DNA of 64,000 bases from an uncultured Prevotellaceae bacterium (lineage in GTDB: Bacteria; Bacteroidota; Bacteroidia; Bacteroidales; Bacteroidaceae), in the NCBI GenBank assembly GCA_949299545.1, contig CASGAM010000025.1, positions 1-64,000 on the forward strand, given 5' to 3'. A program made the position numbers and the translations under genes. This document shows, one piece after another, positions 1 to 64,000 of this stretch; the stretch's first letter is position 1; each line of letters begins with the position of its first letter. A model generated the notes under the pieces. The model ran no database searches. It saw nothing but the letters and a program-made list of their open reading frames with translations, and had not been told where the DNA came from.

Positions 1-275
1 CAAACTCAAAAGTAACATGAAGGGGGCTTTGATGAGTGTGTCGGACAAATTGCTGCTTAGGAAACGGGCTATTATAGAGACGGTAAACGACGAATTGAAA
101 AACATTGCGCAAGTGGAGCATTCCAGACACAGAAGCTTTGACAATTTCATCGTAAACATACTGGGGGCGATTGCGGCGTACTGCATGTTTCCAAAAAAGC
201 CGTGTATCAATGTACAACGTACATTTGACACACAGCTTGCTTTGTTTTGAATTCGTCGAATTCACGTTATTTAAT
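1..275 (+). mobile_element. 3' end of an IS982-family insertion sequence
   Basis: The window opens inside an insertion sequence whose transposase frame runs to position 250. About 20 bp after the stop, the sequence changes into the reverse-strand HTCS gene. The HTCS reading frame ends in three non-native codons within this junction (267-278), so the right boundary of the element lies at roughly 265-279. The other end and any target duplication are outside the window. Confidence 0.8.
2..250 (+). CDS. IS982-family transposase, C-terminal fragment
   Basis: This is the end of a DDE-type transposase, open through the left window edge, so only about 82 residues are present. The segment DKLLLRKRAIIETVNDELKN followed by EHSRHRS, and the closing GAIAAYCMFPKKPC, is the conserved carboxy terminus I recognise from IS982 transposases of Bacteroidetes. 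That region carries the final catalytic glutamate (likely in ETVNDELKN). The annotated ATG at 17 is internal, because the frame stays open upstream of it. The protein would cut and join the ends of its own element. Whether this copy is intact cannot be judged from the fragment. Its insertion appears to have broken the neighbouring HTCS gene. Confidence 0.85.
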   Translation, partial: KLKSNMKGALMSVSDKLLLRKRAIIETVNDELKNIAQVEHSRHRSFDNFIVNILGAIAAYCMFPKKPCINVQRTFDTQLALF

Positions 276-3200
276 TGTATTGAAGCCGGTTAGATCGGCA
301 ATCTCGCTGACTCCAAGTCTGGTGGTACGCAACAGCTGGCCTGCTCGCTTCAGCCTGACCGAACGGATGAACTGCAAGGGGGTCATATTGATTATGGACT
401 GCAATTTACGGTTCAGCTGGGTACGGCTCATCCCGACATCCTCACTCAGGTTCGCAATGGAATAATCCGGATTATCCATATTCTTCTTGACTGAATCCAG
501 GGCTTTCTGCATCAGTTTCTCATCCAATGACGTCGTGGTAATCTCTTCGAAAGAAATTTCGAGCGAATTCCTGAACTGTTGCTGTCTCTTACTTTGCTGG
601 GCTATAAGCTGATTGATACGCGCCAAAAGCATATCCAGATTAAAGGGTTTGGATATATAGGAGTCTACTCCGGCTTCATATCCCTCCACACGTGCCTTGT
701 CTGAATTTCTGGCTGTCAGCAGAATAAAAGGTATGTGGGAGGTTTGGATATTACTTCTCAGACGACGGCAAAATTCCGCTCCGTCCCGTTCCGGCATCAT
801 CAGGTCGGACACGACCAAATCAGGAAACTCTTCTGTAACTACTTTCTCGCCTTCGATTCCGTTTCGGGCTGTCAGAATCTGGAAACGGTGACCGAGTTCT
901 TCTGCCAGGAACTGACGGAACTCCTCGTTGTCTTCCACAATCATGATCTTTTTCTCTTTAGAGATTTCATTTTGTGCAGGATTTTCCAACAGTTGTGGCC
1001 CGTTTTCCGTCACGGTTTCCGTTTCTTTTTCATCTGTCTGTAAATCAGCTGGCAGATACAACGTAAAGCGGGTTCCCTTACCCTGCGTACTCTCAACCTC
1101 CACTCTTCCACCGTGCATTTTCACATACTCCTTAACTAGATGCAGACCGATTCCGCTATCGGGATTTTTCCCATCATAAGGTCTGTCGGCCTGATAAAAA
1201 CGGTTGAATATAAAAGGAATATCCTTTGTGGCAATGCCGCAGCCTGTATCACAGACCTTGATCACCGTTTCTGCATGCTGACTGTCAACGACTTTCTCCA
1301 GAATCACTTTAATCTGGCCGTGCGGTGACGTAAACTTAAAGGCATTGGATAAAAGGTTGCTCAGCACCTTGTAGATTTTTTCATAATCATAGAAGACCTG
1401 CCAATGTTCGGTCTCCGATTCAAAGACCAGTTCTATTTCCTTTTCCGCCGCCAGACTGTCGAACTGCCGGACCACATTTTCTACAAAAGAAGACAGATCG
1501 TTTTTCTTCAGAACCAGTTTTTCGCCCCCTGTTTCCAACTTACGGAAATCAAGCAACTGGTTAACCAGATCAAGCAAACGGCTGGCATTACGATAGATCA
1601 GTTCCAGTTTTTTTCTGATCGGTAAATATCCTGTTTCATGAATCAAAGTTTCCAACGGTGTCAAGACCAGCGTCAAGGGTGTACGGAGTTCGTGACTGAT
1701 GTTAGTAAAAAAAGAGAGTTTCATTCGGTCCAGTTCTTCGTGTTGTTTCCGGGCATTTTCTTTCTCCGCCTGTTGCTGACGGATACGCATTTTCTTTTTC
1801 CAGTTTATCACCATGTAGAACATGCCTGTCATTGCCATCAATACATACAGAGCCCAAGCCCACGGGGCAGCCCAGAACGGCGGCATTACAACGACGGTCA
1901 GCTCTGCCGGAACCTTGTTCCATTTACGGTCGCTGTTTGCCGAATAGACTTTAAACAAATATTTGCCGGGTCGCAAACCGGTATATGTAGCCTGTCCGGC
2001 TCCATCAGTCACCACTTCATTCCAGTCCTTGTCATAACTATCGAGCTTATAGCGATAGTAGGAACGCGTCGGATTGACATAGTTCAGTCCGGAGAAGAAC
2101 AGTGTAATGAAATTCTCGTTGTATTTCAAACGGATTTCAGACGTTTGATTGATATGCTTTTTTAGAATGATATGTCCGTCATAGGCTTCATTTGCCTTCA
2201 AGGGAGTATTAAACAAACAGAATTGGGTAAAAACTGGTTTATTCTCACTCTTATCATAAACGATCCGGGACGGATCAAAATAATTAAAGCCATGAACTCC
2301 ACCAAAGAACAGCAGACCACTATGGGTCTTTATTGCCGTATTCTCATAAAACTTCCCGCTTTGCAAGCCGTCAGCCACACTATAACTGGTAACCGAATAG
2401 TCCGTGCCGCGGTTATCTTTCCGTTTTTCTACCTTACAGATTCCATTCAGTGTTGAAGCCCATACCACACCGTGACGATCCTCCAGCAAAGCTGTTACCG
2501 CATTATTGGGCAGTCCGTCCGCTTCCGTCAATCTCAGGCTCGGTTTCACGTTGCTGTCGAGAATGATCAGACCATCTTCCGTTCCATACCATTCCTTGCC
2601 CTGGCTGTCTTTCAACATACAGAAATACTTAGTTTCCGCATAGCCTTGCTCTTTCAATCCGGACGGTATCCACACGCTGTCTTTTTCAACATCATAACAG
2701 TACAGTCCGCTGTTACCCAATGCCACAAAAGAATGGGAATCCAACGGATAAATGGCATGGACAACCTGATAAGGTTTCAATTCCGGATGCCGGTCGCTCA
2801 ACATGTATTCAATCTGGCCGGTGCACGGATTGAAATAACCGACTCCTCCCGTCACACTGACCCAGAAACGTCCTTCGGGATCTTCATACATCACTCTGGA
2901 TATGTTTTGATTGGGATCGGACGTGAGATTTTCTGTTGAATGCAGATAATTCTTTATCTTGCCGCCATTGATGCAATAAAAGCCATGAAGGAATGTCCCG
3001 ATCCAAAGATTACCGGTATGATCCTTCAAAACGGAAAGACAGATGTCATTGGGTTGAAGCGCAAAGATCTTTTCCGTATTGCCTGTAACCGGATCAAAAC
3101 GGAATACGCCATTGGCTCCGCCTATATACAGTGTGCCATCGTTATCTTCATCAAAACAGCGGATATTTTCATTGGTAATTGTAGAAAAATGATCCGCAGT

Positions 3201-4268
3201 GTGCCCCAGCATAAATTTGCGCATGCTGGGATGGTAATAGCAAAGTCCCTGAAAAAGCGTACCGACCCAGACTCCTCCGTTATCGTCAGCAAACACGCGG
3301 ATATGTCATTGAGCAAAGTACCTCCGTTGGTCAGAGAAATGGAAGGCAAAGAGATCACCTGAAAGGTTTTGGCATCAATGACACGCAGGCCGGATTTCGA
3401 GGTCCCGACCCACACGTTTCCTTCTGCATCCATATCCATGGCCGTGAAGAAATTGGAATATCCGGAAATGCCGGTCACTTTCCGCCAGGTACGTTCCATG
3501 CGATTGAAAAAATAAACGCCCTGGTTATACATCAGCCAAATATCACCGTCCTTATCCGGATGAAGGCAGATCCGGTCCGTATACCGGTTGATCTGATTAA
3601 GGAAAGCGCTTTCCTCAAATACGAATTCAGATGATGAATAGTCCCAATAACGGATCAGTCCACTGTTATACACAATCCAAGCACAGATTCTTGTACTGAG
3701 CCATCTCTACCGGTATACCATAGCGGTGGGTAAAAGCACTGTTACCCTTCTCAACAATCTGCAGGTTTCCCGTACCGATATGATACAGATAAACGCTACT
3801 ATCTTCTGTGACTAACCAGTAATTCTTCCGGTGATCGATAAACAGTTTCTTGATTCGCTGCCGAATGCCCATTGATGCGAGTTCTTCCGTAATATCATAA
3901 TCGTACTGACCGGTCTGCAGATCTAGCAAAAGCAAATAGCCGAGTTCTTTCAGCCACATCCGCCCTTTATTGTCATAATATTCCTTGGGAGGCCGGTTAT
4001 AGTCCCACACATACTTACGTTTTTTGTCATATTCAAACTTATCGAAGGTGGCTCCATTATAGAGATTAAGAATGAAGCCGGTTTTGACTGCTAGACATCC
4101 GTCTGTTGTCATGGTTAGACTACGAATCTGGCTATCCGAAAGTCCGGCAGAAGCATCTATAAGCCTGAATACATATTGTCTTTCATGAACTGATGAAGAA
4201 ACATGCTGTCCCATAAAAAGAAGCAGAAATAAAATGACATATCTCCATTGGTTTGCAGAATATTTCAT
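267..4268 (-). pseudogene. Hybrid two-component sensor/regulator (HTCS), disrupted
   Basis: HTCS proteins sense glycan fragments in the periplasm and switch on polysaccharide-utilisation genes. Here the gene is in three frames: 4268-3666 (signal peptide and first propeller repeats), 3673 to about 3300 (more Reg_prop repeats), and about 3296-267 (1009 codons). The last part has propeller blades, a Y_Y_Y domain near residues 360-470, a membrane helix at 475-497, HisKA with the phospho-His in SHELRTP (about 536), an HATPase with GIGLHLVKEY, a receiver with the Asp in VSDLMMP (about 832), and an AraC-type HTH from about 910. The first shift lies near 3670-3700. The second is consistent with a duplicated AT at about 3300-3304. 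The AraC domain stops after ADLTGFN and runs three codons into the IS982 end, losing the second HTH. The fragments together equal roughly 1330 residues. It is almost certainly non-functional. Confidence 0.9.
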
Positions 4269-4745
4269 GGTACTGAATTAATTTGATTGTTAAATATACA
4301 ATATTTCGTCCAAAAATACTATTTTTAAAACCGAGTCATTAAGTCATTTTATACACAAAACTGGATAATTTGTTGCATCATCGCTTTTTCCTTACATTCA
4401 TATGACGGTCCGCCTTTTTAAACCGTTTGCTTACTGACTGGTTCGGTTTGACATCATAAAATGTTACTGTTTTGCCAACATAGCATATAATAAATTAAAT
4501 TCATAACATTATCATAATTAATATTTTCACACATCTATATAAACTATAATTGGAATAAATAGTATCATGTAAAACACAAAAGACAAATCAAAGATTCTAT
4601 CACCTCTTTTGCGAATATGTACTTTCATCGTTTTATGTTTTTTCAATACATCATTTTAAAATCTTTATATGTTAATAGCTTTGCTACATTTTACTATTTC
4701 TCACTTTTAATTTGTATTTTTGTGGACTTAATAAAATGCTAACGT
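4269..4745. promoter_or_regulatory. AT-rich divergent intergenic region with -7 boxes
   Basis: This 477-bp AT-rich gap separates the leftward HTCS pseudogene from the rightward nitroreductase. On the + strand, TATTTTTG at 4715-4722 and TAGCTTTG at 4676-4683 match the Bacteroidetes -7 consensus TAnnTTTG. The former lies 24 bp before the nitroreductase ATG and is the better candidate. No convincing -33 TTTG was found at 19-21 bp from either. I see no gene in the stretch. Confidence 0.5.
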
Positions 4746-5480
4746 ATGATTAATAACAGAAGAACGATCAGGAAGTATTCGGCGCGGCCTATTGAAGGTG
4801 AATTGCTGGAACGTATACTGGAAGAGGCGGAGAGGACTCAAACGATGGGTAATCTTCAGTTGTATAGTGTTGTCGTGACGCGTAGTGAGGAAATGAAACA
4901 ACGTTTGGCGCCGGCTCATTTTAACCAACCTATGGTGACAGAGGCACCGGTGGTTCTGACAATTTGTGCAGACTTTAACCGGACCAGCAGTTGGTGTAAA
5001 GAGCGGAAAGCTGTTCCGGGTTATGATAATTTCCTTTCGTTTATAAATGCGGCTTCAGACGCTTTGTTGTTTACACAAACGTTGAGTTGTCTGGCAGAAG
5101 CAAATGGTTTGGGCGTTTGTTATTTGGGTACGACAGTTTACATGCCTGAAATGATTATTGATGTTTTGAAACTACCTAAATTGGTGATGCCGATAGCGAC
5201 CCTTACGATCGGTTATCCTGCTGAAATTCCTGAGCAGACAGACCGGCTTCCGCTGGCTTCCATTGTACACGACGAGTTTTATCATGACTATACGTCTCAA
5301 GATATTGACAGATATTATGGCGTTAAAGAAGCGTTGCCAGAGAATAAGAAATTTGTTGAGATCAACAATAAGGAGACGTTAGCGCAAATCTTTACGGACA
5401 TACGATATACAAAGAAAGACAATGAAGCGATGAGTGAAGGGTTCTTGTCTGCTTTGCGGAAACAAGGCTTTCTGCATTAA
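4746..5480 (+). CDS. Nitroreductase-family flavoprotein
   Basis: A 244-residue protein of the FMN-dependent nitroreductase fold, NfsA/Frp-like in its size and in its C-terminal extension after the core domain. The N terminus NNRRTIRKYSARPI is the typical FMN-phosphate-binding start. The stretch SFINAASDALLFTQTL followed by EANGLGVCYLGT is the usual helix and flavin-contact region, and ATLTIGYPAE is the standard core ending. Members reduce nitro groups, quinones or flavins with NAD(P)H; the physiological substrate cannot be read from sequence. It is cytosolic, with no signal peptide. It is monocistronic: the next gene is 0.9 kb away and on the other strand, and a hairpin follows its stop. Confidence 0.88.
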   Translation: MINNRRTIRKYSARPIEGELLERILEEAERTQTMGNLQLYSVVVTRSEEMKQRLAPAHFNQPMVTEAPVVLTICADFNRTSSWCKERKAVPGYDNFLSFINAASDALLFTQTLSCLAEANGLGVCYLGTTVYMPEMIIDVLKLPKLVMPIATLTIGYPAEIPEQTDRLPLASIVHDEFYHDYTSQDIDRYYGVKEALPENKKFVEINNKETLAQIFTDIRYTKKDNEAMSEGFLSALRKQGFLH

Positions 5481-5542
5481 GTCGATCTTGCAGAGCATTT
5501 AAGTTCCGGCAGTCAAACTTTTTTGGAAATACATGTAAGATA

Positions 5543-5582
5543 TAAAAAGCCGACTGATTCGCAATGAACTGGTTGGCTATTT
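5543..5582 (+). terminator. Probable intrinsic terminator after nitroreductase
   Basis: AAAAAGCCGACTGATTC and GAACTGGTTGGCTATTTTT pair with a few G-U wobbles around a short GCAAT loop and are followed by a T-rich run. The hairpin sits about 65 bp after the nitroreductase stop, in the right orientation to end its transcript. Confidence 0.6.
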
Positions 5583-5769
5583 TTATGCCTATTTTCGGAA
5601 TCTCCCGATTTAAGCCTTTGAAGTGTATTTGTAAACAGTCAACATGATTTACATTTTTTTCGGTCCATTCATGAGAGTTACTAACGGCAGGATGACTTTC
5701 GCCTTTTATTAGGTACCGTTTACTACACGCATTTTAGTCTAAAATGCCTTCATTTCTTCATCTTTGTTT

Positions 5770-6184
5770 GTAAGTATAATATATACAGCAGATTACGGGT
5801 GAAGGATTTTTGCAGTTTTTCTTTTATGGCGCCTTCATTATGTCTGTATCTGTCGGCTGTTAGTATATTGCTGCCGGACCTGTTTTGGATGTGATAAATT
5901 CCTTACTAATTTAGGGGATTATCAAAGTTAAAAGATCGTTTCTCTGATATTTTTCTTTCGGGAGAGAGGTTCGGTGGCGGTTTTAAATTTGTTCATTGGC
6001 GTTGTGGGATTTGCGACCTGTCGCCTTATAGATACGACCTGTCGCTTCTACAAGGCGACAGGTCGCAAATTTTATTGAAGGCTTTGTAATTCCGGAAGGG
6101 GATTCCTGAGCCGGAAGAGCATAATCGTGAAGGAACGCAGTATTAAGTCTTTTATCCGTAATCTGCTGTATATATTATACTTAC
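5770..6184. repeat. 415-bp element bounded by perfect 29-bp inverted repeats
   Basis: The 29 bases at 5770-5798 (starting GTAAGTATAATATATACAGC) are the exact reverse complement of 6156-6184. Outside the core, CCTTCA...TTC on the left resembles the reverse complement of GAATAAAGTGAAGGAG on the right, so weaker symmetry extends outward, with about 10 extra bases on the left. Short GTGAAGGA/CCTTCAT motifs recur on both sides of each arm. The interior carries no ORF of note but includes a GCGACCTGTCGC repeat cluster. It resembles a MITE or the remnant of an element with long terminal repeats. No target duplication is evident. Confidence 0.75.
6013..6071. repeat. Dispersed intergenic repeat, site 1
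   Basis: GCGACCTGTCGCCTT (6013-6027) and its exact reverse complement (6052-6066) flank a further CGACCTGTCGC (6034-6044). Each module is itself an interrupted palindrome, GCGAC-CT-GTCGC. The block is followed by AAATTTTATT, the same tail that follows modules at the other sites. It lies inside the 415-bp inverted-repeat element. Confidence 0.8.
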
Positions 6185-6312
6185 GAATAAAGTGAAGGAG
6201 TGAACCCTTTTTTAATAATATTTGCTGTATAGGGTAGGGAGATGTATATCCTGTTTCTGTACGGTAAACATGCTTTGAGGCTTACGAAACAGTCTAAAAT
6301 CTTGTGTAAATT

Positions 6313-6357
6313 AAACTATGTTAGCAATGAGATAATATAACGTTGCTAACATAGTTT
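6313..6357 (-). terminator. Hairpin downstream of dnaA
   Basis: AAACTATGTTAGCAA at 6313-6327 is perfectly complementary to 6343-6357, with a 15-bp loop. It lies about 45 bp beyond the dnaA stop on the reverse strand. Only a weak T-rich stretch (TTTAATTT) follows on that strand, so termination is plausible but not certain. Confidence 0.5.
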
Positions 6358-6402
6358 TATTCTTAAAAATCTCTACAGGTTATATGTCTCAATTTAGTAA
6401 TG

Positions 6403-7812
6403 TTACCTGTCGCTGCTTTTTATCAGTGTTTCAATCTCGTCTACTTTGCTCTTGAAGTTTTTGTCCACTTTCATGCGTCCTTCTACCAGGTTGCAGGAAT
6501 GCAGGACTGTCGCGTGGTTTCTTTTACCTATCAAAGCTCCGATACGTGCGGAAGACAATTCCGTATATTTTTGAGCCAAAAACATGGCGATTTGCCTTAC
6601 TTGTACGACCGTCTGTTTCCTGCTGCTTGTGAAGATGTCTTCTTGCTTAACCTTGAAATACGAACAAACGTTTTCGAGGATGATATCGACAGTAATGGGC
6701 TTATTCTCGATCTTTACGGCACGTCTGACAATCTGTTCTGCCAATGAGAGGTCGACGTCACGATTGTAAACCACCGAATAGGCCATCAATGAATTTACGA
6801 CTCCTTCAAGTTCCCTGACGCTGTTGCTTACGTTTCTTGAAACGTAGTTGATAACGTCTTCAGGAATTTTAAGTCCGTCATGCCTTATTTTGCTTTTGAG
6901 GATGTCGCGGCGCAATTCTTCATTTGGCTTTTCCAATTCAGCCAGCAAGCCCCATTTGAAACGGGTAAGCAGGCGTTCTTCCATGCCTTGAAGGGCTGTG
7001 GGCGGTCGGTCTGATGTCAAAATCAGTTGCTTGCCATTCTGGTGCAAATGGTTGAAGATATGGAAAAATGTATTTTGTGTTTTGGTCAGGCTTGCAAATT
7101 CCTGTACGTCATCAATGATTAGTACATCAATGCTTTGATACCATGTGATAAAGTCATTGACTGTATTATGACGTACGGAATCGGTGTATTGTACCTGAAA
7201 CAAATGTGCAGAGACATAGAGAACGCGTTTTTGTGGGTAAAGTTCCTTGATGCGGGTACCGATGGCGTTGACAAGATGGGTTTTTCCAACGCCTGATGCG
7301 CCGTAAATAAATAACGGATTGAAAGTTGTCTGCTTCGGATGCTCTGCAATCGCACATCCTACAGAGCGTGGCAATTTGTTGCTGAGTCCCTCGATGAAAT
7401 TCTCGAAGTTGTAGTTTGGATTCAGTTGTGAATCCAAATCCTGCGGCATTGCAGCCTGCATGGGCTGCGGTGATTTGTTAGTGCCTTGTGTTGAGGCCTT
7501 CGGACCGGCAATAGCAGATCTGTTGCTGGCTTCAAGGTCAACGGTCAGGTTGTTGGTCCTGTCTGCTTCTATACGATACATAAGCCGTGTACCCGCCCCG
7601 AAAACTTTGTTCAGTACGGTGCGCAGCAAACCGACATAATGCTCCTCCAAGAATTCGTAGACATACTGGCTTGGAACTTGAATAGTCAGTGTGTGCTCTT
7701 GAAAGGACAGGCATTTAATCGGCTCAAACCAAGTTTTATATATCTGCTCGGTAACATTGTTGCTTATGATGGACAAGCATTGTGCCCATTGCAGTTTTGG
7801 TGAACCTTTCAT
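6403..7812 (-). CDS. dnaA: Chromosomal replication initiator protein DnaA
   Basis: DnaA binds DnaA boxes at the origin and, with ATP, melts DNA to start replication. Counting from the chosen start, an N-terminal DnaB-interaction domain with Wxxx[15 protein letters not shown] lies at about 1-80. A variable Gln/Pro linker follows, then the AAA+ domain with Walker A GASGVGKT (about 171-178) and Walker B VLIIDDVQ. The C-terminal duplex-binding domain has the signature [12 protein letters not shown]. The frame is open to 7893, but I prefer ATG 7812 (MKGSPKLQW). DnaA homologues begin near there, and a promoter-like TTTG-N20-GAACTTTG lies inside the longer frame. The resulting length of about 469 aa is normal. 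The gene stands alone and no DnaA-box cluster was seen beside it. Confidence 0.96.
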
Positions 7813-7862
7813 GGGGTGATAAGTTTCTTTGTGATTAAAACTGTTCTCTACTTCTACTTCTG

Positions 7863-7894
7863 CAAAGTTCGCAATATTAACTGAAAATTGCAAA
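7863..7894 (-). promoter_or_regulatory. Putative dnaA promoter
   Basis: On the reverse strand, TTTG (7894-7891) is followed after exactly 20 bp by GAACTTTG (7870-7863), close to the Bacteroidetes TTTG-N19/21-TAnnTTTG pattern. It lies about 50 bp ahead of the proposed ATG at 7812, which argues against the upstream start at 7893. Confidence 0.45.
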
Positions 7895-8060
7895 CGTCCA
7901 AAAGAAGGTGGTAAGCAGGATTAAATGCTAATTTGTTTAGATTCAAATCCCTATAGAAAAGCTGTCGAGAGCTTGCTGTGTGTGCTATTGTTTATTTTCA
8001 ATTTTCTGTAGATTAGCAGGTTATTAGATTAATTAAAAAAAGTCGTGATAAATATAATTA

Positions 8061-8134
8061 CAGCCCTTTTGTCTCTATTGGCCTGAAATCAAGGAGATGG
8101 GCTTCCTTAGTTCTTGGAGGAGACAAAAGGGCTG
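8061..8134. other. Long-stem hairpin between mlaD-like gene and dnaA
   Basis: CAGCCCTTTTGTCTC at 8061-8075 is perfectly complementary to 8120-8134, with a 44-bp loop that itself can pair (AAGGA/TTCCTT). It starts 28 bp after the end of the MCE-domain gene on the reverse strand. There is no T-run after it on that strand, so it could be a weak terminator, an RNA-stability element or a small mobile repeat. Confidence 0.5.
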
Positions 8135-8162
8135 TTATTTAGATTTAGTATGAATAAGGGCT

Positions 8163-9050
8163 TTATTTCCTTCCGAAAACGGAGAAATGAACGTAACGCT
8201 TTGGGTTCTCCTTGAGGTCGATTAACAGATTGTTTGCGCTACCGATGGTTTCCTCGACAGACCAATACATTGTTGTGTCATTAAGTAGTAAACCAAGGGT
8301 ATTATCCTTGCTGTTGAGTTTTGCAGACATTTGTTGAAGATAAAACAGTGTTGTGTCTGCTTTGGCAAGTGGGGCTTTTAAATCAAGGCTGTTTAGCTGA
8401 TCTGTCAAGGTAATTACGTTGTCGCCTATACGGTTTATTTTGTTGGTTAAAGCCGGAACATCGTCTTGCAGGAGCTTTTGCAAGTCTGCACTGCTTTTAT
8501 TCAGGTTCTCTGTTACGTGTTTTGTATTTTCCAAAATTTCTGCTATGTTTGGATCGGAAGTCAAGGTGTTGAGGTTGGTCAGAAGGGAGTCGACCTTGTT
8601 CATGATTTCTTCAACTTTTGGCACCAATGTTTCTGCCTTTGCCATCAGGCCGCTTTCGTCAGAACCTTTGATAGTATCTCCCGGTGCATAGTAGCCGTCT
8701 GTTGCGTTTGCCAGTTGTAAGTTCATGGTGCAACCACCCAATACCTCTGCAATTAAGTTGGCAGAACTTCCTTTTGCTATTTTCAGTTTGGGGTCTGCAT
8801 CTATTTGTATCAGTACATTGCCTGGCTTGTTATAATCATATATAATGTCCCTGACTATTCCGATGCTATAGCCGTTGGCATAAACAGGGCTTGATTTTGT
8901 CAGGCCTTTGGCATCTGAAAAAGAGATGTAGTATGTGTTGCTTGACTGGAAGAGATTGATGCCTTTCAGGAAATTCAGCATGATAAAAAGAATGGCGATG
9001 GCAATGATGCCGGTCAATCCGATTTTGACTTCTTTGGTAAAGTATTTCAT
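8163..9050 (-). CDS. MCE/MlaD-domain lipid-transport protein
   Basis: A 295-residue membrane-anchored periplasmic protein. An N-terminal transmembrane helix (about residues 9-30, GLTGIIAIAILFIMLNFLKG) is followed by a single MCE domain (about 38-115, with the typical GLTKSSPVYANGYSIGIV and VLIQIDADPKLKI). A long helical, coiled-coil-prone tail to the C terminus follows. MCE proteins bind phospholipid and work with an ABC transporter to move lipids between the inner and outer membranes. The ABC ATPase and permease are not beside it in this window. It follows the amidase by 13 bp and is probably co-transcribed with it, a pairing that suggests a shared envelope role (inference). Confidence 0.88.
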   Translation of the reverse strand: MKYFTKEVKIGLTGIIAIAILFIMLNFLKGINLFQSSNTYYISFSDAKGLTKSSPVYANGYSIGIVRDIIYDYNKPGNVLIQIDADPKLKIAKGSSANLIAEVLGGCTMNLQLANATDGYYAPGDTIKGSDESGLMAKAETLVPKVEEIMNKVDSLLTNLNTLTSDPNIAEILENTKHVTENLNKSSADLQKLLQDDVPALTNKINRIGDNVITLTDQLNSLDLKAPLAKADTTLFYLQQMSAKLNSKDNTLGLLLNDTTMYWSVEETIGSANNLLIDLKENPKRYVHFSVFGRK

Positions 9051-9063
9051 AATGTAATATGGA

Positions 9064-10284
9064 TTATTTGTTTCTGTTAGTTAAGTCTAAAGCCTTTTGG
9101 AGAGGAATTTTCTGCCCGTTAAGAAAGGCGATGATAAAAGCGCCGTTGAATTTTTCTTTTATTTTGTTTTTTAGCCTTCTGGCTTCTTCATAGTTTGTTG
9201 TTTCCCCACAAGTGTATTTGTATAAGTTGTCCTCTTTATAAAAATCGATATGTTCTAACCCTTTCATTTGTGCGCTGCCGTTTCTCAACTGTCGGCTGCT
9301 TGTTAGGAATTGTACTTTATATACCGGTTGACTGTTGGCTTGAGACTTGTTTCCTTTAGGTCGTTCCGTTTCTTTTTGTTCTTTTGTCAGACGGGAAATG
9401 TCTGAGTTGTCATCTTGAGGATTTTGTACGGATGGCGAACTACTTTCATTTCCGGATTCTTCTGATACTGGTTGCCCGGTGCGGGTTCCGTATTTTTTTT
9501 TGTATGAAATAAAGGCGTTGTAAATACTTTGGCCGAGTTTGTTGATGCCGTTTTGTGAATTGAGGTATGATTCTTCGTCATGTGTGGAGATATAGCCCAA
9601 TTCTATAAGGATGCTTGGCATACTTGTTTGGCGCAGGACTAGAAAACCGGCCTGATGGACGCCCTTGTCGGCTCTCCCGGCTGTTGTGCGGAATTCTTTT
9701 TGTACTTCTTTCGCTAAATCAACACTTTGAGCCATATATTTGTCTTGCATGAACTCAAAGATAATGTAACTTTCTGATGAATTCGGATCGAATCCTTCGT
9801 AGCGTTCTTTATAATCACTTTCAATGAGAATGACAGAGTTTTCACGTTTCGCTACTTCTAAGTTGGCGTCTGCCCGTGCCATACCTAAGGTATAAGTTTC
9901 GGTTCCCCGTGCGATACGTTTGCCGGGAAGCGCATTGGTATGTATTGAGATGAAGAGGTTGGCATCGGCTTTATTAGCTATGTCGGCTCGCTTGTCTAAC
10001 GGTACGAAGATATCGGTTTCTCTCGTATAGATGACACGTACATCCGGGCAATTATTTTTAATTAGCTGCCCTAATTTTTTTGCTACGGCCAGGTTGATGT
10101 TCTTTTCTCTTGAAAAGCGGCCTATAGCACCCGGATCTTTTCCGCCATGCCCGGGGTCGATGACGACTGTGAACTTATTGTCTTTTATCGCGGCTTGCAG
10201 TTTGCCGGTGTTCATGCTCCCGGTCAGAAGAAAAAGGATCGCGGAAAGCATGGCTATGAAGGCTGTAAATCTTTTCATAAGCAT
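9064..10284 (-). CDS. N-acetylmuramoyl-L-alanine amidase (Amidase_3) with C-terminal SPOR-like domain
   Basis: A 406-residue secreted, zinc-dependent peptidoglycan amidase that cleaves the MurNAc-L-Ala bond. A signal peptide (about 1-32) precedes the catalytic domain. The metal and catalytic positions are visible as VIDPGHGGKDPGA (zinc His), SREKNINL (zinc Glu), ISIHTNA (zinc His) and LIELGYIS (catalytic Glu). A Ser/Asn-rich linker (about 275-315) leads to a C-terminal domain starting VYKVQFLTS that resembles SPOR/septal-binding repeats, suggesting a role in cell separation. The first gene of a two-gene unit with the MCE protein. A -7 match, TATATTTG, lies just upstream on the reverse strand (10302-10295). 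Confidence 0.93.
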   Translation of the reverse strand: MLMKRFTAFIAMLSAILFLLTGSMNTGKLQAAIKDNKFTVVIDPGHGGKDPGAIGRFSREKNINLAVAKKLGQLIKNNCPDVRVIYTRETDIFVPLDKRADIANKADANLFISIHTNALPGKRIARGTETYTLGMARADANLEVAKRENSVILIESDYKERYEGFDPNSSESYIIFEFMQDKYMAQSVDLAKEVQKEFRTTAGRADKGVHQAGFLVLRQTSMPSILIELGYISTHDEESYLNSQNGINKLGQSIYNAFISYKKKYGTRTGQPVSEESGNESSSPSVQNPQDDNSDISRLTKEQKETERPKGNKSQANSQPVYKVQFLTSSRQLRNGSAQMKGLEHIDFYKEDNLYKYTCGETTNYEEARRLKNKIKEKFNGAFIIAFLNGQKIPLQKALDLTNRNK

Positions 10285-10294
10285 AATTTCCTTG

Positions 10295-10302
10295 CAAATA
10301 TA
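10295..10302 (-). promoter_or_regulatory. -7 box of the amidase promoter
   Basis: TATATTTG on the reverse strand matches TAnnTTTG and sits about 10 bp before the first ATG of the amidase. No clear -33 element is present. Such a short leader would favour the second in-frame ATG (10278). Confidence 0.35.
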
Positions 10303-10403
10303 ACGTATTTTTTTGTAACAATCGCTTGTTTTTTGTTTTCTTAATAAATGCTTCTTTTTGAAACCGCGGTATCGGGTTTTTATGATGTTCTGAACTTTTT
10401 TTG

Positions 10404-10411
10404 TATTTTTG
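10404..10411 (+). promoter_or_regulatory. -7 box upstream of the GH97 gene
   Basis: TATTTTTG matches the Bacteroidetes -7 consensus and lies 26 bp before the GH97 ATG. No TTTG is found at the usual distance upstream. Confidence 0.4.
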
Positions 10412-10437
10412 TTCGAGATTAATTATAATGTAATACT

Positions 10438-12435
10438 ATGATGAAAGATTTTCAGTTTAGTCGGTTTTGGTCAAGGGTCATGTCCGGCAGTTTGGGGCTA
10501 ATGTTTTTTGCTCCGGTTCATTTGGATGCACAGACAATTTGTAGCCCTGATGGCCTTACTTTCTTGAAATTTCAGGTTCAAAAAGGGAAACCCTGTTATG
10601 AGGCTGGTTATTATGATGTGGAAAACGGGCAAAAGAAAGAAGTGCTTTTGCTGGAACAATCACCTTTAGGGTTAGTTACTAATATTGGTGATTTTACTGA
10701 AAAAATGTCTGTTGTTAATACAGAGGAAAGTGAGAGACGTTCTTCTTATAAACTGACAAGAAGCAAAGTAAGTTCTGTTGATTACCATGCCAATGTTTTG
10801 AGAGTAAATTTACAAAATGCACAAAAACAGTCTTTGCAGATTGTTTTTGAAGTAAGCAATCATAATATAGCTTTCAGATATGTGTTGCCGCAGCAAGGAG
10901 AGACAGCTTGTTTGATTGTCGAGCGGGAAGCTACCGGTTTTGATTTTCCTGCAAACACTACAAGTTTTATATGTCCACAGTCGGATGTGCAGATGGGGTG
11001 GAAACGAACCAAGCCAAGCTATGAAGAGGAATATAAAGCGGATGAGCCAGTTGGTACTCCGTCGAAATACGGCCGTGGCTATACATTTCCCTGTCTCTTT
11101 CATGAAGGTGACAATGGCTGGGTGTTGATCAGCGAGACAGGTGTGACCGGCAAATATTGCGGTTCGCGTCTGAGCGACGCTACGGATAAAGGCCTTTATA
11201 CGATTGCTTATCCGATGCAGGGCGAAAATAATGGTTTCGGCAGCACGGGCGCACAGTTAGGATTGCCGGGTACGACGCCGTGGCGGACCATAACGTTGGG
11301 GAAGACTTTAAAACCGATTGTAGAAACGACCGTACAGTTTGATGTTGTTGACCAACTCTATGAACCGTCTGTTACCTATAAACCGGGACGTTCCAGTTGG
11401 TCGTGGATTGTATGGCAAGATGCCAGCATGTGTTATGAGGACCAGAAAACATTTATTGACCTTTCTGCGGATATGGGTTGGGAGTATATCTTGATGGATG
11501 CTTTATGGGAAACCCAAGTGGGGCGCGAACGTATGGAGGAACTGTTCCGGTATGCACAGAGTAAGGGAGTAGATGTCTTCTTGTGGTATAATTCAAATGG
11601 CGGATGGAATGATGCTCCCCAAGATGTGAAGCATCGTATGGATAACCCGATAGCCCGAAAGGCTGAGATGAAGTGGTTGAAGAAAATGGGCGTTAAGGGC
11701 TTGAAGGTAGATTTCTTTGGTGGAGACAAACAGGAAACCATGCGCTTATACGAGGCCATATTGAGTGATGCAAATGATTATGGTTTGCAGATTATATTCC
11801 ATGGATGTACTTTGCCGCGTGGTTGGGAAAAGATGTATCCTAACTATTGTGCCAGCGAAGCCGTTCTGGCGAGCGAGAATATGGTCTTCCAGCAACATTT
11901 CTGTGATAATGAGGCTTTTAACGCGTGCCTGCATCCGTTTATCCGAAATACGGTTGGCAGTATGGACTTTGGCGGGACATTCCTTAATAAGTATTTGAAC
12001 CGTAATAACGACGGTGGCTCTATCCGTCGCACAACTGATATATTTGAGCTTGCTACAGCCATTGTGTTCCAGAGTAGCGTGCAAAATTTTGCGTTGACAC
12101 CCAATAATCTTATTGAGCAACCGGCTTTTGAAATTGACTTTATGAAGAATGTCCCGACAACGTGGGATGAAGTTCGTTTCATAGACGGATATCCGGGAAA
12201 GTATATTGTTATAGCCCGGCGGCATGGACAAGACTGGTATGTGGCCGGTCTGAATGCAGAGCCATCGAAAAAGACGATAGAAATTGAGCTGCCGATGTTT
12301 GCCGGTCAAACAATCAAGTACTATCATGACGGAAAGGATGGAGCTACACCGTCTATGGACAATGTGAATATAAAGAAAAACGGGCGTTTTAAAATAACGA
12401 TGCCCACTAATGGTGGCGTTGTTTTATGCCGCTAA
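10438..12435 (+). CDS. Glycoside hydrolase family 97 (SusB-related), probably retaining
   Basis: A 665-residue exported enzyme with a signal peptide ending near DAQ. It has the GH97 layout: an N-terminal beta-super-sandwich (about 33-300), a catalytic TIM barrel (about 310-560) starting around SSWSWIVWQDASM, and a C-terminal beta domain. Family members hydrolyse alpha-glucosides or alpha-galactosides in the periplasm. The motif GLKVDFFGGD places an Asp at about 425. In the family, an Asp here is the nucleophile of the retaining alpha-galactosidase branch, whereas inverting SusB-type glucosidases lack it. Glu474/480 in YCASEAVLASE are acid/base candidates. Alpha-galactosidase-like activity is therefore the better guess. 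There is no SusCD pair nearby; the gene is alone, with its own terminator. Confidence 0.92.
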   Translation: MMKDFQFSRFWSRVMSGSLGLMFFAPVHLDAQTICSPDGLTFLKFQVQKGKPCYEAGYYDVENGQKKEVLLLEQSPLGLVTNIGDFTEKMSVVNTEESERRSSYKLTRSKVSSVDYHANVLRVNLQNAQKQSLQIVFEVSNHNIAFRYVLPQQGETACLIVEREATGFDFPANTTSFICPQSDVQMGWKRTKPSYEEEYKADEPVGTPSKYGRGYTFPCLFHEGDNGWVLISETGVTGKYCGSRLSDATDKGLYTIAYPMQGENNGFGSTGAQLGLPGTTPWRTITLGKTLKPIVETTVQFDVVDQLYEPSVTYKPGRSSWSWIVWQDASMCYEDQKTFIDLSADMGWEYILMDALWETQVGRERMEELFRYAQSKGVDVFLWYNSNGGWNDAPQDVKHRMDNPIARKAEMKWLKKMGVKGLKVDFFGGDKQETMRLYEAILSDANDYGLQIIFHGCTLPRGWEKMYPNYCASEAVLASENMVFQQHFCDNEAFNACLHPFIRNTVGSMDFGGTFLNKYLNRNNDGGSIRRTTDIFELATAIVFQSSVQNFALTPNNLIEQPAFEIDFMKNVPTTWDEVRFIDGYPGKYIVIARRHGQDWYVAGLNAEPSKKTIEIELPMFAGQTIKYYHDGKDGATPSMDNVNIKKNGRFKITMPTNGGVVLCR

Positions 12436-12458
12436 AAACTTTTTAATATGTGAAGTTG

Positions 12459-12500
12459 CTCCGGATGCGTTAAATACATGGCGCATCCGGAGTTTTTTTT
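12459..12500 (+). terminator. Strong intrinsic terminator after GH97
   Basis: CTCCGGATGCG (12459-12469) pairs perfectly with 12482-12492 and is followed by eight Ts. It lies 24 bp after the GH97 stop. Confidence 0.93.
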
Positions 12501-12561
12501 GTGTATCGGGAAATAACTTTTTATTATCTGCATCCGTTTTGGTCGTTTGTCGGGAAAGTGT

Positions 12562-13629
12562 TCAGCGGATATGGAAGCGTCCGTATAATGGTTTTTCTAT
12601 GTACCGGTATGAGATGTATGCCAGCAGGCTCGTTGTTGCCAGGATACAGATGGCTGCCATCCATGGGTTGTGTTGAGGCAGTCCGAAATGGACGACTGTT
12701 TGGATAATGGGGCAGTGGAACAGGTATATGCCGTACGATAGATTCGGGGTCCGGCTAAAACAGTTCAAGAACTTTGTATGGAAGGCCAGTCCGGTTAAGA
12801 TGATTGTCAGACATAACGGAGATAAATAGTTGAGAGCTAAATGGCAATTTTGACATATATACATCAAGCATGCCGCCGGAAATAGCCATTTCATATATTG
12901 TTCAATCGTGCGGAAGTACATCATAACGGCAGTTCCGGCATAGAAATAAATTAATTGTCCGCCCACTTGTCTTTCTAACATGAGATACAATGCCAATCCG
13001 CTGTCTTGATATAGGGCGTTGAACAGCATCTTATATAAATATGAAACGACGAATATGCCTAAAAGGACAGCTCCTTTGTTGAACTGCCTGAACAAAGGGT
13101 AGGTCAGTGGTACGGTGGCATAAAGCATGATTTCCACTTTCATGGTCCATAATGCCCCGTTGACAGCTTGCACTAAATGGTCGCTGAAAACGCCCGGCAA
13201 GGTTGGTTCTATAAAATTGAGGAAACATAAGTTTGATATCAAGTATTTATACAGCTGCGGCGATGTGAAATAGTCGATTGCCGTCTTGTTGGTCATAAAT
13301 ACACCGCTAACTGTGCATAACAAGACGATGAATACATAAGGTGGCAGGATTCGGAGAAGCCTGTTGCGGATGAAAGCCTTTGGGTTCGGGTTACGTAGGT
13401 AACTGTTGTATACAAAAAAGCCGCTGATGGAAAAAAAAGCGCATACGGCTTCTCCGCTGTTTGGCCGCAGGTTAAAGTCATACGTGCCTGATAAAACAGC
13501 GTAATGTGCCGCCATGACAGTGAATGCCAGATAGTAGCGTATGAAATCGAAACTATTTTCTGTGTTTGAAAATGAATGGTATTCCGGTATATTGTATTGT
13601 CTGAAGTGTTTATTCGTACAGTTATTCAT
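12562..13629 (-). CDS. Acyltransferase family 3 (OafA/YrhL-like) membrane protein
   Basis: A 355-residue integral membrane O-acyltransferase with about ten hydrophobic segments. Family marks include FDFIRYYLAFTVMAAHY near the N terminus, FFSISGFFVYNSYLR, RNRLLRILPPY, GALWTMKVEIMLY and the late SYGIYLFHCPIIQ, ending in YRYIEKPL. These enzymes transfer acetyl or other acyl groups across the membrane onto surface polysaccharides or other glycoconjugates; the acceptor here is unknown. It converges with the GH97 gene and has no surrounding glycosyltransferases, so it is not part of a visible polysaccharide locus. The start at 13629 leaves a short cytoplasmic N terminus, as in relatives. Confidence 0.9.
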   Translation of the reverse strand: MNNCTNKHFRQYNIPEYHSFSNTENSFDFIRYYLAFTVMAAHYAVLSGTYDFNLRPNSGEAVCAFFSISGFFVYNSYLRNPNPKAFIRNRLLRILPPYVFIVLLCTVSGVFMTNKTAIDYFTSPQLYKYLISNLCFLNFIEPTLPGVFSDHLVQAVNGALWTMKVEIMLYATVPLTYPLFRQFNKGAVLLGIFVVSYLYKMLFNALYQDSGLALYLMLERQVGGQLIYFYAGTAVMMYFRTIEQYMKWLFPAACLMYICQNCHLALNYLSPLCLTIILTGLAFHTKFLNCFSRTPNLSYGIYLFHCPIIQTVVHFGLPQHNPWMAAICILATTSLLAYISYRYIEKPLYGRFHIR

Positions 13630-14009
13630 TATTATATATAGGATTTGTTCGCAAAACTATAAAAACAAAATGATATTTCAATACTTGCAGGTTTAAAACG
13701 TATGTTTGATGTTTTTGTGGAACTGTAAACCGTTAGATAAATATAGTTGCACTCTTTCACTTTGATGTTAAATTGCTTGTATTCCTTTACAAATGCCTTT
13801 AAAATTACATTAATTAGTTTTAATTTGAAATCACTGTCTATTTAATTGATAAAATGTGATTAGTTTTGTTTTATTGTGTTTCTTTTTGGTATAACTTTGC
13901 TGCAAATAAAAGAAAAAAGAAAGTATAATAATAAAAATAATATTAAAACGACAGTAGTCGCGCGGTAATGTGAGTGTGAACATAAGTTAAAGTTTAAAGG
14001 TAAAATGAA
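13630..14009. promoter_or_regulatory. Divergent intergenic region ahead of the nitrogen cluster
   Basis: A 380-bp AT-rich gap between the acyltransferase (leftward) and the nitrogen cluster (rightward). TAACTTTG at 13892-13899 matches the -7 consensus on the + strand, with a TTTG 23 bp upstream (13865-13868), slightly further than usual. That predicts a leader of about 100 nt for the cluster mRNA. I see no gene in it. Confidence 0.5.
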
Positions 14010-14762
14010 ATGAAGAAAGAGATTTTGATTACAGTGATGTGTGGCTTGATGGCATCTGTTTCAAGTGTTGCCAAAGCGGAAAATACAGCCGGCGAGTCGA
14101 CCGGTTCGGTGGAAGCTTCTATAGGCGGAAGTCTGGTCAGTGGTTATTTATGGCGTGGACAAGAGTTAGGTGGCGTCAGTATTCAACCGTCGGCATCAGT
14201 TTCTTGGAAAGGTTTGTCATTGTCAGCCTGGGGGTCTGTAGGTTTTGAGAGATCTGATGTGAAAGAGTTTGATTTGACGTTAGGTTATTCTATTAAAGGT
14301 TTTAGCGTTTCCGTGACAGACTATTGGTTTGACAGTTCAATCAATAATTTTTCGGGGAATGCAATCGCCGGCAATTACTTTCACTATGGTGAAAAAAACA
14401 CAAGCCATGTTTTTGAAGCGCAGGTCGGTTATGATTTCGGATTTCTTGCTGTAAACTGGTATACGAATTTTGCCGGCAACGATGGCTTGAACAAAGATGG
14501 GGAACGTGCTTATTCATCCTATTTCTCGGTGGCTGCGCCATTTTCTGCGATAGGGTTGGATTGGAAGGTTGAATTGGGCGCTACGCCATGGGCTACGACC
14601 TTTTATAATGGAGGAGCCGGTGGTTTTGAAGTGTCTGAAGTAAGTTTAAAGGCTGCTAAGGCCATTAAGATTACAGACTCTTTTGAGTTGCCGCTCTCTG
14701 CAAAGGTGGCATGGAATCCGGCAACGGAAGGTGCCTATTTCGTACTTGGTATTGATTTGTAG
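14010..14762 (+). CDS. Putative outer-membrane beta-barrel protein of the nitrogen cluster
   Basis: A 250-residue exported protein with a signal peptide (about 1-24, ending AKA). The mature part alternates hydrophobic and polar residues and is rich in aromatics and glycine, as in small porin-like barrels. GGSLVSGYLWRGQELGGVSIQPSA is a pattern I associate with proteins next to amtB/glnK in Bacteroides. It ends GAYFVLGIDL, a plausible final strand, though without a terminal Phe. By position it may let ammonium or another nitrogen source cross the outer membrane (inference). The P-II gene follows by 138 bp in the same direction. Confidence 0.7.
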   Translation: MKKEILITVMCGLMASVSSVAKAENTAGESTGSVEASIGGSLVSGYLWRGQELGGVSIQPSASVSWKGLSLSAWGSVGFERSDVKEFDLTLGYSIKGFSVSVTDYWFDSSINNFSGNAIAGNYFHYGEKNTSHVFEAQVGYDFGFLAVNWYTNFAGNDGLNKDGERAYSSYFSVAAPFSAIGLDWKVELGATPWATTFYNGGAGGFEVSEVSLKAAKAIKITDSFELPLSAKVAWNPATEGAYFVLGIDL

Positions 14763-14900
14763 TCATCAATATTTGTCTTGCCGTTCCTTGGGCGGCATGA
14801 CAATAGAAAATATATAAGGTATTGTTTTGATCCTGGCCGGGATGTTTACAGGTAAAAAGATTATTGAAACAACAGAATAAATAATAAAACGTGAAGAGTT

Positions 14901-15257
14901 ATGAAAAAGATTGAAGCGATTATCAGGCGGACAAAATTCGAAGACGTGCGTGACGCGCTTTTGGCTGCGGATATTGAATGGTTTTCATATTACGATGTTC
15001 GTGGTATTGGCAAGACGCGTGAAGGCAGAATTTACCGTGGAGTTGTGTATGATACCAGTATTATTGAAAGAATATTGATATCGGTTGTTGTCAGAGAGAA
15101 AAATGTGGAAAAGACCATTAAGGCTATATGTGAAGCTGCGCATACCGGCGAGATTGGCGATGGCCGCATATTTGTCATTCCGGTGGAAGACGCTGTGCGT
15201 ATCCGTACTGGCGAACGTGGTGACATTGCTCTTTACAATGCAGAGCAAGAGAAATAA
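14901..15257 (+). CDS. P-II nitrogen regulatory protein (GlnK/GlnB family)
   Basis: A 118-residue trimeric signalling protein that reports 2-oxoglutarate/ATP status and typically gates AmtB. It starts MKKIEAIIRRTKFEDVRDAL, has the T-loop around GIGKTREGRIYRGVVY, and the C-terminal signature TGEIGDGRIFVIPVEDAVRIRTGERG. The T-loop tyrosine equivalent to Tyr51 (in IYRG) is kept, but the loop appears about one residue shorter than in E. coli GlnB and lacks the GHTELYRG spelling. Co-location directly before amtB (47 bp gap) supports the GlnK role of inhibiting the transporter when nitrogen is plentiful. Confidence 0.95.
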   Translation: MKKIEAIIRRTKFEDVRDALLAADIEWFSYYDVRGIGKTREGRIYRGVVYDTSIIERILISVVVREKNVEKTIKAICEAAHTGEIGDGRIFVIPVEDAVRIRTGERGDIALYNAEQEK

Positions 15258-15304
15258 GATGGGCTTTGTTAGTTTTGTTTGATCGATTTTAAAAATGCAC
15301 TAAG

Positions 15305-16693
15305 ATGAAAAGAGACAGATATAGCGCCTTTGGAAGTTGGGGGCGCAAGGGACTTGCAAGTTTGAGTTTGATGATGCCGTTGTCGGCAATGGCTCAGGAA
15401 AGTACGGACGCAGCAGCGATAAGTGCCAATATTATGGACTTAGCCGTTGGTCTTGATACCGTGTGGATGTTGTTGGCAGCCATGTTGGTGTTCTTCATGC
15501 AGCCGGGATTTGCTCTTGTAGAGGCTGGTTTTACTCGCACAAAGAACACGACTAACATTTTAATGAAGAACTTTGTGGACTTTATGCTCGGTTCGCTTTT
15601 GTTCTGGGTTATTGGTTTCGGATTGATGTTCGGTGTGGGTGGTTTTGTCGGAATGCCTCATTTTATGGATCTTGATGCCATGGCTGCTATTATTGACAAT
15701 GGTTTGCCTATTGAAGGTTTCTTGATATTCCAGACGGTGTTCTGTGCCACATCCGCTACGATTGTTTCCGGCGCAATGGCTGAACGTACCAAATTCTCAA
15801 TGTATTTGATTTATACGATTGCTATCAGTGTATTGATTTATCCGGTGTCCGGTCATTGGACATGGGGAGGCGGCTGGCTGTGCGATGTCAGTGAAGGTTC
15901 TTTCATGCAGCGGATTTTCGGTTGCGGTTTCCATGATTTCGCCGGTTCAACGGTTGTACATTCTGTAGGTGGTTGGGTTGCTTTGGTTGGTGCTGCTATT
16001 CTTGGTCCGCGTTTGGGTAAATATGGAAAAGACGGTAAGTCAAAAGCTATTCCGGGACATAACCTGACCTTGGCTGCGCTTGGTGTTTTTATCCTTTGGT
16101 TCGGATGGTTCGGTTTCAACCCTGGTTCACAGTTGGCAGCTTCTACCGAGGCTGATCGGGTAGCTATCTCACATGTCTTCCTGACAACTAACCTTGCTGC
16201 ATGTGCAGGCGGTTTCGTCGCATTGTTGTTGAGCTGGGCTAAATATGGCAAACCATCATTGTCACTTACGCTTAACGGTATTTTGGCCGGTTTGGTCGGT
16301 GTGACGGCCGGTTGCGACCTTGTTTCACCACTTGGTGCTGCCATTATCGGTTTAATTTGTGGTATCGTCATGATCTATGCAGTAGAGTTTATCGACCATA
16401 AGCTGAAAATTGACGACCCGGTCGGCGCCAGCTCTGTACACGGTGTGTGCGGTTCGTTAGGTACAATTTTGACCGGTTTCCTCGCAGTAGACGGCGGTGT
16501 TTTCTATGGCGGTGGATTCAGTTTCTTGGGCGCACAGGTCTTCGGTGTTATTGTGGTAGGTGCCTGGGCTGCATTCATGGGCTGGGTGATTTTCAAATTG
16601 CTCGACAAGTTCTTTGGTCTGCGTGTAAGCAAGCGTATTGAGGAAGAAGGTCTCGATATTTATGAACACGGAGAATCTGCCTATAACCATTAA
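15305..16693 (+). CDS. amtB: Ammonium transporter AmtB
   Basis: A 462-residue polytopic protein of the Amt/Rh family that brings ammonium across the inner membrane. The N terminus has an Amt-type cleavable signal peptide ending SAMA. The first helix carries VFFMQPGFALVEAGF. Asp211 in FHDFAGS and the twin pore histidines H219 (VVHSVGG) and H379 (SSVHGVCG) match the conserved conduction residues. The protein is the partner of the P-II protein encoded just upstream, and its product feeds the GSIII encoded 100 bp downstream. All three genes point the same way and are probably co-regulated by nitrogen. Confidence 0.96.
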   Translation: MKRDRYSAFGSWGRKGLASLSLMMPLSAMAQESTDAAAISANIMDLAVGLDTVWMLLAAMLVFFMQPGFALVEAGFTRTKNTTNILMKNFVDFMLGSLLFWVIGFGLMFGVGGFVGMPHFMDLDAMAAIIDNGLPIEGFLIFQTVFCATSATIVSGAMAERTKFSMYLIYTIAISVLIYPVSGHWTWGGGWLCDVSEGSFMQRIFGCGFHDFAGSTVVHSVGGWVALVGAAILGPRLGKYGKDGKSKAIPGHNLTLAALGVFILWFGWFGFNPGSQLAASTEADRVAISHVFLTTNLAACAGGFVALLLSWAKYGKPSLSLTLNGILAGLVGVTAGCDLVSPLGAAIIGLICGIVMIYAVEFIDHKLKIDDPVGASSVHGVCGSLGTILTGFLAVDGGVFYGGGFSFLGAQVFGVIVVGAWAAFMGWVIFKLLDKFFGLRVSKRIEEEGLDIYEHGESAYNH

Positions 16694-16700
16694 TATTTAT

Positions 16701-16732
16701 GCCGGTGCAGGACGTGAATCGTCCTGCCCGGA
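16701..16732 (+). other. Intercistronic hairpin between amtB and glnN
   Basis: GCAGGACG (16707-16714) pairs with CGTCCTGC (16720-16727) around TGAAT. No T-run follows, so it is more likely an mRNA processing or stability element, or a partial attenuator, than a full terminator. Confidence 0.5.
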
Positions 16733-16793
16733 ATGAAATCAAAAAAAGAATAACCATTAAACAAGATTGTTTCATTAATAAAATCAACACATT

Positions 16794-18983
16794 ATGTCAA
16801 CATTAAGATTCAGTGTAGTAGAAAAGGCTTTTCAGGCCAAGGCTCACGAAGTAGCGTTGCCCGCGGAGCGTCCGGGCGAGTATTTTGCCAAGTACGTGTT
16901 CAACCGTGAGAAGATGTTTAAATATCTGCCGGCCAAAGTGTATGAGCGTTTGGTAGATGCCATCGACAATGGTGCCGCGCTTGACCGCAGCATTGCTGAT
17001 GAAGTGGCTGCCGGCATGAAGCGTTGGGCGACAGAATTGGGCGTTACTCATTACACCCATTGGTTCCAGCCGCTTACAGAAGGAACAGCAGAGAAACACG
17101 ATGCTTTTGTTGAGCCCGACGGAAAGGGCGGAATGATGGAAGAATTTTCCGGAAAGTTGCTTGTTCAGCAAGAACCCGATGCCTCTTCATTTCCGAATGG
17201 CGGTATCCGTAACACGTTTGAAGCGCGCGGATACAGTGCCTGGGACCCTTCGTCACCTGTTTTTGTCGTAGATGACACACTTTGTATTCCGACAGTGTTT
17301 ATTGCCTATACCGGCGAATCACTTGATTATAAGGCTCCGTTGCTCAAGGCGTTGAGTGCAGTGAACAAAGCAGCTGTGGATGTTTGCCACTATTTCAATC
17401 CTGAAGTGAAAAAAGTCATAGCCTATTTGGGTTGGGAACAGGAATATTTCCTTGTCGATGAGGGGCTTTATGCCGCCCGTCCTGACCTGTTGCTGACAGG
17501 CCGTACATTGATGGGGCACGAGGCATCTAAGAACCAACAGCTCGAGGACCACTATTTCGGCGCTATTCCGAGTCGTGTGGCTGCCTTTATGAAGGATCTT
17601 GAGATCAAGGCGCTCGAGCTGGGCATTCCGGTGAAGACGCGTCATAACGAGGTGGCCCCCAACCAGTTTGAGTTGGCACCGGTCTTTGAAGAGTGTAACC
17701 TTGCTGTAGACCATAACATGCTTATCATGTCGCTGATGCGTAAGGTGGCCCGTTCACACGGTTTCCGCGTCCTGCTTCACGAAAAGCCATTTAAAGGTGT
17801 GAACGGTAGCGGAAAGCACAACAACTGGTCGTTGGGTACAGATACCGGCATCCTGCTCATGGCTCCGGGTAAGACGGCTGAAGATAACTTGCGTTTCATT
17901 ACGTTTATTGTCAATGCCTTAATGGCCGTTTATCGTCATAACGGATTGCTCAAGGCCTCTATTATGAGCGCCACCAACGCTCACCGTTTAGGAGCCAATG
18001 AGGCACCTCCTGCCATCATTTCTTCATTCCTTGGAACTCAGCTCAGCCGTGTTCTCGACCATTTGGAGGAATCTTCAGACGAGGAGCTCGTAACACTTGG
18101 CGGCAAACATGGCATGAAGCTCGACATCCCGCAGATTCCGGAGCTGCTGATTGACAATACTGACCGTAACCGTACTTCACCGTTCGCTTTCACCGGTAAC
18201 CGTTTCGAGTTCCGTGCTGTCGGTTCTGAGGCTAACTGCGCCAGTGCCATGATTGCCCTCAATGCTGCCATGGCAGAACAGCTGGCTGCTTTCAAAACCG
18301 AGGTAGACGCTCTCATTGCAGGCGGTGAAGAAAAGATACCGGCACTCTTGCAGGTTATCCGCCGTTACATCAAGGAAAGCAAACCCATCCGTTTCGACGG
18401 CAACGGCTATAGCGATGAATGGAAGGAAGAAGCCGCCCGCCGCGGTCTGGACTGTGAAACCAGCTGTCCGGTCATATTCGACAACTATCTGCGTCCCGAG
18501 AGTGTTGCCATGTTTGAGGCTGCCGGCGTGATGACACGTAAGGAACTCGAAGCGCGCAACGAGGTGAAGTGGGAGACTTATACGAAGAAGATACAGATAG
18601 AAGCCCGCGTGCTGGGTGATTTGGTGATGAACCACGTAGTGCCGGTTGCTACCGAATACCAGAGCAAGTTGATTGACAACGTTTACAAGATGAAGACGCT
18701 TTTCAGTGAGGACGAGGCTGCCAAACTTTCTGCCGAGAACATTGCCATCATCCGTCAGATTGCAGAGCGGACGGCCTTTATCAAGGAGCATGTCGATGCA
18801 ATGATAGATGCCCGCAAGGTGGCCAACAAGATCGTTTCAGAACGTGAAAAAGCCATTGCCTACCATGATACGGTGGCGCCGATGCTGGAACAAATACGCT
18901 ATCACATCGACAAACTTGAACTGATTGTGGATGACCGCATGTGGACGTTGCCGAAATACAGAGAACTTTTATTCATAAGATAA
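16794..18983 (+). CDS. glnN: Glutamine synthetase type III
   Basis: A 729-residue ATP-dependent enzyme that makes glutamine from glutamate and ammonium. It is the large GSIII form typical of Bacteroidetes and cyanobacteria, not the 470-residue GSI. The N-terminal GSIII domain (about 1-200) is followed by the catalytic fold with YLGWEQEYFLVD (metal ligands), KTRHNEVAPNQFELAP, the nucleotide-site motif NGSGKHNNWSLG, and TGNRFEFRAVGS late in the active site. An extended helical C-terminal domain ends at the stop. It closes the cluster of outer-membrane protein, P-II and AmtB, so imported ammonium is captured at once. GSIII enzymes lack the GSI adenylylation loop, and none was noticed here. Confidence 0.96.
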   Translation: MSTLRFSVVEKAFQAKAHEVALPAERPGEYFAKYVFNREKMFKYLPAKVYERLVDAIDNGAALDRSIADEVAAGMKRWATELGVTHYTHWFQPLTEGTAEKHDAFVEPDGKGGMMEEFSGKLLVQQEPDASSFPNGGIRNTFEARGYSAWDPSSPVFVVDDTLCIPTVFIAYTGESLDYKAPLLKALSAVNKAAVDVCHYFNPEVKKVIAYLGWEQEYFLVDEGLYAARPDLLLTGRTLMGHEASKNQQLEDHYFGAIPSRVAAFMKDLEIKALELGIPVKTRHNEVAPNQFELAPVFEECNLAVDHNMLIMSLMRKVARSHGFRVLLHEKPFKGVNGSGKHNNWSLGTDTGILLMAPGKTAEDNLRFITFIVNALMAVYRHNGLLKASIMSATNAHRLGANEAPPAIISSFLGTQLSRVLDHLEESSDEELVTLGGKHGMKLDIPQIPELLIDNTDRNRTSPFAFTGNRFEFRAVGSEANCASAMIALNAAMAEQLAAFKTEVDALIAGGEEKIPALLQVIRRYIKESKPIRFDGNGYSDEWKEEAARRGLDCETSCPVIFDNYLRPESVAMFEAAGVMTRKELEARNEVKWETYTKKIQIEARVLGDLVMNHVVPVATEYQSKLIDNVYKMKTLFSEDEAAKLSAENIAIIRQIAERTAFIKEHVDAMIDARKVANKIVSEREKAIAYHDTVAPMLEQIRYHIDKLELIVDDRMWTLPKYRELLFIR

Positions 18984-19001
18984 AAGCCGTTGGGACGATG
19001 A

Positions 19002-19017
19002 CCCCGCTTCGGCGGGG
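19002..19017 (+). other. UUCG-tetraloop hairpin after glnN
   Basis: CCCCGC-TTCG-GCGGGG is an unusually stable stem-loop 19 bp after the glnN stop. No T-run follows, so it probably protects the 3' end or stalls polymerase ahead of the true terminator at 19064. Confidence 0.7.
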
Positions 19018-19063
19018 CGCACCGCCCGTCGGTGAACGTCCTGTTTATTGGTTGTTTTGATGG

Positions 19064-19098
19064 ATGTCGGGAGCCGTGAGGTCGCCCGGCATTTTTTT
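19064..19098 (+). terminator. Intrinsic terminator of the nitrogen cluster
   Basis: ATGTCGGG (19064-19071) pairs with CCCGGCAT (19085-19092), with one G-U pair, and seven Ts follow. Confidence 0.8.
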
Positions 19099-19158
19099 GT
19101 TCAATAAATTCCTTGTTCTTATTGGTATTCTTTTGTGCGTGCTTTTACGTCCAATATT

Positions 19159-19240
19159 GCGACCTGTCGCTGTGCAAAAAGCGACAGGTCGCCTTGTGGA
19201 AGCGACAGGTCGCAGTTTTTGTTGTGAGCGGTCGCAATTT
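19159..19240. repeat. Dispersed intergenic repeat, site 2
   Basis: GCGACCTGTCGC (19159-19170) is followed by two copies of its reverse complement GCGACAGGTCGC (19181-19192 and 19202-19213), about 21 bp apart. Then come TTTTTGTTGTGA and a shorter GCGGTCGCAATTTTT (19228 onward). It mixes both module types of the family. Confidence 0.85.
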
Positions 19241-19516
19241 TTGCATTTGTAAGGTGTTGATTTTCATGTTCTTGTGACAGCCGTCTTTGAACCCTTTATG
19301 GGGTGTGATATGTCTTCTTGTAGTCATGCGGGTTTTGTCGGTTGTCAAAATCTATTTCCTGTTTTGCCGTTTGCAATTATCAGGTATGATGAGTCGTGTG
19401 AACGTTGCAGTTTTTATTATATCGTCGATGGCATATCAGTCAATACCTAAAAACAGGTATTTTAAGGGCGGGCAATTTACCGTTTTTTGGCGATTGCAAG
19501 ACTTTTTTCTCTGCCA

Positions 19517-19524
19517 TACCTTTG
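19517..19524 (+). promoter_or_regulatory. -7 box of the xus operon promoter
   Basis: TACCTTTG matches TAnnTTTG and lies 48 bp before the proposed TTG start of xusA. An ATTG 21 bp upstream (19492-19495) is a weak -33 candidate. An iron-responsive operator would be expected for this operon, but I cannot point to one. Confidence 0.4.
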
Positions 19525-19572
19525 CATTCGCAGAATAAAACATGTTTGTAGAACATAAAAACGTAAACAGTA

Positions 19573-21978
19573 TTGGAAAAGGTCATCAGATTGTTTGGAT
19601 TCATGCTGGCGCTCTTGGCGGTAGAAACTCTTTCCGCAGGGCAGAACAGGGCTCAAGCGTTCATATCCGGTAAAATTATTGCTACAGACGGTGAGGTCAT
19701 GGACTTTGCCACGGTACAAATAAAAGGAACTGCGACCGGTACGCGTCCCGACGGGCAGGGCATTTATCAGTTGCATGCGGATGCCGGCACGCATGTATTG
19801 GTGTTTCGTGCGTTTGGCTACACGACCATGGAACGCGCGGTGACGGTCCGTCCGGGTGAGCGCTTGAAGCTGGATGTGGAGATGTCGCCCGAAGAGGTGC
19901 GTTTGAATGAAGTGCAAGTTACAGCCGATCAAGTGGCGCGCATCCGGCGGTCGGCCTTCAATGCCGTGGCCATAGATGCAAAGGACATGCGGAACACGAC
20001 CAAGAGCCTGAGCGAGGCGCTGGCAAAGGTGCCGGGGCTGAAGTTGCGCGAGTCGGGCGGTGTCGGGTCTGATATGCAGATGATGCTCGACGGTTTCAGC
20101 GGCAAACATGTTAAGGTGTTTATCGATGGCGTGCCGCAGGAAGGGGTCGGCAGCTCGTTCGGATTGAACAATATTCCCGTGAACTTTGCCGACCGCATAG
20201 AAGTGTATAAAGGTGTTGTTCCGGTCGGGTTCGGGACGGATGCTATGGGCGGTGTTATCAATATCGTGACAGGCAAGCGGCATAGTGGCTGGTTTGCCGA
20301 TGCTTCTTACTCTTACGGTTCTTTCAATACGCATAAGTCGTATATTAACTTCGGTCAGACGTTCGGAAACGGGCTGACTTATGAGATCAACGCCTTTCAG
20401 AACTACTCGGACAACGACTATTATGTGGATGCCGACCATGTGAAGCAGTGGAATGCCGACGGCAGTACGGTCATCACCGACGAAACGTTCCGGGTGAAGC
20501 GTTTTAACGACACCTATCACAACGAGGCGGTTGTGGGCAAAATCGGTGTTGTCGACAAGGCATGGGCGGACAGGCTGATGTTCGGCCTGACATATTCACG
20601 CATGTATAAGGAGATACAGACGGGAGTGAGACAATATACGGTTTATGGTGAGAAACACCGTCGGGGGCATTCGCTCATGCCGTCTTTGGAATATCGCAAG
20701 AACGCTCTTTTGATCGAGGGACTGAATGTCGTTCTGACGGCCAACTATAACCGTAACGCTACCACCAATGTGGATACGGCCGGTTATCAGTATAACTGGT
20801 TCGGCGACCGTAAGGTCAATACGAACAGCCGCGGCGAACAGTCGGAACAGTATGCCCGTGCGGATAATGACAACTGGAATACGACGCTGACGGCTACCTA
20901 TCGTATAGGGCGCATGCACCTGTTCACGTTCAATAATGTATGGAATGCGTTCCATCGTTCAAATACTTCGTTGCTTACGGGAGCAGAAATAAAGGATGAG
21001 TTTTCCAAAGATACCCGTAAGAACATTGCCGGACTTGCCTATCGGCTGATGCCTTCAGAAAAATGGAACCTTTCGGTGTTCGGCAAATACTATCATCAAT
21101 ATGTGTCGGGACCGATGGCTACCGACGCGAACAGTTCCGACTATACGCTTGTGGAACGTTTTGTGAACACCGGGGGGTACGGCATGGCCGGTACGTATTT
21201 CATCCTGCCGGCGTTGCAGGTGAAGTTGTCCTATGAAAAGGCTTACCGTTTGCCGACGATAGAAGAGATGTTTGGTGACGAGGATCTGGAAAGCGGGCAA
21301 ATCAGCCTCCGTCCGGAGAACAGCCATAATGTCAATTTGAATCTCAGTTACGCCAAAGCATTTGGCAAACATTCCGTTTATGCGGAAGGCGGACTCATTT
21401 ACCGTAATACGGACGACTACATTCAGCGTAACATACAAGACCTGAGCGGTGGGAAAGAGAATGCCACTTATGTCAACTATGGCAAGGTATTAACCAAAGG
21501 ATTCAATCTCTCGGCACGTTACGGTTTTTCACGCTGGCTCAGTGTCGGCGGAAACTTTACGCGGATGGACGTGCGTGACCGGAACAAGTACCAGATAGGC
21601 AGTAGCGGAAATGCAACGCCCAACTTGACTTATAAGGCACGGATGGCCAATGTTCCTTACATGTATGCCGACAGCGACGTGAATTTTCGCTGGCACGACT
21701 TCGGCCGGAAAGGCAATCTGCTGACGGTTACTTATGACAACAATTACACGCACAGTTTCTGTTACAATTCGGAGATCATTGGAACGAACAGTGATGAATA
21801 TACAGTCCCCAATCAGTTCTCACACAACCTGACGGTGAGTTACAGTATACGGGACGGACGGTATAACTTTTCGTTTGAGTGTCGTAACCTGACGAACGAA
21901 CGTCTTTACGATAACTTCAGTCTCCAGAAAGCAGGCAGGGCTTTTTACGGCAAAGTGCGCGTCTGCTTCGGACGTTAA
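19573..21978 (+). CDS. xusA: TonB-dependent receptor, XusA-like (siderophore uptake)
   Basis: An outer-membrane gated channel of 801 residues driven by TonB. A signal peptide (about 1-28) precedes a CarboxypepD_reg-like domain (about 28-110, with GKIIATDGEVMDFATVQIKG). A plug follows (about 115-225, with KVPGLKLRESGG, MLDGF and RIEVYKGVVPVGFGTDAMGG), then a 22-strand-type barrel to the end. A DUF4374 lipoprotein and a PepSY membrane protein follow directly, which is the XusABC arrangement known from Bacteroides thetaiotaomicron for use of other bacteria's siderophores. The frame starts at TTG 19573 with a good signal-peptide n-region (MEKVIRLFGF). An in-frame ATG at 19603 would give a shorter leader and cannot be excluded. 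Confidence 0.88.
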   Translation: MEKVIRLFGFMLALLAVETLSAGQNRAQAFISGKIIATDGEVMDFATVQIKGTATGTRPDGQGIYQLHADAGTHVLVFRAFGYTTMERAVTVRPGERLKLDVEMSPEEVRLNEVQVTADQVARIRRSAFNAVAIDAKDMRNTTKSLSEALAKVPGLKLRESGGVGSDMQMMLDGFSGKHVKVFIDGVPQEGVGSSFGLNNIPVNFADRIEVYKGVVPVGFGTDAMGGVINIVTGKRHSGWFADASYSYGSFNTHKSYINFGQTFGNGLTYEINAFQNYSDNDYYVDADHVKQWNADGSTVITDETFRVKRFNDTYHNEAVVGKIGVVDKAWADRLMFGLTYSRMYKEIQTGVRQYTVYGEKHRRGHSLMPSLEYRKNALLIEGLNVVLTANYNRNATTNVDTAGYQYNWFGDRKVNTNSRGEQSEQYARADNDNWNTTLTATYRIGRMHLFTFNNVWNAFHRSNTSLLTGAEIKDEFSKDTRKNIAGLAYRLMPSEKWNLSVFGKYYHQYVSGPMATDANSSDYTLVERFVNTGGYGMAGTYFILPALQVKLSYEKAYRLPTIEEMFGDEDLESGQISLRPENSHNVNLNLSYAKAFGKHSVYAEGGLIYRNTDDYIQRNIQDLSGGKENATYVNYGKVLTKGFNLSARYGFSRWLSVGGNFTRMDVRDRNKYQIGSSGNATPNLTYKARMANVPYMYADSDVNFRWHDFGRKGNLLTVTYDNNYTHSFCYNSEIIGTNSDEYTVPNQFSHNLTVSYSIRDGRYNFSFECRNLTNERLYDNFSLQKAGRAFYGKVRVCFGR

Positions 21979-22034
21979 GGTTCCGGGACTAACACGCAAG
22001 GAATGGTTTTGATTAATTGATAAGTTTAAATGAT

Positions 22035-23519
22035 ATGTTTATGAAAAAGAATCTCTTTTTGGTCGGTTATGCCGCAGTGGTGATGACCGGCATGCTGACA
22101 ATCTCGTGTGAAGAAGATAATTTGCCGGGGGCTACAGGGCCGGAGGGCTTGACAGAAGTGGCAAAAGGTAATTATGTGATTGCCGCATCTGTCGTCAGCG
22201 GCACCAGTACGACCAATGTGTTGCTGACAGCCGACCGTATAGACGACCCGGCTTATAAGGTGACGCCTACCGTACAGGGGCTTCAGAACGACGGTGCCAC
22301 ATACTGGGTCTTCTACGGACAGAATTCATTGTTTGCATTGAATTATAATCAGGGTTCTGCCGGTCAGACTGCATCATATTATCTGAAGTCCAACCTGGAA
22401 ATGGCAAAGAACGCAAGAACTTATGAGTTGAGTCGCTTCACCACGTACGGCTTTTATAATGACTATATAATAACGACCTCAACTGGCGATGCCACGGTTG
22501 ACGGGCAGAAATATACCTACACGGACAAGGACGGCCAGACGGTGACGGAAACATACTATCCGCAACATTTCAAACCGGCTTATATCAATGCAGCGGACGA
22601 AACTGCGACAGACGGAAATGGCGCAGCAGATGCCGCTCTTCGTTCGGAGAACTTTCTTGGAAACGGAGAATATGTGACGTTGGCAGGGCTGGAGCAAGTG
22701 GGCACTAATCTGTATGCGGCTGCCGTCCCGATGGGATTGAGCCAGTGGGGATATGTCCAGACTGTTGACGGCAAGGCACACGGATATGTGCGTGAAGGAT
22801 ATGAAGACTTGGTGAAAACGGAATCCGGCGGTTCGGGAAGTTCTGCATACAGCGCCAATGAGTTGCAATGGACACAATATCCCGACGAATGCTGGGTGGC
22901 TGTTTTCAAGGATCAGAATCTGAAAGAACACAAAGTTGTCAAGACCGATAGAATCAGTTATGCTTGCGGACGCAACAGGTCACAATTCTATCAGATGCTT
23001 TGGCTGGCAGACGATGGTTATGTTTATGTATTCTCACCAAGTTATGCCAAAACCATGAAGGACGAACGTCAGCAAACAACCTTGCCTTCAGGCGTTGTGC
23101 GTATCAATACGAATACCGCATGGGATAATATTGATTTTGATGCCGATTATTACAAGGCGTTGAAAAATGCGGATGGCAGCGAAGCAGGTTTCCTGCGCAG
23201 CTGGTATGTGGGCGACCGTTATTTCATGCTGTTGGCTTATGACAAGGCAATTACGGATAGTGGAAAGACAGCCAACCGGCTTGTCATCTTCGATACCGAG
23301 GGCGACGGTACGCTGGTTGATATTTCCGGCTTGCCGGATAATACGACCGGATTCGGGAATACGCCTTTTGTAGAGAATGGTCAGGTTTATGTGATAGTAA
23401 CGGTAGATAATGATTACCCGGCCGTTTATAAAATAAATCCTGCGACGGCAACAGCTTCAAAAGGACTTACTATCGTGGCCGACCAAGCTGCGGGCGTAGG
23501 GCGGTTGAATATAAAATAA
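22035..23519 (+). CDS. xusB: DUF4374 lipoprotein, XusB-like siderophore-binding protein
   Basis: A 494-residue predicted surface lipoprotein of the DUF4374 family. The family's characterised member XusB binds ferric enterobactin and hands it to XusA. The N terminus [19 protein letters not shown] leads to a lipobox-like TISC. Acidic residues (EED) follow the cysteine, as in the Bacteroidetes lipoprotein export signal, which suggests exposure on the cell surface. The remainder reads like a beta-propeller with repeated Asp/Gly/Tyr-rich strands. The frame is open from 22017 (TTG), but the ATG codons at 22035 and 22041 give the proper lipoprotein leader; 22041 (MKKN) may be the real start. It lies 56 bp after xusA. 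Confidence 0.88.
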
Positions 23520-23563
23520 AACGGGTAATCTCAGGTTATTAATTATAGGTAAAATAGGAGAGT

Positions 23564-23594
23564 GGCCGACAGGGTGAAACTCTGTCCGGCTATC
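23564..23594 (+). other. Hairpin between xusB and xusC
   Basis: GGCCGACAG pairs with CTGTCCGGC around GGTGAAACT, with one unpaired base. Only a mild T-rich stretch follows. It may reduce read-through so that xusC is made in lower amounts than the surface proteins. Confidence 0.45.
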
Positions 23595-23628
23595 TTTCGT
23601 ATTTATATTTTAAATAAAAAGCAATTTT

Positions 23629-24813
23629 ATGAGGGAGTTGTTCAAAAAACTACATTTGTGGTTGTCCGTTCCTTTCGGGCTGATCATCACGCTGATTTGT
23701 TTCTCCGGAGCCATACTCGTGTTTGAAAGCGACATCATGCGTGTCATACACAGGAATATGTATCATGTGGAAAAATGCGAAGGGACGCCTTTGCCTGCCG
23801 ACCGTATAGCTGGTATTGTTGCTGCTACGTTACCTTCCGGCGTGCAGGTGAAAGGGGTTACTATCTTTACAGAGCCGGATTTGTGCTATCAGGTGAATCT
23901 TTCTCAGCCACGCAGAGCCTCTGTTTTTGTCGACCAGTATAGTGGTGAGATTAAAGGCCGGAATGAACGTACGCCGTTTTTTGACACCATGTTCCGGCTT
24001 CACCGATGGTTGCTTGACAGCCGTCCGACGGGCGAGGGGATAGCCTGGGGTAGAACGATTGTCGGCATCAGTACTTTGCTTTTTGTCTTTATACTTGTTT
24101 CCGGTATTGTTATTTGGTGGCCGCGGACAAGGAAGGCTTTGAAGAACCGGCTTTCTATTAAGACTACTTTGGGGTGGCGGCGTTTCTGGTACGACTTGCA
24201 TGTTGCCGGGGGGATGTATGCGTTGGTCGTTTTGCTGGCACTGGCTCTTACCGGGCTTACGTGGTCATTTTCGTGGTATCGTGCCGGTTTCTATAAAGTT
24301 TTCGGTGTGGAGATGGCCGAAAACGGACAAAAAAGTCAGGGCGTGAATGCCGGTGGAAATGGTGGAAAGAAAGGACGAGGAGAGGCTGGTGGTCGTATGG
24401 AACATGGTATCCATAGACAGGAAAACGTTGATGTACGGGAAAGCGTAAATCAAACGGCAGTCTGGGAGAATGTTTATCGCCGACTCGTCCGGCAGTATCC
24501 GTCGTGCGAATCCATTACTGTTTCGGACGGGGAGGCCTCGGTGGCTTTGGGCGGATATGGTAACCGTCGTGCGTCCGACTTATATAGGTTTGACAAGGAC
24601 AGTGGACGGCTGACAGAAATTAAGTTGTATAAGGATACGGATACCTCCGGTAAGATTCGTGGATGGATTTATTCAGTCCATGTCGGCAGTTGGGGCGGTT
24701 GGGCAACGCGTATACTGACTTTTTTAGCTTCGTTGCTTGGCGCCAGTTTGCCGTTGACAGGGTATTATTTGTGGATAAAGCGCCTGTATGGGAAAAAACG
24801 TTCCCGGCGTTAA
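23629..24813 (+). CDS. xusC: PepSY-domain inner-membrane protein, XusC-like
   Basis: A 394-residue PepSY-associated transmembrane protein. The first helix lies at about 10-32 (LWLSVPFGLIITLICFSGAI), a PepSY domain (about 60-115) ends in VDQYSGEIKGR, and there are further helices at about 140-165, 190-215 and 360-380. Histidines sit in FRLHRWLLD and YDLHVAGGMYAL, the usual positions in this flavin/haem-reductase-like family. In XusABC-type loci this protein is thought to reduce or release iron at the inner membrane. A low-complexity Gly/Asn/Lys-rich insert at about 235-265 (GGNGGKKGRG) is unusual. It is the last gene of the operon and converges on ttcA with a 14-bp gap. Confidence 0.87.
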   Translation: MRELFKKLHLWLSVPFGLIITLICFSGAILVFESDIMRVIHRNMYHVEKCEGTPLPADRIAGIVAATLPSGVQVKGVTIFTEPDLCYQVNLSQPRRASVFVDQYSGEIKGRNERTPFFDTMFRLHRWLLDSRPTGEGIAWGRTIVGISTLLFVFILVSGIVIWWPRTRKALKNRLSIKTTLGWRRFWYDLHVAGGMYALVVLLALALTGLTWSFSWYRAGFYKVFGVEMAENGQKSQGVNAGGNGGKKGRGEAGGRMEHGIHRQENVDVRESVNQTAVWENVYRRLVRQYPSCESITVSDGEASVALGGYGNRRASDLYRFDKDSGRLTEIKLYKDTDTSGKIRGWIYSVHVGSWGGWATRILTFLASLLGASLPLTGYYLWIKRLYGKKRSRR

Positions 24814-24827
24814 GGCTTGTGCGGGCG

Positions 24828-25556
24828 CTATTCTATGAGTTTGCCGGCTTGCTCCAGGGCATTCCACATGGAGTAACGCGTTTCGGGATTGAGCTGTTCC
24901 AGTTGCATGAAAATCCGTTTCATGTCCGTGCGGTGGGAGTCGGATTCATAAGGGCACCGTTTCTTTTGTTTAGGGTATTGACGTAATTCAGCCCATGTTT
25001 TGAGATCACTTTCGCATACCAGGCAGAGAGGACGTATGATGGTCATTTCAAATTTACGCATTTGCAAGCGTGCGGGCATGGTGGAGAACTGTCCCTGGTA
25101 TGCGAGATTGAGTAACATGGTGTGAAGGATGTCATCCTGATGATGGCCGAGGGCAATCTTGTTGCATCCTAATTCTTGCGCTACTGTGAATAACATTTTC
25201 CGGCGGTTCCATGAGCATAGGAAACAGGGGCTCTTGCGGGTGTCGGTAGAAGGGTCAAATGCTGTTTCACGTATGATAAGGGGAACATTATGTTTGGAGG
25301 CGAATTGCTCTAAGTCAGCCGTGTCGCTTTCGTAGGCAATGTTGGACATGCGGACATGGAGTGCCGCCAGACGGATGTGCGGTTTATGAACACGCGCCCG
25401 GGCGGCCATGAATTCCAATAGTGCCAGGGAATCTTTTCCACCTGACAGCCCTATCAGGATATAGTCGCCATCAGCAATTAGCCCATATTGGGTTAATCCC
25501 TTGCTGACGCGTCGGCGGATGCGTAGCTCGAGCGCTTGTTCTTCAGTAGGTTTCAT
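24828..25556 (-). CDS. TtcA-like PP-loop ATPase (tRNA 2-thiolation family)
   Basis: A 242-residue protein with the PP-loop SGGKDS near residue 40 and the CxxC (CFLC) characteristic of the TtcA/TtuA group, which binds an iron-sulfur cluster and thiolates tRNA. GHHQDDILHTMLLNL is the second nucleotide-site motif and CESDLKTWA the following conserved block. TtcA makes 2-thiocytidine at position 32 of some tRNAs. Whether this homologue has exactly that target is inferred. The open frame extends to 25595, but ATG 25556 is two bases after the stop of the upstream DMT gene and begins the recognisable domain (MKPTEEQALE), so translational coupling is likely. Confidence 0.85.
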   Translation of the reverse strand: MKPTEEQALELRIRRRVSKGLTQYGLIADGDYILIGLSGGKDSLALLEFMAARARVHKPHIRLAALHVRMSNIAYESDTADLEQFASKHNVPLIIRETAFDPSTDTRKSPCFLCSWNRRKMLFTVAQELGCNKIALGHHQDDILHTMLLNLAYQGQFSTMPARLQMRKFEMTIIRPLCLVCESDLKTWAELRQYPKQKKRCPYESDSHRTDMKRIFMQLEQLNPETRYSMWNALEQAGKLIE

Positions 25557-25558
25557 AT

Positions 25559-25924
25559 TTATAGGAATACGAAGTAGACCGCCAGAATAAGACAAAGGAA
25601 GGCCACGACGTGGTTCCAGTGAAGGGCTTGTCCCTGAAACATGACAGTGGCGATGACCGTGAACACGATGAGCGAAATGACTTCCTGTATGACTTTTAGC
25701 TGCATCAGACTGAAAGGTCCCCCGTTACCTTCAAAACCGATTCTGTTGGCCGGTACTTGGCAGCAGTATTCTGCGAAAGCTATAAGCCATGAAAAGAGAA
25801 TGACACCGAAAAGGGGCCAGTTATTGGAAATGCCGGTTTGTTGCAGTTTGAGGTGGCCGTACCACGCCAGTGTCATGAAAATGTTGCTGCTGATAAGCAA
25901 CAGAATAGTGTAAAGTGCGTTCAT
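25559..25924 (-). CDS. DMT-family small membrane protein (DUF486)
   Basis: A 121-residue integral membrane protein with four predicted helices. LLISSNIFMTLAWYGHLK at the N terminus and the central block with CCQVPANRIGF and GPFSLMQLKVIQE are characteristic of the DUF486 group of drug/metabolite-transporter-like proteins. No substrate is known. It is upstream of, and nearly overlapping, the ttcA-like gene, so the two form a transcription unit. Confidence 0.85.
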   Translation of the reverse strand: MNALYTILLLISSNIFMTLAWYGHLKLQQTGISNNWPLFGVILFSWLIAFAEYCCQVPANRIGFEGNGGPFSLMQLKVIQEVISLIVFTVIATVMFQGQALHWNHVVAFLCLILAVYFVFL

Positions 25925-25988
25925 AATGCTGTTTTGAGATTATGCTGTGTTATGACAGTATATTACTAATGTATTTATTAATATAATA

Positions 25989-26026
25989 TGAAGGATCTGT
26001 AAGCGCAGGTGTTTACAGATCCTTCA
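25989..26026 (-). terminator. Hairpin downstream of the NfnAB-like gene
   Basis: TGAAGGATCTGTAA (25989-26002) is perfectly complementary to 26013-26026. It lies about 60 bp after the stop of the leftward NfnAB-like gene. An A/T-rich but not pure T stretch follows on the reverse strand. Confidence 0.65.
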
Positions 26027-26087
26027 GCCGTATTAAATTGCGGAGGCCATCTGTTCCCTGAAGGATGGACGCGCTCCGGACCGTTTC

Positions 26088-28445
26088 TTACTTCTGGAGA
26101 TATTCGTGCATGCTGGCAGCCGCTTTACGTCCGTCGCCCATGGCGAGGATGACTGTTGCACCGCCGCGTACAATGTCGCCACCGGCAAAAATGCAAGGGA
26201 TGTTGGTCTGCATGCCTTCGTTGACAACGATGGTGTTTTTGCGGCCAAGTTCCAAACCTTGAATTGAAGTCGGGACGATAGGATTAGGTGATACTCCGAC
26301 GGCAACGATGGCCATGTCGATGTCAAGCGTAACGGTCGCACCCGGTATGGGTTCCGGACTGCGGCGGCCGCTGGCGTCAGGTTCGCCCAACTGCATTTTT
26401 TGTAGTACAACTGCTTTGACGGCACCTTTTTCGTCTGCAATGTATTCAAGAGGGTTATGTAGAGTCATAAACTCTATTCCTTCTTCTTTGGCATGCTTGA
26501 CTTCTTCTATACGTGCCGGCATTTCTGCCTCTGAGCGGCGGTAAACGATGACGACACGTTCTGCACCAAGTCGTTTAGCCGTACGGCAAGAGTCCATGGC
26601 GGTGTTGCCACCTCCTACAACCATGACATTTTTTGCCAAATGTATTGGTGTGTCGGTTGCCGGATTGGATGCGTCCATCAGGTTGACGCGTGTCAGATAT
26701 TCGTTGCTTGACATGATGTTGATGCTGTTCTCGCCTGGGATGCCCATAAAATTGGGAAGACCTGCCCCCGAGCCGACAAATATGCCTTCAAAGCCTTTAT
26801 CCTCGAGTTCTTTTACGCTGATAGTCTTTCCTACGAGACAGTCCTTTTCAAACTTGACACCCATCTTTTCGAGGTTGCGTATTTCAACGTCCACAATCTT
26901 GTTTGGGAGACGGAACTCAGGAATTCCGTATTTCAGCACACCGCCGATCTCGTGGAGTGCTTCAAATACCGTTACATCGTAACCCAACTTGGCCATGTCG
27001 CCGGCGAATGACAGTCCTGCAGGACCTGAACCTATGACGGCTATTCGTTTACCATTGGATGGCGCGCATTCCGGTACGGACATTTTTCCGCTCTCGCGCT
27101 CAAAATCGGCAGCGAAGCGTTCCAAATAGCCGATGGCAACGGCGGGTTCGTTCATTTTCAAGTGGATGCACTGGCTTTCGCATTGTTTTTCCTGAGGGCA
27201 GACGCGTCCGCAGACAGCCGGCAGGGCAGAGGTACTTTTTAACACGCGGGCTGCGTTGAGGAATTCGCCGCGTTCAATGTTCTTGATGAACGACGGGATA
27301 TTGATGCTTACGGGACAGCCTTGCATACAAGTTGGATTAGCGCAGTCGAGACAACGCTTGGCCTCTGTTATTGCCTGTTCGGCGCTGAGACCTATATTGA
27401 CTTCTTCAGTACGGGTCGTTGCACGGTAAACAGGATCCAATTCCGGCATAATGACGCGTTCAATGGCCGTACGTTCCTTGGCTTTCATTGATTTACGCAG
27501 CATTTGCCGCCATTCCGCGTTGCGGTCAGTCAGTTCACTCAATGGACTCGTTGTATCCATGTGTTCCGCGTCCAGACTTAACTGGCTATCAATCTGGCAA
27601 TTTGTTTCGCCCACATGTGCCTGGAAGTCGGCTTCCAAATGGCTCATTTCTTCGGCTTCTTCCTTTTTGAAAGCGCCCATGCGTTTGAGCATTTCATCGA
27701 AATCTACTTGATGGCCGTCGAATTCAGGACCGTCTACACATACGAAGCGCGTTTTACCGCCAACAGTGATACGGCAGGCGCCGCACATGCCTGTACCGTC
27801 TACCATGATGGTGTTGAGTGAGACATCTGTCGGAATATTATATTTTTTTGTGAGCAGACAGCAGAATTTCATCATGATGGCAGGTCCGATGGCAAAACAT
27901 TTATCAACCTTTTCGCGCAAAATGATGCTTTCGATACCTTCTGTGACGAGTCCTTTGCGGCCATAACTGCCATCGTCTGTCATGATGATGACCTCATCCG
28001 AACTTTTTCTGACTTCGTCTTCCAATATAATCAGTTCCTTGCTTCGTCCAGCCAATACAGAGATGACCCTGTTACCGGCAGCTTTCAATGCTTGGATGAT
28101 AGGGAGCATGGGAGCGACACCCACGCCGCCGCCTGCACATACCACAGTGCCGAAATTATCAATGTGTGTGGCTTTTCCGAGTGGCCCTACTACATCTGTG
28201 ATATATTCACCTTCGTTGAGGTTGCAAAGTTTGGTAGAAGAGAGCCCTACTTTTTGCACCACGAGAGTGATGGTTCCTTTCACCGGGTCGGCACCGGCGA
28301 TGGTGAGTGGCATACGCTCGCCTTTCTCTCCGACACGTACAATGACAAAGTGTCCCGCTTTACGCGCTTTGGCGATGAGCGGCGCCTCGATCTCAAACTT
28401 GAATACTTTTTCTGAGAACTGGCTTTTGGATACGATTTTGTTCAT
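26088..28445 (-). CDS. NfnAB/SudAB-like fusion: ferredoxin-NADP reductase plus GltD-type subunit
   Basis: A 785-residue flavin/iron-sulfur oxidoreductase that joins two proteins normally separate. Residues 1-280 form a ferredoxin-reductase-like subunit (PyrK/NfnA type) with FAD motif RMPLTIA, the NAD site GGVGVAPMLP and a [2Fe-2S] motif CGACRITVGG...C. Residues from about 310 form a GltD/NfnB-type subunit. It has CLDCANPTCMQGCP and CGRVCPQEKQCESQC iron-sulfur motifs and two dinucleotide sites (GSGPAGLSFAGDMAKLGYDV and VVGGGNTAMDS). Automatic annotation often calls this a glutamate synthase subunit, but no GltB partner is encoded here and true gltBD lie at 56.8-62.7 kb. Electron transfer between NADH, NADPH and ferredoxin is the more likely job (inference). 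Confidence 0.88.
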   Translation of the reverse strand: MNKIVSKSQFSEKVFKFEIEAPLIAKARKAGHFVIVRVGEKGERMPLTIAGADPVKGTITLVVQKVGLSSTKLCNLNEGEYITDVVGPLGKATHIDNFGTVVCAGGGVGVAPMLPIIQALKAAGNRVISVLAGRSKELIILEDEVRKSSDEVIIMTDDGSYGRKGLVTEGIESIILREKVDKCFAIGPAIMMKFCCLLTKKYNIPTDVSLNTIMVDGTGMCGACRITVGGKTRFVCVDGPEFDGHQVDFDEMLKRMGAFKKEEAEEMSHLEADFQAHVGETNCQIDSQLSLDAEHMDTTSPLSELTDRNAEWRQMLRKSMKAKERTAIERVIMPELDPVYRATTRTEEVNIGLSAEQAITEAKRCLDCANPTCMQGCPVSINIPSFIKNIERGEFLNAARVLKSTSALPAVCGRVCPQEKQCESQCIHLKMNEPAVAIGYLERFAADFERESGKMSVPECAPSNGKRIAVIGSGPAGLSFAGDMAKLGYDVTVFEALHEIGGVLKYGIPEFRLPNKIVDVEIRNLEKMGVKFEKDCLVGKTISVKELEDKGFEGIFVGSGAGLPNFMGIPGENSINIMSSNEYLTRVNLMDASNPATDTPIHLAKNVMVVGGGNTAMDSCRTAKRLGAERVVIVYRRSEAEMPARIEEVKHAKEEGIEFMTLHNPLEYIADEKGAVKAVVLQKMQLGEPDASGRRSPEPIPGATVTLDIDMAIVAVGVSPNPIVPTSIQGLELGRKNTIVVNEGMQTNIPCIFAGGDIVRGGATVILAMGDGRKAAASMHEYLQK

Positions 28446-28550
28446 TTCTTTATATGTTTGTCTGTGATTCTCTTATTGGATTGTCATATTAACCACGGAA
28501 GCCCCTTGTATGGTGTATTCCTTTGATGCCGTGGTTTTGCCGGGATGGTC

Positions 28551-29840
28551 TTAAAACGGCTTGTCGTCTAACATCTCGAAGCCGCAGTAAGGAACGAGAC
28601 ATTTCGGCACGCGGATGCCTTCCGGTGTTTGGTTGTTTTCCATGATGGCTGCAACAATGCGTGGCAATGCCAAAGCGGAACCGTTCAGAGTATGGCAGAG
28701 TTCGGTTTTTTTATCCTCCGTGCGACGGTAACGGCATTTCAAACGGTTGGCCTGATATGTATCGAAATTGGATACGGAACTGACTTCCAACCAACGTTTC
28801 TGGGCTTCTGAATAGACTTCAAAGTCATAGCAGATGGCAGCTGTAAAGCTCATGTCGCCGCCGCAAAGGCGCAAAATGCGATAGGGAAGTTCTAATTTTT
28901 GGAGCAACCCTTCTACATGTGCCAACATTTCTTTGTGTGACTCGTCAGAGTGTTCGGGGGTGTCGATACGCACGAGTTCCACTTTGGAGAATTCGTGAAG
29001 ACGGTTCAGTCCGCGAACGTCCTTACCGTATGAACCGGCTTCACGGCGGAAACATTCCGTATAGGCGCAATTCTTGATAGGCAGGTCTTTTTCGTTGAGT
29101 ATTACGTCACGATAGATGTTTGTTACCGGAACTTCTGCTGTTGGGATGAGGTAGAAGTCGTCAACGTTGCAGTGGTACATCTGCCCTTCTTTATCGGGTA
29201 ACTGACCGGTGCCGTAGCCTGAAGCCTGATTCACAACTGTCGGTGGCATGATTTCTTCATAGCCTGATTTGCGTGCCTCATCGAGGAAAAAGTTAATCAG
29301 CGCGCGTTGTAAGCGGGCACCTTTCCCACGGTAAACTGGGAAACCTGCACCTGTGATTTTCACGCCAAGATCGAAATCAATCAAATTATATTTTTTTGCA
29401 AGCTCCCAATGCGGAAGAGCATTCTTCGGCAACTCAGTTTCCATTCCACCGGTCTTTACCACGAGGTTATCTTCAGCTCCTGTTCCTTCTGGGACAATGT
29501 CGTACGGGATATTAGGGATGGCGCAGAGCTGTTCGTTAACTTGTCTCTGTGCTTCGTCCATGATGTCCTGAAGTTCTTTTGTTTGGTTTTTAAGACTGGC
29601 TACTTGTGCTTTGATACTTTCTGCCTCGTCTTTTTTCCCCTGTTTCATCAACGCCCCGATTTGGGCAGCCAGCTGTTTGCTTTCGGCTAAGCATTGGTCA
29701 AGTTTTGTCTGTGCCTCGCGGCGTTTCTTGTCGGTAGCCAATACATTGTCGATAGCTTTTTGGGCGTCGGAGAAGTGTTTCTTCTCTAAACCTTTGATGA
29801 CCCGTTCGGTCTGTTCGTTGATGAGTTTTAATGTCAGCAT
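28551..29840 (-). CDS. serS: Seryl-tRNA synthetase
   Basis: A class II synthetase that charges tRNA-Ser with serine. The N-terminal coiled-coil arm (about 25-105, rich in Lys/Glu/Gln) contacts the long variable arm of the tRNA. The catalytic core has TAEVPVTNIYRD (serine-binding TxE), motif 2 CFRREAGSYGKDVRGLNR and motif 3 NGSALALPRIVAAIMENNQ. The frame is open to 29903, but ATG 29840 (MLTLKLINEQTERVIKG) matches the conserved family start, and a -7 box overlaps the upstream extension. The resulting length is 429 residues. It is monocistronic as far as can be seen. Confidence 0.97.
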   Translation of the reverse strand: MLTLKLINEQTERVIKGLEKKHFSDAQKAIDNVLATDKKRREAQTKLDQCLAESKQLAAQIGALMKQGKKDEAESIKAQVASLKNQTKELQDIMDEAQRQVNEQLCAIPNIPYDIVPEGTGAEDNLVVKTGGMETELPKNALPHWELAKKYNLIDFDLGVKITGAGFPVYRGKGARLQRALINFFLDEARKSGYEEIMPPTVVNQASGYGTGQLPDKEGQMYHCNVDDFYLIPTAEVPVTNIYRDVILNEKDLPIKNCAYTECFRREAGSYGKDVRGLNRLHEFSKVELVRIDTPEHSDESHKEMLAHVEGLLQKLELPYRILRLCGGDMSFTAAICYDFEVYSEAQKRWLEVSSVSNFDTYQANRLKCRYRRTEDKKTELCHTLNGSALALPRIVAAIMENNQTPEGIRVPKCLVPYCGFEMLDDKPF

Positions 29841-30228
29841 ATTCTTATTGAGTTTTAATAGATACTTTTTTGTATAAAGAGTGGTCTCTATTGCAATCTG
29901 CAAAATTAATTAAAAAAAAGAATGTGAGGGCAAAAAAATGCGAAAAACTGTTGGTTTGTTGGGTAATGTCTGCTTTTAGGTGTGCATAGAATGTTCTTCT
30001 GCAACAGAAATGCGCAGGTTTGAATGTGGTATAATAACGTTTTGTAACCTTTTGGAAATATTATATTGACGAAAGGATGTTATTTCTTGATTTATGTCAA
30101 TTTTGAGCGCTGTTTTTCGTTAAAATAAGTCATTTTGCTTGACACGAGATGAGCATCATCGTATCTTTGCAATGTTTTTAGGTAAGGCCACAATGGCCAA
30201 TTATTAATTAGGTAAAAAGATTGAGATT
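29841..30228. promoter_or_regulatory. Divergent promoter region, serS and small secreted protein
   Basis: This 388-bp gene-free gap contains promoters for both directions. On the + strand, TATCTTTG at 30163-30170 is a perfect -7 match, with a partial CTTG 20 bp upstream. It predicts a leader of about 50 nt for the gene at 30229. Confidence 0.5.
29901..29934 (-). promoter_or_regulatory. Putative serS promoter
   Basis: On the reverse strand, TTTG (29934-29931) precedes TAATTTTG (29908-29901) by 22 bp, one base more than the usual range. The -7 box overlaps the first codons of the long reading frame, supporting the start at 29840. Confidence 0.4.
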
Positions 30229-30687
30229 ATGAAAAAGTTAATGACAATGGCCTGCGCCATCATAATGGCAGCAGCCGCAAATGCGAGTAGGGTAACGACC
30301 GTTGCTTTCAGTGAGGCAAGGGTAAATGTTCCGGCACGTGTACGCTTTGTAAAAGGTGATGATTATGGTTTCAAAGTTGAGGCCAAAGATCCTATCGTGG
30401 CAAAGTCAATGCGTTGCAGTGTGAAGGATGGTGTTCTCCGTATTGGTTTCGGAAGTTCATTGCAGCCTGGTACTTCAACGTATGATGCTAAGAAGAATGT
30501 TTATTATTATGGTATCAACACGTCCGGCCAAGTTCTTTCCGATGATAATATGGCTGATGAAATCGTTATTACGGTTGTAGCGCCTGAGACGCCGGTGTTC
30601 AAAACATCGGCCGATTATGTGGCAGTTACTGTGAAGACGGTTGAGGAATCACAAAGAACGACTGGTGCGCTGACAATGAATGAATAA
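30229..30687 (+). CDS. Small exported protein, DUF2807-like
   Basis: A 152-residue protein with a clear signal peptide (about 1-19, ending ANA). The mature part, FSEARVNVPARVRFVKGDDYGFKVEAKD and DGVLRIGFG, resembles the opening of DUF2807 (GIN-type beta-solenoid) proteins found widely in Bacteroidetes. It is shorter than the usual 200 or more residues and lacks the repeated DxS/GxG strands, so it is either a minimal member or only distantly related. I do not know its function. It probably sits in the periplasm or outer envelope. A dedicated promoter and a strong terminator make it a single-gene unit. Confidence 0.7.
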   Translation: MKKLMTMACAIIMAAAANASRVTTVAFSEARVNVPARVRFVKGDDYGFKVEAKDPIVAKSMRCSVKDGVLRIGFGSSLQPGTSTYDAKKNVYYYGINTSGQVLSDDNMADEIVITVVAPETPVFKTSADYVAVTVKTVEESQRTTGALTMNE

Positions 30688-30726
30688 GTAGGGTTCGTTT
30701 GCCTTTTGGGTGGCGAATGATTGAGA

Positions 30727-30767
30727 ATCCCCGAAAGTTGGCAATAGAACTTTCGGGGATTTTTGTT
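30727..30767 (+). terminator. Strong intrinsic terminator
   Basis: ATCCCCGAAAGTT (30727-30739) pairs perfectly with 30748-30760 and is followed by TTTTGTT. It ends the transcript of the small exported protein. Confidence 0.92.
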
Positions 30768-30834
30768 ATAATCACTATCTTTGGATAAAATAGGATGCGG
30801 CTCGGCAATGCCATATCTGAAAACTTTGTTTTCG

Positions 30835-30866
30835 TTTGCCATTGCACTTGTCTTTCCCTATCTTTG
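30835..30866 (+). promoter_or_regulatory. Consensus Bacteroidetes promoter for the AspT-type antiporter
   Basis: TTTG (30835-30838), a 20-bp spacer and TATCTTTG (30859-30866) form a full match to TTTG-N19/21-TAnnTTTG. The predicted leader is about 45 nt. Confidence 0.75.
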
Positions 30867-30919
30867 CGGTGGTTTTAAGCCTGCAAACCATTTCCTAACT
30901 TTATAATCATACGGACATT

Positions 30920-32515
30920 ATGTGGTCAGATCTGCTGAATTCTTCTTATTTTGCCCTTTTTCTGATAGTGGCCTTGGGTTTTATGTTAGGCCGTATCAAG
31001 GTAAAAGGGGTGTCGTTGGACGTTTCCGCCGTTATTTTCATTGCATTGCTTTTCGGGCATTTCGGAGTATCCATACCGAAGGAACTTGGCAATTTCGGCC
31101 TTGTACTGTTTATATTTACAATCGGTATCCAGGCCGGTCCGGGATTTTTTGATTCTTTCCGCAGCAAGGGTAGAACCTTGGTCCTGTTGACGTTGCTGAT
31201 TATCGGGTCGGCTGCGCTTACGGCTGTGGGACTGAAATATGCTTTTGACATAGATACGGCCAGTGTAGCAGGCTTGGTTGCCGGTGCGTTAACCAGTACG
31301 CCCGGTTTGGCAGTTGCCATAGACAGCACCGGTTCGCCGTTGGCGTCTATTGCCTATGGCGTGGCATATCCTTTTGGAGTGATAGGAGTCATTTTGTTTG
31401 TAAAATTGCTGCCTCGTGTGTTGGGCGTAGATCTCGAACAGGAAGCGCGACGTCTTGAGCAGGAACGGCGAAACAAGTATCCGGAACTTGCTACATGTTT
31501 GTTCCATGTGACCAATCCAAAGGTTTTTGGTCAAACCTTGTCCGGACTGAATCTTGGAAAAATGACGGGTGCAGTGATTTCACGCATTAAGTCAGGGAGG
31601 CAGATTATGATTCCGTCCGCCCATTCTGTTTTGCAAAAAGACGATTGGGTACAGGCCGTAGGGAGTGAACATGCGTTAGAACAGGCCGGTTTGTTGTTGG
31701 GAGAGCGTGAGGAGGGTGAACTCCCGCTTGTCGACACCCAAGATATCCAGTCGTTGCTCTTGACAAACAAATCAATGATAAACAAACAATTAGGAGATTT
31801 AAAACTTCATCAAAACTTTGGTTGTACAGTGACGCGCGTTCGGCGTAGCGGGATTGATTTGTCGCCATCACCCGAACTGGAACTGAAATTTGGAGACAAA
31901 CTGATGGTTGTAGGTGAAAAGGATGGGTTAAATGGTTTGGCGCGCATGTTGGGAAATAATGCAAAACTGTTGTCGGATACTGACTTTTTCCCTATCGCGA
32001 TGGGTATTGTATTGGGTGTTTTATTCGGTAAACTTAATATTTCTTTTGGGGATGGATTCTCGTTCTCGCCGGGACTGACTGGCGGTGTGCTGATAGTTGC
32101 GTTGGTGTTGAGTGCTATTGGGAAAACAGGTCCTATATTATGGTCTATGTCAGGCCCTTCCAACCAACTGTTGCGTCAGTTAGGGCTTTTGTTGTTTTTG
32201 GCCGAAGTAGGAACCTCCGCAGGCCAGACATTGGTTGAAACGTTTCGCAGCAGTGGTTGGCTGCTTTTCGGGGTTGGCGCTGCCATCACGGTCGTACCCA
32301 TGCTGGTGGCAATGCTTGTGGGGCGCTATGTGTTTAAAATTTCAACGCTCGATCTGTTGGGAGCCATCACCGGCGGTATGACCAGCACGCCCGGGTTAGC
32401 TGCAGCCGATTCCATGGTTGACAGCAATATTCCGAGTGTGGCTTATGCTACGGTCTATCCCGTGGCGATGGTTTTCCTTATAATATTTATCCAACTGATT
32501 GCAGCCAGTTTGTGA
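30920..32515 (+). CDS. AspT/YidE-family transporter with TrkA-C domain
   Basis: A 531-residue inner-membrane transporter of the aspartate:alanine exchanger family. Two homologous halves of about five helices (residues 1-165 and 350-531) each carry the family signature, ALTSTPGLAVA in the first and GMTSTPGLAAAD in the second. Between them lies a cytosolic region of about 180 residues with an RCK_C/TrkA-C-like ligand-binding fold (DKLMVVGEKDGL). Characterised AspT exchanges aspartate for alanine. Other members of this YidE/YbjL branch have unknown substrates, so no substrate is assigned. It converges on the HD-domain gene with a 15-bp gap. Confidence 0.9.
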   Translation: MWSDLLNSSYFALFLIVALGFMLGRIKVKGVSLDVSAVIFIALLFGHFGVSIPKELGNFGLVLFIFTIGIQAGPGFFDSFRSKGRTLVLLTLLIIGSAALTAVGLKYAFDIDTASVAGLVAGALTSTPGLAVAIDSTGSPLASIAYGVAYPFGVIGVILFVKLLPRVLGVDLEQEARRLEQERRNKYPELATCLFHVTNPKVFGQTLSGLNLGKMTGAVISRIKSGRQIMIPSAHSVLQKDDWVQAVGSEHALEQAGLLLGEREEGELPLVDTQDIQSLLLTNKSMINKQLGDLKLHQNFGCTVTRVRRSGIDLSPSPELELKFGDKLMVVGEKDGLNGLARMLGNNAKLLSDTDFFPIAMGIVLGVLFGKLNISFGDGFSFSPGLTGGVLIVALVLSAIGKTGPILWSMSGPSNQLLRQLGLLLFLAEVGTSAGQTLVETFRSSGWLLFGVGAAITVVPMLVAMLVGRYVFKISTLDLLGAITGGMTSTPGLAAADSMVDSNIPSVAYATVYPVAMVFLIIFIQLIAASL

Positions 32516-32530
32516 GACGGATTGTTTGCG

Positions 32531-33025
32531 TTATCCGTAAAGGGCTTTCAGGAAATGCAGGCCGCTACTGGTTCTGAAAATGTTGTTTTTGATTTGTTGT
32601 ATGGTCGTGGCAGAAAGATTGGCTTCTAAAATATTGACTAAGAAGTCTGCTTCGATCAGAATCTGGTAATCAATGCCTGAAATGTCTTTATATGTGTGAT
32701 GGTGGCCTACCAGCCAACATACCCGCTCAATCTGTTCAGCAGTGTAAACGTGTAGTGACATTAACAACTTGCGTGCTTCTTCCGGTCCTTCCTTTTCTTG
32801 GAGCTTTCCGTTGCATGAACCGTATTTTTGTTCGCAAACATGTATGCCTATGTCATGTACGATGGCTGCCGTTTCTAAAATAAATTGAGTCTCCTCATCT
32901 ACTTTTTCCAAAGTGGCGATAGCCGCTGCAAAACTGTGTACTTTAATAAAATGCTGGATGCGTTTTGCGTCACCTGCATCATAGTCAGCCATGGCAGCTA
33001 TCAAATTTGCGTGTTGCGTCTTCAT
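32531..33025 (-). CDS. HD-domain phosphohydrolase
   Basis: A 164-residue cytosolic protein with a compact HD domain. The metal ligands can be read as H30 in VHSFA, the HD pair in AAIVHDIGIH, a later HHHT, and D in LIEADFLVN. It resembles the small HD proteins of Bacteroidetes that are usually annotated only by fold. Such enzymes hydrolyse phosphate esters of nucleotides or related metabolites; the substrate here is unknown. It converges with the AspT-type transporter and is 41 bp downstream of the Nim-like gene, so it may be co-transcribed with it. Confidence 0.85.
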   Translation of the reverse strand: MKTQHANLIAAMADYDAGDAKRIQHFIKVHSFAAAIATLEKVDEETQFILETAAIVHDIGIHVCEQKYGSCNGKLQEKEGPEEARKLLMSLHVYTAEQIERVCWLVGHHHTYKDISGIDYQILIEADFLVNILEANLSATTIQQIKNNIFRTSSGLHFLKALYG

Positions 33026-33066
33026 ATTGTTTTCGTAGTGCTTGGGTGTAACCTTAATGTTGGTTG

Positions 33067-33552
33067 TTATCTGATTATTTTTGATTTCCCACTGAATTCC
33101 TGTAAGTCAAGCCGGATGATCTCAGTTCTGTGGAATGACTTCTCTGCATATGTTAAGCCGGTTTCTATGTTGTCGGGTGCATATTTTTCTAGCAGGAGTT
33201 TCAAGGCATGTTTTTTTTCCTCGTCCGGCAAGGCAGTTCGTGCCCGGCTTTTGATGATGATACTTTCATAACCTGTTGTGAACTTGTTCGGTACAACATT
33301 TGTACGGCCTATTATACAGAATGAAACGTCTGCATGCGCACTGATGCATGACAGTTTTTTACCGGTGGGGGCACAGTGAAAATAAATGTGTCCGTTTTCG
33401 TCCCAGACGTAATTGATTGGGATGCCATAAGGATTTCCCTCCGGATCAATTAAGGACAGTATTCCGTATTCCCCTTTTTTTAACAGTTCATAAGCCTTTT
33501 TCTCATCCAATAGACGATCTTGACGTCTTACTGCTGAATTATTGTAGATCAT
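33067..33552 (-). CDS. Pyridoxamine-phosphate-oxidase-like flavoprotein, Nim family
   Basis: A protein of about 161 residues with the split-barrel flavin-binding fold. RRQDRLLDEKKAYELLKKGEYGILSLID, PYGIPINYVWDENGHIYFHCA, KLSCISAHADVSFCIIG and FTTGYESIIIKSRAR follow the order of Nim proteins, a group that includes 5-nitroimidazole-resistance reductases of Bacteroides. Many chromosomal relatives have no demonstrated link to resistance, so I assign only the family. The frame is open to 33642, but I choose ATG 33552 because family similarity starts there and a -7 match (TAGTTTTG, 33586-33579) lies within the upstream extension. Confidence 0.85.
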   Translation of the reverse strand: MIYNNSAVRRQDRLLDEKKAYELLKKGEYGILSLIDPEGNPYGIPINYVWDENGHIYFHCAPTGKKLSCISAHADVSFCIIGRTNVVPNKFTTGYESIIIKSRARTALPDEEKKHALKLLLEKYAPDNIETGLTYAEKSFHRTEIIRLDLQEFSGKSKIIR

Positions 33553-33578
33553 ATCTCCCTGGTGTAAATTTATGAAAG

Positions 33579-33586
33579 CAAAACTA
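33579..33586 (-). promoter_or_regulatory. -7 box of the Nim-like gene
   Basis: TAGTTTTG on the reverse strand fits TAnnTTTG, 27 bp before the chosen ATG. No full -33 TTTG is seen; CTTTACA lies near the expected place. Confidence 0.4.
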
Positions 33587-33957
33587 ATCATTTTTGCTGT
33601 AAGTGTAAAGCGAACTGAGCCTAAAAATGAGCTGGCAGACAATTATGGTTTGCTGTAATTTGTGAGACACGTTGTTCATTTATGTTGAAATGTAAAGTCT
33701 TTTCTTTGCGTTGATGACTTTATAAGAATAGAAAAACAGCCGCTCTTAAAAAAGAAATGAATGGGGATATTTGAGTTTACGGGGCTTTTGGTTTTGCAGC
33801 TCCATTAAAATTTCATTAAAATATTTCCATGCTTTTTAATGCCTCTAATATTCAGTTATACAGGTTGTTATGATGTGGAGCCTTGTCAGGTCCCTTCAAG
33901 TTCCCGTACTTGCGGAAGTTGGGACGTATGCCCGCCAAATTTACAAAGCCAGCAATG

Positions 33958-34017
33958 AAATTTGCAAGCGGTCGCTTCGTAGAGGCGACCGCTTGCAAAT
34001 TTTGTTGTAACAGGTCG
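33958..34017. repeat. Dispersed intergenic repeat, site 3
   Basis: AAATTTGCAAGCGGTCGC (33958-33975) is the exact reverse complement of 33985-34002, forming an 18-bp stem with a 9-bp loop. GTTGTAACAGGTCG then follows, a decayed further module. The same tail, AAATTTTGTTG, follows modules at sites 4 and 5. Confidence 0.88.
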
Positions 34018-34170
34018 TATTTTTTGCCGTGACCGTAGTGTGAAAAAAACTATGGGGGAGTCGGATCCTCCGGCACAAGTTTTTGTAAATATTGTTCTGT
34101 TGATAGTGGTAATTGGAAATGTATGCCGGATGCTTTGCCTTATTTATTATCGGCGGATACTTATAAACAA

Positions 34171-34210
34171 AATCCGACCGCATGAAGGATTGCGGCCGGA
34201 TTTTGTTTTT
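34171..34210 (-). terminator. Terminator of the lyase-like gene (bidirectional)
   Basis: AATCCGACCGCA (34171-34182) pairs with TGCGGCCGGATT (34191-34202), with one mismatch. T-rich tracts lie on both sides, so it can act in either direction. It is placed to end the leftward 3.7-kb gene. Confidence 0.75.
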
Positions 34211-34244
34211 GCAATTATTGAGATTTGCAGAGATGTATAATTAT

Positions 34245-37200
34245 TTATTTGATGAAAATTTTTTCGTTTGAGACTTCTCCGTTTTCAAAGACCGTCATTT
34301 TGATGTTGAGTCCTTTGTGAGGAGTATCCGACGGGATGCCATCAGGTGAATAGTAGGTAGTACTGATTACTTTCCGCATGTGTGAGTCTTTGATAAGTTC
34401 CGTTCCGGTGTCGTCACCGACAGGTATAATATCAAATAGGTAGTCAACAGGCACAAAACTGATAACTGTCCGGATGTTACCGGCTGCATCCATGTCCCAA
34501 TAAGCATTGCCGCCTGTACCTGCCCAGAATATGCTTGAGAGGTCATAACCTTTTGCGTCGGCTATCTGGAATACTTTTGATTCCTTATTGGAATATTCTA
34601 CGCTAGAGTTTATATACATGCTGTCTGCCAACGACATGAAAGAATGGAAAGACGTGAACGTGTTTACTTTCCATTGTTGGGCTTTTGGATTCAATTCATC
34701 TTTTGGCTTGAAAACAGGCGCAATGCCGTTACCGTCGTTAGTCATGTAGGTGTTACTCGGCCGGTGGACGATATAGTAGTTTCCTTTGGGCAGGACTTTT
34801 TTTGTTTCATCCATGACATATATGCGATAGTTGAATTGCAGGGCGTTTCCGTCTTTTTCGTATTCAAGACTGTATGTTGCGGATGTCTGCATGTCTTTCA
34901 ATATGAGTTTTTCATCGGTCGAACCGTCGCTCCACTTATACGAACCGCCAATCATACTGCCTGTTGGCGTGATGGAAAGCGTCACGCTGTCTCCTTCGTT
35001 GACTGTAACCATGGCCGTGTCGGTGTAGCATCCGTTGTTTACGGTGATGTCTTGGCGTACGCTTTGTACGTTGATATAGAATGTTGCCTTTTGTTTGCGG
35101 CCGCCTTGTCCGGTGAATATATTGGAAATTTCGCGACTGGTGGTTACGTTTGGAATGGTCAATATGTTTCCGGTTGCTCCGTTTTCCCAGACTTGTTCTC
35201 CCCATCCTGTCTTGAAGTTGGCTTCCAATATGACTTCGGTTCCGTAGAGTACGCTGATGGTGTTGGTTGCTTGACGTTTCCCGTTTACGGTGATATAAGT
35301 TTCCATGGCACTTCCTTCGCAGTCACCTTGTACAGCGATGGTGAAAACCTGTTCGCTTTTCACGCCGTTCTCATTGGTATAAGTGGCACGCCATACGCCG
35401 CTCTTGTCTGCAACGACCGTTATGTCTTTGGTCGTTTCCCCGGTATTCCATTCCCAAAGTCCTGTGTCAGTAACCCCGTCGGGGAGTTGTGGCTTGAGTG
35501 TGACAATGGTGCCGGCCGGTAATCCGGTATTGGTATTGACCTGGAATGTATTGGTCAGGCCGCCGAGTTCGTTGTGTTCTACACTGACACCGTTATATTC
35601 CATGATAGGGGTGAGAAGCGTCGGGACATTTTCGGGGGAAACCTTTTCCCGTGTGTGCATTAAAACTGAATAGCCGAGATGGTCATAACCACCACTGGTG
35701 GCTCCGGCTCCGCCGCCGTCGATACCCATTTTTTCATAAGCAGTCTTTGAGAATGGCATTTCCACACCTTTGATACCTTCGTAGTGGCCGATGACGGTAC
35801 CCCAGTACGGGCGGATTTGTTCACCCAATGCCGGGCCGGTTTGTAGCCAGGCTCTGTAGTCGGACCAATGATAACCACTTGAACCATAATGATAGTCTGT
35901 CCATGGCAGTCCTTGTATGCTTTGCATCTGTGCGGCAACATATTCTATGCCGGCAGCCAAACGGTTGTCCATATAAGAGAACAGGTCGTCTCCCTGGTTC
36001 CATGCCATCTGGGCGACATCGATAGCTAATCCTGCAGCCATGGAGGCATGTCCGATATCACGCCCGCTTTCCTGCATCTGTCCTAATTTACCGTAAGCAC
36101 CGGTCTCTAAATCTGATTCTTGTGTGGTGACAACAAGATTGCCGATGAATTCCGTCAGTCCGTCGTTTTTTATCGGAGTTTCGGTACGTGGGTCTGTAAA
36201 GGTGCCCACCTGGTCATATTTGAAGTATGACAACCCTTGATTATAGATAAATACATCGTCGCAGAGAATACCGATACTCATGACGGCCAATACATTGCAG
36301 AGTCCCCAGTTAGACCAGTAATGACCCGGGCATTGCCACCATTTACCGACATTCTCCCACGTTCCGTTACGTCCACGCAGGAAGCCTATGCAAGACGGAT
36401 ACCAAACATTTATCATCCATTGCTTGAAATAGGCAAAATCTTCCGGTGACCAGCCTTCGTAATCTCTTACCAATTCTGCCGCCTGGGCAAACTGATAACC
36501 GTATAATCCGGCCGCCAAAGCATAATTACTGTCGCCGCCGATACCTGTGGTTGTGCGTGCCCACTGCATAAGTACGTCCACGGCATGGGCGGCATGAGCC
36601 TTTGAACCGTCGATTTGCCATCTCAGGGCATTTTGATAGGCAATGGTGGCACCCCGAGCGGCGTTAATATAGTTTTGGCCGCTCGAGCCGCCGCGTATGA
36701 TCGTCTCAACAGGATAAGTCGCGCAGGTGGATTGTGAATATTCGGCATTTATGAGTGTGTTATAGGCCGAAACAACCTTGCTGTTGTTATCTTTAATCTG
36801 CTGGCGTATTCGTTCAAAGTCTTCTTGTGTGTGTAGACCGCCTGGATGACGGAATCCTCTGTCAGTGTCATAGCCTTCCGTAATATCGTCATCTCCGAAT
36901 ATGAAACCGGCGGTGGCTTCCAATGCAGCGCGCGCGTTGTCCAGTATGCTCTTTTGTTCGTCGATGATGGATTGGTTGACCATTCCTTCGTTAATCAGGT
37001 CTTGCGCAATGTTTATTTCGTCGATATATAAGTCCACGGCAGCTGTCGGGTAAGATGATGCGTTGTCTGCAATGAACGATTTTGCCTCGTTGACAGCTGT
37101 TTGCAAAGCTGTGAAATCTCCAGTACTTCCGTAGCGGTACTCATAATCCAGATCTTCAGTAAGTGCCGAGAGGGATTTTATTTCGTCTGTGTTGAGAACC

Positions 37201-37904
37201 CTGTTATATAATCTGATGTCATAGACTAATGTGTTTCTTAAATAATTGTCTGCTGAGAACGGAGCGCGGCCTATCCATACATAAGGAATGGAGGAAGTGA
37301 AATTACTGCTGTTGACGGGCATGGCGCTGCTGGAACCCTTTTTGACACCGTTAAGGTAAAGAGCCCCATTGGCATTGTCTTGTGTGTAAAGGACATGAAT
37401 CCATTTGCCTTTTTCCGATTCACCGCCTATTTCTATACCGGTTTCATTGGCATATCCTCCGGTTGAGTTGGCAAAACGTTGCGCATTCAGGCGGTAAGCC
37501 GAATATTTTCCTTCATTGCTTGTACAGGCCGTTGAAGTTGAAAAAGACCATAAAAAGAAACCGGCACCAGTAAGTGATGCCTTTTCATCCACTCTGTAAT
37601 ACATGGAAAGCGTATACGAGTCGTTTTGTCTGAAAATATCACCGGCCTCTTCCGTGAGGTCAAGGTAGCCGGAGCCATTCCCAAGATTTAAGACGTGGTA
37701 TTTCCCCATTTCGTCTATTCGGGCATCATTCATTAAAGTCGCCGTAAGGGCTGTATTTACGACGTCTGAAACGCTGTTGCCGTTAGTATCCTCAAAATCA
37801 AACTTCATGCACAATCCGTCTTCTTGTGCGAAAGCGGTAAGATTTGTTACTAAAAACATGCAGAACACAGCGGTGGTTCTGATTTTTCTTATAAGGCTTT
37901 TCAT
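34245..37904 (-). CDS. Secreted multidomain protein: LamG plus alginate-lyase-like domain
   Basis: A 1219-residue exported protein. A signal peptide (1-27) leads to a LamG/concanavalin-like domain (about 30-235, with YVWIGRAPFSADNYLRNTLVYDIRLYNR). A helical linker (about 255-335) follows, then an alpha/alpha-toroid alginate-lyase-superfamily domain (about 345-740, opening RGFRHPGGLHTQEDFERIR, with GHYWSNWGLCN and QESGRDIGHA as probable active-site regions). Ig-like beta domains (about 770-1040) and a ricin-like module (about 1050-1215, NYYIVHRPSNTYMTNDGNG) complete it. It probably binds and cleaves a polysaccharide outside the cell or on its surface; the substrate is unknown. There is no SusCD pair or regulator beside it, and it is flanked by dispersed-repeat sites on both sides. 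Confidence 0.82.
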   Translation of the reverse strand: MKSLIRKIRTTAVFCMFLVTNLTAFAQEDGLCMKFDFEDTNGNSVSDVVNTALTATLMNDARIDEMGKYHVLNLGNGSGYLDLTEEAGDIFRQNDSYTLSMYYRVDEKASLTGAGFFLWSFSTSTACTSNEGKYSAYRLNAQRFANSTGGYANETGIEIGGESEKGKWIHVLYTQDNANGALYLNGVKKGSSSAMPVNSSNFTSSIPYVWIGRAPFSADNYLRNTLVYDIRLYNRVLNTDEIKSLSALTEDLDYEYRYGSTGDFTALQTAVNEAKSFIADNASSYPTAAVDLYIDEINIAQDLINEGMVNQSIIDEQKSILDNARAALEATAGFIFGDDDITEGYDTDRGFRHPGGLHTQEDFERIRQQIKDNNSKVVSAYNTLINAEYSQSTCATYPVETIIRGGSSGQNYINAARGATIAYQNALRWQIDGSKAHAAHAVDVLMQWARTTTGIGGDSNYALAAGLYGYQFAQAAELVRDYEGWSPEDFAYFKQWMINVWYPSCIGFLRGRNGTWENVGKWWQCPGHYWSNWGLCNVLAVMSIGILCDDVFIYNQGLSYFKYDQVGTFTDPRTETPIKNDGLTEFIGNLVVTTQESDLETGAYGKLGQMQESGRDIGHASMAAGLAIDVAQMAWNQGDDLFSYMDNRLAAGIEYVAAQMQSIQGLPWTDYHYGSSGYHWSDYRAWLQTGPALGEQIRPYWGTVIGHYEGIKGVEMPFSKTAYEKMGIDGGGAGATSGGYDHLGYSVLMHTREKVSPENVPTLLTPIMEYNGVSVEHNELGGLTNTFQVNTNTGLPAGTIVTLKPQLPDGVTDTGLWEWNTGETTKDITVVADKSGVWRATYTNENGVKSEQVFTIAVQGDCEGSAMETYITVNGKRQATNTISVLYGTEVILEANFKTGWGEQVWENGATGNILTIPNVTTSREISNIFTGQGGRKQKATFYINVQSVRQDITVNNGCYTDTAMVTVNEGDSVTLSITPTGSMIGGSYKWSDGSTDEKLILKDMQTSATYSLEYEKDGNALQFNYRIYVMDETKKVLPKGNYYIVHRPSNTYMTNDGNGIAPVFKPKDELNPKAQQWKVNTFTSFHSFMSLADSMYINSSVEYSNKESKVFQIADAKGYDLSSIFWAGTGGNAYWDMDAAGNIRTVISFVPVDYLFDIIPVGDDTGTELIKDSHMRKVISTTYYSPDGIPSDTPHKGLNIKMTVFENGEVSNEKIFIK

Positions 37905-38423
37905 AATATAAATAATGTTGGTTGTTTATAAAGATAAGTTCTGTATTTACGAATTTAAGTCAGATTGATTCTTATGAATTGGGTTACGTCTTTTGATCAA
38001 AAATACCGGATTTATTCTGAAATAGCCCTGATAAATAAATCCAAATGTTATGCCATTTTGAAACATGGGTAAAAAGGACGTTATTACATCTGTTATCCGG
38101 CTGCTGGAACAAACTCTTTCACATTCCGTCCTGCGATGGCGGCTGTTTTTCTCCTGTTCCGCAAATGTCTGACTGCCTGTTCCGGCACCTGCGATGACGT
38201 CTCAAAATGCAAGCGGTCGCAGCATTTGCTGCGTGCGGTCGCCTTGTAGCAGCGACAGGTAGAAAATTTTGTTGCGACCGCTCGCAATTTTGTGTAAAAA
38301 GTCGAGATTATAATTTGCTGATAGTGTTCGGTTTATATTTTAAGAACATTCTCGTGTCGTTTTATGCTTCTTGATTATTTTCATATTTACATATACATTG
38401 GTGGAACTCATTACCTGCTTCCT
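37905..38423. other. Intergenic region with repeat site 4
   Basis: This 519-bp region upstream of the lyase-like gene holds the fourth dispersed-repeat site. A TATCTTTA close to the -7 consensus on the reverse strand (about 37940) may serve the lyase-like gene. No gene is supported. Confidence 0.55.
38208..38292. repeat. Dispersed intergenic repeat, site 4
   Basis: Modules are TGCAAGCGGTCGC (38208-38220), GCGGTCGCC (38235-38243), GCGACAGGT (38252-38260) and GCGACCGCTCGCAATTTTG (38274-38292). The spacing is 17-27 bp. An AAAATTTTGTT tail precedes the last copy. It is more decayed than sites 3 and 5. Confidence 0.82.
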
Positions 38424-39779
38424 TTATTTTACATGAATCCACATGTCTTCAAAATTAAATATAATGGTATCATATTCTTTAAATATGAAATTACCTATCA
38501 TTCCATCGTATTTAAATACATTATCTGGTAAAATCCATGTTAGGTTGCATGGTAAATTCCTGTTTCCTTCCCCAATTTTGACATTGGCTCTTGTAGGGAT
38601 TTTAACAGGTATATTTCTGTCTAATGATGTAAATCCCATTGTAGTGACAATGGAATCTTTGGCTATGGGAATTTCTTTCTGATTTACTTTATAGAATTTC
38701 TCATTTATTCTAATTCCCCCTTCCATACCAGTGTCTAAATGTCCGGTAAAAGGTATGTCGTTCAGTGTAATCCTTGCGTAAAGTGTATTGTCAATGAGGG
38801 CAATGGGCGACTTTGAAATAGGGTCAGATGTTATGGAAGGCATAGAAATAACATGTTTTTGGGTGTCAAAACATATTTCTTTCATATATCTCAGGCAGGG
38901 CATTCCCCAAATTAGATCCGGAGATTCTAATAGCTGTATCCCTTTGTTGATACGTTTTTCCAAGGTATCGCCCATGCTTTCTAATAGTGTTTCCCTTTTA
39001 ATGTCTGGTAAAACGGCTACTTGTAAGTTGTAAAAGATATAGTTTCCTATTTGCAAAGAGTCTATTATGGCACGTTGTGAAATCGTATTTCCATTTACAT
39101 AAGTGGTGTCATTGGCTATATATTTTACATTCAGTTGGTCGGCTTTCTTTTTATACATGACGGGCATACCTGCTCCTGTATCCATAAGAGATGTTATTTT
39201 TTCCTTGTTGCATAGGACATCACAAAAAGTTAAATGTGTGCCTGTAGGGTTTGAATAATGCAGGATAGTGTCCTGAGGTAATCGTTTTACTTTCAATGGT
39301 GGACATTGACTTAACCTTTCATAAAAAGGCTTTAGGGTAATTTGTTCTTTTTGTTTGTTAATAACAAATGAGTCTTCAGATTGGATGCTCAGTATGTCTT
39401 TACAGATTTTAAGTGAGTTACTAAAATCTTGTAAGTAGTCGCAATGATTTTGCAGTAGCATGAGCCAGCTGATTTTGTCTCCATCAGCATCATTTTTTTC
39501 GTTTTTGTATATGTCTATAATCTTGTAAGTCTTCTCTGAAAGATTATCCAAGCTATTGAAATGATAGTCGTTTAATAAATCTGCTATTTGCCATAATGTA
39601 GGATTGGTAGTGTTTTCCCTATTTTGTGACTGCATAAAACTTCTCATTTCAATCCACCTTTCAGCATTGAGGAAAGAAACTAATTGTTTGTCACTTTCTG
39701 CATTCTGGGCAAAAATATGAATATGCAGCCCGATAAAAAAATAAAAAGTATTCCTTTTTTCATATGATAGTATGTGCAT
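38424..39779 (-). CDS. Exported retropepsin-like aspartyl protease
   Basis: A 451-residue protein with two aspartyl-protease half-domains. The first has SLMDTGAGM (Asp200), the second GHLDTGMEGG (Asp349), each followed by hydrophobic-hydrophobic-Gly patterns (IWGM, MIGNFIF). An N-terminal tetratricopeptide-like helical region covers about 30-160. The leader HILSYEKRNTFYFFIGLHIHIFAQ is hydrophobic, but an overlapping frame starting at ATG 39763 reads MKKGILFIF and would enter the same protein if a run of seven Ts had eight. The gene is clearly AT-richer than its neighbours. The substrate is unknown; it probably acts in the periplasm or on the surface. Confidence 0.8.
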   Translation of the reverse strand: MHILSYEKRNTFYFFIGLHIHIFAQNAESDKQLVSFLNAERWIEMRSFMQSQNRENTTNPTLWQIADLLNDYHFNSLDNLSEKTYKIIDIYKNEKNDADGDKISWLMLLQNHCDYLQDFSNSLKICKDILSIQSEDSFVINKQKEQITLKPFYERLSQCPPLKVKRLPQDTILHYSNPTGTHLTFCDVLCNKEKITSLMDTGAGMPVMYKKKADQLNVKYIANDTTYVNGNTISQRAIIDSLQIGNYIFYNLQVAVLPDIKRETLLESMGDTLEKRINKGIQLLESPDLIWGMPCLRYMKEICFDTQKHVISMPSITSDPISKSPIALIDNTLYARITLNDIPFTGHLDTGMEGGIRINEKFYKVNQKEIPIAKDSIVTTMGFTSLDRNIPVKIPTRANVKIGEGNRNLPCNLTWILPDNVFKYDGMIGNFIFKEYDTIIFNFEDMWIHVK

Positions 39780-39821
39780 GTATGATTGAGATGATTTCTG
39801 AATACTTTTAAAAAGCCCGGC

Positions 39822-40682
39822 TTAATCATTTAGCCAAGGTTTGATTGTTTTTTCTGTCAGTTCCCATAATTCATTTTGCTGCGCATGCGGAGTGAATTTG
39901 GCGGATAGTGTTTTGGGGCGTCCGCTGGCGAACAAGCGGCCTGAGGTCTGTTCCCATTCCTTGTCCAGTAAAAGTCTGATGGCGGTGTCCGCGCCTTGGC
40001 GAGGTGTTCTGATGAACGGCCTGAAGAAGAGGTCTGTCAGTGGATCAAACCACATTTGCATCGTTATGATGTCTGTAGAGACAATGCCCGGATCTGCCGC
40101 ATTCACGGTGATGCCGCGTTCACGTAACTGTTCCGCCAGTTTTAAGGTAAATAATGTCAGGGCCAGTTTGGTGTTACTATAAACAGGAATGCGCCAAAAA
40201 GAACCTTTCCGGCCTTTTGTAAAAAAGTCGGGAAAATCAAGCCGGCCGATAGCGTACGTGCAAGACACCATGTTAACGATGCGGCTTCCCTTGTCCATGA
40301 GAGGCAACAGCTTGCGAGTGAGAAGATAAGGGCCTACATAATTGACGCTGACTGTTCTTTCCAAACCATCTGCAGTCGTTCTCCTTGCAGTTTCCATTGT
40401 TCCGGCATTGTTCATTAACAGGCTTATCTTCTCCTTGCGTTGCAACAGGTGGTCTGCAAAGGCCGCTACAGTTGCTAATGAAGCAAGGTCCAGATGCTTG
40501 CATTCTATTTGTGTATTGCCGGTTTCCGTTATCAGTTGTTGTCTGCGCAGCTGGGCTCTCTCCATATTACAACAAGCCATCACTACACGGTATCCGGCCA
40601 TTGCTACAGCACGGGTTATTTCGGTTCCCATACCACCGTCTGCACCTGTAATGACAGCTATTTTCATTTCTGTTTCAGCCAT
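39822..40682 (-). CDS. Short-chain dehydrogenase/reductase, possible hydroxysteroid dehydrogenase
   Basis: A 286-residue NAD(P)-dependent oxidoreductase with the classical SDR layout: cofactor motif TGADGGMG at about 13-20, LMNNAG, the catalytic Ser in NMVSCT, and the YxxxK pair in YSNTK. Its long loop after the Ser (FPDFFTKGRKGSFW) is reminiscent of retinol-dehydrogenase-like SDRs. It follows an Old-Yellow-Enzyme gene by 13 bp and a steroid 5-alpha-reductase gene before that, so a 3-hydroxysteroid dehydrogenase role is a reasonable guess from context but is not shown by sequence. The internal ATG at 40667 (MKIAVITG) is an alternative start. Confidence 0.85.
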   Translation of the reverse strand: MAETEMKIAVITGADGGMGTEITRAVAMAGYRVVMACCNMERAQLRRQQLITETGNTQIECKHLDLASLATVAAFADHLLQRKEKISLLMNNAGTMETARRTTADGLERTVSVNYVGPYLLTRKLLPLMDKGSRIVNMVSCTYAIGRLDFPDFFTKGRKGSFWRIPVYSNTKLALTLFTLKLAEQLRERGITVNAADPGIVSTDIITMQMWFDPLTDLFFRPFIRTPRQGADTAIRLLLDKEWEQTSGRLFASGRPKTLSAKFTPHAQQNELWELTEKTIKPWLND

Positions 40683-40695
40683 GTCGTTGTTGTTT

Positions 40696-41919
40696 TTATC
40701 CCCGCTCTTCTATTCTGGCAATCTCTTTCCGGATAGCTTTTGGTAAGGTTTCATCAAGTTGGCAATGGCAGACCATGTCCAAAGAGTACATACGGGCTAT
40801 ACAATAGTTGCTGTGTCGGCAGTTGCAACGGGCCTGTTCTTCGTTTAACATGCGGTTTACAAAGTCTGGTTCATGAATCAGGGCACGTCCCATTTGTACC
40901 GCTTCAAAGCCATGGCTTAGCACTTCATCGATTATACTCCTTGAGACTAAGCCACCGACGTAGACCAACGGTATCTTGATGCGTTGCCTGAACTTCAGGG
41001 CGTCCTCCAGGAAATAGGCTTCTTTAAAGGGTACGGATGGTACCATATAACGTCCTGCAAGCCTTACACCGTATTTCAGCCACCAGCAATCCATATAATG
41101 GGTCATCGTCCGGATCGGCATCTCGCCACGCATGACATACATGGGCGCCTTGCTGACGAATCCTCCGCTCAATACCAAGGCATGTACGCCGCTTTTTGAC
41201 AACCGTTCGGCTACCTGGAGACTTTCGTCTATTTCCATTCCCCCCTTGAAACCGTCGCGCATGTTCATCTTTACAAAAACGGCCATGTCCTGACCTGCGG
41301 CAGTCATAACTTCCTCCATCACCATATCCATAAAACGCATTCTGTTGGATAGGGAACCGCCGTACTCATCTTTCCGATGGTTTGTATACGGAGAAAGAAA
41401 CTGACTGACAAGATAGCCATGTCCGGCATGAATCTCAACGGCATCGAATCCGGCTTCACGCGCCAAACGGACGGCATCGCCATAAGCACGTGCTATAGTT
41501 GGCAATTCATCGGCATGCAGTCCCCTGACAAAAGTAGGCGAATATAAGTTGAAACCCGTACTGGCTCCGACAGGTGTACAGCCGCAAATACGTTTGTGCG
41601 ACATGTTGCCGCAATGTCCCAACTGTATGCTCGCGGCTGCTCCTTCAGCGTGGACGGCATCGGTCAGTTCTCGCAAACCGGGGATTATTTCCGGGCGCAT
41701 CCAGAGTTGTCTTTCAAATGACAGACCACTTCTGCATACCGCTGCATAGGCCACCGTAGTCATGCCGATGCCTCCGGCCGCCACCGAGCGGTGATAATCG
41801 AGCAACTGTTGTGAGGGCGCATTGCCCGGACACATGCTTTCAAATGCGGCCGACCGTATCGTCCTGTTCCGTAAGGTGAGGGGACCGAAAGTGACGGGTG
41901 TGAACAAATTGGATTTCAT
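40696..41919 (-). CDS. Old Yellow Enzyme-family NADH:flavin oxidoreductase
   Basis: A 407-residue FMN-dependent TIM-barrel ene-reductase. The family motifs RNRTIRSAAFE, AAASIQLGHCG, GFDAVEIHAGHGYLVSQFLSP followed by NHRKDEYGGS, and VYVGGLVS near the FMN phosphate are present. A Cys-rich C-terminal segment (CNCRHSNYC) recalls the iron-sulfur site of the larger BaiCD/2,4-dienoyl-CoA reductase type, but the second flavin domain of that type is absent. OYE relatives reduce alpha,beta-unsaturated ketones. In bile-acid-converting Bacteroidetes a related protein acts as a delta-4-3-oxo-steroid 5-beta-reductase. Its tight spacing to the 5-alpha-reductase (20 bp) and SDR (13 bp) genes supports a steroid role. 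Confidence 0.85.
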   Translation of the reverse strand: MKSNLFTPVTFGPLTLRNRTIRSAAFESMCPGNAPSQQLLDYHRSVAAGGIGMTTVAYAAVCRSGLSFERQLWMRPEIIPGLRELTDAVHAEGAAASIQLGHCGNMSHKRICGCTPVGASTGFNLYSPTFVRGLHADELPTIARAYGDAVRLAREAGFDAVEIHAGHGYLVSQFLSPYTNHRKDEYGGSLSNRMRFMDMVMEEVMTAAGQDMAVFVKMNMRDGFKGGMEIDESLQVAERLSKSGVHALVLSGGFVSKAPMYVMRGEMPIRTMTHYMDCWWLKYGVRLAGRYMVPSVPFKEAYFLEDALKFRQRIKIPLVYVGGLVSRSIIDEVLSHGFEAVQMGRALIHEPDFVNRMLNEEQARCNCRHSNYCIARMYSLDMVCHCQLDETLPKAIRKEIARIEERG

Positions 41920-41939
41920 GATATTGTTTTGAAGGGCAG

Positions 41940-42707
41940 TTAATAAATAAACGGAATGATACGTTTCCTTTGGCCAACCTTTTCACCAAACTCTTGCCGG
42001 TAGCGCCGGTGGATGGCATTTGCTCTCGGCACGAGGTTGGCGAATGTCCACCACACAAACACCCAAGCGGCAGGCGAGGCTGTCAATAGCGCAAAGCCTG
42101 TCCACTCTACCAATTCTCCGAAATAGTTGGCAGAGGTGACATAACGGTAGAACCCTTTCTCGGGCAGATAATGTGCCGTGTCGCCCGGTTTCCTCAGATG
42201 ACGGATGACGTGGTCTGAATGCCAGTTTATGGCCAAGCCTGCAAAAAACACTATCAGTCCGGTCATTGCTTGCGGACGCAAAAGATACTTCCAGCCCTCG
42301 GCTGCATAATCCGTTTCCGGAAAATAAAACAACCCACCGGCCTGCATCACGCCGTTCAACACATTGAATACAACGCCCATAAACATGATTGCCAGCGGCA
42401 TTTTGCTTTTGCCCGTAATCATGAATGGAAAGATAAAAGAACGTTGGAAATAATGTAATTCAAACAAAAGGAGAAACAAAAAGGTCGGCCATGTCAGCCC
42501 GACACCGCTCTGCCACCATAATACCAGCATGACCACAAATACCGGCATTTCCATCCACATCCATGCCCAGCGGTTGTCGATGGCTCGTCCCCAGGACGAT
42601 GTCCGGAACATGCCATAGCCCGCCTTGACAAAGTAAAGCGCGATGAAAACGAAAAGTGCGCATGCACTCATAATCCATAATAACAGGTGAAAGGAATGTG
42701 CTGTCAT
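41940..42707 (-). CDS. 3-oxo-5-alpha-steroid 4-dehydrogenase (steroid 5-alpha-reductase) family
   Basis: A 255-residue integral membrane reductase with six or seven helices. The match to eukaryotic SRD5A enzymes is direct in several blocks: SWGRAIDNRWAWMWMEMPVF, LHYFQRSFIFPF, and the C-terminal NADPH-binding region with NWHSDHVIRHLRKPGD, YVTSANYFGELVEW and the terminal IPFIY. These enzymes saturate the C4-C5 double bond of 3-oxo-delta-4 steroids with NADPH. In gut Bacteroidetes the equivalent enzyme acts on 3-oxo-delta-4 bile acids to give allo (5-alpha) forms. It is the first of three tightly packed redox genes (5AR, OYE, SDR). The acyl-CoA ligase gene lies 86 bp upstream. Confidence 0.9.
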   Translation of the reverse strand: MTAHSFHLLLWIMSACALFVFIALYFVKAGYGMFRTSSWGRAIDNRWAWMWMEMPVFVVMLVLWWQSGVGLTWPTFLFLLLFELHYFQRSFIFPFMITGKSKMPLAIMFMGVVFNVLNGVMQAGGLFYFPETDYAAEGWKYLLRPQAMTGLIVFFAGLAINWHSDHVIRHLRKPGDTAHYLPEKGFYRYVTSANYFGELVEWTGFALLTASPAAWVFVWWTFANLVPRANAIHRRYRQEFGEKVGQRKRIIPFIY

Positions 42708-42793
42708 AAGTTTGGGCGTTTATGAGCGATTAAGGTAGAACTTTTGTGATGCTTGGCGTGCCGCATTCTGCACCGGAGGCATCTTTTTCAGGG

Positions 42794-44464
42794 TCAGATT
42801 TCAACGTCAGCGTATAGGAAACGCTTGATACTGCGTTTGGGAGTCTTTTCAAATTCTTCTTTGAAGAGTTTGATGCCGGAAACCTTGGCGTATGAGGGGA
42901 GCGCGGCATTGAGTTCAACGCGGTTTTCCTCCATTACCCGCTCTATGTCGATTTCCTGTAAGCCCAGTGCTTGTGCCTCTTCATAATCGGGATGCACTAA
43001 ACCGTACAATTTTTCTCCTTTTTGGATGACAATGCTTTCGTTGACCAGTGTCATGTTGTTGAGCAGGTCTTCTATTTCTTCCGGGTAGATGTTCTGTCCG
43101 TTGGCTCCTAAAAGCATGTTTTTGCTTCGGCCTTTGATGAATAAATTGCCTTCTTCGTCGATGATGCCCAAATCGCCCGTGTGATACCAGCCGTCTATCA
43201 ATGTTTCTTTGGTAGCTTCTTCGTTCTTGTAATAGCCCAGCATCACGTTGGTGCCACGTGCTAATATTTCGCCTACTTCGTTGTGAGGGTCGCTGCTGTT
43301 AATCTTGATTTCCATACGCGGTGCAGCCTTTCCGCACGAGCCTAACTTGAAATCTTTCCAGTCTTCGTAAGTGATGATGGGGGCACATTCCGTGGCGCCA
43401 TATCCTACGGTATAATTGAAGCCGATGTCGTGCAGAAGTGCTTCTATTTCGCGGTTGAAAGCAGCGCCGCCGACAATGACTTCGTAGAAATTTCCACCGA
43501 AAGCGGCTTTTATCTGCTCGCATATCTTGTCTTTTATTTTCTGTCGTACAACCGGGATCTTGAGCAACATCTTGACGGTCGTCCCCTGAATTTTGGGGAG
43601 GACTGCCTTGCGGATGATTTTTTCAATGACCAGCGGTACGGCAATGATGATGACGGGCTTGATTTCAGAGAATGCCGTGAAAAGTATCTGCGGTGAGGGG
43701 ACTCTTGTGAGGAAATACACCTTGCACCCAGCGCAGAACTCGTAAATGAATTCAAAGGACATACCGTACATGTGTGCCATCGGTAACATGGAGACAACAG
43801 GGTCGCCGGGTTTGACATGTGGCCCCAATACGGTTCTGGCGAACTCTAAGTTAGACCAGAGGGCGCGGTAGGGAATCATCACACCTTTTGAGCGGCTTGT
43901 TGTGCCTGAGGTATAGTTGATGACTGCCAGTTCGTCGTCACTGCCTTTATAGTATGAGATGTGGTGCTTGCGGAAGTTCTTCGGATAACGTTCTCCGAAC
44001 AGTTGGTTCAGATGTTCGCGGGCATAAATGACTTTCTGCGTGCGGCCGACCAGAAGTGAATAGTCGGTTATGCAGATGATGCCTTCCAACCCCGGCATTT
44101 CATTGGCGTCCAGTTCGTTCCATACGACATCGCCTACAAATAGCAACTTCGCTTCGCTGTGGTTTACTATGTTGTGTACCTGTTCGGCCTTGAATTCATG
44201 CAGTATGGGAACGGCCACTGCACCGTAAGTCAGTGTTGCAAAGAAAACGGCGCCCCAGTGCGCGCAGTTACGTCCGCAAATGGCTATTTTGTCTCCGCGT
44301 TGTACGTTGCTGTATTCAAAAATGATATGAAGTTTTTCGATGATGCGGGCAATGTCCTTGTATTGGAAAGTTTCGCCCTTGTAGTCGGCCAGTGCGTCAA
44401 GGTCCCAATACTCCTTGATGCTTTGCTCTATTTGTTCATTGAAGTTTTGGTGTGTTTCTTCCAT
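42794..44464 (-). CDS. AMP-forming long-chain acyl-CoA synthetase
   Basis: A 556-residue adenylate-forming enzyme that activates a carboxylic acid with ATP and CoA. The AMP-binding signature YTSGTTSRSKGVMI, then GYGATECAPI, and the hinge region GWYHTGDLGIIDEEGNLFIKGR are intact, with a C-terminal lysine region (KTPKRSIKRFLY). It resembles the FadD15-like synthetases conserved in Bacteroidetes, for which fatty acids are the expected substrate. Because the steroid-reductase trio lies directly downstream, activation of a bile-acid side chain is a possibility worth naming, but nothing in the sequence requires it. It follows yggS by 66 bp. Confidence 0.92.
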   Translation of the reverse strand: MEETHQNFNEQIEQSIKEYWDLDALADYKGETFQYKDIARIIEKLHIIFEYSNVQRGDKIAICGRNCAHWGAVFFATLTYGAVAVPILHEFKAEQVHNIVNHSEAKLLFVGDVVWNELDANEMPGLEGIICITDYSLLVGRTQKVIYAREHLNQLFGERYPKNFRKHHISYYKGSDDELAVINYTSGTTSRSKGVMIPYRALWSNLEFARTVLGPHVKPGDPVVSMLPMAHMYGMSFEFIYEFCAGCKVYFLTRVPSPQILFTAFSEIKPVIIIAVPLVIEKIIRKAVLPKIQGTTVKMLLKIPVVRQKIKDKICEQIKAAFGGNFYEVIVGGAAFNREIEALLHDIGFNYTVGYGATECAPIITYEDWKDFKLGSCGKAAPRMEIKINSSDPHNEVGEILARGTNVMLGYYKNEEATKETLIDGWYHTGDLGIIDEEGNLFIKGRSKNMLLGANGQNIYPEEIEDLLNNMTLVNESIVIQKGEKLYGLVHPDYEEAQALGLQEIDIERVMEENRVELNAALPSYAKVSGIKLFKEEFEKTPKRSIKRFLYADVEI

Positions 44465-44530
44465 TGCACATTTTGTTTTGTTGTGTGCAAAACTAACTGA
44501 AAAAAATCATATAAACAAGTCGCAGACTGA

Positions 44531-45202
44531 TTAATAATGCCTTTCTCCGAAAATTTTACTACCGACGCGTATCAAGGTGCTGCCTTCTTCAAGAGCGATG
44601 GGGTAGTCGTGGCTCATTCCCCATGAACATTCTTTAAAAGAAGGGCTGTCCGGAAAGTATGTGGATTTGGCTTTAGTAAAGAATGCGTGCGCGCGACGGA
44701 ACTCGGCGCGGACTTGCCCGGCGTCATCGGTATTGGAAGCCATGCACATGATGCCGCAGATGGTTACGTGTTGCAGGCTGCGCCATTCGCCATTTTCAAG
44801 GAAAATTTCACACTCTTCAGGCGTGAAGCCGTATTTGGTTTCTTCACATGCTACGCGCAGTTCCAGAAGGCAGTCAATGGTGCGACCGACTTTTGCAGCC
44901 TGCTTGTCGATTTCTTTCAGAAGTCTGGCGGAGTCTACGGCATGGATGAGGCTGACATAAGGGACGATGAATTTGACTTTGTTGGTTTGCAGGTGTCCGA
45001 TGAAGTGCCATTCTATGTCTTTGGGCAGACATTCATGTTTCGCTTGCAGCTCCTGAACATGGCTTTCGCCGAAAATGCGTTGTCCGGCGGCGTAGGCTTC
45101 TTCAATGCAACTCGCCGGATGAAATTTTGAGACGGCCACCAGACGTGTGCCTTCAGGCAACATGCGATTGATGGCATTTATTTCTTCCTTGATGTTTGGC
45201 AT
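44531..45202 (-). CDS. YggS-family pyridoxal-phosphate homeostasis protein
   Basis: A 223-residue TIM-barrel protein (PLPBP/YggS, alanine-racemase N-terminal fold) that binds pyridoxal phosphate and buffers its cellular level. LVAVSKFHPASCIEEAY contains the PLP-binding lysine. GESHVQEL, EWHFIGHLQTNK and the phosphate-binding MSHDYPIALEEGSTLIRVGSKIFG block are diagnostic. The family has no established catalytic reaction. It lies 18 bp downstream of the DUF4494 gene, an arrangement common in Bacteroidetes. Confidence 0.95.
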   Translation of the reverse strand: MPNIKEEINAINRMLPEGTRLVAVSKFHPASCIEEAYAAGQRIFGESHVQELQAKHECLPKDIEWHFIGHLQTNKVKFIVPYVSLIHAVDSARLLKEIDKQAAKVGRTIDCLLELRVACEETKYGFTPEECEIFLENGEWRSLQHVTICGIMCMASNTDDAGQVRAEFRRAHAFFTKAKSTYFPDSPSFKECSWGMSHDYPIALEEGSTLIRVGSKIFGERHY

Positions 45203-45220
45203 AATGGTGTCTTTTGATTT

Positions 45221-45691
45221 TCAGGCTTCTTGAAACTCCGGTTTCTCGTTTATTTCTGCCTTGTAGTGGAACACGTCCATCAGGGGCGTTTCCGCTATGG
45301 CGGCTATTTCATAATCAGCCATGGTGCCTTCCATGCCTTTGTCAAGGCGTTTTACGGCATCCCGCAGGTCGGATGCCTGGATCAGCATGTTTTGGAAACT
45401 GCGTTTTTCCACACCGTTCTTTTCGTCCAACGTGATGAACGCCACTTTTGCCTTGAAAAAGCGGTCGGCCGCGTCTTCGTCGGTTTCAAACAGTTCCGCG
45501 TATTTTGCGCGTTTGATGTCGGTCACTTCAAACTCTCCCGACATGAAAGGCTCTATCTCTTCAAGGAATCTGCGTTCAGCTTCGGTAAAGCTGAGGGCGT
45601 CTACCAGATAAGGCTCGGTAACTTTTTTTACTAAACCATTTTCCATGGTTTTTTCATATCTTACTTTGCATTCAAACCATTCGTTTGCCAT
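45221..45691 (-). CDS. DUF4494 domain-containing protein
   Basis: A 156-residue cytosolic protein that I recognise as DUF4494, a Bacteroidetes-restricted family of unknown function. NEWFECKVRYEKTMENGLVK, EPYLVDALSFTEAE and FQNMLIQASDLRDAVKRLD are its conserved blocks. It carries no catalytic motif I can name. It is the first gene of the leftward run that continues with yggS, the acyl-CoA ligase and the steroid-reductase-like genes. Confidence 0.9.
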   Translation of the reverse strand: MANEWFECKVRYEKTMENGLVKKVTEPYLVDALSFTEAERRFLEEIEPFMSGEFEVTDIKRAKYAELFETDEDAADRFFKAKVAFITLDEKNGVEKRSFQNMLIQASDLRDAVKRLDKGMEGTMADYEIAAIAETPLMDVFHYKAEINEKPEFQEA

Positions 45692-45852
45692 TGTGTTATG
45701 TATTTGTTTTGATCTTGTTAATGTGTGAACAGGAAAGCAAAGTTAGACATAAATGCTGAAATAAACGAATAAAAAAGGATGAAAGCCGGATAAAATTGCT
45801 TGTTTGTCCGGATGGGGGATGAAAAACAGACTGATGGAGATGATGGGGAAAA

Positions 45853-45930
45853 TTGCAAGCCGGCACTGCGACCGCTTGCAAATTTTGTTGCGACCGCTTG
45901 TAAATTTTGCTGCGACCTGTCGCAATTTTA
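45853..45930. repeat. Dispersed intergenic repeat, site 5 (22-bp tandem)
   Basis: The clearest copy of the family: GCGACCGCTTGCAAATTTT (45868), GCGACCGCTTGTAAATTTT (45890) and GCGACCTGTCGCAATTTT (45912) follow each other at exactly 22-bp spacing, separated by GTT or GCT. A decayed inverted module, TTGCAAGCCGG, precedes them at 45853. Both module types, CGCTTGC and TGTCGC, occur in one array. Confidence 0.9.
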
Positions 45931-46008
45931 GTGAAGACGGTATGCTATTGCGAAGGTATAAAGGAATCTGATGATCTGACTTTAATCTGTTGTCTTATAG
46001 TTACACGG

Positions 46009-46053
46009 AAGAGGCTGTCTCAAAATAAACTTGAGACAGCCTCTTTTGTTTTA
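46009..46053. terminator. Perfect 15-bp hairpin with T-run on the + strand
   Basis: AAGAGGCTGTCTCAA (46009-46023) pairs perfectly with 46031-46045 and TTTGTTTT follows on the + strand. No + strand gene ends here; the gene downstream is leftward and stops 35 bp away. It can act as a terminator in either direction. The GAGGCTGTCTCAA arm also resembles ends of some Bacteroidetes insertion sequences. Confidence 0.6.
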
Positions 46054-46087
46054 GGTTTTGTTTCGATTTTCGCTGTATCGTTTTAGG

Positions 46088-48313
46088 TCATTCTTTGTCC
46101 TCAAAGCGCCGTTGTAGGAAGCCTTCCAGGTTGTAAGCGTCGACTTCTTCGGTAGCGATGCTGCCGTCCTTCTCCACCACGACGTAATGCGGAATGCCGT
46201 TGAATCCGAAGAGCTGGCGCATGTACAAATATTCCGTGTCCGTCAGGCGGTAGCAGGCTTCGCCTTTCAGATGCTTCTCCACGTATTCCGTATAGTCTTT
46301 CAGTGGTGACTCTCTTTCGTTGGTGATGTAAACGAACTGGAATTCGGGATGGTTGCGGTATCGCTCGCGCAGCGGGGCCGTGGCCTGTATGCCTCCCCGG
46401 CAGGGCCCGCAGGTGGTAGCCCAGAAGTCGATAAACAGCACTTTGCCCGCATGGGGCGCAATGACGCGGCGGAAGATGTCGGTGGCTTTCCCTTCGGGCA
46501 GCCGGTACGAAGCCGACTGAGTGTCGGGGAACTGCTGTTCCAACAGTTCGCGGGCTGTGGCCCGCAGATAGGGATGGGTGACAGTCTTTTCCTGCTGGTC
46601 GAGGAAGGCCACGGCATACTGGCGCTGCCCAAACACCTGGGACAATGCGGAGTGCAGGCTACGCACACGGGCTATTTGCCAGAGCAGCGGTGAGGGCGTG
46701 GCGCACAGGCGATTGACGATGCTGTCTTTTTTTTCATAGAATCTCAACAAAAGCCGTAGCTGTCTTTCGTCTAAAGGCAGGGCCTGAAAGGCGTCATCAT
46801 TCTGCATGTTTATCTGATCCTGAAGGGAAACGGAAAGTGGGCTCATGAATTCAAAGCGGTTGATGAAAATGCTTATGTTGCTGTTGGCCAACACCGACGG
46901 TTCGTTCAGAGGCATTTCCTTCAGGAAGTTGTAGTAGGATGCGTCGGGCTGCACCTTCAGTGTCTGATTGGTGCTGTCTTGCTGGGCGTAGTAGTCGCGG
47001 CTCAGTTGGTATTCGAAGTAAGTGCATCCCGTTTGCACGGCTTTTTGGTTACGTATCAGCGACACGGCCTTCTGCGAAGGGGCATAGAGGCGGCAGAGCG
47101 AATCGGCCTGTTGTTGCCATCGGGCGATGACGGGTTTCAGCCGTTTCTGGAACTGGGCGGGTGTCAGCGTTTTCTGTGCCATGGACAATTGGTCGTAAGG
47201 ATACTGGAAGTAGTTGTTCAGTGCCATGGCAAGGTACGACAAGTCGGGCCTCTTGCCCATGTAGGCGGTGTGGGGCAAGGGGAAGGAACTGTCGCGCGCA
47301 CGGCTGCGGGCCAGGATGTCTTCCCAGTCCAGGTAGAGGGTGACGGTGTCGCCCGGTTCGGCATAGAAGGGAATCCAGCTGTCCTTCAGCGTCAGGCTCT
47401 TGCAGACGGGATGTTGCAGAAGGAAAGAGCATTGGAAGCTGCCGTCGGGGTTGATGGGTACCACGGTGGGATAGTCCTGCTGGGTGATGACGTTCTCCAA
47501 ATAGAGGATGCCGCAGTCGAAATCCAGCCGCGGGTCGTAACCGTCCAGGTAACCTTGCAGGCAGACGCTGTCACAGTGGAAGAAGTCTTCGCCATAACCG
47601 TTGTCGGCTTCGGCAGCAGCCGCCTCGGGACGGACGCGGACGTAGCGCCGCGCTTCGGCAGCTTCGGGGGCAATGAGGCAGGAACCGTCCTTGCGGGGTG
47701 TCAGTTGCAGGGTGGCGGTGGAACCGTCGGTGCGGCTGCGGGCAGTCAGCACGATGCGTTTGCCCTTCTTGCGGCAGTTGGTCAGATGGTACAGCCGGTT
47801 GTTCATGATGACGAGCGAGTCGTGGATGCCATACGTCCAACGGCCTTGCGCATCGTCGGCAAACCAGTTACCTTCCACCTGTTTCAGGGCCGACGGCCGT
47901 TTGGGGGCTGTGGACACCAGCGAAATGTCGTAAGTGTTGCTTTCACTTCCATTGGGGTCAATCAGGTGGATGGTCCGTGTTTCCTTAGGTAGGGGTTCGA
48001 ACAGCAGTACGAAGTCCATCCGGCCCGAATCGGGCATGAAGGTTTCCTTCTTCAGTTCGATGCCTTCGGCGCCCGTCTGCTTGTAGCGTTTGCCGGTGGC
48101 GGCATCTTCCAGATAGTTTTCTCCGTCTTCCTTAATCCACCAGTGCGGACGGAAGATGGCGTGAATGTAGACTTTGGTATATTCGGGGGTGCGCTCAATG
48201 CGGGTGATGTTGCGGATGCTTCCGTTGCGGGCCTTGAATATGGGCTTCTCGATGGTTTGTGCCGTCAGCAGCCCTGACAGTAGGAGCAGGAGGCACGATA
48301 GCAATGCTTTCAT
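46088..48313 (-). CDS. TlpA-like thioredoxin-fold exported protein
   Basis: A 741-residue exported protein ending in a TlpA/ResA-type thioredoxin domain (last 140 residues or so) with the redox pair CGPC in FIDFWATTCGPCRGG and the cis-Pro in GIPHYVVVEKDG. The long N-terminal part after the signal peptide (KALLSCLLLLLSGLLTAQ) is beta-rich and has no named domain that I recognise. Proteins of this form in Bacteroidetes are anchored or periplasmic disulfide/redox proteins of largely unknown partners. The frame is open to 48415, but ATG 48313 starts the signal peptide and a TACCTTTG -7 box lies in the extension. The gene is clearly GC-richer than both neighbours. Confidence 0.85.
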   Translation of the reverse strand: MKALLSCLLLLLSGLLTAQTIEKPIFKARNGSIRNITRIERTPEYTKVYIHAIFRPHWWIKEDGENYLEDAATGKRYKQTGAEGIELKKETFMPDSGRMDFVLLFEPLPKETRTIHLIDPNGSESNTYDISLVSTAPKRPSALKQVEGNWFADDAQGRWTYGIHDSLVIMNNRLYHLTNCRKKGKRIVLTARSRTDGSTATLQLTPRKDGSCLIAPEAAEARRYVRVRPEAAAAEADNGYGEDFFHCDSVCLQGYLDGYDPRLDFDCGILYLENVITQQDYPTVVPINPDGSFQCSFLLQHPVCKSLTLKDSWIPFYAEPGDTVTLYLDWEDILARSRARDSSFPLPHTAYMGKRPDLSYLAMALNNYFQYPYDQLSMAQKTLTPAQFQKRLKPVIARWQQQADSLCRLYAPSQKAVSLIRNQKAVQTGCTYFEYQLSRDYYAQQDSTNQTLKVQPDASYYNFLKEMPLNEPSVLANSNISIFINRFEFMSPLSVSLQDQINMQNDDAFQALPLDERQLRLLLRFYEKKDSIVNRLCATPSPLLWQIARVRSLHSALSQVFGQRQYAVAFLDQQEKTVTHPYLRATARELLEQQFPDTQSASYRLPEGKATDIFRRVIAPHAGKVLFIDFWATTCGPCRGGIQATAPLRERYRNHPEFQFVYITNERESPLKDYTEYVEKHLKGEACYRLTDTEYLYMRQLFGFNGIPHYVVVEKDGSIATEEVDAYNLEGFLQRRFEDKE

Positions 48314-48614
48314 GTTATCTATAAGGTTTGAGTAACTGGTTAACGGTTCGCCGTTGAGCGCAAAGGTAGGATTTTTCCAGCCTGCGAGGTGAAGGCTGCC
48401 GTTCGGTTTTAACACAGATTAACGGGCTGCCTGGGCATGGGGTTATCCGACTCAACTTTCGCGACTCAAGTTGCAGTTGTCTAGCTACAAGATGACGCGT
48501 CGACAAGGCGTTTGTAGCAAGTCGTTTCAAACGGCACCTTATCGGACAGGACATCCAACCCTGTAAATATTTTGACCGAAGCCTTGTTAACTCGTAAGTA
48601 GGCGCTTGCGGAAC
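48314..48614. other. Intergenic stretch between the TlpA-like and GH43 genes
   Basis: About 300 bp. Apart from the TlpA-like promoter there are only short inverted repeats (for example CAACTT at 48453 with AAGTTG at 48468). I see no gene and no clear terminator for the GH43 gene. Confidence 0.4.
48361..48368 (-). promoter_or_regulatory. -7 box of the TlpA-like gene
   Basis: TACCTTTG on the reverse strand fits TAnnTTTG and is 48 bp before the chosen ATG at 48313. It lies inside the longer open frame, which favours the shorter protein. Confidence 0.45.
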
Positions 48615-51600
48615 TTAATTTATTACTTTTTGACCATTTATGATGTAGATGCCCGGCTTTAAGCTGTTGAGTGCGTCGGCTTTCCTTACTTTTGAAAGGG
48701 CCTTTATGCCGTTCAGGTAGTATACGTCGACAAAGTCGTCGTCAGTTTCGGCAGGTGTGGTGCTTATTCCGGTCTGGTCAAAATCAATAAGTAATGCTTT
48801 GATGTTTGATGACTGGATATTGTCCGGAAGTTGCAGATAAGCATGGTAGGGTGTGATTGTGGGTTGGATGGTACTTTCAACTTTGTAGAAGGCCACGACT
48901 CCGTTCTGGTTTTGGAGAACGTAAGAACCAACCGGGGCGGCTTTTTCTTGCAATACACCGGTCAGGAGGCCGGACGAATATTCATCTGTTGTTGCAGAGT
49001 TGATACCGCTGAAATAATAGGTTCCGTTTCCGAAGACAATGTAAGGCGTATTGGCACTGATGGTGTTTGCCGCCATAAGCGACAAATAGTTATCATTGGC
49101 GATGCTGTTGCAGGTGTACACTTGCATGCCGGTTGGTATCGGAGCATCGAATGGCAGTATCAAAGTAGCCCAGTCATGCTCAATATTGATGGTTGTGGAG
49201 ACTTGCTTGCTTAAGACATCCTCAATATATTCGCTTATGCTGACAGGCTGTATGCCTTGCTCGGTTGCGGTGGTTTGTGCTATGGAGCCGTCTTCGTTGA
49301 ATGTAAGCCTGTCGATGCAGATTTCATGATGTGCGGCCGGCTCTTCGTCAATATGATTTTTGTTGATACGTTGGTAGACAAGATACCATTCGTCTTCTCC
49401 CGGAACCCGGATGACAGCACAGTTGCCTGTTCCGTAAATACCTGCATCCGGTACGGATGACAGTATGATGTTGTTGCTGGTCATTGTGACAGGGCCGACA
49501 GGGGATGTTGAGGTGCCGTATATGATACTGTTTTCCGTGTTACCGTTTGTGCTGTTGTTCCATAAAAAATAGTAGATGCCATTTCGGCAGAAAACATGTA
49601 CTGGGGCGTAATTGGAAGAGAAGCCGGTGGAGATAGCTGTGATGTTGACAGAGCTACCGTCGGATGGTATGTTATTGTCCAGCTCGCAAACCATCAAGTC
49701 GCCGTCGTTCCAATACAGGTAGGTTTTCCCGGTCACTTCGTCAGTGTACACGTCTGGGTACAGGGCACTGCCCGTTTCTGAACCGGTGACAACAATGCCA
49801 TAATCTTTGAATGGTCCTGTCGGCCGGTCGGATACGGCTAATCCGATATGTTTTTTGTTTTCATCTTTACTGTCGGTGTTGTAATACATGAAATACTTGT
49901 ATTGACCGTTTGTCTGTTTCTCTATGACAGTCGGGGCATAGCCGTCGTCAAAAGCCTGGCCTTCTTTTTGCCAGTTGACGAGGTCGGACGATGAGAAAAC
50001 GTCGATTCCGGCAGAACTGTCGGTGCCATTGTCCGTTGCGGCATAAATGTAGAATTTTCCTGTCTTTTGGGAGAAAATGATGTCCGGGTCGGCATGGAAA
50101 TCTTCAATGACAGGATTTGCCATGACTTCGACTTTCAGTGTGAACTTTTTGCTGTTCAGACCGTTGTCTGCCGTATATTCTATGCTGCCGTTGCTGAAGT
50201 CTTGTTCGCCGGCCGGAGTCGTGGAGCAGCCTGGAGAAAGAACCGGTTCTGGATCGAAACTACTGATGTCTGTACCTTGCCTTACCGGCAATGTGATAAT
50301 ATTGTTTTCCTCGGTGATTCTTTCTTTCAGAATGTTGCGGTTGTTGAAGTCCGTCAATGTAATCTCCGTCGAGCCTGTCGGGAATGCTGATAACAAGGCG
50401 TCTGTTTCTGCTTTCGTGATGGGTATCACGGTTCCGTGTCTTGGCGTAAAGGCGCCGCTTGTCGTCGTTTGTGCGCGGAGCGTGAAAGTTTCAAGGTCTT
50501 CGCTGGAGCAGAATTGATAATAGCCGCTGCCGTAACAGTCGTACATGAGAATCCAGGTATCTGAGTTGATGAGCCGGTACAGGCCGCCTCCTTCAACAGC
50601 TACGTTGGTTTGTTGGAGTGTGCCCGATGGTTCGCTCCATTGGCTGCCTTCCGGTTTGCCCGGTTCGGCTGTCAGCCTTTCTGACGTTACCTGGCAAATG
50701 CCTCCCGTGCCTTCGTTTTTGTATATCATGTGGTAAATACCTTCGCGGTCATCAAAGATGATGTCTGCGTCGATGGTAGCGGAGCCACGGTCGTACAGGA
50801 AGACAGGATCGGAGATGAGATCGGTAAAATCGTCGTTGGCATAACAGTAGAATACTTTGTCGTAGGGGCATTTCCCGTCGTTCGTGAGAAGGGAGAAATA
50901 AACCATGTAACGGCCTTTGGTGCCATCCGCGTTTTCATAGTCAGGATCCCAAATGGTTTCGGGTGCCCAAACTCTGGTCACGTTTGCCCATTCGGGGAAT
51001 TTGTCGGGGAAATGTACCGTACTGTGTTGCCAGTGAATCATGTCCGTGCTTTTGTACATCACGATGCCTCGGTTGGAATCCCAACCCTCGGAACATCTCA
51101 TGTCTGTAGCTACCATGTAGAATGTTTTTCCGTCTTCTCCCCGCAGGATGTGTGGGTCTCTGATGCCTTTCTTGATGGCTACTGTATCACTCCACATGAT
51201 TCTTTCACCGTTGTTGAGCGGTGTGTAATCGTAACCGTCTTTGCTGATGGCGTAATACAGGTTCTCATTACTGTTGTTGGGGAAGTAGACAAAGAGGTAA
51301 GAGTCGTAATCTTCTTTTTCGGCAACATTTATATTAAACGCTTTCGTATCTTTCAGAGCGTTCTTGTACCCCGTTGCTGTCAGTGTTATCTCTTTTTTTC
51401 CATACCCTGAGGGAGCAAGGCGTAACAGTTTTCCTGCGTCGGAAATAAAGTCCTGGTCGCTTGAAGTCCATGTGAGAATGGTGCCTTCGGTAGTTGCGGT
51501 GGGGAGTTGCAGGTCATTTCTCAGGTTATTAAGGTTACCGCTCAGACTGAGATTGGCGAGGTCGTATGCCAATGCTGTTTCGTCATCGGGAATGGCAAGC

Positions 51601-52673
51601 ACGGTTGCCTGATATTCTTTTGTTTCACTGATGTTGCCTTTGGTGAATGTTGCCGTTAACATGACGTTTGCATCACTTTCGCCAACTTGAGGACGCGTTA
51701 CTTCGCCATTGTCTTTGATGATATTTTCGTTTGATGATTTCCATGTGACTGATATGCCATTGTCAAAGGATATCGGCAGCGATATGTCCGCTCTGATGTC
51801 GCTGAAATCTAATGTAAGTGTCGTTAAAAACTCATCCAGTTGTTCTTTGTGGACTGATTCGTTGAGTTTGTTGAGGTCTTCTTGGCTATATGCCTGGGTG
51901 ATGTTGGTTTCGGTTATTTCTCCGTTGTAGATTCTGACATCGTTGTAGCTGGCGTTTTTGAGGAATACATCTCCGTTGTAGGGCGAACGTCCCAGCCAGT
52001 TCTGGGTCGTATTGCCGAGGTCAGACGGGTGGAGTGAAATATTGCCGGTTGCCATCTTCTCGCCGTTGAGATATATGGTGCCTTGACTTTGATTTTGGGT
52101 ATAGGTCAGGTTGGTCCATTCTCCTTGGGTGAAAAATTGGTTTAGCGACAAAGTGGATTCACCCGAATAATTGGTTCTTGTGATGCTGTATCTTGTGTCG
52201 TTGGCACTGAAGAATAAATAGCCGGTGTTGCTTGAATGGCCGAAATTGAAGATAAAGTTTCCGGCTTTTCCGAGTGAATAGCTTTCAGAGATGAAAACAT
52301 TCATTGAGATGGTGAAAGATTCGTTCAGGGACGAGATAATGCAGCCTACGGATTCTCCCATATCAAAATATCCGTTGTTGCTTCCGAGATTCAGGATGGG
52401 AATGTTGTTGAGAGTCGAGAGTGTAGCGCTTCCGCCCAAAGTACCTTTATGCGTTCCGCTTTCATCATTAGTTGAAGAAAATGTGTAATGGAGGACGAGG
52501 TCGGGCATGGAAACTGAGGGGGCACTTTCTGTACTTGCGCCTGTATATATATTTACAGATGGAGCGCATGATGAGTTCATTTCCTTTGAGAACTTTGTTC
52601 CGGCATTTGTGCCAATGCTAACAAAGATAAGTCCTAATAGAATGATTGTCAATGTGTTCTTTTTTGTAGTCAT
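48615..52673 (-). CDS. Secreted double GH43-type glycosidase with LamG domain
   Basis: A 1352-residue exported protein. A signal peptide precedes a LamG domain (about 58-260) and two short Ig-like/atypical-Big repeats (about 265-360 and 365-455). Two five-bladed propellers of the GH43/GH32 clan follow. The first (about 460-770) has the acid residues in GIRDPHI (D506), TIDADI and VEGGG (E694). The second (about 855-1150) has FHADPDI and ALYPDVYTD. The C terminus (VYYLNGIKALSKVRK... ending GIYIINGQKVIN) is the short tail often seen on exported Prevotella/Bacteroides glycosidases. Family members remove arabinose, xylose or galactose units; the substrate is unresolved. A promoter with TATCTTTG lies just upstream. 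It has no SusCD partners. Confidence 0.88.
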   Translation of the reverse strand: MTTKKNTLTIILLGLIFVSIGTNAGTKFSKEMNSSCAPSVNIYTGASTESAPSVSMPDLVLHYTFSSTNDESGTHKGTLGGSATLSTLNNIPILNLGSNNGYFDMGESVGCIISSLNESFTISMNVFISESYSLGKAGNFIFNFGHSSNTGYLFFSANDTRYSITRTNYSGESTLSLNQFFTQGEWTNLTYTQNQSQGTIYLNGEKMATGNISLHPSDLGNTTQNWLGRSPYNGDVFLKNASYNDVRIYNGEITETNITQAYSQEDLNKLNESVHKEQLDEFLTTLTLDFSDIRADISLPISFDNGISVTWKSSNENIIKDNGEVTRPQVGESDANVMLTATFTKGNISETKEYQATVLAIPDDETALAYDLANLSLSGNLNNLRNDLQLPTATTEGTILTWTSSDQDFISDAGKLLRLAPSGYGKKEITLTATGYKNALKDTKAFNINVAEKEDYDSYLFVYFPNNSNENLYYAISKDGYDYTPLNNGERIMWSDTVAIKKGIRDPHILRGEDGKTFYMVATDMRCSEGWDSNRGIVMYKSTDMIHWQHSTVHFPDKFPEWANVTRVWAPETIWDPDYENADGTKGRYMVYFSLLTNDGKCPYDKVFYCYANDDFTDLISDPVFLYDRGSATIDADIIFDDREGIYHMIYKNEGTGGICQVTSERLTAEPGKPEGSQWSEPSGTLQQTNVAVEGGGLYRLINSDTWILMYDCYGSGYYQFCSSEDLETFTLRAQTTTSGAFTPRHGTVIPITKAETDALLSAFPTGSTEITLTDFNNRNILKERITEENNIITLPVRQGTDISSFDPEPVLSPGCSTTPAGEQDFSNGSIEYTADNGLNSKKFTLKVEVMANPVIEDFHADPDIIFSQKTGKFYIYAATDNGTDSSAGIDVFSSSDLVNWQKEGQAFDDGYAPTVIEKQTNGQYKYFMYYNTDSKDENKKHIGLAVSDRPTGPFKDYGIVVTGSETGSALYPDVYTDEVTGKTYLYWNDGDLMVCELDNNIPSDGSSVNITAISTGFSSNYAPVHVFCRNGIYYFLWNNSTNGNTENSIIYGTSTSPVGPVTMTSNNIILSSVPDAGIYGTGNCAVIRVPGEDEWYLVYQRINKNHIDEEPAAHHEICIDRLTFNEDGSIAQTTATEQGIQPVSISEYIEDVLSKQVSTTINIEHDWATLILPFDAPIPTGMQVYTCNSIANDNYLSLMAANTISANTPYIVFGNGTYYFSGINSATTDEYSSGLLTGVLQEKAAPVGSYVLQNQNGVVAFYKVESTIQPTITPYHAYLQLPDNIQSSNIKALLIDFDQTGISTTPAETDDDFVDVYYLNGIKALSKVRKADALNSLKPGIYIINGQKVIN

Positions 52674-52704
52674 TAGTGAATATTGAAATAGGTTAACTTG
52701 CCTG

Positions 52705-52736
52705 CAAAGATACTTGTTTTTATTCTTTATTCCAAT
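52705..52736 (-). promoter_or_regulatory. Putative promoter of the GH43 gene
   Basis: On the reverse strand, ATTG (52736-52733), a 20-bp spacer and TATCTTTG (52712-52705) match the Bacteroidetes promoter except for the first base of the -33 box. The ATG is 32 bp further on. Confidence 0.6.
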
Positions 52737-52763
52737 AAAATGAATTGAAAAGACAAATCATTG

Positions 52764-52803
52764 TAAAAAAATGACCGGAACATCTTTTGAACAAGATGTG
52801 CCG
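52764..52803 (-). terminator. Terminator of the gltB-dapL operon
   Basis: On the reverse strand CGGCACATCTT pairs with AAGATGTTCCG around a short loop and is followed by a run of Ts (52771-52764). It lies about 50 bp after the dapL stop and separates that operon from the GH43 promoter. Confidence 0.8.
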
Positions 52804-52854
52804 ATCTTCTTTCTTCTCAGTGCCATCCGTCGGTAACAGCCGGAGATGACGGAT

Positions 52855-54084
52855 TTAATAATTCTTCTTGATGCGTCGTATGGCCTCGATACAGTCTTCA
52901 CGGCATCCGAACGCTGTCAGCCGGAGGAATCCTTCGCCCGATGGGCCGAAACCAACGCCGGGTGTTCCTACGACATGGGCTTCGTAAAGCAAGCGGTCGA
53001 AGAACTGCCATGAAGAGAGGCCGTCCGGTGTCTTCAGCCAAATATAAGGTGCATTTTTTCCGCCGTACACACTGAAGCCTGCTTCTGTCAGCCCTTCGCG
53101 CAGCAAACGTGCGTTTTCCATGTAATAATCGATGGTGGCTTTTACCTGTTCTTGTCCTTCATGGCTGTATACCGCTTCAGCACCCCTTTGGGTGATGTAA
53201 CTGGTACCGTTGAACTTTGTGCATTGGCGGCGGTTCCATAATGGATTCAGATTGACGCGGTCGCCATTGAATGTGGCTGCTGTGAGTTCTTTCGGCACTA
53301 CGGTATAACCGCAGCGGACGCCCGTAAAACCGGCTGTTTTGGAGAAACTGCGGAACTCGATGGCACAACGCTTGGCTCCCTTGATCTCATAAATGGAGTG
53401 GGGGATGTCCGGCTCACGGATATAGGCCTCGTAAGCTGCGTCGAAAAGAATAAGCGTGTCGTTGTGCAAGGCGTAGTCTACCCATTTCTTCAATTCGGTT
53501 TTGGTTAGCGTGGTGCCTGTCGGATTATTGGGGTAGCACAAATATACCATATCAATTCGTTCCTTGGGGATTTCCGGAACGAAATGGTTTTCAATCGTAC
53601 ATGGCAGATAGGTGACATTGCTCCAATGTCCGTCCGGACCTAATTCACCGGCGCGTCCGCACATGACGTTACTGTCAATATATACCGGGTAGATAGGGTC
53701 GGTGACTCCCATGCTGTTGTCCCAGCGCAGTATTTCCCCTATATTGCCCGTGTCGCTTTTTGCACCGTCGTTGATAAATATCTCGGAAGGTGACAGATTG
53801 ATACCGCGTGCGGCAAAATCGTGTTTGAGAATGGCATCGATAAGGAATCCGTAACCTTGTTCTGGCCCATAACCGTGGAACGTTTCGGCAGAGGCCAGTT
53901 CGTCGACCGCATGATGCATGGCTTGGATACAGGCTTCCGGTAGTGGACGGGTGACGTCGCCGATACCTAAACGCACGAGCGACTGTTTGGGATGTGTTAC
54001 CTTAAAGGTGTTGACTTTCTTTGCGATGTCGGAAAAGAGATAACTTCCCGGCAGTTTGAGGTAATGTTCGTTAATGAGAGCCAT
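52855..54084 (-). CDS. dapL: LL-diaminopimelate aminotransferase
   Basis: A 409-residue PLP enzyme that converts tetrahydrodipicolinate to LL-diaminopimelate in one step, bypassing the succinylase route. Class I aminotransferase marks are present: [10 protein letters not shown] near the N terminus, [18 protein letters not shown], and the PLP lysine in [15 protein letters not shown]. Its length and start ([17 protein letters not shown]) match DapL. It is the last gene of the five-gene operon and follows dapF by 25 bp, so two consecutive steps of lysine/peptidoglycan precursor synthesis are made together. Its amino donor, glutamate, is produced by the same operon's gltBD. Confidence 0.97.
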
Positions 54085-54109
54085 ATTCTGATAATTTGAT
54101 ATTACTGGT

Positions 54110-54967
54110 TTAAAGTTTCTTTTTGCCGTCGAAGACGATAACGGCAGGGCCGGTCATGTAAACGCGCCCGTCTTTCTCGCTCCATTCTATATGCAGCGTC
54201 CCGCCATCCATCCTGACGTCCGAGGTGCGTGTGCGCCGTTCGCTGGAGGCAGCTGCCACAGCTGTGGCACAAGCGCCTGTTCCGCAGGCCATAGTAATGC
54301 CCGACCCTCTTTCCCATACACGCATGCGGATATGTCCATCTGGCATGACCTGTGCAAATTCCACGTTTACACGGTCGGGGAAAAGCGGATGACGTTCTAA
54401 AACCGGTCCGACTAATGGCAGGTCAACGGATTCCACATCATTTGTGAAGATGACTAAATGCGGATTTCCCATGTTGACGGATATACCATTGCTGAATGGG
54501 TAGTCGTTGCCGAGTGTTACCGGATGGATGTCAGTAGGTATTCCCATTTCAACGGTTACTGTATTGACGGTTCCTTGTTCGTCAGGATGCAAATATAAGG
54601 TTTTTATGCCGGAGAGTGTTTCCAACGTGACGGTTGTTTTTTGTGTGAGGCCGTATTCATACAGGTATTTGCCGATACAACGTGAAGCGTTGCCGCACAT
54701 ACGTGCTTCCGAACCGTCGGCATTGAATATGCGCATACTGAAGTCTGCCGTTTCAGACGGTCCTATCAGAACCAGGCCATCGCTGCCGATGCCGGTATGT
54801 GGACAACTCCATTCCACAGCAATCTTTTCGGGATTTTCTATGGGGTAGCGTAAAGTATTCACGTAAATATAGTCATTGCCCGTGCCATGCATTTTAGTGA
54901 AATGGATGAAACTGTCGCTTATACGGCTTTCATGTGTACATGTGTCTGTTATTTTATCTGTTGTCAT
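54110..54967 (-). CDS. dapF: Diaminopimelate epimerase
   Basis: A 285-residue cofactor-free epimerase that turns LL-diaminopimelate into the meso form used in the cell wall and for lysine. [14 protein letters not shown] marks the start of the first domain. The two catalytic cysteines are in [10 protein letters not shown] and [12 protein letters not shown]. The first 24 residues ([14 protein letters not shown]) are an extra N-terminal stretch beyond the usual start; no internal ATG lies at the usual place ahead of FTKM, so I keep the long start. It is placed directly before dapL, the enzyme that makes its substrate. Confidence 0.96.
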
Positions 54968-55014
54968 AGCATTTTTTCAGCGTTAGGATTTTGTATATGA
55001 CTCGAACTTTACCG

Positions 55015-56745
55015 TTAATATGCGGCTTCATGTACACCTGCCACTGCACGGCCACTTGGATCGTTCAGATTTTTGAACGCACTGTCCCACGCCAATGCTT
55101 CGGCAGTTGAACATGCCACACTCGGAACACTGGGTACCGAACGAGCCGCAGATGCACTTGGGAAATGTTCTTCAAAAATGGTGCGATAATAGTATTCTTC
55201 TTTGTTTTGTGGCGGATTGATCGGGAAACGTTCCGCCGCATGCGACATCTGTTCATCGCTGACAGCGGCAGCTGTTACAGCTTTTAATGTATCTATCCAT
55301 GAGTAACCTACACCATCAGAGAATTGTTCTTTTTGGCGCCATGCGACACTCTCTGGCAAAAGGGAGGAGAAGGCATCACGTACGACCTTTTTTTCTATTT
55401 CCTTGCCAGGGCACATTTTTGTTGCGGGGTTGAGACGCATGGCAACATCGAGGAATTCTTTGTCGAGGAAGGGTACACGTCCTTCGACGCCCCATGCAGA
55501 CAAACTTTTATTGGCCCGTAAACAGTCATACATATAAAGTTTTGATAGTTTGCGTACGGTTTCTTCATGGAAAGCTTGAGGCGTGGGGGCTTTGTGGAAG
55601 TAGAGGTAACCGCCAAAGATTTCGTCTGCCCCTTCACCACTGAGTACCATCTTGATACCCATTGATTTGATGACGCGAGCCAGCAGATACATTGGTGTAG
55701 AGGCGCGTACGGTGGTTACATCATAAGTTTCTATATAATAAATGACATCGCGTATGGCGTCAAGTCCCTCTTGGATGGTGTAGTTGATTTCATGGTGGAC
55801 GGTACCGATGTGGTCGGCCACGATGCGTGCCTTTTCAAGGTCGGGCGCACCTTTTAAACCTACAGCGAATGAATGTAGTTGAGGCCACCAGGCAGCTTGT
55901 TTTCCGTCTGCCTCGATGCGTTTGTCGGCATAGAGTTTTGCAACGGCAGAAATGACAGATGAGTCAAGGCCACCCGAAAGTAGCACGCCATAAGGCACGT
56001 CACTCATTAACTGACGGCGAACGGCGTCTTCCAGTGCCGCACGTACTGCATTGGTTTGTGCTTCATAGGCTTCGGAGTCTGTTCCTGTCGGTGAACAAGT
56101 TCGGGTCGCATTAGTGGCCCTGTTGGTATAATTGTCTTTAACGGTATCAAACTGTGTCCAATCACGTTTGTACCATGGTCGCATTTCACCTTCGCGACTC
56201 CAATAATAATGTCCGGGCAAGAACGGTTCGTATTCTTCACAAAAACCTTCAAGTGCTTTTAATTCGCTGGCACAATAGATTGTTCCGTCGGCGTCGTGTC
56301 CTATGTATAAAGGTATGACGCCAATGGGGTCGCGTGCTATGAGAAACTCATCGCGTTCTTCATCGTAAAGAGCGAAAGCGAAAATACCACTCAAACGTTC
56401 AATGAAATCTATGCCATATTGGCGGTAAAGGGCAAGGATGACCTCGCAGTCGCTACCTGTTTGGAATTCATATTTCCCAGCGAAGGCGGCACGGATGTCG
56501 CGGTGGTTGTATATTTCTCCGTTGACGGCTAAGATTTGTTTGCGGTCAGGTGTATAAAGAGGCTGACCACCGCTTTGAGGGTCAACAATGGACAACCGTT
56601 CATGAGCCAATATAGTCGATCCACCACAGTAAATACCGCTCCAGTCTGGGCCGCGGTGGCGTATGCGTTTAGCCATGGTGAGAGCTTTTTGTCTCAGTTG
56701 GGGAGTTTGTTGCTTTATATTGAAAATACATGCTATTCCACACAT
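55015..56745 (-). CDS. asnB: Asparagine synthase (glutamine-hydrolysing)
   Basis: A 576-residue enzyme that makes asparagine from aspartate, ATP and glutamine. The N-terminal glutaminase domain starts MCGIACIF, with Cys2 the nucleophile exposed after Met removal, and has RHRGPD and the oxyanion-region VNGEIYNH. The synthetase domain carries the PP-loop LSGGLDSS (about 256) and GEGADEIFGGY. A Thr/Asn-rich linker (about 208-232, NYTNRATNATRT) joins the two. The C terminus (ACSTAEALAWD... DPSGRAVAGVHEAAY) matches the family. It is the third gene of the gltB-dapL operon. Confidence 0.96.
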   Translation of the reverse strand: MCGIACIFNIKQQTPQLRQKALTMAKRIRHRGPDWSGIYCGGSTILAHERLSIVDPQSGGQPLYTPDRKQILAVNGEIYNHRDIRAAFAGKYEFQTGSDCEVILALYRQYGIDFIERLSGIFAFALYDEERDEFLIARDPIGVIPLYIGHDADGTIYCASELKALEGFCEEYEPFLPGHYYWSREGEMRPWYKRDWTQFDTVKDNYTNRATNATRTCSPTGTDSEAYEAQTNAVRAALEDAVRRQLMSDVPYGVLLSGGLDSSVISAVAKLYADKRIEADGKQAAWWPQLHSFAVGLKGAPDLEKARIVADHIGTVHHEINYTIQEGLDAIRDVIYYIETYDVTTVRASTPMYLLARVIKSMGIKMVLSGEGADEIFGGYLYFHKAPTPQAFHEETVRKLSKLYMYDCLRANKSLSAWGVEGRVPFLDKEFLDVAMRLNPATKMCPGKEIEKKVVRDAFSSLLPESVAWRQKEQFSDGVGYSWIDTLKAVTAAAVSDEQMSHAAERFPINPPQNKEEYYYRTIFEEHFPSASAARSVPSVPSVACSTAEALAWDSAFKNLNDPSGRAVAGVHEAAY

Positions 56746-56808
56746 AATGTTCTGCTGTTTATAAGGTTGATGATATTAATGTTGTCGTGTCTCTGTTCGG
56801 AAAGCTGT

Positions 56809-58152
56809 TTATTTGGCTGACAGCATCCGGTCTATTTCAGTTGCGGCACGCCGTCCGGCGGCTATACACTTTACAACAAGACTCGGACCAGTGGCTGCGT
56901 CGCCGGCTATGACGGCGTTTGTTGGCAACTCCGGCATCTGAGGCTTGAGAAAGCCCATTGCCAATAGAACGAGGTCGGCTTTGATGATTTCTTTCCGGCC
57001 GGTAGCCTTCATGACAGGACGTCCGTTGTCAGGGGATGGCATCCATTCAACTTCTTCAACTTCTACACCTGTGACATGACCATTCTTTCCTATGAACTTG
57101 TTGGAATTTAAACTCCAACGACGTGTACAGCCTTCTTCATGGCTGGAGCTGGTCTTCAATACAATGGGCCATTGCGGCCATGGTGTAGCTGGATTGTAGC
57201 CTATTGGCGGTTGTGGCATGATTTCTATCTGAGTGACGCTGGCTGCACCTTGCCGATGTGACGTGCCAATGCAGTCGCTTCCTGTATCGCCGCCACCGAT
57301 GACAAGAACGTGTTTGTCTTTTGCTGAGATACGTTCTTTTTCCGGAAACGTCTGGCCTGCCAAAATCCGGTTTTGTTGTGACAGAATTTCCATGGCGAAG
57401 TGGATGCCTTTGAGGTCGCGGCCAGGAATGGAGAGGTCACGTGCCTGTGGAGTTCCTGTGCAAATGGCATAAGCGTCAAAACCTTCCGGTAATTTCTTTA
57501 AGTCTATTTCCGTATTAGTCTTGAATGTGATTCCTTCTGCTTCCATGACGCGCAGGCGGCGGTCGATGATGTTTTTACTCAATTTAAAGTTCGGAATACC
57601 GAAACGGAGCAAGCCGCCGGCCATCTCGTCGCGTTCAAAAACTGTCACCTCATAACCTTTGCGGTTCAATCTGTTAGCGGCTGCCAAGCCTGCCGGCCCT
57701 GAGCCGATGACAGCCACGCGGAGACCATTCCTTTCATATTTCCCCGGTACGATATAACCCTCTCGGAAGGCAGCTTCAATGACGGCACATTCGTCTTCCC
57801 GAATGGTGACGGGAGCATCGAATGATAATTTCAACACACAACTCTTTTCGCATAATGCCGGACAGATGCGGCCTGTGAACTCAGGAAAATCGTTTGTAGT
57901 GCTTAATATATCATAGGCTTTGCGCCATTCGCCTTTGCACAATGCGTCTTGAAATTCGGGAGGACGGTTGCCCAACGGGCAGGCCCAGTGGCAAAATGGT
58001 ACTCCGCAGTCCATGCAACGTCCGGCTTGTTGTTTACGTTCGCTCGTGTTGAGTGTTTGTTCTACCTCGCTATAATCGTTGATTCTCTCGTGTATCGGTC
58101 TATATCCTGCTTCTTGTCGCGGGATGGTGAGAAATGCTTTAGGGTTTCCCAT
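56809..58152 (-). CDS. gltD: Glutamate synthase small subunit
   Basis: A 447-residue flavoprotein that takes electrons from NAD(P)H and passes them to the GltB subunit. The N-terminal iron-sulfur domain shows CMDCGVPFCHWACPLGN and CPALCEKSC. An FAD-binding GSGPAGLAAANRLNRKGYEV follows at about 152, then VFERDEMAGGLLRFGIP, and a second, NADPH-binding VIGGGDTGSDC. It starts 38 bp after gltB on the same strand, so the two subunits are made together. It differs from the NfnAB-like fusion at 26 kb in lacking the ferredoxin-reductase half. Confidence 0.97.
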   Translation of the reverse strand: MGNPKAFLTIPRQEAGYRPIHERINDYSEVEQTLNTSERKQQAGRCMDCGVPFCHWACPLGNRPPEFQDALCKGEWRKAYDILSTTNDFPEFTGRICPALCEKSCVLKLSFDAPVTIREDECAVIEAAFREGYIVPGKYERNGLRVAVIGSGPAGLAAANRLNRKGYEVTVFERDEMAGGLLRFGIPNFKLSKNIIDRRLRVMEAEGITFKTNTEIDLKKLPEGFDAYAICTGTPQARDLSIPGRDLKGIHFAMEILSQQNRILAGQTFPEKERISAKDKHVLVIGGGDTGSDCIGTSHRQGAASVTQIEIMPQPPIGYNPATPWPQWPIVLKTSSSHEEGCTRRWSLNSNKFIGKNGHVTGVEVEEVEWMPSPDNGRPVMKATGRKEIIKADLVLLAMGFLKPQMPELPTNAVIAGDAATGPSLVVKCIAAGRRAATEIDRMLSAK

Positions 58153-58190
58153 GATGTATGATTGTTGTCAGAATTAGTAAATAGAGTGAA

Positions 58191-61100
58191 TTAATAGTCG
58201 CGTTGTACTTCTGCAATTTTTTGCTGGAGTTTACGCATTTGTTCCTCTGCGAGGACTTTTTTGTATTCGATCGGGGTCACTTGGATGAATTCTTCGACGT
58301 AACGCGGCCAATTATCAAGCATGGTGCGCGCTAAGGCGGAATTGGTATACAGGTAATGCTGACGGATTAGTTCATGCAATTCTTTACGCGCTGTGGCATC
58401 CTCGAGAAGCGACAGTTCTACCATATCCATGTTACAGAAATAATCGAACGTGCCATTTGGATCCCATACATAAGCGACTCCACCGCTCATACCTGCTGCA
58501 AAGTTGCGGCCGGTTTGTCCCAAAACTACGACACGGCCACCTGTCATATATTCGCAACAGTGGTCGCCAACGCCTTCAACAACAGCTATGGCGCCTGAGT
58601 TTCGTACAGCGAAACGTTCGCCGGCGCGGCCATTGATGTAGACCTCTCCGCTTGTGGCTCCATAGAGCAAAGTATTGCCGACAATAGTATTTTTTTCAGC
58701 AGCAAAGTTACTACGGGCAGGAGGTAATACAGCGATGTGGCCACCACTTAATCCTTTGCCTAAATAGTCATTAGCTTCTCCTTCCAACTTGAAACTGACG
58801 CCGTGCGCCAGGAATGCACCGAAACTTTGTCCGGCTGAGCCTTTGAATTTTACACTGATGGTGCCGTCAGGAAGTCCGTCGTTGCCGTATTTTGCGGCAA
58901 CAGCCCCTGATAACATTGCACCAACAGTACGGTCTGTGTTTCCTATGGCATATTCGAGCGATACTTCATGACGGTTTTCAATAGCAGGGGCTGCGGCTTG
59001 GAGCATTTCTACGTCTTTTACGTGAGTGATGTCGTGCTGTTGTGCCGTACAGTGATGTAACGATGCTCCGGTTGCCGGACTATGCAGCAATCGATTGAAG
59101 TCCAATAAACTTGCTTTTGAACCGTTTGCGAACGGACGCAATTCGATGAGGTCGGTACGGCCAACAATATCTTCTAAACGGGTGAATCCCATTTCAGCCA
59201 GATATTCACGGACCTCTTCTGCCAAGAAGCGGAAATAGTTTACCACGTATTTGTAATGTCCACGGAAATGAGCCCGCAATTTAGGGTCTTGTGTGGCTAC
59301 TCCGACAGGGCAGGTGTTGGAATGGCATTTGCGCATCATAACGCATCCTAGCACGATGAGTGCCGTTGTTCCGAAGGCAAATTCTTCTGCGCCAAGAAGA
59401 GCCATGCTGATGATGTCCCGTCCGGTCTTCAACTGGCCGTCTGTTTGCAGGCGTACTTGTCCGCGGAGACCGTTCAGAACGAGCGTTTGTTGTGTTTCGC
59501 TCAGGCCTATTTCTGGCGAGATTCCTGCATAGCGTATGGATGAAGCCGGTGAAGCACCTGTACCACCTTCGGCTCCAGAAATCACAATTAAGTCAGCCTT
59601 TGCTTTGGCTACTCCTGCAGCGATAGTGCCTACACCACTTTCAGCGACGAGTTTTACACTGATGGCCGCTCTTGGATTCACGTTCTTGAGGTCGAAGATG
59701 AGTTGCGCCAAGTCTTCAATGGAATAGATGTCGTGGTGGGGGGGAGGCGAAATAAGTGAAATACCAGGAATAGAGTGACGAGTGCGTGCGATAACTTCGT
59801 CAACCTTGAATCCCGGCAACTGACCTCCCTCGCCCGGCTTTGCTCCTTGGGCAACCTTAATTTGTATTTCTTCGGCGTTAACTAAATATTCGGCGGTCAC
59901 GCCAAAACGTCCGGAGGCAACTTGCTTGGTTTTGCTAGACAAACTGATACCGTCTACTGTTTCATGGAAACGTGTGCTGTCCTCACCACCCTCACCAGTA
60001 TTACTGCGTGTACCTAATTCGTTCATGGCCAATGCTAATGCTTCGTGCGCTTCTTTGCTTATGGCTCCAAATGAGATGGCACCGGTCACAAAATGTTTCA
60101 CGATGTTTTCTATCGGTTCTACCTTTTCGACGTCAATCGGATTCCGCTTGAAATCAAAAAAGTCACGCAAGAATATGGGGCTTTCTTTTTCGTCTACAGT
60201 ATGAGTGAACTCTTTGAACTTTTTATAGCTGCCGGTTCTTGTCGCTATTTGTAAAGTGCTGATGGTATCCGGATTCCATGCATGTTTTTCTCCGTCTTTG
60301 CGATAAGACATTTGGCCGATAAAGGGAAGAAGCGGATCTGTTTCTGACGGGACGAATCCACTATCATGGAACGCAATGTAATCCTTAGCAATTTCTTCTA
60401 ACCTGATACCGCCAATCGTTGATGTTGCCGTTCCGAAATACGTTTTAAGTAGTTCTTCGCTTAATCCTATGGCTTCAAATATCTTTGCACCACGGTATGA
60501 ACGGATGGTGCTGATACCCATTTTACTCATGATTTTATAGAGTCCTTTGCATAGAGCCTTGATATAGTTTTTTTCTGCCGTTTCGTAGTTCATCTGCACT
60601 TCGCCTTTCCTTACCAAATCGTCTAAAACGGCATAGGCCATATATGGGCAAATGGCACTGGCGCCATATCCTAAAAGCAAGGCTGCATGCATCACCTCGC
60701 GAATCTCACCGCTTTCCACAATAAGCGCCGTTTGTACTCGTTTTTGTACGCCAATGAGGTGATGGTGTACGGCGCTGATGGCTAACAGTGAGGGGATGGC
60801 TGCCTGTTTTGAGTCAATATCTCTATCTGATAATATGATATAGTTGGCTCCATCGGTTACAGCTTGTTCAGCAGCTTTGCATAGCCGGTCTAGAGCATCT
60901 TGCAGACCAGCCTTGCCCTGTCTTGCATCGAAAAGCATTGGCAGTTTCACGGTGTTGAAACCCTTGTATCGGATATTGCAAAGGATGTCTAATTGTGTAT
61001 TGGTCAAGATGGGATGGGGCAGACGTACCATTTTGCAATGTGTTTCATTCGGAAGTAAGATATTCATGCCTACGGCGCCGATGTATTCCGTGAGTGACAT

Positions 61101-62720
61101 GACTAATTCTTCGCGGATGGGATCAATTGCAGGGTTGGTAACTTGTGCGAACTGTTGACGGAAATAGTTGAATAATAGTTGAGGCTTACTGCTCAACACT
61201 GCCAAGGGCGTGTCGTTACCCATTGAAGCCGTCGGTTCAGTCCCATTGTTACACATGGGGGTAATAATGCGTTCTACGTCTTCGCGAGTAAATCCGAAAG
61301 CACGTAAACGACGTTCATAATTTTCCACAGTATTGGAAATTTTGCGGCCGCTTTTGAGAGTGTCTAATTCTATACGGTTCGCAGCCAACCACTGCCGGTA
61401 TGGTTTGGCCGTTGCCAGCTGCTCTTTCAGTTCCCCATCATAATAGATACGACCTTCTTCCGTGTCGACTAAAAGAATTTTTCCCGGTTGCAAACGGCCT
61501 TTTTCTTTGATCTTTTCAGCTTCAAAACTGATGACACCGGCTTCGCTGGCTACTACCATCATACCATCGTGAGTGATGAGATAGCGTGCCGGACGTAAAC
61601 CGTTGCGGTCAAGCATGCCGCCGGCATAGCGCCCGTCGCTGAAAAGAAGGGCTGCAGGGCCATCCCATGGTTCCATTAATATAGAATGGTATTCATAGAA
61701 AGCCTTTAGGTCTTCGCTGATGGGATTTTTATCATTGAAAGACTCGGGTATAAGCATGGCCATGGCATGTGGCAGGCTCAGGCCGGACATGACAAAAAAT
61801 TCCAGCACATTATCTAATGAGGCAGAGTCACTCATATCCGGCTGAATAATCGGGCGGATATCTTTCACATTACCTAATGTCGGGGTAGAAAGGACGCTTT
61901 CGCGCGCTTCCATCCATCCGCGGTTGCCGCGAATGGTGTTAATCTCACCATTGTGCGCTAGCAAACGGAATGGTTGTGCAAGGCTCCAAGTAGGGAATGT
62001 GTTTGTACTGAAGCGCGAATGAACGATAGCCAGTCCACTGGTGAAATAAGGTTGGGTTAAATCGTTGAAATATGCCCTGACTTGGGTTGAGGAGAGCATA
62101 CCTTTATATATAATGGTATGACAGGAGAGGGACACTATATAAAAATCTTTATGGTGTACGCGTTGCTCAATCTTTTTGCGTATAATATAAAGTGTGCGTT
62201 CTAATTCTTCGAAATGTCCGTTACCTGTTATAAAGACTTGTTTGATATCTGGTTCTGTTTCACGCGCGCTTTTTCCTAAAATATCCCTATTGACAGGAAC
62301 AGTGCGCAAATGCATTAATGTAAGTCCTTCACGTTCTATTTCTTCAATGACAATACTTAAAATGTGTTCTTGTTCTTTTGGATCTTTTGGTAAGAAAATA
62401 AGTCCTGTACCATATTTACCTTTTTCTGGAACAGGAATGCCTTGCAATAAAATAAACTCATGCGGTATCTGTACCATGATACCTGCACCGTCTCCTGTTT
62501 TGTTGTCTGCTCCTTCTGCACCTCTGTGTTTCATATTTTCCAGTACCCTTAAGGCTGCGTCTACTAACTCGTGAGACTTATTACCGTTAAGGTTTACGAT
62601 CATTCCTACTCCACAAGCATCATGTTCATGAGCTGCATCATAAAGTCCGGCTGATGCCGGTCTGTTTGTCTGTTGGCTGTTTTGAAGCGTACTTGCGCTT
62701 AATATTTCTTTTTTCTGCAT
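58191..62720 (-). CDS. gltB: Glutamate synthase large subunit
   Basis: A 1509-residue enzyme that transfers the amide of glutamine to 2-oxoglutarate, giving two glutamates. Domains in order: a class II glutaminase (catalytic Cys36 in HDACGVGMIVNL; the first 35 residues are propeptide-like), a central domain (about 470-760), and an FMN-binding synthase barrel (about 830-1200, with GGEDSTRF, GAKPGEGGQLPG and GAEGGTGASP). The [3Fe-4S] motif CVMMRKCHSNTCPVG and a C-terminal beta-helix with repeated GxxGG (GGRVVVLGQTGRNFAAGMSGG) follow. It pairs with gltD and is first in the operon. With GSIII elsewhere in the window, it completes the GS-GOGAT cycle. Confidence 0.98.
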   Translation of the reverse strand: MQKKEILSASTLQNSQQTNRPASAGLYDAAHEHDACGVGMIVNLNGNKSHELVDAALRVLENMKHRGAEGADNKTGDGAGIMVQIPHEFILLQGIPVPEKGKYGTGLIFLPKDPKEQEHILSIVIEEIEREGLTLMHLRTVPVNRDILGKSARETEPDIKQVFITGNGHFEELERTLYIIRKKIEQRVHHKDFYIVSLSCHTIIYKGMLSSTQVRAYFNDLTQPYFTSGLAIVHSRFSTNTFPTWSLAQPFRLLAHNGEINTIRGNRGWMEARESVLSTPTLGNVKDIRPIIQPDMSDSASLDNVLEFFVMSGLSLPHAMAMLIPESFNDKNPISEDLKAFYEYHSILMEPWDGPAALLFSDGRYAGGMLDRNGLRPARYLITHDGMMVVASEAGVISFEAEKIKEKGRLQPGKILLVDTEEGRIYYDGELKEQLATAKPYRQWLAANRIELDTLKSGRKISNTVENYERRLRAFGFTREDVERIITPMCNNGTEPTASMGNDTPLAVLSSKPQLLFNYFRQQFAQVTNPAIDPIREELVMSLTEYIGAVGMNILLPNETHCKMVRLPHPILTNTQLDILCNIRYKGFNTVKLPMLFDARQGKAGLQDALDRLCKAAEQAVTDGANYIILSDRDIDSKQAAIPSLLAISAVHHHLIGVQKRVQTALIVESGEIREVMHAALLLGYGASAICPYMAYAVLDDLVRKGEVQMNYETAEKNYIKALCKGLYKIMSKMGISTIRSYRGAKIFEAIGLSEELLKTYFGTATSTIGGIRLEEIAKDYIAFHDSGFVPSETDPLLPFIGQMSYRKDGEKHAWNPDTISTLQIATRTGSYKKFKEFTHTVDEKESPIFLRDFFDFKRNPIDVEKVEPIENIVKHFVTGAISFGAISKEAHEALALAMNELGTRSNTGEGGEDSTRFHETVDGISLSSKTKQVASGRFGVTAEYLVNAEEIQIKVAQGAKPGEGGQLPGFKVDEVIARTRHSIPGISLISPPPHHDIYSIEDLAQLIFDLKNVNPRAAISVKLVAESGVGTIAAGVAKAKADLIVISGAEGGTGASPASSIRYAGISPEIGLSETQQTLVLNGLRGQVRLQTDGQLKTGRDIISMALLGAEEFAFGTTALIVLGCVMMRKCHSNTCPVGVATQDPKLRAHFRGHYKYVVNYFRFLAEEVREYLAEMGFTRLEDIVGRTDLIELRPFANGSKASLLDFNRLLHSPATGASLHHCTAQQHDITHVKDVEMLQAAAPAIENRHEVSLEYAIGNTDRTVGAMLSGAVAAKYGNDGLPDGTISVKFKGSAGQSFGAFLAHGVSFKLEGEANDYLGKGLSGGHIAVLPPARSNFAAEKNTIVGNTLLYGATSGEVYINGRAGERFAVRNSGAIAVVEGVGDHCCEYMTGGRVVVLGQTGRNFAAGMSGGVAYVWDPNGTFDYFCNMDMVELSLLEDATARKELHELIRQHYLYTNSALARTMLDNWPRYVEEFIQVTPIEYKKVLAEEQMRKLQQKIAEVQRDY

Positions 62721-62797
62721 AATAAAATGTTTGTTATCTGTTTCTTTTTACTTTCATTTGTATTTTTAATTTGTTGCTATATTATGCTTTTGTTTTG

Positions 62798-62805
62798 CAA
62801 AAATA
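62798..62805 (-). promoter_or_regulatory. -7 box of the gltB operon promoter
   Basis: TATTTTTG on the reverse strand matches TAnnTTTG and lies 78 bp before the gltB ATG. No TTTG at the usual distance is seen, which may mean that an activator is needed. Confidence 0.4.
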
Positions 62806-62851
62806 CAAAAATGCTTTCAAAATGTATAGAAATACAGCAAGGGTGAATCAT

Positions 62852-62880
62852 AAAAAAAAGCGTGCAGGTCACGCTTCTTA
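62852..62880 (-). terminator. Terminator of the gmk-nadD operon
   Basis: On the reverse strand AAGCGTGACCTGCACGCTT forms a compact hairpin followed by a run of Ts (TTTTTTTA). It lies about 90 bp after the nadD stop and before the gltB promoter. Confidence 0.85.
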
Positions 62881-62967
62881 TAAATTGTTTGTATTTTGGA
62901 TGTTCTTCTTTAAATTCGATGGAAAATGCGCTTGAAATATAATAAAAATAAACTTTGTATGAAATAT

Positions 62968-63552
62968 TTATTTTTTTCTATAATATCCTTTTTCTGCAAT
63001 AGTTTTCCAGACTTGTTTATCAAGGGCATATGACGCGTCCTCTCCGTTTGCAATACATTGTCTGATTTCTGTAGAACTGATGTTAAATAGTGGCGCGGGT
63101 ACTAACTTGACATTTTTGGGGAGGCTTGTCGGGTATATGGTGTAACCGTTTCGGGGATAAATAATGATGTTGTGGTGGTGGAGAATTTCTTGAGGATTTT
63201 TCCAATGAGAAAAAAACAGCCAGTTGTCGGCGCCAATGATTAGGGTGAAATTATGTTCAGGATATGTGTCTCTAAGTTTTTGTAATGTGTTTACCGTGAA
63301 GGAGGGACGAGGCAGATTAAATTCAAAATCGCTCACTTTCAGTCGAGGATGACTTTTTACTGCTAACTGTGCCAAAGCTAAACGGTCTTTTTCTGGGAGC
63401 AAGTCGGTGTCAGCTTGTTTGAGAGGATTTTGTGGCGAAACTAAAAACCATAACTCGTCAAGTCCACCATGTTGGCAAAGCCATTCAGCGAGCTGGATGT
63501 GTCCGTTGTGGATAGGATTGAACGACCCTCCGTAAATGCCGGTTTTAATCAT
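62968..63552 (-). CDS. nadD: Nicotinate-nucleotide adenylyltransferase
   Basis: A 194-residue nucleotidyltransferase that adenylates nicotinate mononucleotide in NAD synthesis. The hallmark GGSFNPIHNGHIQLAE, with the (H/T)xGH motif, is at residues 8-23. IIGADNWLFFSHWKNPQEIL and the C-terminal ISSTEIRQCI (SSTxIR) motif complete the active site. The length is normal. Its start overlaps the end of the small membrane-protein gene by 8 bp, and both follow gmk, so the three are probably co-transcribed. A gmk-nadD order is common in Bacteroidetes. Confidence 0.97.
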   Translation of the reverse strand: MIKTGIYGGSFNPIHNGHIQLAEWLCQHGGLDELWFLVSPQNPLKQADTDLLPEKDRLALAQLAVKSHPRLKVSDFEFNLPRPSFTVNTLQKLRDTYPEHNFTLIIGADNWLFFSHWKNPQEILHHHNIIIYPRNGYTIYPTSLPKNVKLVPAPLFNISSTEIRQCIANGEDASYALDKQVWKTIAEKGYYRKK

Positions 63553-63766
63553 GGTGTTTAAGAGAGTTTTGTCCGGATTGTATTTTTAGTTTACGCCTGT
63601 GTCGATACCATACAAAGGTCATACAAGTTTGTAAAACAGCCAATACTCCCGATAGAATGGCAATTTCTGTCCATTTAAAGTAGATAGCGATAGTACATAG
63701 TACAACCGCCAATATACTTAAAAGACAACCCATTGTGAGATTGCGTTCGATTAGTTTTCCATCCAT
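63545..63766 (-). CDS. Small two-helix membrane protein of unknown function
   Basis: A 73-residue protein with two hydrophobic helices (about 12-30, MGCLLSILAVVLCTIAIYF, and 34-54, AILSGVLAVLQTCMTFVWY) and a basic C-terminal tail (RHRRKLKI). I do not recognise a family. It is tightly packed, with 6 bp between the gmk stop and its ATG and an 8-bp overlap with nadD. That spacing supports it as a real gene translated in series with both. Confidence 0.7.
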   Translation of the reverse strand: MDGKLIERNLTMGCLLSILAVVLCTIAIYFKWTEIAILSGVLAVLQTCMTFVWYRHRRKLKIQSGQNSLKHHD

Positions 63767-63772
63767 GGCAGT

Positions 63773-64000
63773 TTATTTTATATTTAAGAACTGTTTGAGC
63801 GTTCTGAGAGTTTCTGCTTCTGCTTTTTCCAAGTCGTCATTAACGATAATGACGTCGAATTTTGGGGCAAAACTTAGTTCATATTCAGCTCTAGCAATTC
63901 TGTCTTCGATAACTTCTTTGCTGTCAGTTCCTCTTCCGTCAAGTCTTTTGCGAAGTTCTTCTATTGATGGTGGTTGTATAAAAAGGCTCAGTGCACGGTT
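63773..64000 (-). CDS. gmk: Guanylate kinase, C-terminal part
   Basis: The last 75 codons of a gene running off the right window edge; the start is outside. [24 protein letters not shown] is the LID/nucleotide-binding block of guanylate kinase (FIxPPS with RLxxRGTD). [28 protein letters not shown] is its standard C-terminal region. The enzyme phosphorylates GMP to GDP. It leads the operon continuing with the small membrane protein and nadD. This frame lacks its own ATG in the window, so it is easily missed. Confidence 0.93.

What the first reader, a model, noticed from the sequence alone, without database searches (positions are those of the whole stretch)
39822..42707. Candidate steroid/bile-acid reduction module: 5-alpha-reductase, OYE and SDR
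Three leftward genes spaced 20 and 13 bp apart encode a membrane steroid 5-alpha-reductase with SRD5A-like C terminus, an OYE-type ene-reductase and an SDR. Clusters described in gut Bacteroidetes that make isoallolithocholate combine a 5-alpha-reductase, an OYE-like 5-beta-reductase and a 3-beta-hydroxysteroid dehydrogenase, which is the same set of enzyme classes. This organism may therefore remodel 3-oxo-delta-4 bile acids or steroid hormones.
Basis: partly seen in the sequence, partly recalled or inferred. Interest (0 to 1): 0.75.

Follow-up and report, generated by a model that had tools for sequence, protein, structure and literature searches.

The report
Gut bacterial bile-acid ring-flipping gene trio
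Three adjacent genes in a gut Bacteroidales genome match, gene for gene, a cluster found in gut bacteria that are reported to reshape bile acids; it is a new member of a known kind, with one unusual cysteine motif in its flavin enzyme.

Summary
In detail: three intact leftward genes, 20 and 13 bp apart, encode an SRD5A-type 5-alpha-reductase (5AR), a 407-aa OYE and an SDR. The trio is an ordered cassette found in many gut Bacteroidales. The same order and SDR family occur in Phocaeicola massiliensis, in two Phocaeicola-group genomes whose contig lengths fit P. vulgatus and P. dorei, and in 17 of 19 examined 5AR-positive Parabacteroides-group genomes. Reviews place the isoallolithocholate 5AR/5BR/3-beta-HSDH cluster in these lineages.

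Details added: two different SDR families (SDR1, SDR2) share the third slot, and the window has only SDR2. Seven of seven Parabacteroides genomes with OYE-SDR1 have no 5AR match. The OYE is not built like BaiCD: it lacks the FAD/NAD domain, and its Fe-S-type motif keeps three invariant cysteines while the second is replaced. The cassette is accessory in its genus (3 of 18 genomes). Verdict: new member of a known kind, modest interest.

The parts
41940..42707 (-). 5AR: membrane steroid 5-alpha-reductase (SRD5A family), 255 aa
   Evidence: PF02544 129 bits; 7c83 and 7bw1; E53, Y86, R89, D165, E198, Y236 invariant in 84 of 84 relatives, N161 83 and N194 82 of 84
40696..41919 (-). OYE: short single-domain FMN oxidoreductase, candidate 5-beta-steroid dehydrogenase/reductase (5BR), 407 aa
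   Evidence: PF00724 183.7 bits; H164, H167, Y169 invariant in 100 of 100 rows; model pLDDT 86, best Foldseek matches are single-domain OYEs of the Thermus/Geobacillus kind
40762..40827 (-). codons 365-386 of the OYE: variant Fe-S-type motif C365-x-C367-x-H369-x3-C373-x10-C384
   Evidence: C367, C373, C384 100/100; H369 98/100; C365 82/100; compared with four-Cys motifs of relatives. Metal binding is inferred
39822..40682 (-). SDR2: short-chain dehydrogenase/reductase, 286 aa, third slot of the cassette
   Evidence: PF00106 113.6 bits; S140, Y168, K172 invariant in 58 of 58 relatives (rows pre-selected at 40% identity or more)
42794..44464 (-). AMP-binding acyl-CoA ligase: conserved flank, probably not part of the module
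   Evidence: PF00501; DUF4494-YggS-ligase present, without cassette genes found in the fetched stretch, in 14 of 14 congener regions

Best explanation
The trio is a self-contained A-ring remodelling cassette for 3-oxo steroids, most likely 3-oxo bile acids. (1) The OYE takes hydride from a 3-oxo-5-beta (bent) substrate onto FMN and makes the 3-oxo-delta-4 compound (inferred; the reverse, reduction, is possible). (2) The membrane 5AR reduces the delta-4 bond with NADPH from the alpha face and gives the flat 5-alpha (allo) 3-oxo product (inferred from family and residues). (3) SDR2 reduces the 3-oxo group to an alcohol; by analogy with the reported cluster 3-beta, giving iso-allo acids (weakest step). 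The OYE lacks the FAD/NAD(P) domain of BaiCD-type enzymes, so its electrons pass directly between NAD(P)H and FMN, or through the C-terminal cysteine site to a separate protein or carrier. Shown here: genes, order, orthology, residue conservation. Not shown: any activity.
For: Ordered 5AR>OYE>SDR cassettes in many Bacteroidales. The same three families in the Parabacteroides and Phocaeicola groups, for which reviews report 3-oxo-LCA or 3-oxo-delta-4-LCA going to isoalloLCA through 5BR, 5AR and 3-beta-HSDH (P. merdae, B. dorei: PMC12916643 and PMC10382948, passages), with loss of allo products when P. merdae 5AR is disrupted (PMC10382948 passage). Catalytic residues of 5AR, OYE and SDR2 intact. 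The OYE-family enzymes BaiCD, BaiH, CasH and 5-beta-delta-4-KSTD1 are shown 5-beta-delta-4-dehydrogenases (PMC8044976, abstract and passages). In Sphingobium plasmids, distant short OYEs lie beside a gene annotated 3-beta hydroxysteroid dehydrogenase or a gene that scores 128 bits with my SDR2 profile.
Against: No activity data for this organism. The OYE is far below the BaiCD model cut-off (191 of 825 bits) and differs in build from the four enzymes named in PMC8044976. B. theta and A. onderdonkii are listed with 5AR but not with 3-beta-HSDH activity (PMC12692668 Table 1), so an SDR in such lineages need not give isoallo products. The parts are separable: one Parabacteroides-group locus has 5AR alone, seven Parabacteroides genomes have OYE-SDR1 and no 5AR match, and one more (L129/G328) has a broken OYE with SDR2 and no 5AR match.
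Confidence: 0.68

Rival explanations
1. The module is reductive and branching: the OYE is a true 5-beta-reductase, so OYE and 5AR compete for 3-oxo-delta-4 substrates (hormones, or bile-acid intermediates made by Clostridia), with no 5-beta to 5-alpha flip inside one cell.
For: A gut Clostridium 5-beta-reductase was found in the OYE family (PMC12238238, passages); BaiCD is reported to work in both directions (PMC8044976).
Against: A review passage says several Bacteroidota strains turn 5-beta 3-oxoLCA or isoLCA into isoalloLCA (PMC10382948), which needs oxidation at C4-C5. Parabacteroides OYE-SDR1 genomes without 5AR neither favour nor exclude this.
Confidence: 0.25
2. SDR2 is not a 3-beta-HSDH: it makes a 3-alpha alcohol or acts at another position, and SDR1 is the 3-beta-HSDH of Odoribacteraceae and P. 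distasonis; the window organism would stop at 3-oxoallo or allo products. (Not exclusive with the other readings.)
For: SDR1 and SDR2 are different families; P. distasonis has OYE-SDR1 and is listed as 3-beta-HSDH positive, while B. theta and A. onderdonkii are listed only for 3-oxoalloLCA (PMC12692668 Table 1).
Against: B. dorei and P. merdae are reported isoalloLCA producers. The Phocaeicola-group and Parabacteroides-group cassettes with 5AR that I examined carry SDR2 and not SDR1. G396, G486 and G504, which by handle numbering belong to the 298 genomes, are not among its 11 SDR1 matches. That any of these is B. dorei or P. merdae rests on contig length and recall.
Confidence: 0.3
3. The natural substrates are not host steroids but other cyclic enones (plant or dietary terpenoids, sterols, drugs).
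For: OYE, SDR and 5AR families are broad; 16 of the 40 5AR loci fetched have no OYE next to the 5AR; short-form OYE relatives on plasmids of Burkholderia, Nocardia and Tsukamurella have no steroid gene that I could recognise, but most of those records carry no annotation here.
Against: The counterparts of SRD5A2 E57 and Y91 are intact; named carriers are gut genera reported for allo-bile-acid formation; one Sphingobium relative lies beside a gene annotated 3-beta hydroxysteroid dehydrogenase.
Confidence: 0.12

Closest known systems
Bacteroidota isoallolithocholate cluster (5AR, 5BR, 3-beta-HSDH) reported for P. merdae and B. dorei
   Same: Same three families; same order and same SDR2 family as the Parabacteroides-group and Phocaeicola-group cassettes examined
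   Different: Different host (Paraprevotella-like MAG, 79% complete), different chromosomal site, 57-81% protein identity to those copies; activity untested
Odoribacter/Sanguibacteroides/Barnesiella cassette 5AR-OYE-SDR1-SDR2
   Same: 5AR, OYE and SDR2 shared in order
   Different: Has an additional SDR1 between OYE and SDR2; SDR1 not found in the window genome at E <= 1e-25
BaiCD / BaiH, CasH, 5-beta-delta-4-KSTD1 (OYE-family 5-beta enzymes)
   Same: OYE family, catalytic Tyr position, proposed C4-C5 chemistry
   Different: KSTD1 is about 75 kDa with two flavins and a predicted four-Cys [4Fe-4S] site, BaiCD and BaiH share size and cofactors, CasH a similar domain structure (PMC8044976); the window OYE is 407 aa, without FAD/NAD domain and with a three-Cys variant motif
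Fe-S flavoenzymes whose FAD/NAD(P) domain is a separate protein (rare cases, BilR context)
   Same: A review says the two domains are rarely encoded as two proteins (PMC11574389 passage), a precedent for an OYE without its own FAD domain
   Different: No FAD/NAD(P) protein lies beside the window OYE; the bilirubin-reductase models score the window OYE far below cut-off (138.6 of 425 and 122.7 of 750 bits)
Bacterial and human SRD5A (7c83, 7bw1)
   Same: Near-full-length match and intact catalytic residues
   Different: Sequence divergence only
BaiP/BaiJ, the Firmicutes bile-acid 5-alpha-reductases
   Same: Same outcome, allo bile acids (PMC9645264, abstract passage)
   Different: Reported there to differ from the membrane 5AR of Bacteroidetes

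Membership tests
Bacteroidota 5AR-5BR-3-beta-HSDH (isoalloLCA) cluster | SRD5A-type 5AR, OYE and SDR genes adjacent on one strand | tested here: met
Bacteroidota 5AR-5BR-3-beta-HSDH (isoalloLCA) cluster | Orthology of each gene, in order, with cassettes of Parabacteroides and Phocaeicola | tested here: met
Bacteroidota 5AR-5BR-3-beta-HSDH (isoalloLCA) cluster | Identity with the characterised proteins by accession | not tested
   primary papers not held
Bacteroidota 5AR-5BR-3-beta-HSDH (isoalloLCA) cluster | SDR has 3-beta-HSDH activity | not testable with these tools
   SDR1 and SDR2 alternate in the slot; needs an assay
Bacteroidota 5AR-5BR-3-beta-HSDH (isoalloLCA) cluster | Conversion of 3-oxoLCA or 3-oxo-delta-4-LCA to allo or isoallo products | not testable with these tools
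   no culture data
Steroid 5-alpha-reductase (SRD5A) | PF02544 domain with the Glu and Tyr that polarise the C3 carbonyl | tested here: met
   role of E57 and Y91 from PMC7591894 passages
BaiCD equivalog (NF041087) | Score above cut-off 825 bits over 642 positions | tested here: not met
   191 bits, best stretch on profile positions 3-261
Fe-S/FAD long-form OYE (BaiCD, KSTD1 type) | Four-Cys [4Fe-4S] motif and C-terminal FAD/NAD(P) domain | tested here: not met
   three invariant Cys, second Cys replaced, protein ends at 407 aa
Old yellow enzyme superfamily | PF00724 with the H-x2-H-x-Y active site | tested here: met
   the motif as active site is recalled
Classical SDR | TGxxxGxG, NNAG and S-Y-x3-K (motifs recalled) | tested here: met

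The most novel reading that the evidence does not exclude
The gut Bacteroidales 5BR is a new build of OYE: a single-domain flavoenzyme in which a reshaped Fe-S site (three invariant Cys, a His at +2, second Cys lost) stands where BaiCD-type enzymes go on into their FAD/NAD domain. It would link steroid C4-C5 oxidation to a separate carrier such as ferredoxin, flavodoxin, ETF or menaquinone, so that bile-acid ring flipping serves as an electron outlet or inlet, and the SDR slot would be an exchangeable module that sets the C3 outcome (SDR1, SDR2 or both).
Probability: 0.22. Interest if true: 0.6.

Novelty: new member of a known kind. Interest (0 to 1): 0.36.

Why it matters
IsoalloLCA is reported to promote Treg cells and to inhibit Gram-positive pathogens (PMC12916643 and PMC10382948, passages). 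The finding adds a Paraprevotella-like lineage to likely makers of flat bile acids and shows that the trait is accessory there, so genus-level profiles will not predict it. It gives a usable genotype rule: 5AR+OYE+SDR2, 5AR+OYE+SDR1+SDR2, or OYE+SDR1 without 5AR. It also points to a build of the 5BR that differs from the characterised enzymes and can be tested on one protein.

Tried and rejected
Rejected: (a) that the acyl-CoA ligase upstream belongs to the module: it stays with YggS and DUF4494 in 14 of 14 congener regions (14 fetched of 16 congeners with a strong ligase hit), with no cassette gene in the 3.7-10.4 kb fetched behind it. (b) That the cassette is foreign by composition: GC 0.495 against 0.488 in the 10 kb upstream and 0.429 downstream. 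(c) Phage carriage: in the IMG/VR scan 23 stretches matched a pattern and none encoded the OYE; no tRNA in the window; in 37800-44600 only imperfect short repeats. (d) My own earlier idea that SDR1 is the published 3-beta-HSDH and that the window had lost it: 5AR-positive Parabacteroides-group cassettes carry SDR2, not SDR1.

Led nowhere: the AlphaFold model is least certain near the cysteine motif (block 371-380 mean pLDDT 52), so it says nothing on cluster geometry. In one search my script picked wrong reading frames for L225-L227; these were not counted. The careful OYE tree did not finish (the quick tree was used) and the 5AR tree failed.
Full report
Observation. Pfam gives Steroid_dh, Oxidored_FMN and adh_short well above cut-off. 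The 5AR matches the solved bacterial and human enzymes along nearly its whole length; its E53 and Y86 correspond to human E57 and Y91 (PMC7591894, abstract and passages) and are invariant in 84 of 84 relatives. The OYE has H164, H167 and Y169 invariant in 100 of 100 rows. SDR2 has S140, Y168 and K172 invariant in 58 of 58. These row sets were pre-selected by likeness to the window or to the profile, so they speak for this cassette family only.

Host. The window lies in a 2.3-Mb, 79% complete genome. A same-genus genome, G009, has a contig of 29,112 bases, equal to that of CALULT010000040.1, 'uncultured Paraprevotella', so the host is probably Paraprevotella-like. In the genus, 3 of 18 genomes have the 5AR. 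In 14 of 14 congener regions fetched, DUF4494-YggS-ligase is present without the cassette behind it, including the two congeners, G003 and G009, that carry the cassette elsewhere. The cassette is therefore accessory and sits at different sites. The quick OYE tree joins the window to G003 (SH-aLRT 97) inside a clade made mostly of Bacteroidaceae; G009 falls elsewhere in that clade with weak support.

Cassette. Of 295 Bacteroidales genomes searched, 82 have a 5AR match at E <= 0.001, some of them weak. Of the 40 loci that I chose to fetch from these and, 24 have the OYE next to the 5AR and 16 do not; the latter are mostly the more distant 5ARs. Among 104 loci with a strong OYE, the 90 with enough flank divide into 49 with 5AR+SDR2, 19 with 5AR+SDR1+SDR2, 7 with 5AR+SDR1, 7 with SDR1 only, 4 with 5AR only and 4 with SDR2 only; the other 14 are cut by contig ends. 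My distance filter misfiled some of the last four: L095 and L121 do have a complete 5AR upstream, L151 has a 5AR fragment 6.5 kb away, and L129 has none. Some records are present twice (for example L038/L082, L039/L108, L049/L140), so these are counts of loci, not of species.

Two SDRs. SDR1 (about 266 aa) and SDR2 (about 283 aa, the window's) belong to distinct SDR families. The seven Parabacteroides loci with OYE-SDR1 lie in genomes with no 5AR match at E <= 0.001 (7 of 7; completeness not told). A named Parabacteroides distasonis record shows OYE-SDR1 without 5AR beside it, between an RND efflux operon and L25/Pth genes. In the genus of G121, which includes Parabacteroides sp. An277 (G638, equal contig length), 20 of 38 genomes have 5AR. 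I examined 19 of these 20 loci (17, plus L048 and L126; G648 was left out): 17 have 5AR-OYE-SDR2, one has 5AR alone, one is cut by the contig end, and none shows SDR1. In the window's family, SDR2 occurs in 93 of 298 genomes at E <= 1e-60, and SDR1-like genes (36-48% identity) in 11 of 298 at E <= 1e-40. SDR1 was not found in the window genome at E <= 1e-25; among the 12 SDR2-type genomes of that call one, P. barnesiae, had a 37% match.

Link to the known system. The primary papers are not held. Reviews, read as passages, state that P. merdae, O. laneus and B. dorei make isoalloLCA, that disruption of 5AR in P. merdae stops allo products, and that 5AR is clustered with a predicted 3-beta-HSDH and an NADH:flavin oxidoreductase thought to be the 5BR (PMC10382948; PMC12916643). 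P. massiliensis, named, has 5AR-OYE-SDR2. So do G504, with a contig of 5,163,189 bases that I recall as the P. vulgatus ATCC 8482 chromosome, G486 (5.63 Mb, P. dorei-sized) and G637 (4.38 Mb, P. merdae-sized). These three species names are inferences from recall. A review table lists 3-beta-HSDH for O. laneus, Odoribacteraceae, P. distasonis and P. merdae, and 5AR for P. goldsteinii, B. theta and A. onderdonkii (PMC12692668, passage with Table 1). This does not sort cleanly by SDR1 or SDR2, so the C3 outcome stays open. A 2018 chicken-caecum study found the 5AR gene in all its Bacteroidetes isolates except two Odoribacter isolates and P. distasonis (PMC6069880, passage): this agrees with the P. 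distasonis locus here, while the Odoribacter locus that I read (L049/L140) does have 5AR.

OYE build. The protein scores 191 bits against the BaiCD model (cut-off 825). Characterised OYE-family 5-beta-delta-4-dehydrogenases are large: KSTD1 is about 75 kDa with two flavins and a predicted four-Cys [4Fe-4S] site, it did not use NAD+ and quinones are suspected acceptors (PMC8044976, abstract and passages). Of 12 BaiCD-model hits fetched from Bacteroidales, the eight long forms all have CxxCx3Cx11C; one (L228) is a short OYE without the motif, and three were misread by my script. Six of seven short-form relatives outside the Bacteroidales (37-44% identity) have CxxCxxCx9-11C; the seventh, Rhodococcus, reads differently at its end. 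In the Bacteroidales rows C367, C373 and C384 are invariant (100 of 100); position 370, which aligns with the second Cys, is Ser 78, Val 13, Thr 5, Lys 2, Ala 1, Gly 1; H369 is 98 of 100 and C365 82 of 100. I infer a reshaped Fe-S site, perhaps with His or C365 as a fourth ligand, and no built-in NAD(P)H domain. A review notes that the two domains of Fe-S flavoenzymes are rarely encoded as separate proteins, and that a [4Fe-4S] cluster held by three Cys can be catalytic in another enzyme family (PMC11574389, passages); so neither feature is without precedent in kind. That the site is dead is possible, but three invariant Cys argue against it. I do not claim that the motif is unpublished: searches were broad searches, seen as listings apart from the passages of PMC11574389 and PMC12238238.

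Judgement. What is new is detail: another host lineage, a modular SDR slot and an unusual 5BR motif. Substrate, direction and stereochemistry need assays.

Noticed in passing
window 38424-39779: Retropepsin-like aspartyl protease gene (PF13975/PF13650) of GC 0.34 directly behind the cassette, far below the window's 0.459.
   Followed up: no
L229 1-8006; L130 5941-6965; L048 6599-10882: In Parabacteroides the OYE cassette lies between an RND efflux operon (with a PG0541-family gene and, by eye, a response-regulator-like gene in L130 and L048) and L25/Pth; the same site seems to hold OYE-SDR1 in some species and 5AR-OYE-SDR2 in another.
   Followed up: partly
L261 (G631): A 6.8-Mb Parabacteroides-group genome has 5AR without OYE or SDR in the 13 kb fetched around it, which would suit a strain that stops at 3-oxoallo products.
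   Followed up: no
L129 4136-6396 (G328): Parabacteroides sp. with the OYE in two pieces, SDR2 intact beside it and no 5AR match in the genome: a decaying cassette or an assembly error.
   Followed up: no
L101 1352-11912: In Bacteroides oleiciplenus the cassette sits between genes that look by eye like a citrate-cycle operon and pfkA/ispH/cmk; ORF sizes suggest the same site in several other Bacteroides.
   Followed up: no
L231-L237: Short-form OYE relatives, six of seven with a four-Cys motif, on plasmids of Sphingobium, Novosphingobium, Nocardia, Tsukamurella, Rhodococcus and Burkholderia; in Sphingobium beside a gene annotated 3-beta hydroxysteroid dehydrogenase or an SDR2-like gene.
   Followed up: partly
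window 34245-37904: 1219-aa secreted-looking protein with LamG and alginate-lyase-like domains next to the cassette region.
   Followed up: no
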